NCBI GenBank assembly: GCA_027459705.1 | Contig: DAIDHM010000029.1 | Coordinates: forward strand, 1 to 33,136 | Direction of reading: 5' to 3' | DNA length: 33,136 nt | Origin: Ktedonobacteria bacterium | GTDB taxonomy: Bacteria; Chloroflexota; Ktedonobacteria; Ktedonobacterales; JACDGC01 | Shown: one piece after another, positions 1 through 33,136 of the stretch | Position numbering within the stretch: the stretch's first letter is position 1 | Layout: each line of letters opens with the position of its first letter | The notes under the pieces: generated by a model | Told to the model about the DNA's origin: nothing | Seen by the model: only the letters and a program-made list of their open reading frames with translations | Database searches by the model: none | Program-made: the position numbers and the translations under genes

Positions 1-271
1 AGCAGCACATACGATGATGGAACTCCTGCTCACCACCTTTCAGTTAGTCGAGACCTTGCCACTCTACCCGCCAGCCTGGGAGGCGCTCACAGATCGCTGG
101 GATCATCCCGTCTGGGCGGCGGCCAAGGTCTCCCTGGCACAGTATGTCGTCTCAGAGAATACACGCGACTTTCCACCGCAAGAGGCGGACGGCCATTATC
201 GTCATGAGGGCATCCAGTACCTCTCCGGCGAAGCATTCCTGCGCCTCGTCGCGGGAACCGAGCTCGAATAA
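1..271 (+). CDS. PIN-domain (VapC-like) protein, C-terminal part, cut by window start
   Basis: The reading frame is already open at base 2 and ends with TAA at 269-271, so the gene begins outside the window. The visible 89 or so residues have the look of the C-terminal half of a PIN-like nuclease domain. There is a helical stretch, then a segment reading VVSENTRDFPP, which resembles the T/N-x-x-D-F signature near the last acidic residue of PIN domains, and a short tail with YLSGEAFLRL. PIN proteins are usually metal-dependent RNases, often the toxin of a VapBC pair. The partner antitoxin would lie upstream and cannot be seen. The family call rests on the terminal motif only. Confidence 0.6.
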   Translation, partial: AAHTMMELLLTTFQLVETLPLYPPAWEALTDRWDHPVWAAAKVSLAQYVVSENTRDFPPQEADGHYRHEGIQYLSGEAFLRLVAGTELE

Positions 272-390
272 TAGTCCTGAATAGTGATGACCGGGCAAGA
301 GATACTTCATATCGAATCCCGTATGCGCTACCACCTCACCGCGACTCCCGATGGCCACCATCAGAGGTCGCGGCATTTTTTGTGTTTTTG

Positions 391-422
391 CCTGATAAGC
401 GACGCGGCCGCGTCGCGTCAGG
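391..422. repeat. Stem-loop with 16-bp perfect palindrome downstream of ruvB
   Basis: Bases 400-415 form a perfect palindrome (CGACGCGGCCGCGTCG). It is enclosed by outer arms CCTGA (391-395) and TCAGG (418-422). It lies in the space between the convergent PIN gene and ruvB, where a transcription end would be expected. Neither strand has a T-run directly after the stem, so it is not a textbook intrinsic terminator. Confidence 0.4.
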
Positions 423-473
423 CGCGGCGGCGCATTTGGAGTCATGCACGGCAAAGGGTCGCGGCGCTAACCA

Positions 474-1514
474 TCAGCCATCCAGGCCCCACAGGCCGGG
501 TTGCGCGTTCCGTTCCGGTTCATCCTTCAGCGGCAACCCCAGGTGCAGCGAAGCCTGGCGCATGGCGACCCGACCGCGTGGGGTGCGCGCGATAAAGCCT
601 AAAAAGAGGAGATACGGTTCAATGACATCTTCCAGTGTCTCGGTCGCCTCACTCAACGATGCCGCGAGGGTCTCGACGCCGACCGGGCCACCGTTAAATT
701 TCTGAATCATGTCAAGCAGATAGCGACGATCGATGGGGTCCAGTCCGAGCGCGTCGATCTCCAGCGCATCGAGCGCATCATGGGCGACGTCGCGTGTGAT
801 CGTCCCATCGGCACGGACCTGGGCATAGTCGCGGACGCGGCGCAATAGTCGATTGGCTATGCGCGGCGTGCCGCGCGCGCGGCTGGCGATCTCGGCAGTA
901 CCCTCCGCCACCAGTGGCACCTTCAAGATCGCCGCGGAACGTTCGATAATCTGTCCCAGCGCTACGGGGTCATAATAGTCCAATCGGTAGAGCGCGCCGA
1001 AACGGTCGCGCAAGGGCGCGGAGAGCGATCCCAGGCGCGTCGTCGCCCCCACGACGGTAAAGCGTGGCAAGTTCAGGCGAACGCTGCGCGCCGAAGGACC
1101 TTTGCCGATCATGAGGTCGATGGCGTAGTCTTCCATCGCCGAGTACAGCCGCTCTTCGACGGTGCGGCTCAGGCGATGGATCTCGTCGATGAAGAGGACA
1201 TCGTTAGCTTCCAGGGCCGTCAACAGCGAGGCCAGATCGCCGCCATGCTCAATCGCCGGACCCGAAGTCATCTTCAGATTCCCGCGCATCTCCGCCGCCA
1301 GGATGATTGCCAGCGAAGTCTTGCCCAGACCCGGCGGTCCATATAAGAGGACGTGGTCGAGCGCCTCATTGCGGCCACGCGCCGCATCCAACAGGATGCG
1401 CACCTGGTCTTTGACACGGTCTTGCCCGATATAATCGTCTAGCACTCGCGGGCGCAGACTACCCTCGGTCTGATCTTCGTCGGACCAGTTCGGCCCCACC
1501 ACTCGGTCGCTCAT
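474..1514 (-). CDS. ruvB: Holliday junction branch migration helicase RuvB
   Basis: The 346-residue product is a normal-length RuvB, the AAA+ hexameric motor that works with RuvA to drive branch migration of Holliday junctions in recombinational repair. It has Walker A GPPGLGKT at residues 59-66 and Walker B FIDEIHRL around 108-115. It also has the sensor region GATTR at about 156-160, the arginine-finger segment RDRFG at about 169-173, and a C-terminal winged helix with TPRGRVA. The N-terminal [12 protein letters not shown] signature is intact. The start has only a short-spaced GAGG upstream, but the N-terminus matches the family. No ruvA or ruvC is adjacent, so this is a stand-alone ruvB. 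Identification is secure. Confidence 0.98.
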
Positions 1515-1563
1515 CGTCCTCGTCGCTCAATCTGAACACACGTTCTTCAAAGCTATCTCTTTC

Positions 1564-1572
1564 AGTATACCA
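1564..1572 (-). promoter_or_regulatory. Extended -10 element upstream of ruvB
   Basis: On the minus strand the sequence reads TGG followed by TATACT, an extended -10 about 50 bases before the ruvB start. I see no convincing -35 box at 16-18 bases, which is common for extended -10 promoters. Confidence 0.4.
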
Positions 1573-1644
1573 TATCTTCCTTCCCGGTCTACTGCGCGCC
1601 GACGGATGCCAAGGGGGAACGCGGGCGATAGGGGGAACGCGAAT

Positions 1645-1709
1645 GATTGAAATCGCGACTATGGTCCACGGGCCACGAAGCCCGTCTGCACGGGCTGGGC
1701 ATCGGCTGG
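1645..1709 (+). repeat. Intergenic hairpin repeat, copy A
   Basis: A 65-bp element starting GATTGAAATCGCG and ending GCATCGGCTGG. It is repeated in the same orientation at 2777-2842 with only a few differences. It carries a perfect stem-loop, AGCCCGT-CTGC-ACGGGCT. It is preceded by tandem AGGGGGAACGCG units (about 1611-1641). An inverted repeat (GTAGGCGCG 1709-1717, CGCGCCTAC 1737-1745) and the palindrome CAGGCTGGAGCCTG (1766-1779) follow directly. It looks like a dispersed, non-coding repeat of the REP/MITE kind. Confidence 0.75.
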
Positions 1710-1795
1710 TAGGCGCGACGTTCCCCCCGCCGTCGACGCGCCTACTTGCAGACGAGGATGCATGGCAGGCTGGAGCCTGTCAATTAGGAGCGCAG

Positions 1796-2005
1796 CGAGT
1801 TATTCCTATGATGGTGAGGCGCAACGGGTGCATGTGCGCGTGACGAGCAATGACAGCATGACGATCACCACCACGTTGGCGGCTTCGTAGAGGTGCGCAT
1901 GACGAGCGGGACGACGGCGGTGATAAAAAATTACCACGCTGGACCGGCGACGGCAAAGAACGTGGGCAGCACGGATAGTTATATGACGGCGGATAGCCTG
2001 ATTTT
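1796..2005 (+). pseudogene. Decayed RHS/YD-repeat protein fragment
   Basis: Translation of the frame through 1802-1887 gives SYSYDGEAQRVHVRV followed by a TITTTL segment. The frame shifts by one base around 1870-1880, and the next frame (from 1875) reads VGGFVEVRMTSGTTAVIKNY, then an AG and a GSTDSYMTADSL segment. Together these resemble consecutive parts of a YD/RHS repeat: the YDGxGQRV strand, then VGGxxEVxTSGTT, then KxYxAG, then YLxxDxLGS. The stop at 1888 and the frame change mean it cannot be expressed as one protein, and no RHS core extends on either side. RHS proteins carry variable C-terminal toxins, which fits the neighbouring DUF6883-DUF4926 pair. Homology is judged by eye only. 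Confidence 0.45.
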
Positions 2006-2237
2006 AGGGAACGGTCACTATCTGACGCACATGCGCGATCTCGTCAGCATGAATTGGGCGAAGCTCCGAATCCGCCAAGGTTTCGACCGCAATAGTCTTG
2101 CCCCCTAATGTGACAAATTCAACGGTATAGCCTTGCCCTCCGGCATGCACCATTACAATGGTCCCAATATCCCCAGCCGTCAACCCGAACTGTGGGAGAT
2201 CTACATTCAAGACAGCGCGGTCCAATTCTTCAAGCAT
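2004..2237 (-). CDS. DUF4926 domain small protein
   Basis: This 77-residue protein begins MLEELDRAVLNVDLPQFGL and continues through AGDIGTIVMVHAGGQGYTVEF, then TLGGKTIAVETL. That is the pattern of the DUF4926 family, small beta-barrel-like proteins. The start has an AGAGGAAG Shine-Dalgarno sequence upstream. It lies 18 bases downstream of the DUF6883 gene on the same strand, so the two are almost certainly co-transcribed. DUF4926 proteins are often found next to DUF6883 proteins. By position, the small protein may be the immunity or antitoxin member, but this is inference. The 3' end abuts the decayed RHS fragment on the other strand. Confidence 0.75.
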   Translation of the reverse strand: MLEELDRAVLNVDLPQFGLTAGDIGTIVMVHAGGQGYTVEFVTLGGKTIAVETLADSELRPIHADEIAHVRQIVTVP

Positions 2238-2255
2238 AGGTGCTTCCTCTTCTTT

Positions 2256-2591
2256 TCAAGGATGCGGATACGCAGTGACGAGTCGTGGTATGCTCGCATC
2301 AGATGCGATAAACCACACACTACGGACCAATGGTTGCCTTCCGTCCGGAACTTGCAAAGGCCCTTCAACTACGTACCGTGTCCCATATGGCGTATTGATG
2401 GCAGCGACGACATCATTATCTGCCACGTGTTGCCTTAGTGTCTGGGCGAATATCTCCCACTGATCCGCGCGAAAGCCGAAGCGACTAAAAAATAAGGCTT
2501 TTCCATGGCCATCAGGATGGCTGAAAGAGAGCAAGTACGCAACGACTTTCTGCTCTGGGACAATGGCTGAAGCAAACTCCGGAAGCTTCAC
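2256..2591 (-). CDS. DUF6883 domain protein, possible toxin-like partner of DUF4926
   Basis: The 111-residue product starts at a GTG. An AAAGGAG lies about 13 bases upstream, a rather long spacing. The sequence carries the DUF6883 pattern: an AYLLSFSHPDGHGKALFF segment, an aromatic FRADQWEIFAQTLR helix, then TPYGTRYVVEGPL and a closing VRSVWFIASD..PRLVTAYP strand pair. DUF6883 domains occur as stand-alone genes and as C-terminal domains of RHS or other polymorphic toxins. Here an RHS remnant lies immediately beyond the pair. A toxin-immunity role is therefore plausible but not shown by any recognisable catalytic motif. It is the first gene of a two-gene unit with DUF4926. Confidence 0.75.
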   Translation of the reverse strand: MKLPEFASAIVPEQKVVAYLLSFSHPDGHGKALFFSRFGFRADQWEIFAQTLRQHVADNDVVAAINTPYGTRYVVEGPLQVPDGRQPLVRSVWFIASDASIPRLVTAYPHP

Positions 2592-2701
2592 CGAGCAATA
2601 TCCACTCCTTTCTTCCCATAGTGTAGCATGAACAATATAGCAGTGGACCGTACTACTGTTGGCTTGTTTGGCGATGAAAAAGCGGGGCTATGTGGCACTT
2701 C

Positions 2702-2764
2702 ATGTTCCCCATTCATCCGCCTTCGCTTGCGCGATCACGATCGGGGAAACCTAATCCGCCTAGG
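2702..2764 (+). repeat. Second intergenic repeat family, copy X
   Basis: This roughly 63-bp segment (ATGTTCCCCATTCATCCGC ... GCGATCACGATCG ... ATCCGCCTAGG) is matched by 2902-2963. The two share the ATGTTC-CCATT-ATCCGC start, the GCGATCA-GATCG near-palindrome, a GGAAA and an ATCCGC end, with one indel. The copies are exactly 200 bases apart at their starts and flank repeat copy B. Confidence 0.6.
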
Positions 2765-2776
2765 GGGAAGGCCGGC

Positions 2777-2842
2777 GATTGAAATCGCGCCTAAGGTCCA
2801 CGGGCCACGAAGCCCGTCTGCACGGGGTTGGGCATCGGCTGG
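2777..2842 (+). repeat. Intergenic hairpin repeat, copy B
   Basis: This 66-bp segment is a near-identical direct repeat of 1645-1709. It differs at about four positions plus one inserted base in the stem (ACGGGGT instead of ACGGGCT). It is again preceded by an AGGGGGAA stretch. Copies A and B bracket the RHS remnant and the DUF6883-DUF4926 genes. Confidence 0.75.
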
Positions 2843-2862
2843 CGGATCGCGGGTAGGGGGTG

Positions 2863-2985
2863 GCATCTGCCTTGCGCAGATGCGGATCAATAGAGAATAC
2901 TATGTTCTCCATTGATCCGCAATCTCACCGCGATCATGATCGCGGAAATCCCATCCGCTCAGGTGGATTTTGTGGCCTGCAGGCC
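2863..2985. repeat. Cluster of four hairpins/palindromes, including repeat copy Y
   Basis: The 450-bp space between the DUF6883 gene and the MMPL gene holds no credible coding region but a row of inverted repeats. GCATCTGC (2863-2870) pairs with GCAGATGC (2876-2883). GCGGATCAAT (2882-2891) pairs with ATTGATCCGC (2911-2920), with an inner GAGAA/TTCTC stem. CCGCGATCATGATCGCGG (2928-2945) is an 18-bp perfect palindrome. GGCCTGCAGGCC (2974-2985) is a 12-bp palindrome. The span includes copy Y (2902-2963) of the second repeat family. They may help end transcription of the MMPL gene, but no T-run follows on that strand. Confidence 0.65.
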
Positions 2986-3040
2986 TTTAGGCGCGAATTT
3001 ATTCACCCGCGCCAGCCAGGGACCTGCGCCTGCCGGGCAC

Positions 3041-5422
3041 TCATGCTTCCCCGCCCATGGTTTGCTGCGCCCGAGGGCCGCTACTACGGCCGGGGAACCA
3101 CCAGTTCCAGCGGCCCAGCAACCGCATCGTCGCGGGCACCAGCAAGAGCCGGATGATCGTCGCGTCAACGGCGATTGCCACCACCAGGCCTACACCCAGT
3201 TCTTTCGTCAACGTCAACTGGGTGAAGATAAAGGCGCCTGAGACGACGACGATGATCAGTGCCGCACTGGTGATCACCCCTGCCGTCTTCTGGACTCCAT
3301 AGGCCACGGCGTGGCGGTTATCGCCGGTTTTGACAAACTCTTCGCGGATCCGCGAGAGCAAGAAGACCTCATAGTCCATCGAGAGGCCGAAGAGGACGCA
3401 GAACAGAATGATCGGCGTCGTCATCTCCAGGAATCCCTCAGAGGAGAAATGCAGCTGGCTGCTGAGGTGCCCCTGCACAAAGACCCAGACCATCGCGCCA
3501 TAAGCCGCCGCGACAGAGAGGACATTCATCACCACCGCTTTGATAGGCAAGAAGATGGAGCGGAACATGATCAGCAAGACGATATACGTCGAGATGAAAA
3601 TGAAGAGCAACGACCTGGGAAAATTGCCATAGAGGAAATTGGCCAGGTCAATGCTCACTGCTTGCTCACCCGTCACTGAGATATGCAGGGGCGAGCTCCC
3701 CTCCAGCGCGCGCAGTTGCGTGACGACATTACGCGAATTATCGGTATCGATCTGCGCGCTCGGTTCAACTGTGATAAGTGTCGTGTCACCATTGGTCGTC
3801 CCTGAGACGAGCTGCGCCAGTTGCGGGTTCTGGCTATATGCGCCGGTCGTATACAGTGCCTGGTATTGCGCGCAGGTGAGTTGGGGATTGCTGACCAATC
3901 CCTCCGTATTCTGCGTATGTGGAATCGCGGCGATGCGCGCTGTGAGGTCGCAGAGTTGCTGGATATTCGTGGCGTTCATGATCGGCGAGCCGTCGGCAGT
4001 CTGGACGACCACAATTACCGGGCTGGTCTGCGTTGCCGGAAACTGCTGATTCAAAATCGTGTTGCCAAAGCGATTGGGATTGTCTGGTGGCAGGGCGGTG
4101 ATTCCTGGCAGCCCAACGCGCAGGCTCAGGGCTGGCGCCGCCAGCACGGCTAAGAGTGCCAGCACCCCCAGCGCCACTGGCACAGGATGCGCCATCACGA
4201 ACAGCGCCACCCGCTCCCAGAAACCCGGTCGTTCACTGGCGGGAATATGCCCATGTAGGTTGCGGTGGCGCCAGGGTCGCGGGATCCTCGTCGCGATGAC
4301 ACGCTGTCCCAGGACGCCCAACACGGCCGGCACCAGTGTCAGAGCGCCCAGCACCGCGGTCGCCACAATGATCACCCCGCCAATCGCCAGGGAAGTCATG
4401 AAGGCAATGCCGATCAGCGCCAGCGCGCTAAAGCCAATCAAGACCGTCAGTCCCGAGAACAGGATGGCCTCGCCCGATGTGCTCATCGCGATGGCCACTG
4501 CATCGCGCACCTGATGGCCCGCCCGCAGTTCATCGCGGAAGCGGCGCACAATGAAGAGCGAATAGTCGATCGAGATGCCAAGACCGATGATGGTCGCGAT
4601 ATTGACCACATAGATCGACATCTCGGTATGCAGCGAGATGGCGAAGATCAACGCCAGGGTGATGGGGATCGCGACGATTGCCAGCCCCAGCGGGATGGCC
4701 GCCGAGATCAGCGTCCCGAAGACGAAGATGAGCAGAATGGCCGCAATCGGTAGCGTCACCTCTTCTGCCTGCCGCAGATCCGAGGTGGTCGTCACGGTGA
4801 TGTCATTATAGGTCTGTGGATCGCCCGTGACGTAGGTCCGCGCTGGTCCATCTGTAGGGAGAATCTTGTGGAAACTATCCATCAGATTCATCGCCGAGTC
4901 AGAGGACGTATTGAAATCAACGCTGAGATAGGTGCTTTTCCCATCCTGGCCGATCGCTGTGGCGGGGATAGCGTTGGGGAGTGACGTGGCGCACAGATTC
5001 TGGGTGCCCTGTGGCAATGTGACGCGCGTCACGTCCGTAAATTGACAGACTGTCGGAATAAAATTGAGCACTTGCAGTTGATAGGTGACGTCGGTGACGG
5101 GAGTGGACGTGGATTGGAAGACCACCACGACCGAAGGGAGGGCTGGAGTAAACTTCTGGCCCAGGATCGTGTTGGCATGCGTCGATTCACTCCCCGTCAT
5201 GGCGAAACCACCATTACTGAGATGATCGGTGACCTGCGCGCTAAATGGGACACTGACAACGACAGCTATCGCCCAGAAGGCGATAACCAACCAGCGGAAA
5301 CGAAAGATCAACTGGCCATAGCGGATACCCAGGCCAGGGTGTGGGGGTGGCGGAATAGTACCACTCTCGGGATCGCTGGTGCGGATATCCAGGCGATCAG
5401 AGTCTTCCAAGTGCGATTGCAT
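3041..5422 (-). CDS. MMPL/RND-family membrane transporter (YdfJ/MmpL-like)
   Basis: The 793-residue inner-membrane protein has the two-fold repeated MMPL architecture. A membrane segment near the N-terminus (LVIAFWAIAVVVSVPFSAQV) is followed by a large extracytoplasmic domain and a block of membrane helices. A second extracytoplasmic domain and a second helix block follow. Each block carries the diagnostic Asp-Tyr pair: GISIDYSLFIVRRFRDEL near residue 286 and GLSMDYEVFLLSRIREEF near 682. These are thought to relay protons in this family. MMPL proteins export lipids, drugs or other hydrophobic compounds. I start at 5422 because AAGGA stands 9 to 10 bases before that ATG. An in-frame ATG at 5479 lacks a ribosome site. 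The substrate is unknown and no accessory gene is adjacent. Confidence 0.92.
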   Translation of the reverse strand: MQSHLEDSDRLDIRTSDPESGTIPPPPHPGLGIRYGQLIFRFRWLVIAFWAIAVVVSVPFSAQVTDHLSNGGFAMTGSESTHANTILGQKFTPALPSVVVVFQSTSTPVTDVTYQLQVLNFIPTVCQFTDVTRVTLPQGTQNLCATSLPNAIPATAIGQDGKSTYLSVDFNTSSDSAMNLMDSFHKILPTDGPARTYVTGDPQTYNDITVTTTSDLRQAEEVTLPIAAILLIFVFGTLISAAIPLGLAIVAIPITLALIFAISLHTEMSIYVVNIATIIGLGISIDYSLFIVRRFRDELRAGHQVRDAVAIAMSTSGEAILFSGLTVLIGFSALALIGIAFMTSLAIGGVIIVATAVLGALTLVPAVLGVLGQRVIATRIPRPWRHRNLHGHIPASERPGFWERVALFVMAHPVPVALGVLALLAVLAAPALSLRVGLPGITALPPDNPNRFGNTILNQQFPATQTSPVIVVVQTADGSPIMNATNIQQLCDLTARIAAIPHTQNTEGLVSNPQLTCAQYQALYTTGAYSQNPQLAQLVSGTTNGDTTLITVEPSAQIDTDNSRNVVTQLRALEGSSPLHISVTGEQAVSIDLANFLYGNFPRSLLFIFISTYIVLLIMFRSIFLPIKAVVMNVLSVAAAYGAMVWVFVQGHLSSQLHFSSEGFLEMTTPIILFCVLFGLSMDYEVFLLSRIREEFVKTGDNRHAVAYGVQKTAGVITSAALIIVVVSGAFIFTQLTLTKELGVGLVVAIAVDATIIRLLLVPATMRLLGRWNWWFPGRSSGPRAQQTMGGEA

Positions 5423-5572
5423 GGTGAATTTGTCCTTCTTCAAACAGCGTCGAAGTACATGCTCTACATTACCAGGCATATCATACGCTGAAATGTCGAG
5501 AGCACGCTACCAGGGTACCAGCGAAATTCTCCGGCGCATTCTCCGAAAATTCCCGATACTCAGGACTGGCGG

Positions 5573-5578
5573 TACAAT
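5573..5578 (+). promoter_or_regulatory. Candidate -10 box for the radical SAM gene
   Basis: TACAAT lies directly before an in-frame ATG at 5579. If this is the -10, transcription would begin near 5585. That excludes the 5579 ATG and supports the ATG at 5615, which has AGGTGA ten bases upstream. The -35 candidate (TTCCCG at 17 bases) is poor. Confidence 0.4.
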
Positions 5579-5614
5579 ATGAGAGAGAATATCCCCGAAG
5601 GTGAGAGATCCCCC

Positions 5615-6505
5615 ATGCTTGACCATCAGAATCTCGATCATAGTCGGCGCTGGCACGCCCATCGCTATGTGTACGCGGTCGCGTCGCGTCGTGCCCAGGG
5701 TATCTCTATCGGCATAAATTTGAATGTAGACATGATCTGTAATTTTGGCTGTGTCTATTGCGAGGTACTGCGCGGCGTCGTCCCAGCGACGCGCCTGGTC
5801 GACCGCGAAGTGGTGCTGGCGGAACTCCGCTTGATGTTGGAGGAAGCCGCCAATGGGCGGCTCGCGCGCGACGAACGCTTCGCGGGTCTGACCCCCGACG
5901 GCGCGTTGCTACCGGTCCGTGATATCGCCTTCTCGGGTGACGGCGAGCCAACCTCATTCCGCAATTTTGCCGAGGTCGTCGCGGATGTCATCGCGCTACG
6001 CGATGCGCTGGGTATGCACGCGCTCAAGATCGTGGTCATCACAAATGCCTCACTGTTTCACCGACCACGGGTGCAGCAAGCGTTACAGGCAGTCTATGAA
6101 GCTGGCGGTGAAGTCTGGGCGAAGCTGGACGCCGGGACCGCGGAATACTTTCGCGAAGTGGATGCCACTCGCATCCCTTACGCGCGCATCCTGTCGAATA
6201 TCGCTTCGCTGGCACAGACGCAGCCCCTCGTCATCCAATCCTGCTTCATGCGGCTGCATGGGCAGGGTCCTGATCAACGCGAGATCGCTGCCTATCGCGA
6301 TCGGTTGCGGGCGATCGTCGCTGACGGTGGCCAGATCGCGCGCGTGCAGGTCTACACGGTCTCGCGACCGCCTGCTGAACGTTATGTCACCTCATTGACA
6401 TCAGTGGAACTTGAGGCGATTCGGCAGGTGGTGGCGGAGGGTCTGCCAGATATTGTGGTGGAGCGTTATGACGGAGCCTGGGATGGAGATGCGGCGGCCG
6501 ATTGA
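5615..6505 (+). CDS. Radical SAM protein with CX3CX2C cluster motif
   Basis: The 296-residue protein has the radical SAM [4Fe-4S] motif CNFGCVYC with cysteines at residues 42, 46 and 49. It also has a following SGDGEPT segment (about 107-113) that matches the Gly-rich SAM-binding strand, and an ITNASLF strand typical of the partial TIM barrel. These enzymes cleave S-adenosylmethionine to a deoxyadenosyl radical. The substrate here is not evident. The compact size, the SGxGEPT motif and the KLDAG strand are like radical SAM proteins related to wybutosine-type or uncharacterised groups. I see no C-terminal auxiliary cluster motif. The start at 5615 was chosen over 5579 because of its Shine-Dalgarno sequence. 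The gene stands alone between two genes on the minus strand. Confidence 0.85.
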   Translation: MLDHQNLDHSRRWHAHRYVYAVASRRAQGISIGINLNVDMICNFGCVYCEVLRGVVPATRLVDREVVLAELRLMLEEAANGRLARDERFAGLTPDGALLPVRDIAFSGDGEPTSFRNFAEVVADVIALRDALGMHALKIVVITNASLFHRPRVQQALQAVYEAGGEVWAKLDAGTAEYFREVDATRIPYARILSNIASLAQTQPLVIQSCFMRLHGQGPDQREIAAYRDRLRAIVADGGQIARVQVYTVSRPPAERYVTSLTSVELEAIRQVVAEGLPDIVVERYDGAWDGDAAAD

Positions 6506-6528
6506 AAGATCGTGCCGCCGCGCGCTAC

Positions 6529-7302
6529 TTATTCGTCGCTGTCGTTGGGGATGAGTCCCTGGCGTAATCCATAGATCGCCGCCTGGGTGCGATCGCGGAT
6601 GCCCAGCTTCGAGAAGATATTGCTGAGGTAATTCTTCACTGTTTTCTCGGAATAGGCCAGTTTGTTCGCGATCTCGCGATTGCTCAGACCCGCCGCGACA
6701 TAGCGGATGATCTCGATCTCGCGGTCGGTCAGCATATTCAAGCCGCTGGCGGGTTCGACGGACTGCGAGAGTCGGCGATACTCGGTAACGACGGTACCAG
6801 CGACCTCAGGCTCGATCAAAACGCCACCATTGTGCACCGTGCGAATCGCGGCGAGGACTTCCTGTGCCTGCGAATTTTTCAGCAGGTAGCCACGCGCGCC
6901 AGCTCGCATCGCCTGCAAGACCTGATGATTATGGCGATACATCGTCAGGACGATCACGGCCGTCTGTGGCATTTCCTCGGTGATCTGTCTGGTAGCAGCC
7001 AGACCATCAATGATGGGCATGTTGATATCCATCAGGATGACGTCCGGCTTGAATTGGCGGGCTTTGGCGACGGCATCCAGGCCATTGGTCGCCTCAGCCA
7101 CCACGACGATATCGGTCTCCAGCTCCAGCACGCGACCTAATAATTCGCGAAAAAGTCCATGGTCATCCGCCAGCATGAGTTGAATGGTTTTGCCGCGCGG
7201 CGTGCTCTCGGGCCGCGCCACTGGTCGCGCCACATCAGGCTGAGTCGTCGGCCGTGAGGCGGGGGGGGTATGATGGAGCGGCGCTCCAGGTGGTCCTTTC
7301 AT
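6529..7302 (-). CDS. NarL/FixJ-family response regulator (orphan)
   Basis: The 257-residue product has an N-terminal Pro-rich stretch of about 35 residues, then a receiver domain. Acidic residues DD are at about 46-47, the phospho-acceptor Asp is in LMDINMP at about 92, Thr is at about 120 and Lys in YLLKNS at about 142. A LuxR-type helix-turn-helix follows (LTDREIEIIRYVAAGLSNREIA ... KTVKNYLSNIFSKLGI). Such proteins bind DNA as dimers after phosphorylation by a sensor kinase. No kinase gene lies in the window. The start at 7302 has TAGGAG five bases upstream. An in-frame extension to 7434 exists, but it overlaps the upstream terminator zone and encodes an atypical Arg-rich lead. Confidence 0.93.
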   Translation of the reverse strand: MKGPPGAPLHHTPPASRPTTQPDVARPVARPESTPRGKTIQLMLADDHGLFRELLGRVLELETDIVVVAEATNGLDAVAKARQFKPDVILMDINMPIIDGLAATRQITEEMPQTAVIVLTMYRHNHQVLQAMRAGARGYLLKNSQAQEVLAAIRTVHNGGVLIEPEVAGTVVTEYRRLSQSVEPASGLNMLTDREIEIIRYVAAGLSNREIANKLAYSEKTVKNYLSNIFSKLGIRDRTQAAIYGLRQGLIPNDSDE

Positions 7303-7422
7303 AAATGCTCCTACATCTCCTCGATCACATTCCGTGAATACTGAGCTTGGAAGGCATGGTTTGCGGCGCACGCTGAACGTGCGGCGACGTAACCTGTCAT
7401 TCCTCAGTATGCGCCCCATCAC

Positions 7423-7461
7423 AAAAAAAGCCACGCCGACAAAAAAAGGTGCCGACGTGGC
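7423..7461 (-). terminator. Intrinsic terminator after the 7490-8209 gene
   Basis: On the minus strand GCCACGTCGGC (7461-7451) pairs with GTCGGCGTGGC (7440-7430) through an approximately 11-bp stem with two G-T pairs. A seven-T run (7429-7423) follows at once. It begins about 30 bases past the stop of the unrecognised gene and separates it from the response regulator gene. Confidence 0.75.
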
Positions 7462-7489
7462 AGCGCTGAAGAGGATGCTCTGAGCTAGC

Positions 7490-8209
7490 TTAGCAACTCA
7501 AGATAGGACTCGACACAAAGTCAAATTCCAGGTCGCTCGGGCTGTTCAGGACGAGAATGTGATCTGGCACGCGGAGCTTGCCCGCGGGCATCACCGCATC
7601 GAGATTTGTGAAACGATAACGCGGGTTGCCCATCGCCTCATCGAACAGATTGGGATAAGTCAGGAGGAAGATGCCGAACGGCCGCGGATGATCCAGGTCG
7701 CCGATCATCCCCCAGAGGTACGTCGCATACCAGAAGTACTCCAATGTATGGCGCATCGGGGGAGAAGCATACGGGTAAAGCCGCGCGAAACGCTGAATTC
7801 GGCCACGGATTTGGGCCTGGCACAGATATGGTATCATGCCCATGACGATGCTGAGGTAGTCAGGTGGCCAGGCATAGGCATCCTCAAGGCTTGACCGACG
7901 GAGCTGCATCACACATGGTAACCGATGCTGCCGCAGAGAAGCCTGGAATTCCTCGAAATCAGGAAATATATCGAAGGGGTGTAACGACCATTCGATATAT
8001 CTCCTGAGGATGATGTCTATTGAGGTGGGTTCTGGTAGGTTCGATGCCAAGTTCGCTTCTCTGTCTGATAAGAGTTCATCGAAGGTTGACCGTCCCATAG
8101 TGTGCTCTATAGGAGCATTGCGCAGGTGAAGGGCGAGTTGCAGTTGCTCTCGACGCCAGACCGCATTGCCTGCTTCACGGGGAGTGAGGCTCTCATCATT
8201 GTTGGCCAT
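7490..8209 (-). CDS. Protein of unknown function, 239 residues
   Basis: I do not recognise this protein. The start has a strong GGAGG ten bases upstream, and the gene has its own intrinsic terminator, so it is probably a real, monocistronic gene. The sequence is rich in aromatic residues and looks mostly helical. Notable stretches are RRYIEWSLHPFDIFPDFEEF, a compact LEYFWYATYLWGMIGDL segment, and a Pro/Asp-containing tail with LRVPDHILVLNSPSDLEFDF. There is no signal peptide and no clear membrane span. It is divergently oriented to the RSH-STAND operon and shares about 430 bases of upstream DNA with it. It could belong to the same functional unit, but nothing in the sequence proves that. Confidence 0.7.
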   Translation of the reverse strand: MANNDESLTPREAGNAVWRREQLQLALHLRNAPIEHTMGRSTFDELLSDREANLASNLPEPTSIDIILRRYIEWSLHPFDIFPDFEEFQASLRQHRLPCVMQLRRSSLEDAYAWPPDYLSIVMGMIPYLCQAQIRGRIQRFARLYPYASPPMRHTLEYFWYATYLWGMIGDLDHPRPFGIFLLTYPNLFDEAMGNPRYRFTNLDAVMPAGKLRVPDHILVLNSPSDLEFDFVSSPILSC

Positions 8210-8641
8210 ATGTACTTAACCTCCGGGTGCGATAGCGCAGCTTCTAATAACCGATTGTCAACCTTGTTGTCTTTCCTTTCTTGCTGTGTGGTAAGATGCC
8301 ACTAAGATAATAACTTATGCCAGCGCTGGTTGGCAAGGGTACAGTGGCTGTAGCGGAGACATTATGGTGAAAAAAAACAGTCAACTACGCGGTATATAGG
8401 TCGGCGTCCTGCTCGTTTTCAAGTCTTATCTATGCCATCACACCGCTATTGATGCCGGATCATGACCTGGCTTGCTCAGCAATTCGTGCCGTCCTTTCAG
8501 TGCAAGATCAGCAAAATTTCAGGTTTTGGCATGATGGTATCTTGTAAAAATTAAAAATATTACCATGCTTCCTCACCCTTTCCTTCGCCATGATCCATAG
8601 CCAGCATTGTAATAGTGTATAATGCCTGCGAGGCATCCAAA
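8210..8641. other. Divergent intergenic region with AT-rich inverted repeat
   Basis: This 432-base region has no credible gene. It should hold promoters for both flanking genes. A TTGACA box is visible on the minus strand at 8261-8256, without a good -10 at normal spacing. On the plus strand a TATAAT is at 8618-8623. An imperfect inverted repeat (GCATGATGGTAT at 8529-8540 and ATATTACCATGC at 8557-8568) surrounds an A/T-rich centre about 60 bases before the TATAAT. It could be an operator. Confidence 0.4.
8618..8623 (+). promoter_or_regulatory. -10 box (TATAAT) before the RSH-STAND operon
   Basis: A consensus TATAAT ends 18 bases before the preferred ATG at 8642. No clear -35 is present at 16-18 bases. 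A transcript starting near 8630 would have a very short leader, with GAGG at 8630-8633 serving as the ribosome site. This makes the earlier in-frame GTG at 8615 unlikely. Confidence 0.45.
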
Positions 8642-11600
8642 ATGTCGGATAACTCCGTGCCTCTGTCCGGAAAGAGCGGGACGCCAATGGATGAAAGCTT
8701 GCCATATGACCATATCTCGCGAGCCCAGGAATTGCTTGGGATCTGGAAGTATGGTGACACCGAACGCAATCTTATCGCGCAAGCCGTAATTGCCAAGAAT
8801 CACCCCATAAGTGGTGATTTACCATCCGAACCAGTCTTACTGCTGGCCCGGTGTATTGCGCCTGAAAAGCGGCCAGACGCGGAACTGCTGCGTGAGTTAT
8901 TCATCATCGCGTATCAGCAACCAGATATACCTATGCTGGCACTAGCCTGGCATCTCACTGATGCGCAACCGAATACCTTCTCCGCCCAGCGGGGGCGCGC
9001 GATCTACATGCCGCTGACAACCCTCTATGGCCTTTGGAAGATACGCCGTGAACTTGGACAGCGGTATCTCACTCTTTGTGAGCAAGGTCGCGCCAAACAA
9101 CTTGATCTTTCCATAGCGAAGTATTGCCAGAAATTCGCGGACTCGTTCCTCCGTTTTCATGCTGCTTGTCTGGACGTGTGTGGGGATGGGATTCAGGTAG
9201 ATCTGCACCGTCCATCGGCATTTGGAACCGATGCGCGTCACTTTCATCATGGCTTGCCTGTAGCGCTCGAAGATGTATCCAGTATGGTCTTGATCGATAT
9301 CGTGACGGCCACGGATGAGCCATATGCTTGTTATCAGGTCCTGGCAGCTCTGCATCGGCAATGGCGCCACCGCGACGCATCGGTGCAGAGCAATTTTGGT
9401 CTCCGCGATACCGTCTATCACCCGCGTTTTAATGGCTATCGCGCCTTGCGCACCACCCTGATTGCCCCTGAGTTCTCCGGCACGCCGGTCATCGTCAAGA
9501 TCGCCACGCCAGAGATGGCACTGATCAATGAGCGCGGCTATCTGGGAGCGCGCGAGCTGGGTTTTCCAGATGGGATCGGTTGGTGGACTGGTCTCACCTC
9601 CGCTCCTCCGCATAGACACCGGTCAAAATCGTATATTATGGTCTTCAGTCGCGATGGGGAAAAAATTGCCGTAGAAGAAGGCAATACAGCGCTGGATTTC
9701 GCGTTTCATGTCCATTCAGAGGTGGCCGCGCAGGCTCGGGGGATCCGCATAAACGGCCAAAGAGTATCTCTTGGCCATGTCTTGGAGCCGAACGACCTGG
9801 TGAACGTCGATATTGACCGTGGCAATAATTATGTTCAGCCTCATTGGCTTCAAGATGTCAAGAATGCCACCTCACGCCAGAAAATTCGACATGTGCTGCG
9901 TCACCTCCCCACATCACTTTCCGTCGGCCAGCAAAGGATCTGGGAGGAGCTCCTCTCTGAATGTGACAAGGTCGGGGTGACCATCAATCATGATGAGTTC
10001 AATCAAGCGCTTCAGGATCTGGCGCGAGAGTGGTATCGCGAATCCGTCGGTTCGTTGGAACATGACGCTCTGGAAGATCCAGCCGATGCCCAGGCGATCG
10101 CCCAGGCCATTTTGGCGCGTCATCTCGCGCCGCTCATCGTGACGCCAGATCAACAGCCCATGTATGCCCATATCGATCTTGCCAAATGCTGGGCGGAATA
10201 TCGCCATGATGCCTTGCGGGAGCTGAGTCATTATGGCCGTGTGGCTCCAGGAGAACCGATTGTTGGCGATGTCATCGAGTCATACCCACCGGTGGTGGTT
10301 GTGCACCGCACCGGCTGCCGCTGTCGGCCAAAGAGCCCGAGTGGCCAATGGAAGCCGCTGGCCTGGCGCGCGGTGGGGTCGCAAGAATACCTGATCAACA
10401 TCACCGCTATCGATCGTGCCGCCCTCCTGCGGCCCATTCTGGAGACGATCTGGCACATTGGCGCAGCGGCGCAAGACGGATTGCGTCTGCGGCAAGTCAA
10501 TGCGAGCGCAGATGAGAAACACCAGGCCAGTATCGAGTTGCTTGTACACGCCGAAGACGACAGCTTAAAGGATCACTTCGAGCATGAGCTCATCGAGATT
10601 TGTCAACGTGAGCGTGCGACGTACACGATCATGCAGCACTATCCGCATATGGATATCCCGGCTCTCCCAGGCATGACCCCTTATCAGGTCAATCCATATG
10701 CGTTGTCGAGCACTCAGGTGCCCTACCTTTTTTTTGGCCGCGATCAGCAATTTATCCTGCTCTGGCGCGAACTCCTCGCGACCATCGACCCTGCCCATAC
10801 TGCGCGTGGGCATCTCTTCACGCTGCGCGGGCCCGCGCGCATCGGCAAGACCAGCTTCTTCAAACAATTGCAATATCGTGCCAATCGAGACAAACTACCG
10901 CTGATTGTGGCGTATGTCGAATCGAGTGGTGAAATTAAGTCTGATTGTCATGAGATTGCCCGCAGTTTAGAGAAAGCCTGTCGCGAGCGGCTGGGTGATA
11001 GAGTTCCGCCTGCACCAGCATTCAAGTCTTTCACGACTTACCCCATGCACACCCTCGCGCTGTATATCGATGCGCTGGCGCCATTGCTTGATGGCCAGCG
11101 GCTTGTGATCCTGTATGATGAATTCACCCGTATCGCTGAACACAGTGGTGGCAACAACGATCGGTATCTCGTTGCCCTGCAATCACTTGTGGAACAACGC
11201 GCTTTTTTTGCCGTTTTGCTGGGCATTCATCCAGAAATCGAACTTGGCAAAGACGGCCAGCGGCTGGCGCTCACGTATGCAAAACTCATCGACGGCGCCC
11301 ACCAAATACCGTTGAGTTTGTTTTCTCCGCAGGAGACGCGTCAATATGTCACCGAACCCTTGAGACAGCGATTTGCTTTTGATGAAAGTTACGTGTCAGC
11401 ACTGTGGGATGCCACGCACGGTCATCCCTATTTGCTGACCATCCTCTGCCACTACATCATTCAGCACGCGCTGGACCAAGCACAGACCCACCTTACAGCA
11501 ACCGATGTGAATAATCAAGTCCAACACATCATCAATGCCCCCAATACGTATTTTCTACACTTCACCAACTTTTTAAGCCCGCTCCAACAAAATGTGATGA

Positions 11601-11887
11601 GTGTAGCCGCTGCCGTCGCAACAAAGGGATCCAGTCAATTGCAAGCGATACGCAAAGAGCTCACCCTCTTTCAGAGATGTACCAGCTCTGACATTCATCA
11701 AGCGTTGAGGGCGCTCGTGAAACTGGAACTCATCGAATTTCAGAGTGAGGATCCCAACTCAGGCGAGATTTCCATCAAAGTGCCCCTGCTGGCGTGGGTG
11801 CTGGCGAAACACTGGCGTCAGTTGCGGCGTGAGATACTTGCATTGAAGGATCGATCTGTGAAATCACCGGGAGGTATGGCCAAGTGA
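8642..11887 (+). CDS. Degenerate RelA/SpoT homologue fused to a STAND-type NTPase
   Basis: This 1081-residue protein has RSH domain order, then an ATPase. Residues about 80-145 match the end of the RSH HD region and the linker (AELLRELFIIA, LALAWHLTDAQ, then IYMPLTTLYGLWKIRRELGQRYL), but the HD catalytic motif is absent. Residues about 180-300 match the synthetase fold (CYQVLAALHRQW, HPRFNGYRALRTTL), but the family VExQIRT reads VIVKIAT, so the catalytic Glu and Arg are lost. A good TGS domain (331-392) has ALDFAFHVHSEV and LEPNDLVNV. A HRTGCRC zinc-finger-like patch lies at about 555 and an ACT-like domain at 583-655 (LINITAIDRAALLRPIL). The NTPase has FFGRD, Walker A GPARIGKTS (730-738), Walker B LVILYDE (about 826) and HPYLL, then a winged-helix-like tail. 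GAGG at 8630-8633 supports the start. The domain calls are confident; the function is unknown. Confidence 0.85.
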   Translation: MSDNSVPLSGKSGTPMDESLPYDHISRAQELLGIWKYGDTERNLIAQAVIAKNHPISGDLPSEPVLLLARCIAPEKRPDAELLRELFIIAYQQPDIPMLALAWHLTDAQPNTFSAQRGRAIYMPLTTLYGLWKIRRELGQRYLTLCEQGRAKQLDLSIAKYCQKFADSFLRFHAACLDVCGDGIQVDLHRPSAFGTDARHFHHGLPVALEDVSSMVLIDIVTATDEPYACYQVLAALHRQWRHRDASVQSNFGLRDTVYHPRFNGYRALRTTLIAPEFSGTPVIVKIATPEMALINERGYLGARELGFPDGIGWWTGLTSAPPHRHRSKSYIMVFSRDGEKIAVEEGNTALDFAFHVHSEVAAQARGIRINGQRVSLGHVLEPNDLVNVDIDRGNNYVQPHWLQDVKNATSRQKIRHVLRHLPTSLSVGQQRIWEELLSECDKVGVTINHDEFNQALQDLAREWYRESVGSLEHDALEDPADAQAIAQAILARHLAPLIVTPDQQPMYAHIDLAKCWAEYRHDALRELSHYGRVAPGEPIVGDVIESYPPVVVVHRTGCRCRPKSPSGQWKPLAWRAVGSQEYLINITAIDRAALLRPILETIWHIGAAAQDGLRLRQVNASADEKHQASIELLVHAEDDSLKDHFEHELIEICQRERATYTIMQHYPHMDIPALPGMTPYQVNPYALSSTQVPYLFFGRDQQFILLWRELLATIDPAHTARGHLFTLRGPARIGKTSFFKQLQYRANRDKLPLIVAYVESSGEIKSDCHEIARSLEKACRERLGDRVPPAPAFKSFTTYPMHTLALYIDALAPLLDGQRLVILYDEFTRIAEHSGGNNDRYLVALQSLVEQRAFFAVLLGIHPEIELGKDGQRLALTYAKLIDGAHQIPLSLFSPQETRQYVTEPLRQRFAFDESYVSALWDATHGHPYLLTILCHYIIQHALDQAQTHLTATDVNNQVQHIINAPNTYFLHFTNFLSPLQQNVMSVAAAVATKGSSQLQAIRKELTLFQRCTSSDIHQALRALVKLELIEFQSEDPNSGEISIKVPLLAWVLAKHWRQLRREILALKDRSVKSPGGMAK

Positions 11888-13377
11888 GCCAAACAAGAGA
11901 ATCGTTCTTTTTGAATCCATTCCACATTTATTTGAATCAACCGAATCCTCTACGGATCTTTGGGCGTAATCGGCTACTCTTCCAATTGGTCAATCTGCTA
12001 TTTGTAGGCGATGTGCCTGCCTCATGCATCATCAGCGGGCCAAGATATATTGGTAAATCATCCCTCACCCAGACCCTGCAAAATAAAGCCTATATGCGTG
12101 ACCTCATGGCTAACACATTTCCCGTAAGCTACTCTTTAGAGAATATCGAATTCATCAGAGTGTCCATGAAGAATTATACGGGGAGCACGAAATTCGAACA
12201 ATTTCTGTGGTATCTCCGGGCGAATGCTCAGACTTCATCGGGGGTGGATCTGGGAGAAAATACTAGCAAAAAACAAGATGATGATGTAAGGTACAGCATG
12301 AAAGACATGATTACCGCTGCCCATCCAGAGTTGCGACAACGGCGCTTTGTGGTCATTCTTGATGATGCTGGCGATTTTATAAAAAACAATCTAGAAAATG
12401 ATATGGATCGTGGTTTACGCCGAACTTCGCATGATGTCGGGATGTTTTTACTGATCGATGATCCAATTGAGGATATTATGCCACCACGCGATCGGACGCA
12501 ATCCAATACCTCTTTTTTCTTGAATATTATTAACTATATCAATGTAGCGCCGATCACCCTGGCTGATGCTCAGCAGATGATCCATGAATTATTGAACTCA
12601 CCAGGTGAACAGCTTCAGACATTTTTGCCAGCAGCAGAACGCCATTATAGTATTGCTGCTCAGCCGACGGCGACGGAGAATTTCCCGACCCAGGACTGGA
12701 GCGATGCGGAGGTCGCGATGATTCTACGCGTCGCGGGAACCCATCCTTACCTCCTCCTTCAGACCTGCGCGATCTATTATGATATGTATCCTCAGGTGGT
12801 TGAGCGCGATAACGCCGCACTCGATAATCTGGAGCAGCGCCTGATAGCCGAGGCCTTGCGCCAGGACGCCATTCGCCAATTGTTAATGTTCTATTGGGAG
12901 AAGTCCACAGATATCGAACAACAACGCTTGAACGAGAGCGCTAATGGGAAAAATTATTCCATCAAAGATGGTAACCAGCACGACGAGATCCTGCACCTCG
13001 CCAAGCGCACTTTGCTCATAGAATCTGAAGATGGAACTCAGTATAACCTCTTCTCTGAGGTTTTCGCGAGCTTCATCCGCCTGCAAGCCTCGCGGAAACC
13101 AGAAACGCCTTCCACACTGACCGGCATTGAAGAAAAACTGAGTCCGGTTGAATTGCGGCTGTGGCGCTATCTGCAATCACGACCGCGGCAACTCATCGAA
13201 ATCGATGAGCTGATCTCGAGCGTCTGGGATGGAAACCCTGCCAACCGTAACAATCTCGATGGCATTCTCTTTGCTCTGCGCCGCAAATTGGACAGCGCGG
13301 GCTATCGCGGGACCGAGGTGATCCGGAACCTGCGCGGCAAAGGGTACGAATTTCATCCCGAAGCAATGAACGGTTAA
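11884..13377 (+). CDS. STAND-type ATPase with C-terminal OmpR/PhoB-like winged helix
   Basis: The 497-residue protein starts at a GTG that overlaps the stop of the RSH-STAND gene (GTGA), with GGAGG nine bases upstream, so the two are translationally coupled. It begins with NPF..YLNQPNPLRIFGR, a STAND entry motif. Walker A is GPRYIGKSS (52-60), Walker B is RFVVILDDAGDF (about 154-165), and HPYLLLQTC is in the helical part. From about residue 419 a Trans_reg_C-type winged helix follows (LSPVELRLWRYLQ, then IDELISSVWDG, LDGILFALRRKLD and VIRNLRGKGYEF). It is likely an ATP-switched DNA-binding regulator acting with its partner. The first half is visibly richer in A+T than the neighbouring genes, a possible sign of transfer. 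Confidence 0.85.
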   Translation: MSQTRESFFLNPFHIYLNQPNPLRIFGRNRLLFQLVNLLFVGDVPASCIISGPRYIGKSSLTQTLQNKAYMRDLMANTFPVSYSLENIEFIRVSMKNYTGSTKFEQFLWYLRANAQTSSGVDLGENTSKKQDDDVRYSMKDMITAAHPELRQRRFVVILDDAGDFIKNNLENDMDRGLRRTSHDVGMFLLIDDPIEDIMPPRDRTQSNTSFFLNIINYINVAPITLADAQQMIHELLNSPGEQLQTFLPAAERHYSIAAQPTATENFPTQDWSDAEVAMILRVAGTHPYLLLQTCAIYYDMYPQVVERDNAALDNLEQRLIAEALRQDAIRQLLMFYWEKSTDIEQQRLNESANGKNYSIKDGNQHDEILHLAKRTLLIESEDGTQYNLFSEVFASFIRLQASRKPETPSTLTGIEEKLSPVELRLWRYLQSRPRQLIEIDELISSVWDGNPANRNNLDGILFALRRKLDSAGYRGTEVIRNLRGKGYEFHPEAMNG

Positions 13378-13457
13378 CCTCGTTCGTGTATACTCTCTGC
13401 TCAGGTTATCCGGTAAAGACCTTAAGGAGATCGCCTGAGGCGGTCTTGCCTGGCACA

Positions 13458-13466
13458 TGCTATAAT
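13458..13466 (+). promoter_or_regulatory. Extended -10 promoter element for the polyprenyl synthase gene
   Basis: TGC directly followed by TATAAT forms a strong extended -10 about 130 bases before the ATG. No clear -35 is present. Upstream, GATCGCC-TGA-GGCGGTC (13429-13445) forms a 7-bp stem that may close transcription of the preceding operon. Confidence 0.5.
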
Positions 13467-13594
13467 CTATCGATGGGGAAGCCCTCATTTTGGAGCACCC
13501 TGAGAGACGCGGAGTGTCTCCCATCCCATGCAAGATGGCGAGCCAACGGTTTTGGCTTGTCGCGCGTGCTTGAAGACACGAGAGAGGCATCCTT

Positions 13595-14581
13595 ATGAGT
13601 AGTACGGCCACATTGAGCCGCCTCTTTTCCCACATCGAGGCCGATCTGGAGAGCGTTGACCAACTTTTCAGAGAGCGGGCGCGATCCGAGGTCACGTCGT
13701 TGAATGACGCCTCGTTGCACGTTATGGGTTCGCAAGGAAAGCGTCTGCGTACCGCACTAACGTTATTGGTTGGTCGACTTTTCACCTACCGGGCGGAAAG
13801 ACTCATTCCTCTCAGCGCTGGCTTCGAGATGTTGCACCTCGCCTCCCTTGTCCATGATGATATCATCGATCACTCCGCTACGCGTCGCGGGTTGCCCACC
13901 ATCAATACGCGCTTTGGCAGCGAGGTAGCCATCCTGCTCGGCGATTATTATTTCGCCAAGACGGCGGGATTGATTGCCGATGTCAATGATAACCGTATCG
14001 ACCGCCTCTTCTCGGATACTGTCGCGACGATGGTCGAGGGCACCATCCTGGAAATGCTCGACGCTGGTCACCTGGACCTTTCATACTCCACCTACCTGCG
14101 CCGCATCCGAGGTAAGACCGCCTGCTTGATTGCGGCTTGTTGCCGCGGTGGTGCTACGGTCTGCGAAGCGACTGATGCCCAGATCGCCCAGATGACGGAG
14201 TTTGGCCAGAATCTTGGCATTGCTTTCCAGATCATCGATGACGTGCTGGACTACAGTGGCACCGAAGCGGTCATTGGTAAGCCAGCTGGCAATGACTTGC
14301 GTCAGGGAATGGTGACCCTGCCGCTGATCTACGCTCTGGACTCCGATTCCGACGGTCACCTCTCCGCTGTCCGCGCGATCATCGAAGAACCACGCAAACA
14401 TGATGATATTGTCCCGACCATCGTCGCCTGGGTCAATAGCGGTCCTGGTCTCACCTCCGCCCTGGACGAAGCCTTGCGCTACGCCCAATTGGCGCGCGAT
14501 CAATTATTGACGTTGCCTGCCTCCCCCGATCGGGAGATTCTTGAAGAGATCATTGATTTTGTGCTCCAGCGCGAGCGATGA
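13595..14581 (+). CDS. All-trans polyprenyl diphosphate synthase (menaquinone side chain)
   Basis: The 328-residue protein is a trans-isoprenyl diphosphate synthase. It has GKRLR at 48-52, the first Asp-rich motif HDDIID at 87-92, the second DDVLD at 215-219, and GKP at 228-230. It condenses isopentenyl diphosphate units on an allylic primer to make the long prenyl chain. The next gene, ten bases downstream, is the menaquinone methyltransferase, so the chain most likely feeds menaquinone (heptaprenyl or octaprenyl type, like HepT or IspB). Product length cannot be read from sequence by eye. The start has GAGAGAGG upstream. Family assignment is secure and the pathway assignment is inferred from the neighbour. 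Confidence 0.95.
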   Translation: MSSTATLSRLFSHIEADLESVDQLFRERARSEVTSLNDASLHVMGSQGKRLRTALTLLVGRLFTYRAERLIPLSAGFEMLHLASLVHDDIIDHSATRRGLPTINTRFGSEVAILLGDYYFAKTAGLIADVNDNRIDRLFSDTVATMVEGTILEMLDAGHLDLSYSTYLRRIRGKTACLIAACCRGGATVCEATDAQIAQMTEFGQNLGIAFQIIDDVLDYSGTEAVIGKPAGNDLRQGMVTLPLIYALDSDSDGHLSAVRAIIEEPRKHDDIVPTIVAWVNSGPGLTSALDEALRYAQLARDQLLTLPASPDREILEEIIDFVLQRER

Positions 14582-14591
14582 GGTGGACGTG

Positions 14592-15347
14592 ATGACAACT
14601 TCTCCCGCACCGGAACTCCGGCGCCGTTTTGACGAAGAAGGGGGCAAAGCTCCCTATGTCCGGAACATGTTTGGCCGAATCGCGCGCGTCTATGATGGCA
14701 TGAATCGCTTGATGACCGGCGGCTTAGATCGCCGCTGGCGCGCCTTCGCCGTGCGCCAACTCGCGCTGGGCGCGGATGCGCACGGGTTAGATGTCGGCAC
14801 AGGCACGGCTGACCTCGCGATCGCTGCCATTCGCGCTGCCGGTCCGCGTACGCGTATGATCGGGGTCGATTTCACGCCAGAGATGCTGGATTATGGCCGC
14901 AAGAAAGTGTCTAAGCTCGGGCTGGCGGATCGCGTGGAATTACGGGTCGGCGACGGTGAGCATCTGGAATTCGCGGATAACACCTTCGATGGCGTCTGCT
15001 CGGCTTTCGTGGTGCGCAATCTGGCCGATCTTCCGGCCGGCCTGCGTGAACAATTTCGCGTATTGAAACCAGGCGGACGGATGGTCTGTCTTGAGATCAC
15101 GCATCCCCCCGGACCGATCTTCAGCGGAATCTTCCATCTTTACTTCGACCAACTGGTACCACTCATGGGTAAAATTGTAGGTAAGTCTTTTGATTCCTAT
15201 AATTATTTGCACCAATCCCTGGCGATGTTTCCACCGGCGCCCAGGCTGAAACAGCTAATGCGGGAGGCTGGTTTCACCGACGTGCGCTACTATTACCGCA
15301 CCTTTGGAGTTGTCGCGGTACATGTGGGCCAGAAGCCAGTGTCGTGA
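14592..15347 (+). CDS. menG: Demethylmenaquinone methyltransferase (UbiE/MenG)
   Basis: The 251-residue class I SAM methyltransferase has the UbiE signature parts: YVRNMFGRIARVYDGMNRLMTGGLDRRWR, the SAM-binding LDVGTGTADLA (about 67-77), AFVVRNLADLP, FRVLKPGGRMVCLEIT, and the KSFDSYNYLHQSLAMFP segment. It methylates demethylmenaquinone to menaquinone, the last step of quinone synthesis, probably at the membrane surface. The ATG at 14592 has AGGTGG five bases upstream and follows the polyprenyl synthase stop by ten bases. An earlier in-frame start inside the upstream gene is unlikely. The pair forms a compact menaquinone operon. Confidence 0.95.
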   Translation: MTTSPAPELRRRFDEEGGKAPYVRNMFGRIARVYDGMNRLMTGGLDRRWRAFAVRQLALGADAHGLDVGTGTADLAIAAIRAAGPRTRMIGVDFTPEMLDYGRKKVSKLGLADRVELRVGDGEHLEFADNTFDGVCSAFVVRNLADLPAGLREQFRVLKPGGRMVCLEITHPPGPIFSGIFHLYFDQLVPLMGKIVGKSFDSYNYLHQSLAMFPPAPRLKQLMREAGFTDVRYYYRTFGVVAVHVGQKPVS

Positions 15348-15371
15348 GGCATAGCTGATCGACGCCTGATC

Positions 15372-15415
15372 GCGAGCAAAGCGCTCCCGGGAACTATACC
15401 GGCGTTCCTGCTCGC
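15372..15415. terminator. Possible terminator hairpin between convergent menG and methyltransferase genes
   Basis: GCGAGCA (15372-15378) pairs with TGCTCGC (15409-15415). An inner stem, GGAAC (15390-15394) with GTTCC (15404-15408), stacks on it. It sits in the 139-base gap between the two gene ends. The following bases are only weakly T-rich, so this is a tentative terminator. Confidence 0.3.
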
Positions 15416-15486
15416 AGTGGTTTCTCCTGTACCTTCGTCTCGACCTATTCTGGAGGTGAAGGTATGGTATCGGAGTAGCTAAGCGG

Positions 15487-16854
15487 TCAATCTTCCACGA
15501 AAGATTGCACCCAGATTTCGCTGCCCAACAGCCCCAACGAGGAGCGGACCCGTCGCACGCGCGCCAGGCCTATGTCCGCGATGGTCGCTAGGGTTGTCCC
15601 ATCCTCCAGCGTGACAGGCCTGGGAAGCGGATCTGGCGATTGAATGCAGATGGCGTGACGCGCGCCGCTATCAGTAGCATTTTGTTGCATCACTGCTTGC
15701 ATGGTGGTGCAGGTACCAGCAAAAAAATCCAGAATGGTATCACCGGGATCGGTGGCGAAGCGGATGAGTCGGCGGATGAGATCGGGTGACTTCGGGGTCT
15801 CGAAGAGCGGGACGCCGCCAAAGATCTGCCGGAGCGCCGCGGAGCCATTTGGCGCCAGGTCGGTCCAGAGATCGCTGGCGAGTTTGCCTGGCGAGGGTGG
15901 GACGTAGTGCTCGGGTTTGCCGGTCCGCGAAAGACGCAATAAGTCGCAGCGGACGCCGTTCGTGGTAGGTTGCGCCGCGACCCAACTATCGATGGCGGGC
16001 TGAGGCGGCCACTCTGCGCCGAGCTCCGTCTGACAGCGGGCATAATTCTCGCAGGCGCGCTGGCTACGTTCCGCCCCCCACCGCCACTGACCGCGTTCGG
16101 GCACAATGCCGAAAAGCGGGTAACGCATGGTGGGCCGGTCAGTGCCGCGCCAATGATTGTTCCAGGTGCCGTGAGGTGGTGCGGCTTCCGCACTCGGCGG
16201 GATGATAAGCTTGGGGAAACGCGTCGTAGGTTCGCGCGCGAAGAAGACCACATATTCATGACCATGTTGCAGAGCATCGACTGTTGCAAACTGCGCCTGC
16301 ACATTCTTCACGCCACGCCGAATGACAATGATATTCTTGAAGCAGGCCTCGCCAAAAATCTCATGTAACAGGCAGAGGAGATGATGGATTTCTTCATGGC
16401 CAATGCTGATGAAGATCGCCCCATCTGCTCGTAACAGTTGATGAGCGAGGATTAAGCGCGGATACATCATGCTGAGCCAGGTGCTGTGTGCTTGCGCCCG
16501 CGTCACGCGCCGATCTGCGCCAGCCACACGACGCGGAGTCGTGAAGCGATCGGCAAATGCAAAGCGTTGGCCGGTATTGTAAGGTGGATCGATATAAATC
16601 ATGCGTACGCGCGCGCGCAACTCGGGCATGAGGAGGCGCAGCGCTGCAAGATTATCGCCCACGATCAGTCGATGCCCGGTCCCTTCTTCCATGGGACGAG
16701 GTGGCGACAACACATCGTGTAGCACGCCGCGCGGTGGCTCCGCGAGGATCTGTCGCGCGGCTACCTTGCCTGGCCAATATAATCCCAACTCCAGAACCAG
16801 ATCGTGAGTCGCGACCTCCGAAATGAAGGCACCGTCTTGCACCTGGTCCGCCAC
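15487..16854 (-). CDS. Orphan beta-class adenine DNA methyltransferase
   Basis: The 455-residue protein has DPPYNT at residues 89-94, the catalytic motif IV of N6-adenine methyltransferases. A SAM-binding motif I lies near the C-terminus (DFFAGTCTT, 376-384). This motif order is that of the beta class, as in type III Mod subunits. Motif I normally reads FxGSGTT; here a Cys (382) takes the place of the conserved Gly. An LSMMYPRLILAHQLLRADGAIFISI segment follows motif IV, as in Mod-like enzymes. No restriction gene is adjacent. The GTG start has AAGGGG five bases upstream and comes 26 bases after gatB on the same strand, so it may be co-transcribed with gatB. The target site is unknown. Confidence 0.88.
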   Translation of the reverse strand: MADQVQDGAFISEVATHDLVLELGLYWPGKVAARQILAEPPRGVLHDVLSPPRPMEEGTGHRLIVGDNLAALRLLMPELRARVRMIYIDPPYNTGQRFAFADRFTTPRRVAGADRRVTRAQAHSTWLSMMYPRLILAHQLLRADGAIFISIGHEEIHHLLCLLHEIFGEACFKNIIVIRRGVKNVQAQFATVDALQHGHEYVVFFAREPTTRFPKLIIPPSAEAAPPHGTWNNHWRGTDRPTMRYPLFGIVPERGQWRWGAERSQRACENYARCQTELGAEWPPQPAIDSWVAAQPTTNGVRCDLLRLSRTGKPEHYVPPSPGKLASDLWTDLAPNGSAALRQIFGGVPLFETPKSPDLIRRLIRFATDPGDTILDFFAGTCTTMQAVMQQNATDSGARHAICIQSPDPLPRPVTLEDGTTLATIADIGLARVRRVRSSLGLLGSEIWVQSFVED

Positions 16855-16880
16855 ACGAGCCCCTTTCAGCGAAAAGCGGG

Positions 16881-18383
16881 CTATTCGGCACTCAACGCGT
16901 CAAGCTGCGCGATGAGGATAGGTTGGATGCTGTCCGGTTTGGCGCGACCTTTGGTCTGGCGCATCACCTGGCCGATCAGGAATTGCACCGCATTGGTGCG
17001 GCCGCGCTGGTAATCCTCGACCGCCTTAGGATTGGCGGCGATGACCTGGCGGGCGAATGCTTCCAGCTCGGTGGTGTCGCTCAGCTGCGCAATACCTTCG
17101 CGCTGAATGATCGCAACGGGGGCTTCACCCGAAGCAAAGGCGCGTTCCAGAACTGTCTTGCCCTGTGTTGTCGAGATTGTCCCAGCATCGATCGCGTCCA
17201 GCAATCCTGCCAGGCCACTGGCGGTGACCTTCAAGTCCGCGACCTCTTGTTCGGCTTCCTTCATCAATCTGGTCAACTCGCCATTCAGCCAATTCGCTGC
17301 TGCTTTCGCGCGGCTTGGCTCATCACCCCGTGTCATCGCCGCTACCGTCGCCTCGAAATAATCCGCCGTGGGACGGTCGGCCGCCAGTTGTTCGGCGTCT
17401 TGCGCGGAGAGCTGATAGCGCGCGATGAAACGCTCGCGGCGCGCATCTGGTAATTCGGGCAGTCGCTCTGCGATCTCCGCTATCCACTCGCGGGCAACGG
17501 TCAGGGGCGGGAGATCCGGCTCAGGAAAGTAGCGGTAATCATTAGCTTCTTCTTTAGTCCGTTGAGAGACCGTAATACCTTTGCTCTCGACCCAGCCACG
17601 CGTCTCCTGGATGATGCGACGGCCAGCCTCGATCTCCGCGATTTGACGCTGCGCCTCGAACTCCAGCGCGCGCTGCACTGCACGGAACGAGTTCATATTC
17701 TTGATTTCTGTCTTGGTGCCGAGCTTCGTCTCGCCGCGCCGCCGCACCGAGACGTTAGCATCGCAACGCAAGCTACCCTCTTCCATGCGTCCGGAGCTTA
17801 CCCCCAGCGCCACCAGGATCGCGCGAAGTTTCTGCATGTAGAGCCGCGCCTCTTCAGGCGACCGCATATCTGGTTCGCTGACGATCTCTAGCAGGGGTAC
17901 ACCAGCGCGGTTCAGATCCACCAGCGAGTAGGCATCGCCCATACCGTCTTTGATATGCACAAGCCGACCAGTATCTTCTTCGAGATGGGCGCGGGTGACA
18001 CCGACGCGTTTTGTCTGGCCATCCAGTTGAATTTCCAGGTAACCATCACGGCAGAAGGGCAGATCATACTGGGAAATCTGGTAGCCTTTGGGTAGATCGG
18101 GGTAGAAATAGTTTTTGCGGTCGAACTTAGAAAACTCGGGAATCTGGCAGTGCAACGCCAAACCGACCATCAAGGTATATTCTACGGCCTGCCGGTTGAT
18201 CACTGGTAAAACGCCCGGCATGCCCATGCAGACCGGGCAGACATGGGAATTGGGGGCGTCATCGGCATAGCGCGCGCCGCAGGAGCAGAACATCTTACTG
18301 GCGGTCAAAAGTTGTGTATGCACTTCCAGACCGATGACGATCTCGTAATCGTGGGCTACGCCTGAAGCAGCGGTCGTCGTCAT
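16881..18383 (-). CDS. gatB: Aspartyl/glutamyl-tRNA amidotransferase subunit B
   Basis: The 500-residue protein is a full-length GatB. GatB works with GatA and GatC to transamidate mischarged Glu-tRNA(Gln), and often Asp-tRNA(Asn). Visible hallmarks are IGLEVHTQL at the N-terminus, the zinc-site cysteines CSCG ... CPVCMGMPG, then [49 protein letters not shown] and RCDANVSVR. It ends in the GatB/YqeY helical domain. I start at 18383, where AAGGAC lies eight bases upstream. An earlier in-frame start at 18437 lacks a ribosome site. gatA and gatC are not in the window. The DNA methyltransferase follows directly. Confidence 0.97.
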
Positions 18384-18442
18384 GATTGCTTGTCCTTCAT
18401 ACTGGATGATGGGGAGGGATCGGAATAGCGAACTCAAGAATC

Positions 18443-18451
18443 AGTATAGCA
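18443..18451 (-). promoter_or_regulatory. Extended -10 element upstream of gatB
   Basis: On the minus strand TGC precedes TATACT about 60 bases before the gatB ATG. No good -35 is seen. This is the best promoter candidate in the gap. Confidence 0.45.
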
Positions 18452-18513
18452 CGTGCTGGCGAAGTCTGAGATTGTCACGACCTTTGCAAATAGTTCCGCT
18501 GAGGGCGGCCTTA

Positions 18514-18522
18514 TGATACAAT
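18514..18522 (+). promoter_or_regulatory. Extended -10 element before the small membrane protein
   Basis: TGA followed by TACAAT, an extended -10, stands about 64 bases before the ATG at 18586. It is divergent to the gatB promoter. Confidence 0.45.
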
Positions 18523-18585
18523 GCGCAGGACCGCGCGGTGCGATGTGTGGAAAAACAGGGAATAGCGAGGACCAGAGCAAGTACG

Positions 18586-18801
18586 ATGGATAGCGGAGCA
18601 CTCATGATTCTGGTAGCGGTCGGTCTGGTGGGGATCGCTGTCTTTCTCTGCGCTTTCCTGGCCTACCTCCTTATTGGCTTGAAGTTGCGCCCTCCGGTCG
18701 TGACCTTCGCCAGTCTCATCGCGTTCAGTGTTACCATCATCGTTCTGGTTGTGACGTTGGCGATCGCCTATGCCACGTTTCTGGCCTCGCACAGTGCTTG
18801 A
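18586..18801 (+). CDS. Small membrane protein, 71 residues, unknown function
   Basis: This short protein is almost entirely hydrophobic. It has two predicted membrane helices (about residues 5-27, LMILVAVGLVGIAVFLCAF, and about 40-63, FASLIAFSVTIIVLVVTLAI). A short basic loop, GLKLRPPV, joins them. I recognise no family. The start is uncertain: GAGGA lies rather far upstream, an ATG six codons later is possible, and a GTG at 18538 would precede it. An extended -10 promoter upstream supports expression. It lies between gatB (divergent) and the glutamine synthetase family gene (same strand, 120 bases on). Confidence 0.55.
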   Translation: MDSGALMILVAVGLVGIAVFLCAFLAYLLIGLKLRPPVVTFASLIAFSVTIIVLVVTLAIAYATFLASHSA

Positions 18802-18921
18802 TGTGTCCACAGACTTGCGCGCTGTATTCTGGGTATTGTCTCGTGGGGCGGGTAGTTGCCCGCGGAGTACATGTATCATTGTCTGATAGCGAGATACATT
18901 GGGAAGAATGGAGATCTTGTG

Positions 18922-20220
18922 ATGCAGTCCACCAGCCCACTGGAAGATGAAAGCGCCGTACGGTTCGTCGATCTTGTCTTTACTGATATCGTTGGCATGG
19001 CAAAAGCGGTCACCATTCCCATCGAACAATTGCCCCATGCGCGCGAGTCTGGGCGCTGGTTTGATGGTGGCTCGATTGAGGGGTTTGCGCGAGTCGCGGA
19101 GAGCGATATGTTTTTGCGGCCGGACGTACCGACGTATCGTGTGATTCCCTGGGAACCTACCCGGGCGCGTATCATCTGCGATGTTGTTCGACCCGATGGT
19201 GAGCTTTTCGAGGGTGACCCACGCGCGCGCCTGCACCTTATGATTGCCCGCGCGACCGCGCTGGGGTTGCGCTATGAGGTCGGTTCTGAGATCGAATTTT
19301 TCCTCCTGCGCCCCAATATGACCGATCCTGCTCAGGTCATCCCAATCGACCGTGGTAGCTACTTTGATCTGGTTGATGAGCCGGCGGCGCGCTTCTGGCG
19401 CGAATTGATGGCGGCGCTGGAAGCCCTGCGCATTCCTGTCGAAGCTACCCACCACGAAGCCGCAGACGGACAGTACGAGATTGATCTGGCTCCGCAAGAG
19501 GCGTTGGCTGCCGCCGATGCCATCATGACCAGCAAGCTGGCTATCAAGGCGATCGCCGCTCAAAACGGCTTGATGGCATCGTTTCTGCCCAAGCCTATCG
19601 CGAACGCCAATGGTTCCGGCTTACATCTGCACCAGCGCCTCATCGCTATGACGACAGGCGCGAATGCCTTCGCCAACGCCGATGATCCCGAATATGGCCT
19701 CTCTGAGATGGGGTTGCGTTTCATTGCGGGGCTGCTGGGCCATGCACTGGGATTCTGCGCTATTGTCGCGCCCTTGGTGAATTCATATAAACGGCTCATC
19801 CCCAATTTCGAGGCGCCTGTGGCGATTAATTGGGGTCACCATAACCAGGATACGCTCGTGCGTGTCCCGCGTGTCAGCCCTATGCGCGCTGGAGATGTGC
19901 AGGTGGAACTCCGCAACCCCGATCCCAGTTGCAATCCATATCTCGCGCTCTCCGTCATTCTGGCGGCAGGCCTGGACGGCGTGGCGAGGGCTTTGGAATG
20001 TCCCCCACCGGATGAGCCTGGTCGGCGTGGCTCCAATAGCCGCTGGCTACCACATTCGCTGGCAGAGGCACTGGTGGCTTTGGAAGCTGACCCCGTGATG
20101 CGCGAAGCGCTTGGCGCGACGATCTCCGATCAATTTCAGGACGCCAAGTATCAAGAGTGGGAAAGCTATCGTCGCGAGGTGACGGCCTGGGAACTGCGGC
20201 GCTATCTGCCACAATTTTAA
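18922..20220 (+). CDS. Glutamine synthetase family protein, divergent
   Basis: The 432-residue protein has the GS type I fold signatures. These are FTDIVGMAKAV in the beta-grasp part, EIEFFLL, HHEAADGQYEIDLA, SFLPKPIANANGSGLHLHQ, NSYKRLIPNFEAP and VELRNPDPSCNPYLA. GS enzymes join ammonia, or an amine, to glutamate using ATP. One segment departs from classical GS: the R-N-R-S stretch that follows the EAP motif reads H-N-Q-D, which changes an Arg that takes part in substrate or nucleotide binding. It may therefore be a gamma-glutamyl-amide or gamma-glutamylpolyamine synthetase-like paralogue. A second, different GS lies at the window end. The ATG at 18922 has GGAG eight bases upstream. Confidence 0.88.
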   Translation: MQSTSPLEDESAVRFVDLVFTDIVGMAKAVTIPIEQLPHARESGRWFDGGSIEGFARVAESDMFLRPDVPTYRVIPWEPTRARIICDVVRPDGELFEGDPRARLHLMIARATALGLRYEVGSEIEFFLLRPNMTDPAQVIPIDRGSYFDLVDEPAARFWRELMAALEALRIPVEATHHEAADGQYEIDLAPQEALAAADAIMTSKLAIKAIAAQNGLMASFLPKPIANANGSGLHLHQRLIAMTTGANAFANADDPEYGLSEMGLRFIAGLLGHALGFCAIVAPLVNSYKRLIPNFEAPVAINWGHHNQDTLVRVPRVSPMRAGDVQVELRNPDPSCNPYLALSVILAAGLDGVARALECPPPDEPGRRGSNSRWLPHSLAEALVALEADPVMREALGATISDQFQDAKYQEWESYRREVTAWELRRYLPQF

Positions 20221-20242
20221 CCAGAGTTGGACCGCGCTGTGT

Positions 20243-21643
20243 CTATATGCCGCCGACAAAGCGGCCAGGATTGAGGATGCCAGCTGGATCGAAGTGGCTT
20301 TTGATCGTGCGCATCAACTCCAAACCTTGCGGATCGGCACCCCAGAGCGGGAGTCGCTGCTTGATAGCGGGAGCGCATCCCAGGACGATGCTGTTGCGCC
20401 AGCGCCAGGCCAAAACCTCTTGCAATGCCACCAGTGCCGCCGAGAAATGATCAAGTTGAGACGGATCATCAGCGACGCGTAACCAGACGTTACCAGTTTG
20501 CGCATCTGCTAACCAGCCAAGGAGCAGTTCATGCTCGCGACAGAATCCGCGGGCCATTTCGACGATCTTGCCATTCTCCCCCGGTAACGCGGAGACCTTC
20601 ACCACTGCTTCATGCGCGGTTAACTCATCCGTGCCCGGCATCGCCTCCAATGTTTCCCAGATGGGAGCCTGTGACTGATCGCGTAGCATATGAATGGCGG
20701 TAGAGCCATATTCGAGAGCGGATTTACGAATGAAGAGTGCCTGACGGTGAATGAAATCTCGCTCGCCGCCGAGTCGGATGATCAGGAGCGATTGCGAGGC
20801 GGGGTGCAGTTGGTCGGCTAACGAGGCGGTTAATCCACGGTCGGCGCCGAGGATGCCAGGCCCACAGACCACCATAGAATGTGGTCGCAATTCGGCGGCG
20901 CGGAGTCCATTCAGAAGCGGCCAGATGAAGGAGGCATCGGCAAACGCGCTGACCACGGTTACTGAGTGGGGGGGAATCGGTGTGAGCCGCAAGGTCGCTT
21001 CGACAATGATCCCCAGCGTCCCCAGGGAGCCCACAAAGATTTTGTTGAGATCATAACCGATAACATAGCGCGCGATATCCCCGCCGGTCTTGATGATTGT
21101 TCCGTCACTCTGCGCGACAGTCAGCCCCAACACCAACTCGCGGACACTGCCCAGCGCCCCACGCCGCAACCCTGTGCCACCAGTGGCGATGCGTCCCCCG
21201 AGCGTCGCTCGCTGGGGATGTGGTCCATCCAGCGCCAGCATATGGCCACCATACTCGAGGTGTTGGTTGAGCGCGTACATTGTACAGCCCGCCTCAGCGG
21301 TAACGGTCAAAGCATCAGCATCATAATTGTGGATCTTGTTTAACCGCTCCAGCGAGACGACGACATCCAGACGCGTAAGAGGATACCCCAACGCCATCTG
21401 GGTTCCTCCACCCCAGGGAGCGACGGCAGCCTGGGCTTGTGTTGCGAGGCGCAAGGCCTCTGCGATCCCCGCGAACTCGTTTGGGTAGACCACCACCGCA
21501 GGCACATGCTGGTCAATCGCATAGGCGGCGCATCCTGCTCCTACGAGCACCTGTTCGCCCCCCAATACGAGTGCCATCTGGCGACTGAGGGCAAGCGTAT
21601 TCGTATGGTGCACATTGGATGGCATTGGTTCGTTGGCTTCCAC
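20243..21643 (-). CDS. FAD-linked oxidase, GlcD/GlcE-like
   Basis: The 466-residue protein has a PCMH-type FAD-binding domain. The PWGGGTQMALG segment, TLGGRIATGGTGLRRGALGSVRELVLG and the FVGSLGTLGIIVEATLRL block are typical, and the C-terminus ends DPAGILNPGRF, as in glycolate/D-lactate oxidase family members. It would oxidise a 2-hydroxy acid or similar substrate with FAD. An iron-sulfur partner (GlcF-like) is not adjacent, so the electron acceptor is unclear. The GTG start at 21643 has AAGGA eight bases upstream; an ATG six codons in is an alternative. It converges on the glutamine synthetase family gene, with just 22 bases between the stops. Confidence 0.9.
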   Translation of the reverse strand: MEANEPMPSNVHHTNTLALSRQMALVLGGEQVLVGAGCAAYAIDQHVPAVVVYPNEFAGIAEALRLATQAQAAVAPWGGGTQMALGYPLTRLDVVVSLERLNKIHNYDADALTVTAEAGCTMYALNQHLEYGGHMLALDGPHPQRATLGGRIATGGTGLRRGALGSVRELVLGLTVAQSDGTIIKTGGDIARYVIGYDLNKIFVGSLGTLGIIVEATLRLTPIPPHSVTVVSAFADASFIWPLLNGLRAAELRPHSMVVCGPGILGADRGLTASLADQLHPASQSLLIIRLGGERDFIHRQALFIRKSALEYGSTAIHMLRDQSQAPIWETLEAMPGTDELTAHEAVVKVSALPGENGKIVEMARGFCREHELLLGWLADAQTGNVWLRVADDPSQLDHFSAALVALQEVLAWRWRNSIVLGCAPAIKQRLPLWGADPQGLELMRTIKSHFDPAGILNPGRFVGGI

Positions 21644-21845
21644 TCCACATATCCTTCAGCGAGAAGCATTGGGGAGAAAACATCCTCCCATTGTATGCAC
21701 ATCGGCACAACGAGGACCAGTACATTATATGACGGCCGTCACTGATCCCCAGCGCCCACAGTCGCAAGAAGCAGTAAGTCAGGAATTGACCTGTCTATAT
21801 GCCAGGTATGACGCAGCGGAAGTCATCACTACCTAACTGAACATT

Positions 21846-21863
21846 GACGTTTGCGTAAACGTC
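21846..21863. promoter_or_regulatory. TetR-type operator overlapping a -35 box before the MFS gene
   Basis: GACGTTT (21846-21852) and AAACGTC (21857-21863) form a perfect inverted repeat around GCGT. The left arm overlaps TTGACG (21844-21849), a good -35 for the MFS gene. A weak -10 such as TGGTAT (21867-21872) is 17 bases away. The shape is like known operators of TetR-family regulators. Confidence 0.55.
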
Positions 21864-21950
21864 CCGTGGTATGGTAAGGTATACGGAGAGGTGTGGCTCG
21901 CGCTCGACACGGGCCATACCACCATGCTTTTCGGGGATAAAGAGGTTAAA

Positions 21951-23774
21951 ATGGCGGAACAAAGTCGATTGATGGCGTTGCATCAGCGAGCCCAACGACC
22001 AGTCGGACCAAATTATAAATGGGTGGCACTCTCCAATACCACACTCGGTATCTTGATGGCCACCATCAATGCCAGTATTCTGCTGATATCACTACCAGCG
22101 ATATTTACTGGTATTGGCATCAATCCATTGGCGCCTGGCGAAACCAATTATTTTCTGTGGATGCTGCTCGGCTATCTGGTGGTGACCGCAACGTTGTTGG
22201 TCACCTTCGGGCGCATATCGGACATGTTTGGCCGTGTCCGGCTCTATAATTTGGGGTTCGCGGTGTTCACCATTGGCAGCATTCTGCTCTTCCTGACACC
22301 CGGCAAGGGCAACACCGCTGCCCTGGAGATTATCATCTTCCGGTTGGTGCAGGGCGTTGGTGGTGGATTCCTCTTCGCGAACAGTACCGCAATTATCGTC
22401 GATGCATTCCCGGCCCGTCAACGCGGCATGGCGCTGGGCATCAACCAGATGGCGGCGATTCTGGGTTCGATCATTGGGTTGATTCTAGGTGGCATTCTCT
22501 CGGTGATCAATTGGCGGATGGTCTTCCTGGTGAGCGTTCCGTTCGGCGTCTTTGGCACCATCTGGGCGTATTTGATGTTACGCGAGACGGCGCGCATCAC
22601 GACCGGCCAGCGCATCGATTGGGCGGGAAATGTGACGTTTGCCGCTGGGTTGACGACATTACTCCTGGGCATCACCTACGGTATTCAGCCGTATGGCAAT
22701 TCGCCGATGGGATGGGGAAATCCCTATGTGATCGCTGCAATTGTGCTGGGTATCCTCGTGTTGATCGCCTTTATCTTCGTGGAATTGCGCGTTACCGATC
22801 CGATGTTTCGTCTGGATCTCTTTCGTATCCGGATGTTCACAACTGGAAACATCGCCAACTTCGTCTCGGCGCTCTCGCGTGGCGGCTTGCAATTTATGCT
22901 GGTCATCTGGTTGCAGGGTATCTGGCTCCCACTCCATGGTTATCGATTTGAAGATACGCCGCTCTGGGCAGGTATCTATATGTTGCCGCTGTTGATTGGG
23001 TTCATTCTGTTAGGTCCGATCTCCGGGGCGCTCTCAGATCGCCTCGGTGCACGTACCCTGTCAACCGCCGGACTGATCATCCAGGCGATCGGTTTTGTGG
23101 GGTTGACGACCTTACCCGCGAACTTTAATTACCCGATCTTCGCGATCTGGTTGCTGGTGCTGGGTATTGGTCAGGGGATGTTTTCTTCGCCCAATGTCAC
23201 GGCGATCATGAATAGTGTGCCCCCCCGTCAGCGTGGTGTCAGCTCGGGGATGACCGCGACATTCCAGAATTCCGCGCAGGTCTTCAGCATAGGCCTTTTT
23301 TTCAGCATCGTCACGGTTGGCCTTGCCGCGGCGTTGCCTTCCGCGCTCTTTGGCGGCCTGACGCAAGCCGGGTTGCCCGGCGCGGTCGCAACCAAGATTG
23401 CCCATCTGCCGCCCACCGCGGCGCTCTTCGCGGCATTCCTGGGCTACAATCCGCTGAAAACCCTCCTCCCCGCGCAGGTCTTACATGCTCTGCCAGCGGC
23501 GAGTCAGACACAGTTGATCAGTACCAGCTACTTTCCTAATTTGATCGCCGCTCCATTCATGGTGGGGCTACGCGCGGTCTTCCTGCTCTCCCTGGGTGTC
23601 TGTCTGATAGGCGCGCTGGCTTCGTTTCTGCGCGGGAAGCCTGTCATCGTCGCGACGGATGAGGGTGAATCAGGCATCGCCCCGACGATGTCCACAGCCG
23701 GCGCGGGCCTCGGTTCTGAAGACGAGGACGAGGAACCCACACGCTCTGGTGTGGTAGGTGCTCCCGGCGAATAG
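21951..23774 (+). CDS. MFS drug transporter, DHA2 (EmrB/QacA) family
   Basis: The 607-residue protein is a multi-span inner-membrane transporter of the 14-helix type. It has the DHA2 features LLGYLVVTATLLVTFGRISDMFGRVRLY (motif A, G-R-x-S-D-x-x-G-R), then RLVQGVGGGFLFANSTAII, the LGSIIGLILGGILSVINWRMVFLV motif C block, and a second cytoplasmic motif A-like SDRLGARTLS. The C-terminus is an acidic tail (EDEDEE). Such pumps expel drugs or toxic metabolites using the proton gradient. The start at 21951 has AAGAGG five bases upstream. An inverted repeat overlaps its promoter, which suggests repression. A PadR regulator is convergent downstream. Confidence 0.93.
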   Translation: MAEQSRLMALHQRAQRPVGPNYKWVALSNTTLGILMATINASILLISLPAIFTGIGINPLAPGETNYFLWMLLGYLVVTATLLVTFGRISDMFGRVRLYNLGFAVFTIGSILLFLTPGKGNTAALEIIIFRLVQGVGGGFLFANSTAIIVDAFPARQRGMALGINQMAAILGSIIGLILGGILSVINWRMVFLVSVPFGVFGTIWAYLMLRETARITTGQRIDWAGNVTFAAGLTTLLLGITYGIQPYGNSPMGWGNPYVIAAIVLGILVLIAFIFVELRVTDPMFRLDLFRIRMFTTGNIANFVSALSRGGLQFMLVIWLQGIWLPLHGYRFEDTPLWAGIYMLPLLIGFILLGPISGALSDRLGARTLSTAGLIIQAIGFVGLTTLPANFNYPIFAIWLLVLGIGQGMFSSPNVTAIMNSVPPRQRGVSSGMTATFQNSAQVFSIGLFFSIVTVGLAAALPSALFGGLTQAGLPGAVATKIAHLPPTAALFAAFLGYNPLKTLLPAQVLHALPAASQTQLISTSYFPNLIAAPFMVGLRAVFLLSLGVCLIGALASFLRGKPVIVATDEGESGIAPTMSTAGAGLGSEDEDEEPTRSGVVGAPGE

Positions 23775-23810
23775 GCCAAATCGAATTATGAAGTAATACG
23801 GAAAATGCGA

Positions 23811-23843
23811 GAGGGTATTGGATCTGAATGGTCCAATACCCTC
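23811..23843. terminator. Bidirectional terminator-like hairpin between the MFS and padR genes
   Basis: GAGGGTATTGGA (23811-23822) and TCCAATACCCTC (23832-23843) form a perfect 12-bp stem with a nine-base loop in the gap between the convergent gene ends. T-richness after the stem is modest on both strands. Confidence 0.6.
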
Positions 23844-23864
23844 ATGCAATTTGCTGACGCTCCA

Positions 23865-24776
23865 TCAGTCTTGCGCTTGAGCATCAGGGGCTGACGCTGC
23901 GGGCGGGGATTGGGTAGTGGATTCGTCAGTAGGTGCGGAGGCCGAGGCGGATGGTGGCGCGCTCTGGCCAAAATTCAGGTTGGCGCGTAACTCATCGCGC
24001 GTCCGTTGGACGATGCCCCGCAACTGGGCGAGCTGGATGGGATTGTCCAGTGCGCGCATGACGGCTGTGCGCATCAGCTGCACAACCTCGATGCTCTCAT
24101 CGCGTAATGCTGCCAATTCGGGCGGGATCGCGCCATGGTGGCCGTGATGGCCACGATGCCCAAAATGCGGCGGGAACCCGAATGGACCGCCCGCCCAAGG
24201 GCCGCCCTCGGCCCAGGCCCCTGCTGGCCCGCCGGGAGGGAAGGGGGCGTCAGGGGGCACCGGACCATCCGGTGGCACCGGACCGCCGGGTTCGCGCTCG
24301 GTCAACGCCTTACGCCCCTCATCCGAGATCGTGTAGACTTTGCGCTCTTGCACGGTCTCACTTCGTACCCACCCACGATCTTCAAGGAGTTGTAAGGTAG
24401 GGTAAATGGCGCCCGCGCTGGGGGTATAGAAGCCGCCAGCTCGTTCTTCGAGCGCTTTGATCATTTCATAGCCATGCATCGGACGCTGGGTCAGCAATTC
24501 GAGCAAGACATATTTCAGGTCGCCACGCCCGAACATCCGCGGGCCGCGTGGTCCGCCCTGGCCGCGAGGACCACGGGGGCCAAACTGGCGCCAGAAAAAG
24601 CGCCCGAGCATTGGTGGGGGTCCGCCCCACGGGCGATGGCCGTGATGTCCCCAGGGACCGCCGTGAGGGCCAGGTCCCCCCTGTGGGGATCCCTCTTCAT
24701 GCCAATCAAAAGGTTGTCCCTGAGGTCCTTGTGGACCTGCCCACTGCATAGCAGGATCAAATGGTGGTCGAAACAT
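23865..24776 (-). CDS. PadR-family transcriptional regulator with His/Gly/Pro-rich extensions
   Basis: The 303-residue protein has a PadR winged helix at about residues 83-165 (GDLKYVLLELLTQRPMHGYEMI, then YPTLQLLEDRGWV and KVYTISDEGRKAL). PadR proteins are usually 110-190 residues, dimeric and ligand-responsive repressors. This one has an 80-residue N-terminal Gly/Pro/His-rich lead, a second such stretch at about 162-222 with HFGHRGHHGHHG, a helical dimerisation region, and an Ala/Ser/Pro-rich tail. The His clusters may bind metal. The start has GGAG nine bases upstream. It converges with the MFS gene. Two palindromic sites overlap its own promoter (24861-24903), so autorepression is likely. 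Confidence 0.9.
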   Translation of the reverse strand: MFRPPFDPAMQWAGPQGPQGQPFDWHEEGSPQGGPGPHGGPWGHHGHRPWGGPPPMLGRFFWRQFGPRGPRGQGGPRGPRMFGRGDLKYVLLELLTQRPMHGYEMIKALEERAGGFYTPSAGAIYPTLQLLEDRGWVRSETVQERKVYTISDEGRKALTEREPGGPVPPDGPVPPDAPFPPGGPAGAWAEGGPWAGGPFGFPPHFGHRGHHGHHGAIPPELAALRDESIEVVQLMRTAVMRALDNPIQLAQLRGIVQRTRDELRANLNFGQSAPPSASASAPTDESTTQSPPAASAPDAQAQD

Positions 24777-24860
24777 ATAGATGTGCTCCTCTGTGTGCTT
24801 GGCCGAAATCGCACGTTGGCGTTCGGTGTTGTGGTATGAACTCTATCGCGATTGTTCAAT

Positions 24861-24903
24861 AAAGATATATCTCATTCTGGATTGAATGTCAAGATATATC
24901 TTT
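24861..24903. promoter_or_regulatory. Paired palindromic operator, probably bound by PadR
   Basis: AAAGATATATCT (24861-24872) and AGATATATCTTT (24892-24903) are exact inverted copies. Each contains the palindrome AGATATATCT, with centres 29 bases apart. Between them CATTC (24873-24877) and GAATG (24884-24888) form another inverted repeat, so the whole site is nearly symmetric. It lies about 85 bases upstream of the padR start. Confidence 0.7.
24864..24892 (-). promoter_or_regulatory. padR promoter embedded in the operator
   Basis: On the minus strand TTGACA (24892-24887) and TATATC (24869-24864) are separated by exactly 17 bases. The -35 abuts one AGATATATCT palindrome and the -10 lies inside the other. 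Binding of both sites would block polymerase. Confidence 0.65.
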
Positions 24904-25098
24904 AATACAGCCAACATCTGTGGCCATTCTCATACATTTCACAGGGTGGACCCGCTTGGAGGGGGGAACAGGGAAGAATAGCCCTCAGAAAAGGCGGTCG
25001 CCGGGCGATTGAGAGTGTCTGCGGAGGCCTGCCAAGGGAGTGCGCGAAGGACCACTCTCCGAACGGAAAGGGCAGGGAACCCGCGAGGAGAGATGGTC

Positions 25099-25710
25099 AT
25101 GGAGAAGAACGTGCTGGAATCCTCCGGCACCCCATCGACGCGTGCGCGAACGGGACGAAAAGCGGCACCGGAACACAAGGCAGCGGACATAGCTCCGAAA
25201 ACTCTGGAAATCACCTTTCCCCAGGGACTTATCGGATGTCCTGACTGGCAGCATTTTCAACTGACTCCCGTCCCGTTTGTGTCTAGCGGCGAATTGATCT
25301 GCACGGACCAGGAAGGTATTGGATTGATTGTCGCGGATCCCGCCTCTATAGCGATCGACAATCGCCAATTGCACTATCACCTGGAACTCGATGAGGATGA
25401 TGTCGAAGCATTACAATTGCGTACCGCCGACGATGCGCGCATCCTCTGCGTCCTGACAATACGACGCGACCCGGCAAGCGTCACAGCGAATCTGGCGGGT
25501 CCACTCGTCATCAACATGGCGGCGCGCGTAGGCAAACAGGTTGTTCTCGATCACCACGAATACCCACTGCGCGCACCAATCTTTGAAGGCGAAATCGCGC
25601 AGATGTTGGTCGATGCACTCACGGGCAGCACGGATGAGCCGCCCGCGTCAACCGGCGCGCCACAAAAAACCCCGGCATCGATTGCGGGGGAGGGAGCGTC
25701 ATCATGTTAG
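25099..25710 (+). CDS. fliW: Flagellar assembly factor FliW
   Basis: The 203-residue protein carries the FliW pattern: ITFPQGLIGCPDWQHFQL, ICTDQEGIGLIVADP, then ARILCVLTIRRDPASVTANLAGPLVINMAARVGKQVVL. FliW binds CsrA and relieves its repression of flagellar mRNAs, and it is itself sequestered by flagellin. Typical FliW is about 130-160 residues. Here there are an approximately 33-residue Ala/Arg/Thr-rich lead and a Pro/Ala-rich tail. I start at 25099, which has AGGAG eight bases upstream. The ATG at 25093 is too close to that site. The last codons overlap the csrA start, so the two genes are translationally coupled. Confidence 0.92.
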   Translation: MEKNVLESSGTPSTRARTGRKAAPEHKAADIAPKTLEITFPQGLIGCPDWQHFQLTPVPFVSSGELICTDQEGIGLIVADPASIAIDNRQLHYHLELDEDDVEALQLRTADDARILCVLTIRRDPASVTANLAGPLVINMAARVGKQVVLDHHEYPLRAPIFEGEIAQMLVDALTGSTDEPPASTGAPQKTPASIAGEGASSC

Positions 25711-26069
25711 TCTTGCGCAGGAAATCCGGAGAAGCGATCGTGTTGAACGGCGTGATCCGCATTTATGTCCTCGCTGTTGAAGGAGAGCGTGTCAAATTAG
25801 GTATTGATGCACCTCCGGATGTGGTCATCGTACGACAGGAGCTTTTGGATGAGCTCTCGTCTGAGAATCATGTGGCAGGCACCCAGCGCCTCTCAGCGCG
25901 CCTCGCACCGCGGCCGTCATTGGAACAGGAAAATCCCAACCGACGCGATCTGCAAGCGTTGCTGAACCAGGTGTTAGCTGCCAAAGAGAATAGCGCGGCC
26001 TTGCCGATGCCCGCTGAGACCTACCACGCACGGACCGCAGGTCGGCGACCTATCATTATCTCACGGTGA
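25704..26069 (+). CDS. csrA: Carbon storage/translation regulator CsrA with C-terminal extension
   Basis: Residues 1 to about 52 are a standard CsrA (MLVLRRKSGEAIVLNGVIRIYVL, VKLGIDAPPDVVIVRQEL), with the RNA-contacting Arg near 44 retained. CsrA dimers bind GGA motifs in mRNA leaders and block translation. The protein has 121 residues, about twice the usual length. The extra tail includes a helix-like RRDLQALLNQVLAAKEN and a basic end. The start overlaps the fliW stop by seven bases. A GGGAGGGAG stretch upstream supplies both the ribosome site and GGA motifs that CsrA might use on its own message. The fliW-csrA order is the classical control pair. Confidence 0.93.
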   Translation: MLVLRRKSGEAIVLNGVIRIYVLAVEGERVKLGIDAPPDVVIVRQELLDELSSENHVAGTQRLSARLAPRPSLEQENPNRRDLQALLNQVLAAKENSAALPMPAETYHARTAGRRPIIISR

Positions 26070-26074
26070 CGCGA

Positions 26075-26106
26075 CGGACATCCGATTAATTCATATCGGA
26101 TGTCCG
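26075..26106. terminator. Strong hairpin after csrA, terminator-like
   Basis: CGGACATCCGAT (26075-26086) pairs perfectly with ATCGGATGTCCG (26095-26106) around an eight-base loop, starting six bases after the csrA stop. GCGA/TCGC outside could extend it across a 2-base bulge. No T-run follows, so it may be a weak terminator or an RNA-stabilising or protein-binding structure. Confidence 0.45.
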
Positions 26107-26172
26107 TATCGCGCATCCAGTATGCTAAACATAGAGGTCACGAGGAAGAGAGCCCCGTACCGAATGCGGGAG

Positions 26173-26207
26173 TTGCAAGGATGTCGCAGCTGTCTTTCAG
26201 AAAGGAG
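26173..26207 (+). promoter_or_regulatory. Probable CsrA-binding leader of fliD
   Basis: TTGCAAGGATGT (26173-26184) matches the CsrA consensus RUACARGGAUGU at 10 of 12 positions. A second GGA lies in the ribosome site AAAGGAG (26201-26207), 25 bases downstream and 8 bases before the fliD ATG. Two GGA sites with one on the Shine-Dalgarno sequence is how CsrA represses flagellin mRNA in other bacteria. Confidence 0.6.
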
Positions 26208-26215
26208 TTTCTCTC

Positions 26216-28225
26216 ATGAGCAGTCCCATCTCATCATCGACCACACCCACGAATTCGAGCGTAGCGCCTACCACAGCTACCACTGCCCCGACCACCACTC
26301 CATCGACGGTCGCCCCTGCCTCCACGAGTCCGCCATTTCAAATATATGGTCTGGCGACGGGCTTGAATACCTCCGCGATCATCTCGAAATTGACGCAGAT
26401 GTATAGCGCGCCGATGGTGTTACTGCAGCAACAACAGCAGGTGAATTTGACCGAACAGGCTGCCTGGAATGACGTTCAGACGAAGTTGACGGCACTGCAG
26501 ACAGCTATTCAAAACTTGCAGGCTCCATCCGCCGCGGCCGGTCGCATTGCGTCCACCACTCCACCCAATGGCGGGACCGCGCCCTTTACCGTCTCTGCCA
26601 CACCGCAAGCGGCGATGGGCAATTATACGGTCAGTGTCCAGAACCTGGCGACTACCGCGCAATTGAGCGGGGCATCGGGGATCGCCACGCCAATTTCGGT
26701 AACCAACGCAACGACGAATCCATTGACAAGTGAAGGATTTGGCATCGTCCCCACTACTGGTACGGTCACGATCAATGGCACCGCGATCACCATTGATTCA
26801 GCTACGACCTTGCTGGGTGGCACGGGAACCGATAGCCTGCAAGCGAAAATCAATGCGATCGCTGGCCTGAGCATGACCTATGCGACCGACGGGAGCGGCA
26901 ACGTCAGCAATGTGACGATCAGCTCGACCTCGACACCTGGCACACCGATTCAACTTGGTCTGCCCAGTGATACGAGCAATGTGTTGACGGCGCTACGCCT
27001 CACCACCGCTTCGCCAGTCACGACAGGCAGTACCTACAGCGTTACCAGCAATGGATCGTTGAGTGGTGTGAACGCCAACGCCGCACTGACCGCTGCTGGC
27101 ATTAGTGGCACGTTCAACTCAAACGGCACGTTCGATATCAATGGTGTACCGATCTCGTACAACAGTACAGATACCCTCAATACATTGATGGCGACGATCA
27201 ATAATTCCTCCGCTGGAGTCACCGCCTCATACGATCCACTGAGTGACCGCGTGATATTGCAGGCGACGAGCACTGGGACAGGTGGCATTGCCGTTACTGA
27301 CCCCAACTCATCGGGGCTGCCAGCCGCACTGCATCTCACTGGAAGCGGAGCGACCATGGTCGCCGGCCTCCCAGCGCAAATAACGGTCAGTGGCATCAAT
27401 GGCGGCAATCCGATTGCCAGCCCGACGAACACCGTCACTGGCGTCATCCCTGGCGTGACGTTGAATCTCACTGGAACATCCGGAACGAGCGGGCCAACGA
27501 CAATCTCCGTGACCCAGGACACGACCGCGCTGACCACCGCGCTACAGTCTTTCGTCACTGCGTACAATGCCGTCCAGGATACGATTACAAAATACACTGG
27601 TGTGACGCAGACGCAGGGAAGCACCACACCGACGGCAGGATTGTTGGCGGGTGACATGTCGTTGCAAAATCTCGCCAATCAGCTGGATACTACGGTGAAT
27701 GGTACGACTGTCACGGTCAATGGCCATCAATATACGCTGGCGGCACTGGGGATCAGCACAGGCCCGCCAGGCACATTTGGTGGCAGCAATATCCCCACCC
27801 TCGACTTGCAATTCAATACGACCACTGCGAGCACTGCACTGGCTGCCACACCGGGATTAGCCGCGGCATTCGTAGGCAATGGCTCATTCGCGAGCCAGAC
27901 TGGCACCCTCTTTGGGAACCTGGGTACGACGGTCCAAAATTGGACGAGTCCTCTGGGTAATGTCAATACGGCTTTGAATGAGCTCTCCGCCGAATATACC
28001 GATGAGTATACGCAGATACAAAATTGGCAGCAGGTCATCCAAACGGAACAAGCGACCCTGACCGCGCAGTTCACGGCGATGGAGACCTCGGTTGCCGCGT
28101 TACAGGCACAGGGACAAGCGATGGCCGCGCAACTTGGCGCACTTACGAGTAGTTCGAGCAGCGGAACGAGTAGCGGTACTTCTTCCAGCACAGGGAGTAG
28201 CACTGGTACGACAACTGGCGGCTAA
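26216..28225 (+). CDS. fliD: Flagellar filament capping protein FliD (HAP2)
   Basis: The 669-residue protein matches FliD at its ends. Near the N-terminus is FQIYGLATGLNTSAIISKLTQMYSAPMVLLQQQQQ, then AWNDVQTKLTALQTAIQNL and NYTVSVQNLATTAQLSG. At the C-terminus a QSFVTAYNAVQDTI helix, GLLAGDMSLQNLANQLD and a final coiled-coil (YTQIQNWQQVIQTEQATLTAQFTAMETSVAALQ) are present. FliD caps the growing filament and guides flagellin folding outside the cell. It is longer than most FliD (450-500), because of extra Thr/Ser/Asn-rich D2-D3-like sequence, an approximately 40-residue Ser/Thr/Pro lead and a Ser/Gly/Thr tail. AAAGGAG precedes the ATG by eight bases. fliW-csrA lies just upstream. Confidence 0.9.
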   Translation: MSSPISSSTTPTNSSVAPTTATTAPTTTPSTVAPASTSPPFQIYGLATGLNTSAIISKLTQMYSAPMVLLQQQQQVNLTEQAAWNDVQTKLTALQTAIQNLQAPSAAAGRIASTTPPNGGTAPFTVSATPQAAMGNYTVSVQNLATTAQLSGASGIATPISVTNATTNPLTSEGFGIVPTTGTVTINGTAITIDSATTLLGGTGTDSLQAKINAIAGLSMTYATDGSGNVSNVTISSTSTPGTPIQLGLPSDTSNVLTALRLTTASPVTTGSTYSVTSNGSLSGVNANAALTAAGISGTFNSNGTFDINGVPISYNSTDTLNTLMATINNSSAGVTASYDPLSDRVILQATSTGTGGIAVTDPNSSGLPAALHLTGSGATMVAGLPAQITVSGINGGNPIASPTNTVTGVIPGVTLNLTGTSGTSGPTTISVTQDTTALTTALQSFVTAYNAVQDTITKYTGVTQTQGSTTPTAGLLAGDMSLQNLANQLDTTVNGTTVTVNGHQYTLAALGISTGPPGTFGGSNIPTLDLQFNTTTASTALAATPGLAAAFVGNGSFASQTGTLFGNLGTTVQNWTSPLGNVNTALNELSAEYTDEYTQIQNWQQVIQTEQATLTAQFTAMETSVAALQAQGQAMAAQLGALTSSSSSGTSSGTSSSTGSSTGTTTGG

Positions 28226-28252
28226 CGTCCATGCCGTGACCACTGTCATCTC

Positions 28253-28289
28253 ATCCCCAATACGCGGTAGTCGACTGCGTATTGGGGAT
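28253..28289 (+). terminator. Hairpin after fliD, probable terminator
   Basis: ATCCCCAATACGC (28253-28265) pairs perfectly with GCGTATTGGGGAT (28277-28289). The 11-base loop contains AGTCGACT. It begins 28 bases after the fliD stop, and only a short CTGTTT follows. The remaining bases to 28540 hold no gene; a candidate leader for the chemotaxis gene is all I see. Confidence 0.55.
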
Positions 28290-28540
28290 CCTGTTTGCGC
28301 TATACGCACTTGCTTGCAAATAGACATGCGAGTTCCCCCCGGTGTATTCCGCACCAGGGCAATCTTCATGGGCACTGGTGCGAGACGATGCAGTATACGC
28401 GTCGATAACATGCCACCCATGATTTCGTTTGCGCAGTGTCAGCGCATTCCATCTCCAACTTCAGTTTCTCCCGCGTTATCCGATGGGGGAATGAGAAGGT
28501 GCCAACATCGTCAGGCGCAACAGCGTTGAAGGAGAATTCC

Positions 28541-30247
28541 ATGCAAAATCTCGCGCGACGGCTCAATAATGTTCAATTGACCACCAAGTTTACGGCAGCG
28601 TTCCTGGCCATTGCCCTGATTGTGATCCTTGTGGGAGGAGTAAGTTCACTGGCCTTGAGCCAGGTTACTCATTCTTCACAACAAGTCACACAACGTGATT
28701 TCCCAGGGGTAATCGACCTGGGGCAGGTACGTTTGATGGTGTGGGAACATAAGGCAGATCTGCTGTCGGCGATTGCCGCGCCTGATCCCGCAACTACTAC
28801 GACCTTCATCAATATGATGGGCGATGATGAGAATCAGATCAACGCCGCTTATGCCACATTTAAAGCGCTTTCCCACCCCGCCGCTGAGCAAGCGATGATG
28901 CTCACCTATGAACAAGCCTACCAAAATTGGCTGAACCTCGTACAGCCGATGATTCAGGCGGCATCCCAACCTAATCATCAGCAGAATATCCAACTAGCGC
29001 AGCAAGCGACGCATCAGCTGGATCAACAGACGGATGTCGTCACCACTGCCCTCAACAACTTGATGAGCTACGAGCAGCATCGCGCACAATCCGCCGCGAA
29101 TTCGGTCAATACTACCAGCAATAACATGCTCATCCTGATCGTCTCCATGCTGATTGTGGCGACCATCCTGGCCATCATCCTCGGCCGCGTCCTCAGCGCG
29201 ATGATCGTCCCGCCGCTCCAGCAGATCTCGCTGGTGGTCAAGCGTATCGCGCAGGGCGATCTGACGGAGATGAGCCAGTTGGTTACCCAACGGGGTGGAG
29301 GTGATGCTATCGGACAACTGATACAGGCGCTGGACCAGGCTTTGGAAAAATTACGCGCGCTCATTGGGCGGGTCACCAAGATGAGTGGAACCGTATACAG
29401 CACCGCATCAAATATTGCCCAGGCGACTGACCAGACCCAATCCGCGGCGAGCCAGGTGGCGCAAGCCATTCAGCAGGTAGCGATCGGTGCCCAAACCCAG
29501 AGCGCCCAGTTGATCGATGCGAGTAATGTGACCGAGCAGTTGGCCAGGAAGAGCAAGGAACTCCAGGCCCAGTCCGAGTCGACCGCACAGACGATGGCAG
29601 AATTAAAAGATCGCATTCAACAGACAGCCCAGCAAGTTCGCCACCTTGGTGAGCGATCGAGCGAGATTGGTCAGATTCTCCAGACCATTACGGAGATTGC
29701 CGATCAGACCAATCTGCTGGCATTGAATGCGGCGATTGAAGCCGCCAGAGCCGGTGACCATGGACGCGGTTTCGCGGTGGTCGCGGAGGAAGTCCGCAAG
29801 CTGGCGGAGCGCTCGGCTGATGCTACCAAGGACATTGGTCGGATTGTCAATGAGACACAGACAGAGACCAGCAACGCGGTCATCTCCATGCGTGATGGCG
29901 TGGAGCAAGTGGAACGCGGTGTGGAACGCGTTTTGTTATCACAAGCTAACGCCATCGACATCGGGAAGAATATTGAGGAAGTGAATCAGACCATCAATGC
30001 TGTGGCAGCTGTCAGCGAAGAGAACGGCGCGGCGGCCGAAGAAGTGCTGGCAGCGACGGATGAAGTAGGTATCAAAGTGCGCGAAGTGGTCGAAGCTTCC
30101 AAGACGATCGAGGAGATCGGCAGTGGTCTCAAGAGCGCGGCCATGCTCTTTCAGTGGACGTATGCAGATCAGAAGCACAGCACGCAGATACAGACTCCGG
30201 ATCAGACGACGGGGTCTGGTGCGGGACGTCAGCGCCAAGCCGCATGA
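28541..30247 (+). CDS. Methyl-accepting chemotaxis protein
   Basis: The 568-residue protein has a first membrane helix at about 17-40 ([18 protein letters not shown]) and an extracytoplasmic four-helix-bundle region of about 150 residues. A second membrane helix at about 196-220 ([19 protein letters not shown]), a HAMP segment, and the long cytoplasmic coiled-coil hairpin follow. The highly conserved tip [21 protein letters not shown], then [17 protein letters not shown], is at about 385-425. It signals to CheA/CheW, which are not in the window. There is no C-terminal CheR-tethering pentapeptide. The ATG at 28541 has AAGGAG six bases upstream; an in-frame start further up is not supported. 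It follows fliD, fitting a motility cluster. Confidence 0.95.
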
Positions 30248-30265
30248 CGGCTGCGCAAGCGACGC

Positions 30266-30299
30266 CCAGGTGCGCTGGCCAATTGGCCAGCGCACCTGG
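30266..30299. terminator. 34-bp perfect palindrome between convergent genes
   Basis: The arms are 17 bases (CCAGGTGCGCTGGCCAA and its exact complement) with no loop. It lies between the chemotaxis gene stop (30247) and the HD-GYP gene stop (30308), so a bidirectional terminator role fits. The plus side is followed by CATTTCTTC. A cruciform-forming site is the alternative. Confidence 0.55.
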
Positions 30300-30307
30300 A
30301 CATTTCT

Positions 30308-31027
30308 TCAGACACTCGCGCCCGTGATCTGGTACCAACTATTGCCACGACGCGCCCAGTGGACGGGACAGATGCGCTGGTTGATGATGAACTCGCGCTG
30401 CGATGCGATCTGTTCAATGAAGAGCTCGACCAGGTGGGGATCGAATTGCTGGCCGGCACATCGGCGCATTTCCGCGATGGCCGCGGTAGCGGAGGCAGCC
30501 GCTTTGTAGGGTCGGTCAGAGGTTATGACATCAAAAGCGTCGACGAGCGCGATGACCCGTGCCGCCAGCGGTATCGCCGTGCCGACCAGGTGGTCGGGGT
30601 ATCCGGACCCATCAAAAGCTTCGTGGTGATGGCGGACGGCGGTGGCGTAGAATTCGCGCAAGTCATAGCCGAGGATCATGCGCTGCCCAAAGATGGCATG
30701 GCTCTGAATGCGGCGAAATTCTTCATCAGTGAGGCGGCCATCTTTCGTCAGGATATCGCCCACCCACATCTTGCCGATGTCATGCAGCAGTCCCAATAAG
30801 CCATACTGGCGGAGCGAAGCCTTATCCGCGCCCAGCGCGCGTCCAAGCCGTTGGGCATAGACTGCTACCCTACGCGAATGCTCATAGGTCGAGATATCCC
30901 GTTCGCGCAACGACTGCACCAGGGCAAAGACGCGATCCTGCTCTGTCGTAAAGGAGACATCGCTGGGTGGCACGGTGGCGCCACTGCCTCGTGCCAGCGA
31001 AGTATACGAAGAATGTAAGGCGACCAC
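30308..31027 (-). CDS. HD-GYP domain protein, probable cyclic-di-GMP phosphodiesterase
   Basis: The 239-residue protein is a single HD-GYP domain. His is at about 50 (YEHSRRVAVYAQRLG), LLHDIGKMWVGD gives the HD pair at 82-83, and HHHEAFDGSGYPDHLVG contains the GxGYP motif at about 140-144. IPLAARVIALVDAFDVITSDRPYK is also present. HD-GYP enzymes hydrolyse c-di-GMP, often linking motility and surface life. There is no sensory domain beyond a 25-residue lead, so a partner may supply input. The GTG at 31027 has GAGGG just upstream and is preferred. A TTG at 31039 is an alternative. It converges on the chemotaxis gene. Confidence 0.9.
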   Translation of the reverse strand: MVALHSSYTSLARGSGATVPPSDVSFTTEQDRVFALVQSLRERDISTYEHSRRVAVYAQRLGRALGADKASLRQYGLLGLLHDIGKMWVGDILTKDGRLTDEEFRRIQSHAIFGQRMILGYDLREFYATAVRHHHEAFDGSGYPDHLVGTAIPLAARVIALVDAFDVITSDRPYKAAASATAAIAEMRRCAGQQFDPHLVELFIEQIASQREFIINQRICPVHWARRGNSWYQITGASV

Positions 31028-31285
31028 GCCATCCCTCAACTACTCTGTTTGCACTACTGCGCGTCTTCAATCAGAGACGCGTCTCGTGGTTGACCAATGC
31101 CTCAAGGGAATGTACGCAAGAGGCATTCCACATCATCGAACGGTCTGCGCATTTCCCGCTCTGTATTCGTACAACGCCAGCGAAAATAATGGGTAACAGA
31201 TCCCCCGAACGGGCTAGTGCCAGGTTGGCATAGCGGTTGCGTAATTTGCGGCGGAATGGGACGATAGTGAAGGAGATGTCGACGG

Positions 31286-32125
31286 ATGGATTCGTCTATG
31301 CGCGGACTTTTTGTGGGCATGGCAGCGATCGCGATCGCCCTGATGATTTTTCTCCCCAACCTCGCCCTACTCATCCTTTTTTGTTGGATTCTCACTCAGG
31401 GTGGCATCTGGGTCACCTGCATGCGACGGGTGAATGAGCCAGAGCGCGCCATCATTCTGCGCTATGGGCACATCCATCATCTGAGTCCGTCAGGTATTTT
31501 CTTCATGCTCCCCTGGGCCGAGACGATGGGAGACCTGGTCAATATGAAGCCAGAATCCCAGGAATTTACCATAACGCAGTTGCATGCCGGAGATGGTGAA
31601 GGCGTCTATATGAACCTGGAGTTGACCTGGCGCATCCGCCCTGACCTGGACACGATCGATGAGCAGGCCAAACAATTTTTACTGAAGACTCCCGACCAAC
31701 GGAAGACGTATATTGAACACAGCGTCAATGTCGTTGCCCGTCAGCTTGTCCAGGACTATACATCGGATCAATTGAAGCGTGCTGACGCGCGCGAACGAGC
31801 TATCGACATTATCCGTACCGCCATCAACGAAATGCTCGAACCGAGCGGCGTGATGATCGACTCGCTGTTCTGGCGCGGCTCCAGTCCGGCGAAAGAACTG
31901 AACGACGCCAAGTTGAAAGTCAAGATAGCTCATGAGCAGGTGCAGGGGATGTTGACTGATATCGAGGCGGTCAGAGAGCGTCTCCCCGATGTACCAGCCC
32001 AAGAATTCCTGACATACCAGGCCTGGATAGAGCTGATTCGTCGCGGTGTTTCACCCCCAGGAGCTCCTAATATGCCTCAATTTCCTCTAAACCCAACACC
32101 ACCGGCATCTTCCCCTAAACAATGA
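31286..32125 (+). CDS. SPFH/band-7 domain membrane protein
   Basis: The 279-residue protein has an N-terminal hydrophobic region of about 40 residues (MRGLFVGMAAIAIALMIFL, ALLILFCWILTQGGIWVTCM). An SPFH domain follows: RVNEPERAIILRYGHIHHLSPSGIFFMLPW, YMNLELTWRI, and a helix with VVARQLVQDYTSDQL. SPFH proteins such as stomatin or flotillin relatives scaffold membrane domains or protease complexes. No NfeD or protease partner is adjacent. The C-terminus is Pro-rich. GGAG lies about ten bases before the ATG at 31286. It stands alone, with about 190 bases of empty DNA before the next gene. Confidence 0.88.
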   Translation: MDSSMRGLFVGMAAIAIALMIFLPNLALLILFCWILTQGGIWVTCMRRVNEPERAIILRYGHIHHLSPSGIFFMLPWAETMGDLVNMKPESQEFTITQLHAGDGEGVYMNLELTWRIRPDLDTIDEQAKQFLLKTPDQRKTYIEHSVNVVARQLVQDYTSDQLKRADARERAIDIIRTAINEMLEPSGVMIDSLFWRGSSPAKELNDAKLKVKIAHEQVQGMLTDIEAVRERLPDVPAQEFLTYQAWIELIRRGVSPPGAPNMPQFPLNPTPPASSPKQ

Positions 32126-32317
32126 TGAGCTCCACCAATTGCGCTGCTAGGGGTCCTGACCGCTGTGGTATGGGCTCGGCCGGAGGTGGCGACAGAGCAG
32201 TAGTGTTGATGAGTGGGGTGTATGCGCAAGCAGCGAAAACCAGGCCCAGGTGGAGGCCCACACCCCCACCCGGGCTTAGCGTTCCGGATCTCGCATTGCT
32301 GACGTTGCTTCAGCCCG
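32126..32317. other. Intergenic region between SPFH and glutamine synthetase genes
   Basis: No gene is supported here. GCCCAGGTGG and CCACCCGGGC (about 32248-32275) can form a near-perfect stem with a single mismatch. It lies between the two convergent gene ends and may help end transcription. Confidence 0.3.
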
Positions 32318-33136
32318 TTAAAACTGATTCCAGAGATGTTGATTCGTCACTTCATGGTGGAATTGAATCTCGGGAATTTTGATCAGCGAACCGAGTTGAC
32401 GCGGACAGCGATCCGCTTGCATCCGCTTCAATTGTCCAAACTTGGCTTGCACATCGGCCCCCAGGATATCACGGATCACTTCGCTCCCCGAGAAAGCCGC
32501 GATTGCGTCATCGATGTTGTCGAAAAGGACGTGACCTGTATCCGCGCTGGCTTTTTTGGGCAGTTTGCCCGTCAGGCCAACCTTGAAGAGCGCATAGATG
32601 GCGAGATAGGGGTTGGCGTCGGGGGCGATGCTGCGGACCTCAACGCGGGCGGACCGTGAATTGCCCAGCGGGATGCGCACCATCGAACCGCGATCAATCG
32701 CCGAGGCTTTGATCTGGTTCGGCGCTTCGAAATGCGGATCCAGGCGGCGATAGGAGTTGACGCTGGAGTTCAGGATCAAGCAGAGATCTGGCGCGCTGTG
32801 CAGGATGCGATGCACATACTCCCACCCGAAGGGCGAGATGCCATCCTGGCCGGCGGCATCATAAAAGAGGTTGGTCTCATCCGTCCCGACGGACATATTG
32901 GTGTGCATGCCGCTGCCATTCACACCGGTGACTGGCTTGGGCAAGAAGCTCGCCGTCATGCCGTGTTGCAGCGCGACCTGGCGACAGAGAAGTTTGTAGA
33001 GTTGGACCTGGTCAGCGGCAATAGCGGCCTCGGTATAGGAATAGTTCATCTCGAATTGTGACGGAGCGACCTCAGGATGATCCTTCTCGTTCGCAAAGCC
33101 CATCGCGCGCTGCACTTCGGCGGCAGTGTCGATGAA
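32318..33136 (-). CDS. Glutamine synthetase, N-terminal part beyond the window
   Basis: The frame stays open to base 33136, so about the last 272 residues of a GS are visible. They include the VQRAMGFANEKDHPEVAPSQFEMNYSY segment, SFLPKPVTGVNGSGMHTNMSV (the nucleotide/metal strand), NSYRRLDPHFEAPNQIKAS, DRGSMVRIPLGNSRSARVEVRSIAPDANPYLA, and a typical C-terminal helical end. The catalytic domain is complete enough for a secure family call. The sequence differs from the other GS at 18922-20220; it keeps an Arg (D-R-G-S) at the place where that protein has H-N-Q-D. It is probably the housekeeping type I enzyme (GlnA), but the N-terminus is missing. Confidence 0.9.
   Translation of the reverse strand, partial: FIDTAAEVQRAMGFANEKDHPEVAPSQFEMNYSYTEAAIAADQVQLYKLLCRQVALQHGMTASFLPKPVTGVNGSGMHTNMSVGTDETNLFYDAAGQDGISPFGWEYVHRILHSAPDLCLILNSSVNSYRRLDPHFEAPNQIKASAIDRGSMVRIPLGNSRSARVEVRSIAPDANPYLAIYALFKVGLTGKLPKKASADTGHVLFDNIDDAIAAFSGSEVIRDILGADVQAKFGQLKRMQADRCPRQLGSLIKIPEIQFHHEVTNQHLWNQF

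Follow-up and report, generated by a model that had tools for sequence, protein, structure and literature searches.

Fusion of a RelA/SpoT homolog lacking its catalytic residues with a STAND NTPase: a putative sensor of a two-protein transcription switch in Chloroflexota

A 33,136-nucleotide stretch of Ktedonobacteria DNA (the window), part of contig 65 in a draft genome of 4.6 Mb, encodes a protein of 1081 amino acid residues (positions 8642 to 11887, forward strand) that combines a RelA/SpoT homolog (RSH) with a STAND-type NTPase. We put at slightly better than even (a probability of about 0.55) the reading that the RSH part, predicted to be catalytically dead, is the sensor of a two-protein, starvation-responsive STAND transcription switch that makes no alarmone itself. 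Comparison of the available sequences bears out the apparent inactivity of the RSH part, the intact STAND NTPase, the presumably obligate DNA-binding STAND partner, and the signature of selection on the fusion. The partner, a STAND protein with a winged-helix DNA-binding domain encoded immediately downstream, and the ECF-like sigma factor encoded in relatives were both absent from the original prediction, which was made from the window alone; together, they point to transcription control.

The reading frame of the fusion is uninterrupted from an ATG at 8642 to the stop at 11887. A GAGG motif is located 8 nt upstream of this ATG, and an alternative in-frame GTG at 8615 would extend the protein by 9 residues. 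The NCBIfam model of full-length SpoT/RelA (TIGR00691) matches the fusion in two stretches, the better one at residues 330 to 640, with an E value of 1.4e-34 and a score of 119.5 bits, which falls below the cut-off of 499 bits. A phmmer search of PDB sequences aligned residues 331 to 599 with RelA (8fr8) and residues 113 to 422 with Escherichia coli RelA (5iqr). A Foldseek search with the AlphaFold2 model of the fusion, a model of low overall confidence (pLDDT 66, pTM 0.42), retrieved RelA (5kpv; E value 3e-18) and SpoT (7qpr) over ~700 columns, so the RSH similarity extends well outside the generic TGS domain. A similarity confined to TGS would have refuted the original prediction, and the searches show otherwise.

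The fusion displays the fold of the long RSHs and their HD-synthetase-TGS-helical-zinc finger-ACT domain order, with all parts on the forward strand. The HD hydrolase remnant (8819 to 9181, approximately residues 60 to 180), delineated by alignment with canonical RSHs, shows a median identity of 20% to them and has lost its catalytic residues. It is followed by a (p)ppGpp synthetase remnant (9254 to 9541, residues 205 to 300), defined by the site table and a sub-threshold match to the RelA_SpoT domain (Pfam ID PF04607; E value 4.6e-4 at residues 225 to 299), and by the TGS domain (9632 to 9817, residues 331 to 392), recognized from the alignment with RelA and a match to PF02824 (E value 2.6e-12 at residues 333 to 388). 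The next segments are a helical region (9839 to 10141, residues 400 to 500), where the helices of the model align with the RSH helical domain; a zinc-finger-like region (10214 to 10366, residues 525 to 575), placed by the alignment and the site table; and an ACT/RRM-like domain (10379 to 10636, residues 580 to 665), which is reached by the TIGR00691 match, shows a beta-alpha-beta pattern in the model, and yields significant ACT_4 matches in many relatives.

The C-terminal part begins with a STAND/ATPase_2-type NTPase (10709 to 11536, residues 690 to 965), matched by AAA_22 (E value 8e-6) and also by AAA_16 in the window fusion and, significantly, by nSTAND1 and ATPase_2 in its relatives. Foldseek finds for this part the archaeal Walker-type ATPase 2qen (TM score of 0.66 by target) and also 2fna. 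Both nucleotide-binding motifs are intact: Walker A is GPARIGKT (residues 730 to 737, positions 10829 to 10852), which fits GxxxxGK[ST], and Walker B is VILYDE (residues 822 to 827, positions 11105 to 11122), which fits hhhhDE. The secondary structure of the model and the family alignment place a winged-helix-like domain, assigned with medium confidence, at the C terminus (11549 to 11821, residues 970 to 1060). These data confirm, at the level of profile and fold comparison, that the fusion is a homolog of full-length RelA/SpoT joined to a STAND/ATPase_2 NTPase, in agreement with the domain order and the intact Walker motifs that had been read from the sequence. The description of HD and zinc-finger-like remnants can be refined: both regions are degenerate in the window copy, where the alignment to HD is poor over the first ~80 residues and the zinc finger lacks its first Cys pair.

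The active sites were compared in an alignment of the fusions with canonical RSHs that represent several phyla as well as the window's own order, using the residue numbering of S. equisimilis Rel; one canonical reference (L085), a wrong-frame open reading frame, was excluded from the site tables. In the window fusion, the expected synthetase motif VExQIRTxxM reads VIVKIATPEM, with Ile in place of Glu323, and Arg241, Lys243, and Asp264 are replaced by His, Pro, and Ser, respectively; the HD sites (His53, His77, Asp78, Glu81, Asp82, and Asp144) are unrecognizable. Glu323 and Lys243 are gone in 19 of 19 scorable fusion copies, one of which (L200) has an Asp at the Glu323 position, and none of the 19 keeps the HD Glu81-Asp82 pair. 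Judged by these residues, both RSH active sites are lost in the window fusion, as had been proposed. HD metal ligands persist in some copies from a second class of Chloroflexota (L195 to L197), and another fusion (L032) keeps the HD metal tetrad; the HD center of the window copy has thus apparently decayed further. These ligands are what speaks for an RSH that remains enzymatically active, with an unusual active site under STAND regulation. We regard such an enzyme as highly improbable, given the universal loss of Glu323, Lys243, and the Glu81-Asp82 pair in the scored copies and the presence in the same genome of separate RSHs with an intact HD or an intact synthetase domain.

These canonical RSHs are encoded in tandem on another contig of the window's genome (G000:C91, locus L042, positions 6111 to 8144 and 8227 to 9951). 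Here and in relatives (also L048 and L050), one member of the pair has an intact HD domain and an altered synthetase and the other a dead HD domain and an intact synthetase, which represents a RelA/SpoT-like split inside Chloroflexota. Because the genome encodes these two separate RSHs, alarmone metabolism need not depend on the fusion.

The gene that follows the fusion (11884 to 13377, forward strand), whose start overlaps the fusion stop by 4 nt, was identified by Pfam matches and its conserved position as encoding a 497-aa STAND NTPase with a C-terminal OmpR-type winged helix-turn-helix (wHTH) domain (Trans_reg_C; PF00486; E value 1.6e-9; residues 418 to 490, positions 13135 to 13353). The AAA_22 and AAA_16 matches of this partner are weak, and its model (pLDDT 60, pTM 0.39) gave low-confidence Foldseek matches to the NTPases of ORC, CED-4, Apaf-1, and Avs3. 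Its Walker A motif, GPRYIGKS in the window, is conserved in all 13 aligned partners, whereas in Walker B the Asp is kept and the next acidic residue usually is not, which makes its ATPase activity uncertain. A ~500-aa STAND protein with an OmpR-type domain is encoded directly after the fusion in every copy with enough downstream sequence (18/18): the window's order accounts for 12 of these (12/12) and the second class for six, two of the latter cut by contig ends. When all 47 genomes of the order were searched, matches to the full-length partner (E < 1e-110) were found beside the fusions (12/12) and nowhere else, the remaining matches covering little beyond the OmpR-type domain. Another overlapping pair of STAND genes is present at L047 (G007:C2, positions 5104 to 8942), where the first protein has a different N-terminal region and no RSH; paired STAND operons may therefore be a wider theme.

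Genomes were searched with the family alignment in three sets: all 47 from the order of the window (its class holds the same 47), a sample of 400 Chloroflexota, and 249 genomes of the second class. The order has 13 copies in 12 of its 47 genomes, one of them cut by a contig end; the Chloroflexota sample added one more, and the second class has 7 in its 249 genomes, counting the one from the sample. This makes 20 copies, the window's included, in two classes of Chloroflexota, and the search for further proteins with both parts that had been suggested thus produced 19, with the STAND-wHTH partner and, at most Ktedonobacterales-like loci, a divergent ECF-like sigma gene as neighbors. In these searches, fusions scored E < 1e-122 with matches spanning both halves, and canonical RSHs stopped at ~1e-118. 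A scan of genome contigs with the fusion as a single sequence found no relative, and a scan with the alignment picked up the generic TGS motif and gave ordinary RSHs only, so we make no claim on phyla beyond Chloroflexota.

A branch with an SH-aLRT support of 98% sets 13 fusions (the order contributes 12 and the other class one) apart from the canonical RSHs of the order in a maximum-likelihood tree. The branches are long and weaken the tree, so a single origin of these 13 fusions is proposed with caution; since long-branch attraction is a risk, the partner gene common to the fusions serves as additional evidence. The dN/dS values of three close copies lie between 0.02 and 0.14 in every domain, including the dead HD and synthetase regions, which indicates purifying selection on all domains of the fusion in close relatives. 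This bears on the possibility that the fusion is a decaying relic, either a pseudogene or an NTPase that alone still matters and carries a non-functional RSH leftover. The long tree branches and an in-frame stop in one copy (genome G610) fit such decay; the low dN/dS values, the frames of >1000 aa that are open in 18 copies, and the 98% support for one old origin leave it very little room. The copy with the stop (L195, G610:C52, positions 5215 to 8472) is divided into 590 and 493 aa; this could reflect a genuine pseudogene, a protein made in two pieces, or an error in the sequence. Another locus (L033, G031:C67, positions 4233 to 15226) carries two diverged fusion-partner pairs on one contig, convergently oriented, and a separate divergent sigma gene accompanies each pair.

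The best indication of what the fusion might sense comes from the TGS domain, the best conserved one among distant fusions: their median identity is 40% in TGS, 24% in the STAND domain, 19% in ACT, and 17% in HD, compared with 50% in TGS, 39% in HD, and 19% in ACT among canonical RSHs. His358 of the window TGS domain (positions 9713 to 9715) aligns with His432 of E. coli RelA, which contacts the CCA end of tRNA (PMC7058999). Of the 19 copies, 11 retain this His, among them the window's and all seven of the second class; the eight others, all Ktedonobacterales-like, have Asp, Asn, or Gly in its place. The zinc-finger-like region of the window copy is reduced to His555 and Cys559, since the first Cys pair, also lost in its nearest relative, reads Tyr-Gly, and the full Cys-Cys-His-Cys set is kept in all seven second-class copies. 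The conservation of TGS and the His in 11 of 19 copies favor a starved ribosome or tRNA as the input, and with the complete zinc set of the second class they argue for an ancestral sensor of this kind. The eight copies without the His and the missing Cys pair of the window copy count against it. Ribosome or starvation sensing by the present-day fusion is plausible.

Alternatively, the same two-protein STAND switch may have a small-molecule input: the ACT domain could bind an amino acid, or the dead catalytic pockets could bind (p)ppGpp or GTP. The ACT_4 matches of many relatives, the equivalent of Tyr308, which stacks on the base in the synthetase and is retained in 17 of 19 fusion copies, and the purifying selection on the dead HD and synthetase regions would all be in line with that, as would the eight copies without the TGS His needed in tRNA recognition. 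However, ACT is poorly conserved among the fusions, at the same 19% as in canonical RSHs, TGS is conserved best, and no part of the protein has changed more than the catalytic pockets. We therefore rate a small-molecule input well below even odds.

The gene next to the window fusion could be taken as a further hint of an amino acid ligand. It is transcribed divergently (7490 to 8209, reverse strand) and encodes a 239-aa remote homolog of phenylalanine hydroxylase (2v28, phenylalanine 4-hydroxylase, E value 1.7e-5; NCBIfam PRK11913, E value 3.3e-5) whose His/His/Glu iron ligands are apparently replaced, making it a second presumably dead amino-acid enzyme beside the fusion. Its membership in the module is not established. 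Homology of this gene to the sigma genes of the relatives found no support when compared (best E value 0.08). The intergenic region between the two divergent genes (8210 to 8641) is, by position alone, a candidate control region; no repeats that could serve as binding sites were found in it, and none were shared. An N6_N4_Mtase-family DNA methylase (E value 6.5e-30) is encoded nearby (15487 to 16854, reverse strand).

No sigma gene adjoins the fusion in the window, where the divergent neighbor is the gene just described. Eight Ktedonobacterales-like copies, among them the two of genome G031 and the truncated copy of G037, have an adjacent, divergently oriented gene for a ~220-aa protein that contains sigma region 2, and two further sigma genes at contig edges are consistent with the same position. 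Region 2 is matched in this protein and region 4 is not, and its TIGR02937 match (E value 1.3e-6) is below the cut-off. Its paralogs at seven other loci (L172, L174, L176, L181, L182, L184, and L185) are divergent to genes for ~1200-aa proteins, five of which, scanned in Pfam or read, combine an XRE-type HTH, an NB-ARC STAND module, and ~14 WD40 repeats. This sigma family is thus repeatedly found next to STAND regulators with differing sensors, which suggests that its pairing with STAND receptors is a general one.

At six loci (L036 to L040 and L162), the sigma gene is adjoined by a gene for a MocR-like GntR-aminotransferase, identified by Pfam in L036, by reading in L162, and by similar gene size in the others. 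A convergent gene for a protein of ~400 to 450 aa, weakly APH-like in L036, is located 3' of the partner gene at L036 to L040, but not at the truncated L162. The fusion locus of the relatives is accordingly a syntenic, stable chromosomal setting. Bacterial immune systems often employ STAND NTPases, and the original prediction had offered immunity as one role of the fusion. An NLR/Avs-like anti-phage or abortive sensor that monitors translation would fit this frequency and the presence of Avs3, CED-4, and Apaf-1 among the Foldseek matches of the partner. Neither the fusion nor the partner, however, contains a nuclease, protease, transmembrane, or NADase effector or a repeat array, and both end in winged helices; PADLOC gave no match, no copy was found on the phages, plasmids, and viral contigs searched, and the conserved chromosomal neighborhood, with its sigma, MocR-like, and APH-like genes, is a further point against this role. 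We consider it very unlikely.

Under the transcription switch reading, a full-length RSH would have lost both activities and taken over sensing for a STAND NTPase. Points that weaken this reading are the eight copies without the TGS His, the reduced zinc finger of the window copy and its nearest relative, the uncertain ATPase activity of the partner, the lack of a sigma gene beside the window fusion, the low confidence of the models, and the long tree branches. Binding of a ligand at the pseudo-RSH may then release the NTPase, ATP binding may drive the assembly of the fusion and partner STAND proteins, and the wHTH of the partner may act on a promoter and alter transcription, a change to which the divergent ECF-like sigma factor would add in the Ktedonobacterales-like relatives. 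More tentatively, and with odds clearly lower than for the switch itself, the system can be imagined as an alarmone-free branch of the stringent response, in which starved ribosomes are recognized by an inactive Rel and the signal passes directly to a promoter by way of an ATP-driven complex of two STAND proteins, in some lineages with an ECF-like sigma factor. RSH proteins are usually treated as enzymes with (p)ppGpp as the output; a family of full-length RSHs that lacks both activities, is nevertheless maintained by selection, and is tied to a DNA-binding STAND partner would show that the part of the stringent response that senses starvation can find a second use as an independent receptor, and it would give STAND regulators a new sensor type, the pseudo-RSH.

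The original prediction knew of no described system with this architecture. We likewise found no description of an RSH-STAND fusion in the literature searched, which mostly leaves out subscription journals, and no earlier account there of what appears to be a two-gene STAND switch whose sensor is a pseudo-RSH. The fusion shares with the long RSH enzymes (Rel, RelA, and SpoT; TIGR00691) the domain order, the predicted fold, and, in the window copy, the TGS His; it differs from them in the loss of both catalytic centers and in the addition of the STAND NTPase, the winged helix, and the DNA-binding partner. Retention of a dead domain within an RSH is also known from the RelA[hS]-type pseudo-hydrolases (Atkinson et al., 2011; PMC3153485), but the synthetase of RelA is active, whereas both domains of the fusion are predicted to be inactive; a STAND fusion is absent from the passages of that survey consulted here. 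The NTP-dependent conflict systems of multicellular bacteria described by Kaur et al. (2020) include STAND NTPases and list TGS in MoxR-vWA ternary systems; in contrast to the pair described here, they are built on vWA/MoxR or GTPase cores with effector domains, and no RelA/SpoT-STAND fusion was found in the text of that paper (PMC7159879). The archaeal ATPase_2/MNS-type ATPases (2qen and 2fna) have an NTPase fold with a C-terminal winged helix like that of the fusion, but come without an RSH part or an operon with a DNA-binding partner. STAND transcription regulators, such as MalT and the AfsR/SARP-like proteins, combine a STAND NTPase with a winged-helix or HTH DNA-binding domain and a sensor made of TPR repeats. 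As in these regulators, a DNA-binding domain is linked to a STAND module, here in the partner protein, where PF00486 is found family-wide. Pfam scans detected no TPR or other superstructure repeats in the fusion or its relatives, and, unlike MalT and AfsR, the system is split over two proteins and has two STAND modules, with a pseudo-RSH as the likely sensor in place of the TPR repeats.

Follow-up and report, generated by a model that had tools for sequence, protein, structure and literature searches.

A pair of adjoining genes in the genome of a Ktedonobacteria bacterium encodes two STAND-like ATPases, one carrying the body of a long RSH (RelA, Rel, SpoT) and the other a DNA-binding domain. 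The window analysed here, a stretch of 33,136 nucleotides, is one contig of this 4.6 Mb genome. As judged from its sequence, protein A has the complete build of a long RelA/SpoT protein (HD, synthetase, TGS, AH/RIS, and ACT), extended at its C terminus by a STAND-like ATPase, and the family to which it belongs lacks the residues for both (p)ppGpp synthesis and hydrolysis, i.e., it is predicted to be a catalytically dead RSH. We consider there to be about an even chance that A and its partner, protein B, constitute a two-protein, (p)ppGpp-independent relay leading from a pseudo-RSH sensor to transcription.

Genes A and B, their GTGA overlap (11884-11887), and their domains had been claimed in an earlier note on this DNA and were confirmed in the sequence, with GGAGG lying 9 nt ahead of the GTG of gene B (Table 1). 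A longer frame for gene A is possible from a GTG at position 8615; this start is considered unlikely, and that at ATG 8642 is favoured, because the TATAAT hexamer occupies positions 8618-8623.

Table 1. Features of the A/B gene pair, numbered along the window
Feature	Position	Strand	Basis
TATAAT, perfect -10-like hexamer upstream of gene A	8618..8623	+	read in sequence; consensus match only
Gene A: pseudo-RSH fused to STAND-like ATPase, 1081 aa, protein P0001	8642..11887	+	ATG 8642 start
Degenerate HD (hydrolase-derived) region of gene A	8702..9184	+	alignment to other A proteins and canonical Rel
Degenerate synthetase region of gene A, RelA_SpoT sub-threshold	9185..9589	+	Pfam, alignment
TGS domain of gene A; CCA-contacting-type His codon 9713-9715	9638..9805	+	PF02824 E 2.7e-12; His by alignment
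AH/RIS-like middle region of gene A	9821..10279	+	profile alignment with RelA
Remnant of Cys/His finger and ACT-like domain, gene A	10280..10630	+	alignment
STAND-like ATPase of gene A; Walker A GPARIGKT 10829-10852; Walker B Asp-Glu 11117-11122	10682..11818	+	Pfam, alignment
GGAGG ribosome-binding site for gene B, within gene A, 9 nt 5' of GTG	11870..11874	+	sequence
Gene B: STAND-like ATPase with C-terminal winged helix, 497 aa, protein P0002	11884..13377	+	GTG start
Walker A of gene B, GPRYIGKS; Walker B Asp 12361-12363, then Asp not Glu	12037..12060	+	alignment
OmpR/PhoB-type winged helix of gene B (Trans_reg_C)	13135..13353	+	PF00486 38.1 bits, cutoff 26.2

Gene A had been described as carrying an RSH half, which proved wrong: the entire long-RSH layout aligns with RelA, with the enzyme sites lost. 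A profile built from ten A proteins aligns in a single stretch to ribosome-bound RelA (structure 8fr8, positions 20-721, E 9.5e-96), and the same profile aligns to positions 105-719 of structure 5kps. Within P0001, Pfam recognises the TGS at 47 bits (cutoff 22.2), and RelA_SpoT scores 20.8 bits, below its cutoff of 27; taken alone, P0001 matches the NCBIfam model TIGR00691 (spoT_relA) at E 1.5e-34, with a score of 119.4 bits that is far below the cutoff of 499.2. The A proteins of L051 and L052 copy b exceed the Pfam cutoffs for HD_4, RelA_SpoT, and TGS, as does that of L112 for HD_4 and TGS. In L112, RelA_AH_RIS (PF19296) is marginally below its cutoff, and ACT_4 (PF13291) passes its cutoff in L052 copy b and falls short of it in L060. 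Profile alignment and the Pfam matches of homologues together place the HD-SYNTH-TGS-AH-RIS-ACT order of a long RSH in A. In a tree that has long branches, the RSH parts of the 13 A proteins are separated from 21 canonical Rel proteins by a branch with an SH-aLRT of 94. A structural model of A built with 22 canonical RelA rows reached a pLDDT of 59 and was poor over the ATPase; its best Foldseek matches are RelA, Rel, and SpoT, which adds little because the input alignment consisted of RelA proteins.

Loss of the catalytic residues was scored in an alignment of the 13 A proteins and 13 canonical Rel controls, eight of the latter from the same class. The synthetase catalytic Glu (ExQIRT) is present in none of the A proteins versus 11 of the 13 controls, the G-loop Lys in none versus all 13, and the QIRT Arg in 2/13 versus 13/13. 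On the hydrolase side, both residues of the ED motif are absent from every A protein (controls: E in 9/13, D in 10/13), and the HD Asp survives in two of 13 as opposed to nine of 13. The window protein has, by alignment, Ile in place of the catalytic Glu and Ser in place of the G-loop Lys, and lacks the hydrolase HD and ED residues. Eleven of the 13 A proteins keep the synthetase Tyr, and 11 keep an Asp of the Mg-site type, a column that reads Ser in the window protein.

The earlier note also spoke of two STAND-type ATPases, and here homologues carry the assignment: Pfam cutoffs for nSTAND1/nSTAND2 are exceeded by the A proteins of L050, L060, and L112 and by the B protein of L112, whereas the ATPase matches of the window proteins themselves are sub-threshold (AAA_22/AAA_16 in P0001 and AAA in P0002), with no nSTAND match in Pfam for either at E 1 or better. 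The OmpR/PhoB-type DNA-binding domain proposed for the end of gene B was borne out by a Trans_reg_C score above cutoff (Table 1), and the gene B profile matches structures of WalR, VicR, and PhoB. No Response_reg (receiver) match was found in P0002, nor a kinase domain in A or B of the window, with Pfam. A single-sequence model of B was unusable (pLDDT 37). Walker A is intact in all 13 A and all 13 B proteins. The Walker B Asp-Glu is likewise present in 13/13 A proteins versus a single B protein (that of genome G125); the first Asp is kept in every B, and the second residue is Asp in the window and Asn, Lys, Ala, Thr, or Ser in the other members apart from G125. These asymmetric Walker B residues would fit a mixed A/B assembly.

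Searches for A were carried out with P0001 in 47 genomes of the class and with the A profile in 400 genomes of the phylum. Full-length A occurs at 13 loci in 12 of the 400 genomes, comprising 11 of the 47 in the class and one (G125) of the 353 others. These loci score 974-1586 bits, except for one G029 copy, which appears as two separate matches of about 516 bits; the next-best matches are Rel proteins of at most 440 bits that stop ahead of the ATPase, with the exception of a 399-bit fragment in G021 that is cut by a contig end. A B gene lies directly downstream of A on the same strand at 13 of the 13 loci, with an overlap of exactly 4 nt in three pairs. Conversely, 13 B-profile matches in the 400 genomes exceed 370 bits, of which 12 adjoin an RSH-type A and one (G001, locus L062) adjoins an A-type ATPase that has no RSH; the B of G125 scored 90 bits in the first B-profile search, rising to 413 once the profile included it. 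Distance matrices of A and B are closely correlated (Mantel r=0.986, with 0 of 5000 permutations as high), a value raised by near-copies from one genus. The earlier note had suggested looking for conserved co-occurrence, with homologues never adjacent elsewhere as the finding that would count against the pair; the search gave the opposite, and the pair is thus conserved and co-diverging, with an RSH-derived sensor on one of its two ATPases and a DNA-binding domain on the second.

Beyond the phylum set, a search with P0002 found no relatives among the genomes of named organisms. An alignment of clade 2 (the eight A proteins outside the clade of the window) gave, among the matches listed for named organisms (80 loci), 76 full-length Rel frames, none with an A- or B-type ATPase. 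Plasmid searches with A returned only Rel-type proteins among the matches listed, none covering 80% of the query. The matches listed for the clade-2 alignment in named organisms are dominated by canonical RelA, mostly from Proteobacteria.

In the proposed relay, the RSH part of A would sense a translation or starvation signal, which would release or assemble the ATPase of A and allow it to pair with ATP-bound B. The mixed A/B assembly would then enable DNA binding by the winged helix of B, with transcription as the output in place of (p)ppGpp. For clade 1, which comprises the five A proteins of the window, L050, L051, L052 copy b, and L112, the signal would most simply be deacylated tRNA on a stalled ribosome, recognised via a retained TGS His. 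In the accessible account of ribosome-bound E. coli RelA, the TGS residue H432 is stacked between two nucleotides of the CCA end of deacylated tRNA, C74 and C75 (PMC4974054). The His that is equivalent by alignment is kept in 5/5 clade-1 proteins and lost in 8/8 of clade 2, and tRNA sensing is therefore not the general signal, unless the contacts have been rewired. Furthermore, the window protein has Ser-Arg at the CCA-contacting Pro-Lys hairpin, and both it and the protein of G003 lack the Cys-Cys motif of the finger. We put forward tRNA or ribosome sensing as the signal read by A only as a tentative suggestion.

The same relay might instead respond to a small molecule, either an amino acid that binds to ACT or an alarmone that occupies the vestigial synthetase or hydrolase pocket without being turned over, which we judge to be rather unlikely. 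Clade 2, without the TGS His, needs another signal, and ACT_4 being over cutoff in L052 copy b points to a candidate site, as does retention of the synthetase Tyr and the Mg-site-type Asp (11/13 each) despite the loss of catalytic residues. The pocket has, however, also lost the G-loop Lys throughout and the QIRT Arg in all A proteins other than two, with Ser at the Asp column in the window, and the best-conserved RSH section in both clades is the TGS (mean identity 0.39 and 0.59). A further reading is that A mainly tunes real Rel enzymes, for example, through ribosome competition or mixed oligomers, with the ATPase and B regulating that activity. RSH partners would be at hand, since the genome of the window also has two tandem Rel genes with opposite losses; however, a DNA-binding B at every A locus is better explained by a transcriptional output, and we consider this reading improbable.

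It is also improbable, to our minds, that the pair serves in defence or abortive infection, as a STAND system monitoring translation for signs of phage attack and answering by way of transcription; the earlier note had suggested an accessory or defence role. Its distribution is patchy (11 of the 47 class genomes), and the parts available of two papers describe proposed NTP-dependent conflict systems of multicellular bacteria, reported from Chloroflexi as well, that are modular and centred on STAND NTPases (PMC7159879, PMC8195603), with TGS mentioned once, as an RNA-binding domain (PMC7159879). Against this, neither protein matches a PADLOC model (E 1 or better) or contains a toxin or nuclease domain (Pfam), PADLOC found nothing among ten neighbours from L050, L061, L065, and L112, and the clade-2 loci share synteny across genera. 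Neighbours are mostly housekeeping genes, which in the window include those for RuvB, GatB, UbiE, polyprenyl synthetase, and glutamine synthetase; a Type III-like methylase also lies near the pair (15487-16854). The suggested role had been tied to horizontal transfer, on the ground that gene B is AT-richer than its surroundings. This is true within the window, where gene B has a GC content of 0.483, as against 0.543 in gene A and 0.574 in the remainder. Among the other RSH pairs, 12 in all, however, the GC of B minus that of A ranges from -0.037 to +0.024. With the AT-richness confined to the window pair, and A and B co-diverging, separate transfer of B is not supported, and base composition was rejected as weak evidence for it; the synteny of clade 2 also argues against such transfer.

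The relay favoured here is made of parts of known kinds, and what appear to be new are the RSH-STAND combination and its split over two ATPases. Protein A resembles the long RSHs in its full domain order, the end-to-end alignment of the A profile with ribosome-bound RelA, and a TGS that exceeds the Pfam cutoff; it differs from them in that both enzyme sites are missing (13/13), an ATPase is present at the C terminus, a B gene adjoins at every locus, and its score is far below the spoT_relA cutoff. MalT, AfsR, and GutR are STAND NTPase regulators in which a P-loop switch ATPase is coupled to sensing and DNA binding, and the A/B pair ties the same elements together. These regulators are, however, single chains, whereas the pair distributes its sensor, an RSH, and its DNA-binding output, a domain of the OmpR/PhoB type, over two paralogous ATPases. 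Two-component systems (histidine kinase and OmpR/PhoB response regulator) similarly encode sensor and winged-helix genes together, but the A/B pair has neither kinase nor receiver domain and carries an ATPase on each partner instead. Conflict systems share with the pair a STAND centre and the presence of TGS; the pair differs in having no toxin effector and a transcription-factor output, and no RSH-STAND protein appears in the parts available of PMC7159879 and PMC8195603. Such a protein is not described in the literature searched, which leaves out most subscription papers and was available in part; the accessible text of a 2011 RSH survey (PMC3153485) contains neither 'ATPase' nor 'Ktedonobacter'.

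In the literature as available, long RSHs are enzymes, and the stringent response is read via (p)ppGpp. An RSH body that persists despite the loss of both active sites, with an ATPase-winged-helix partner always adjoining, would show that an RSH sensor can be re-wired to direct control of transcription. The pair would also be ready-made for testing what the regulatory half of an RSH senses without interference from catalysis.

Related pairs with other sensors and outputs were found at loci chosen from the best B matches, which are not a random sample. Here, the A-type proteins carry a beta-propeller and HEAT repeats (L106), GAF (L110 and L111), or TPR (L105), and the B of L111 has a Ser/Thr kinase in place of the winged helix. 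When 24 A-type and 27 B-type ATPases, these pairs included, are placed in one tree, A is split from B with a support of 97, and matching subgroups recur on both sides, with several long branches and open forks; the pattern is as if one duplicated pair had co-diversified. Paired A/B ATPases with varied sensors and outputs would form a modular signalling system whose logic parallels that of two-component systems. It is possible, though doubtful, that the RSH pair represents a second, (p)ppGpp-independent arm of the stringent response, in which a long RSH without catalytic activity continues to detect starved ribosomes or deacylated tRNA and reports via ATP-driven assembly with a DNA-binding STAND partner. 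It would then be one case of a wider family of relays split between a sensor-STAND protein (RSH, GAF, beta-propeller/HEAT, or TPR) and an effector-STAND protein (winged helix or Ser/Thr kinase).

A divergent ECF-like sigma gene (Sigma70_r2) precedes A at seven of the ten assessable loci, those of G030, G020, and G046 being left out as their upstream side is cut by contig ends. In the clade-2 loci, this ECF-type sigma factor is a likely target of the predicted relay. The two G029 copies of the sigma gene, which are from different clades, are 36% identical. No such gene lies beside the pair in the window, G003, or G125, and none was found genome-wide at E 1e-12 in the genome of the window (G000) or in G003; BLASTP finds no relationship between the sigma-like genes at L052 and the divergent neighbour of A in the window, P0003 (7490-8209). 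On the other side of the pair, a related convergent gene lies 3' of B in all eight clade-2 loci, and the members tested belong to no Pfam or NCBIfam family. A search for operators upstream of A at five representative loci (k 7 to 10) revealed none that is shared. Eight k-mers, all AT-rich, recur in at least four of the five loci at k 7, versus 2.2 expected, and none does so at k 8 to 10.

In clade 2, which comprises eight of the 13 RSH-type A/B loci and excludes the window's own clade, gene B is followed by a convergent gene, with relatives in all eight loci. The members searched, that of locus L061 among them, found no family in Pfam or NCBIfam; the sequence carries HGDL...N and IDFNP, which we take to be the motif of aminoglycoside-phosphotransferase-type kinases, and reads like a putative kinase of this type.

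Paired ATPases with other sensors or outputs also occur. Those of L106–L109 and L057 include a partner of 1600–1700 aa, which in L106 combines a beta-propeller and HEAT repeats with a C-terminal nSTAND-like ATPase, and Walker B in their B-type ATPases is Asp-Ala or Asp-Val. The overlapping genes of L111 are predicted to follow the same two-gene logic as the A/B pair, with a kinase as output. An unpaired B-like ATPase with a winged helix lies near the gene for DabA, a subunit of an inorganic-carbon transporter, in L100; gene order in L101, L102, L103, and L118 resembles that of L100, DabA itself being shown for L100 only.

Near the window's pair lie a methylase gene and the divergent gene for P0003, which matched nothing in Pfam and weakly resembled phenylalanine 4-monooxygenase in NCBIfam (E 3.3e-5, far under cutoff).

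Features near the A/B pair and in related or separate loci
Feature	Locus	Coordinates
Gene convergent with B	L061	10440-11783
GAF-nSTAND gene overlapping nSTAND2-Ser/Thr kinase gene	L111	3208-9044
Unpaired B-like ATPase close to DabA gene	L100	4303-8634
P0003	window	7490-8209
DNA methylase, Type III-like	window	15487-16854
Tandem Rel genes	L199 (G000:C91)	5111-7144 + 7227-8951

The window's own genome also encodes tandem Rel genes (L199) and, with L200, L201, and L202, such pairs occur in four genomes of the class. In all four, the first Rel keeps the HD/ED hydrolase motifs with a weakened synthetase, and the second shows the opposite losses, keeping the synthetase motifs and lacking HD; by these motifs, the tandem looks like an adjacent hydrolase-Rel and synthetase-Rel.
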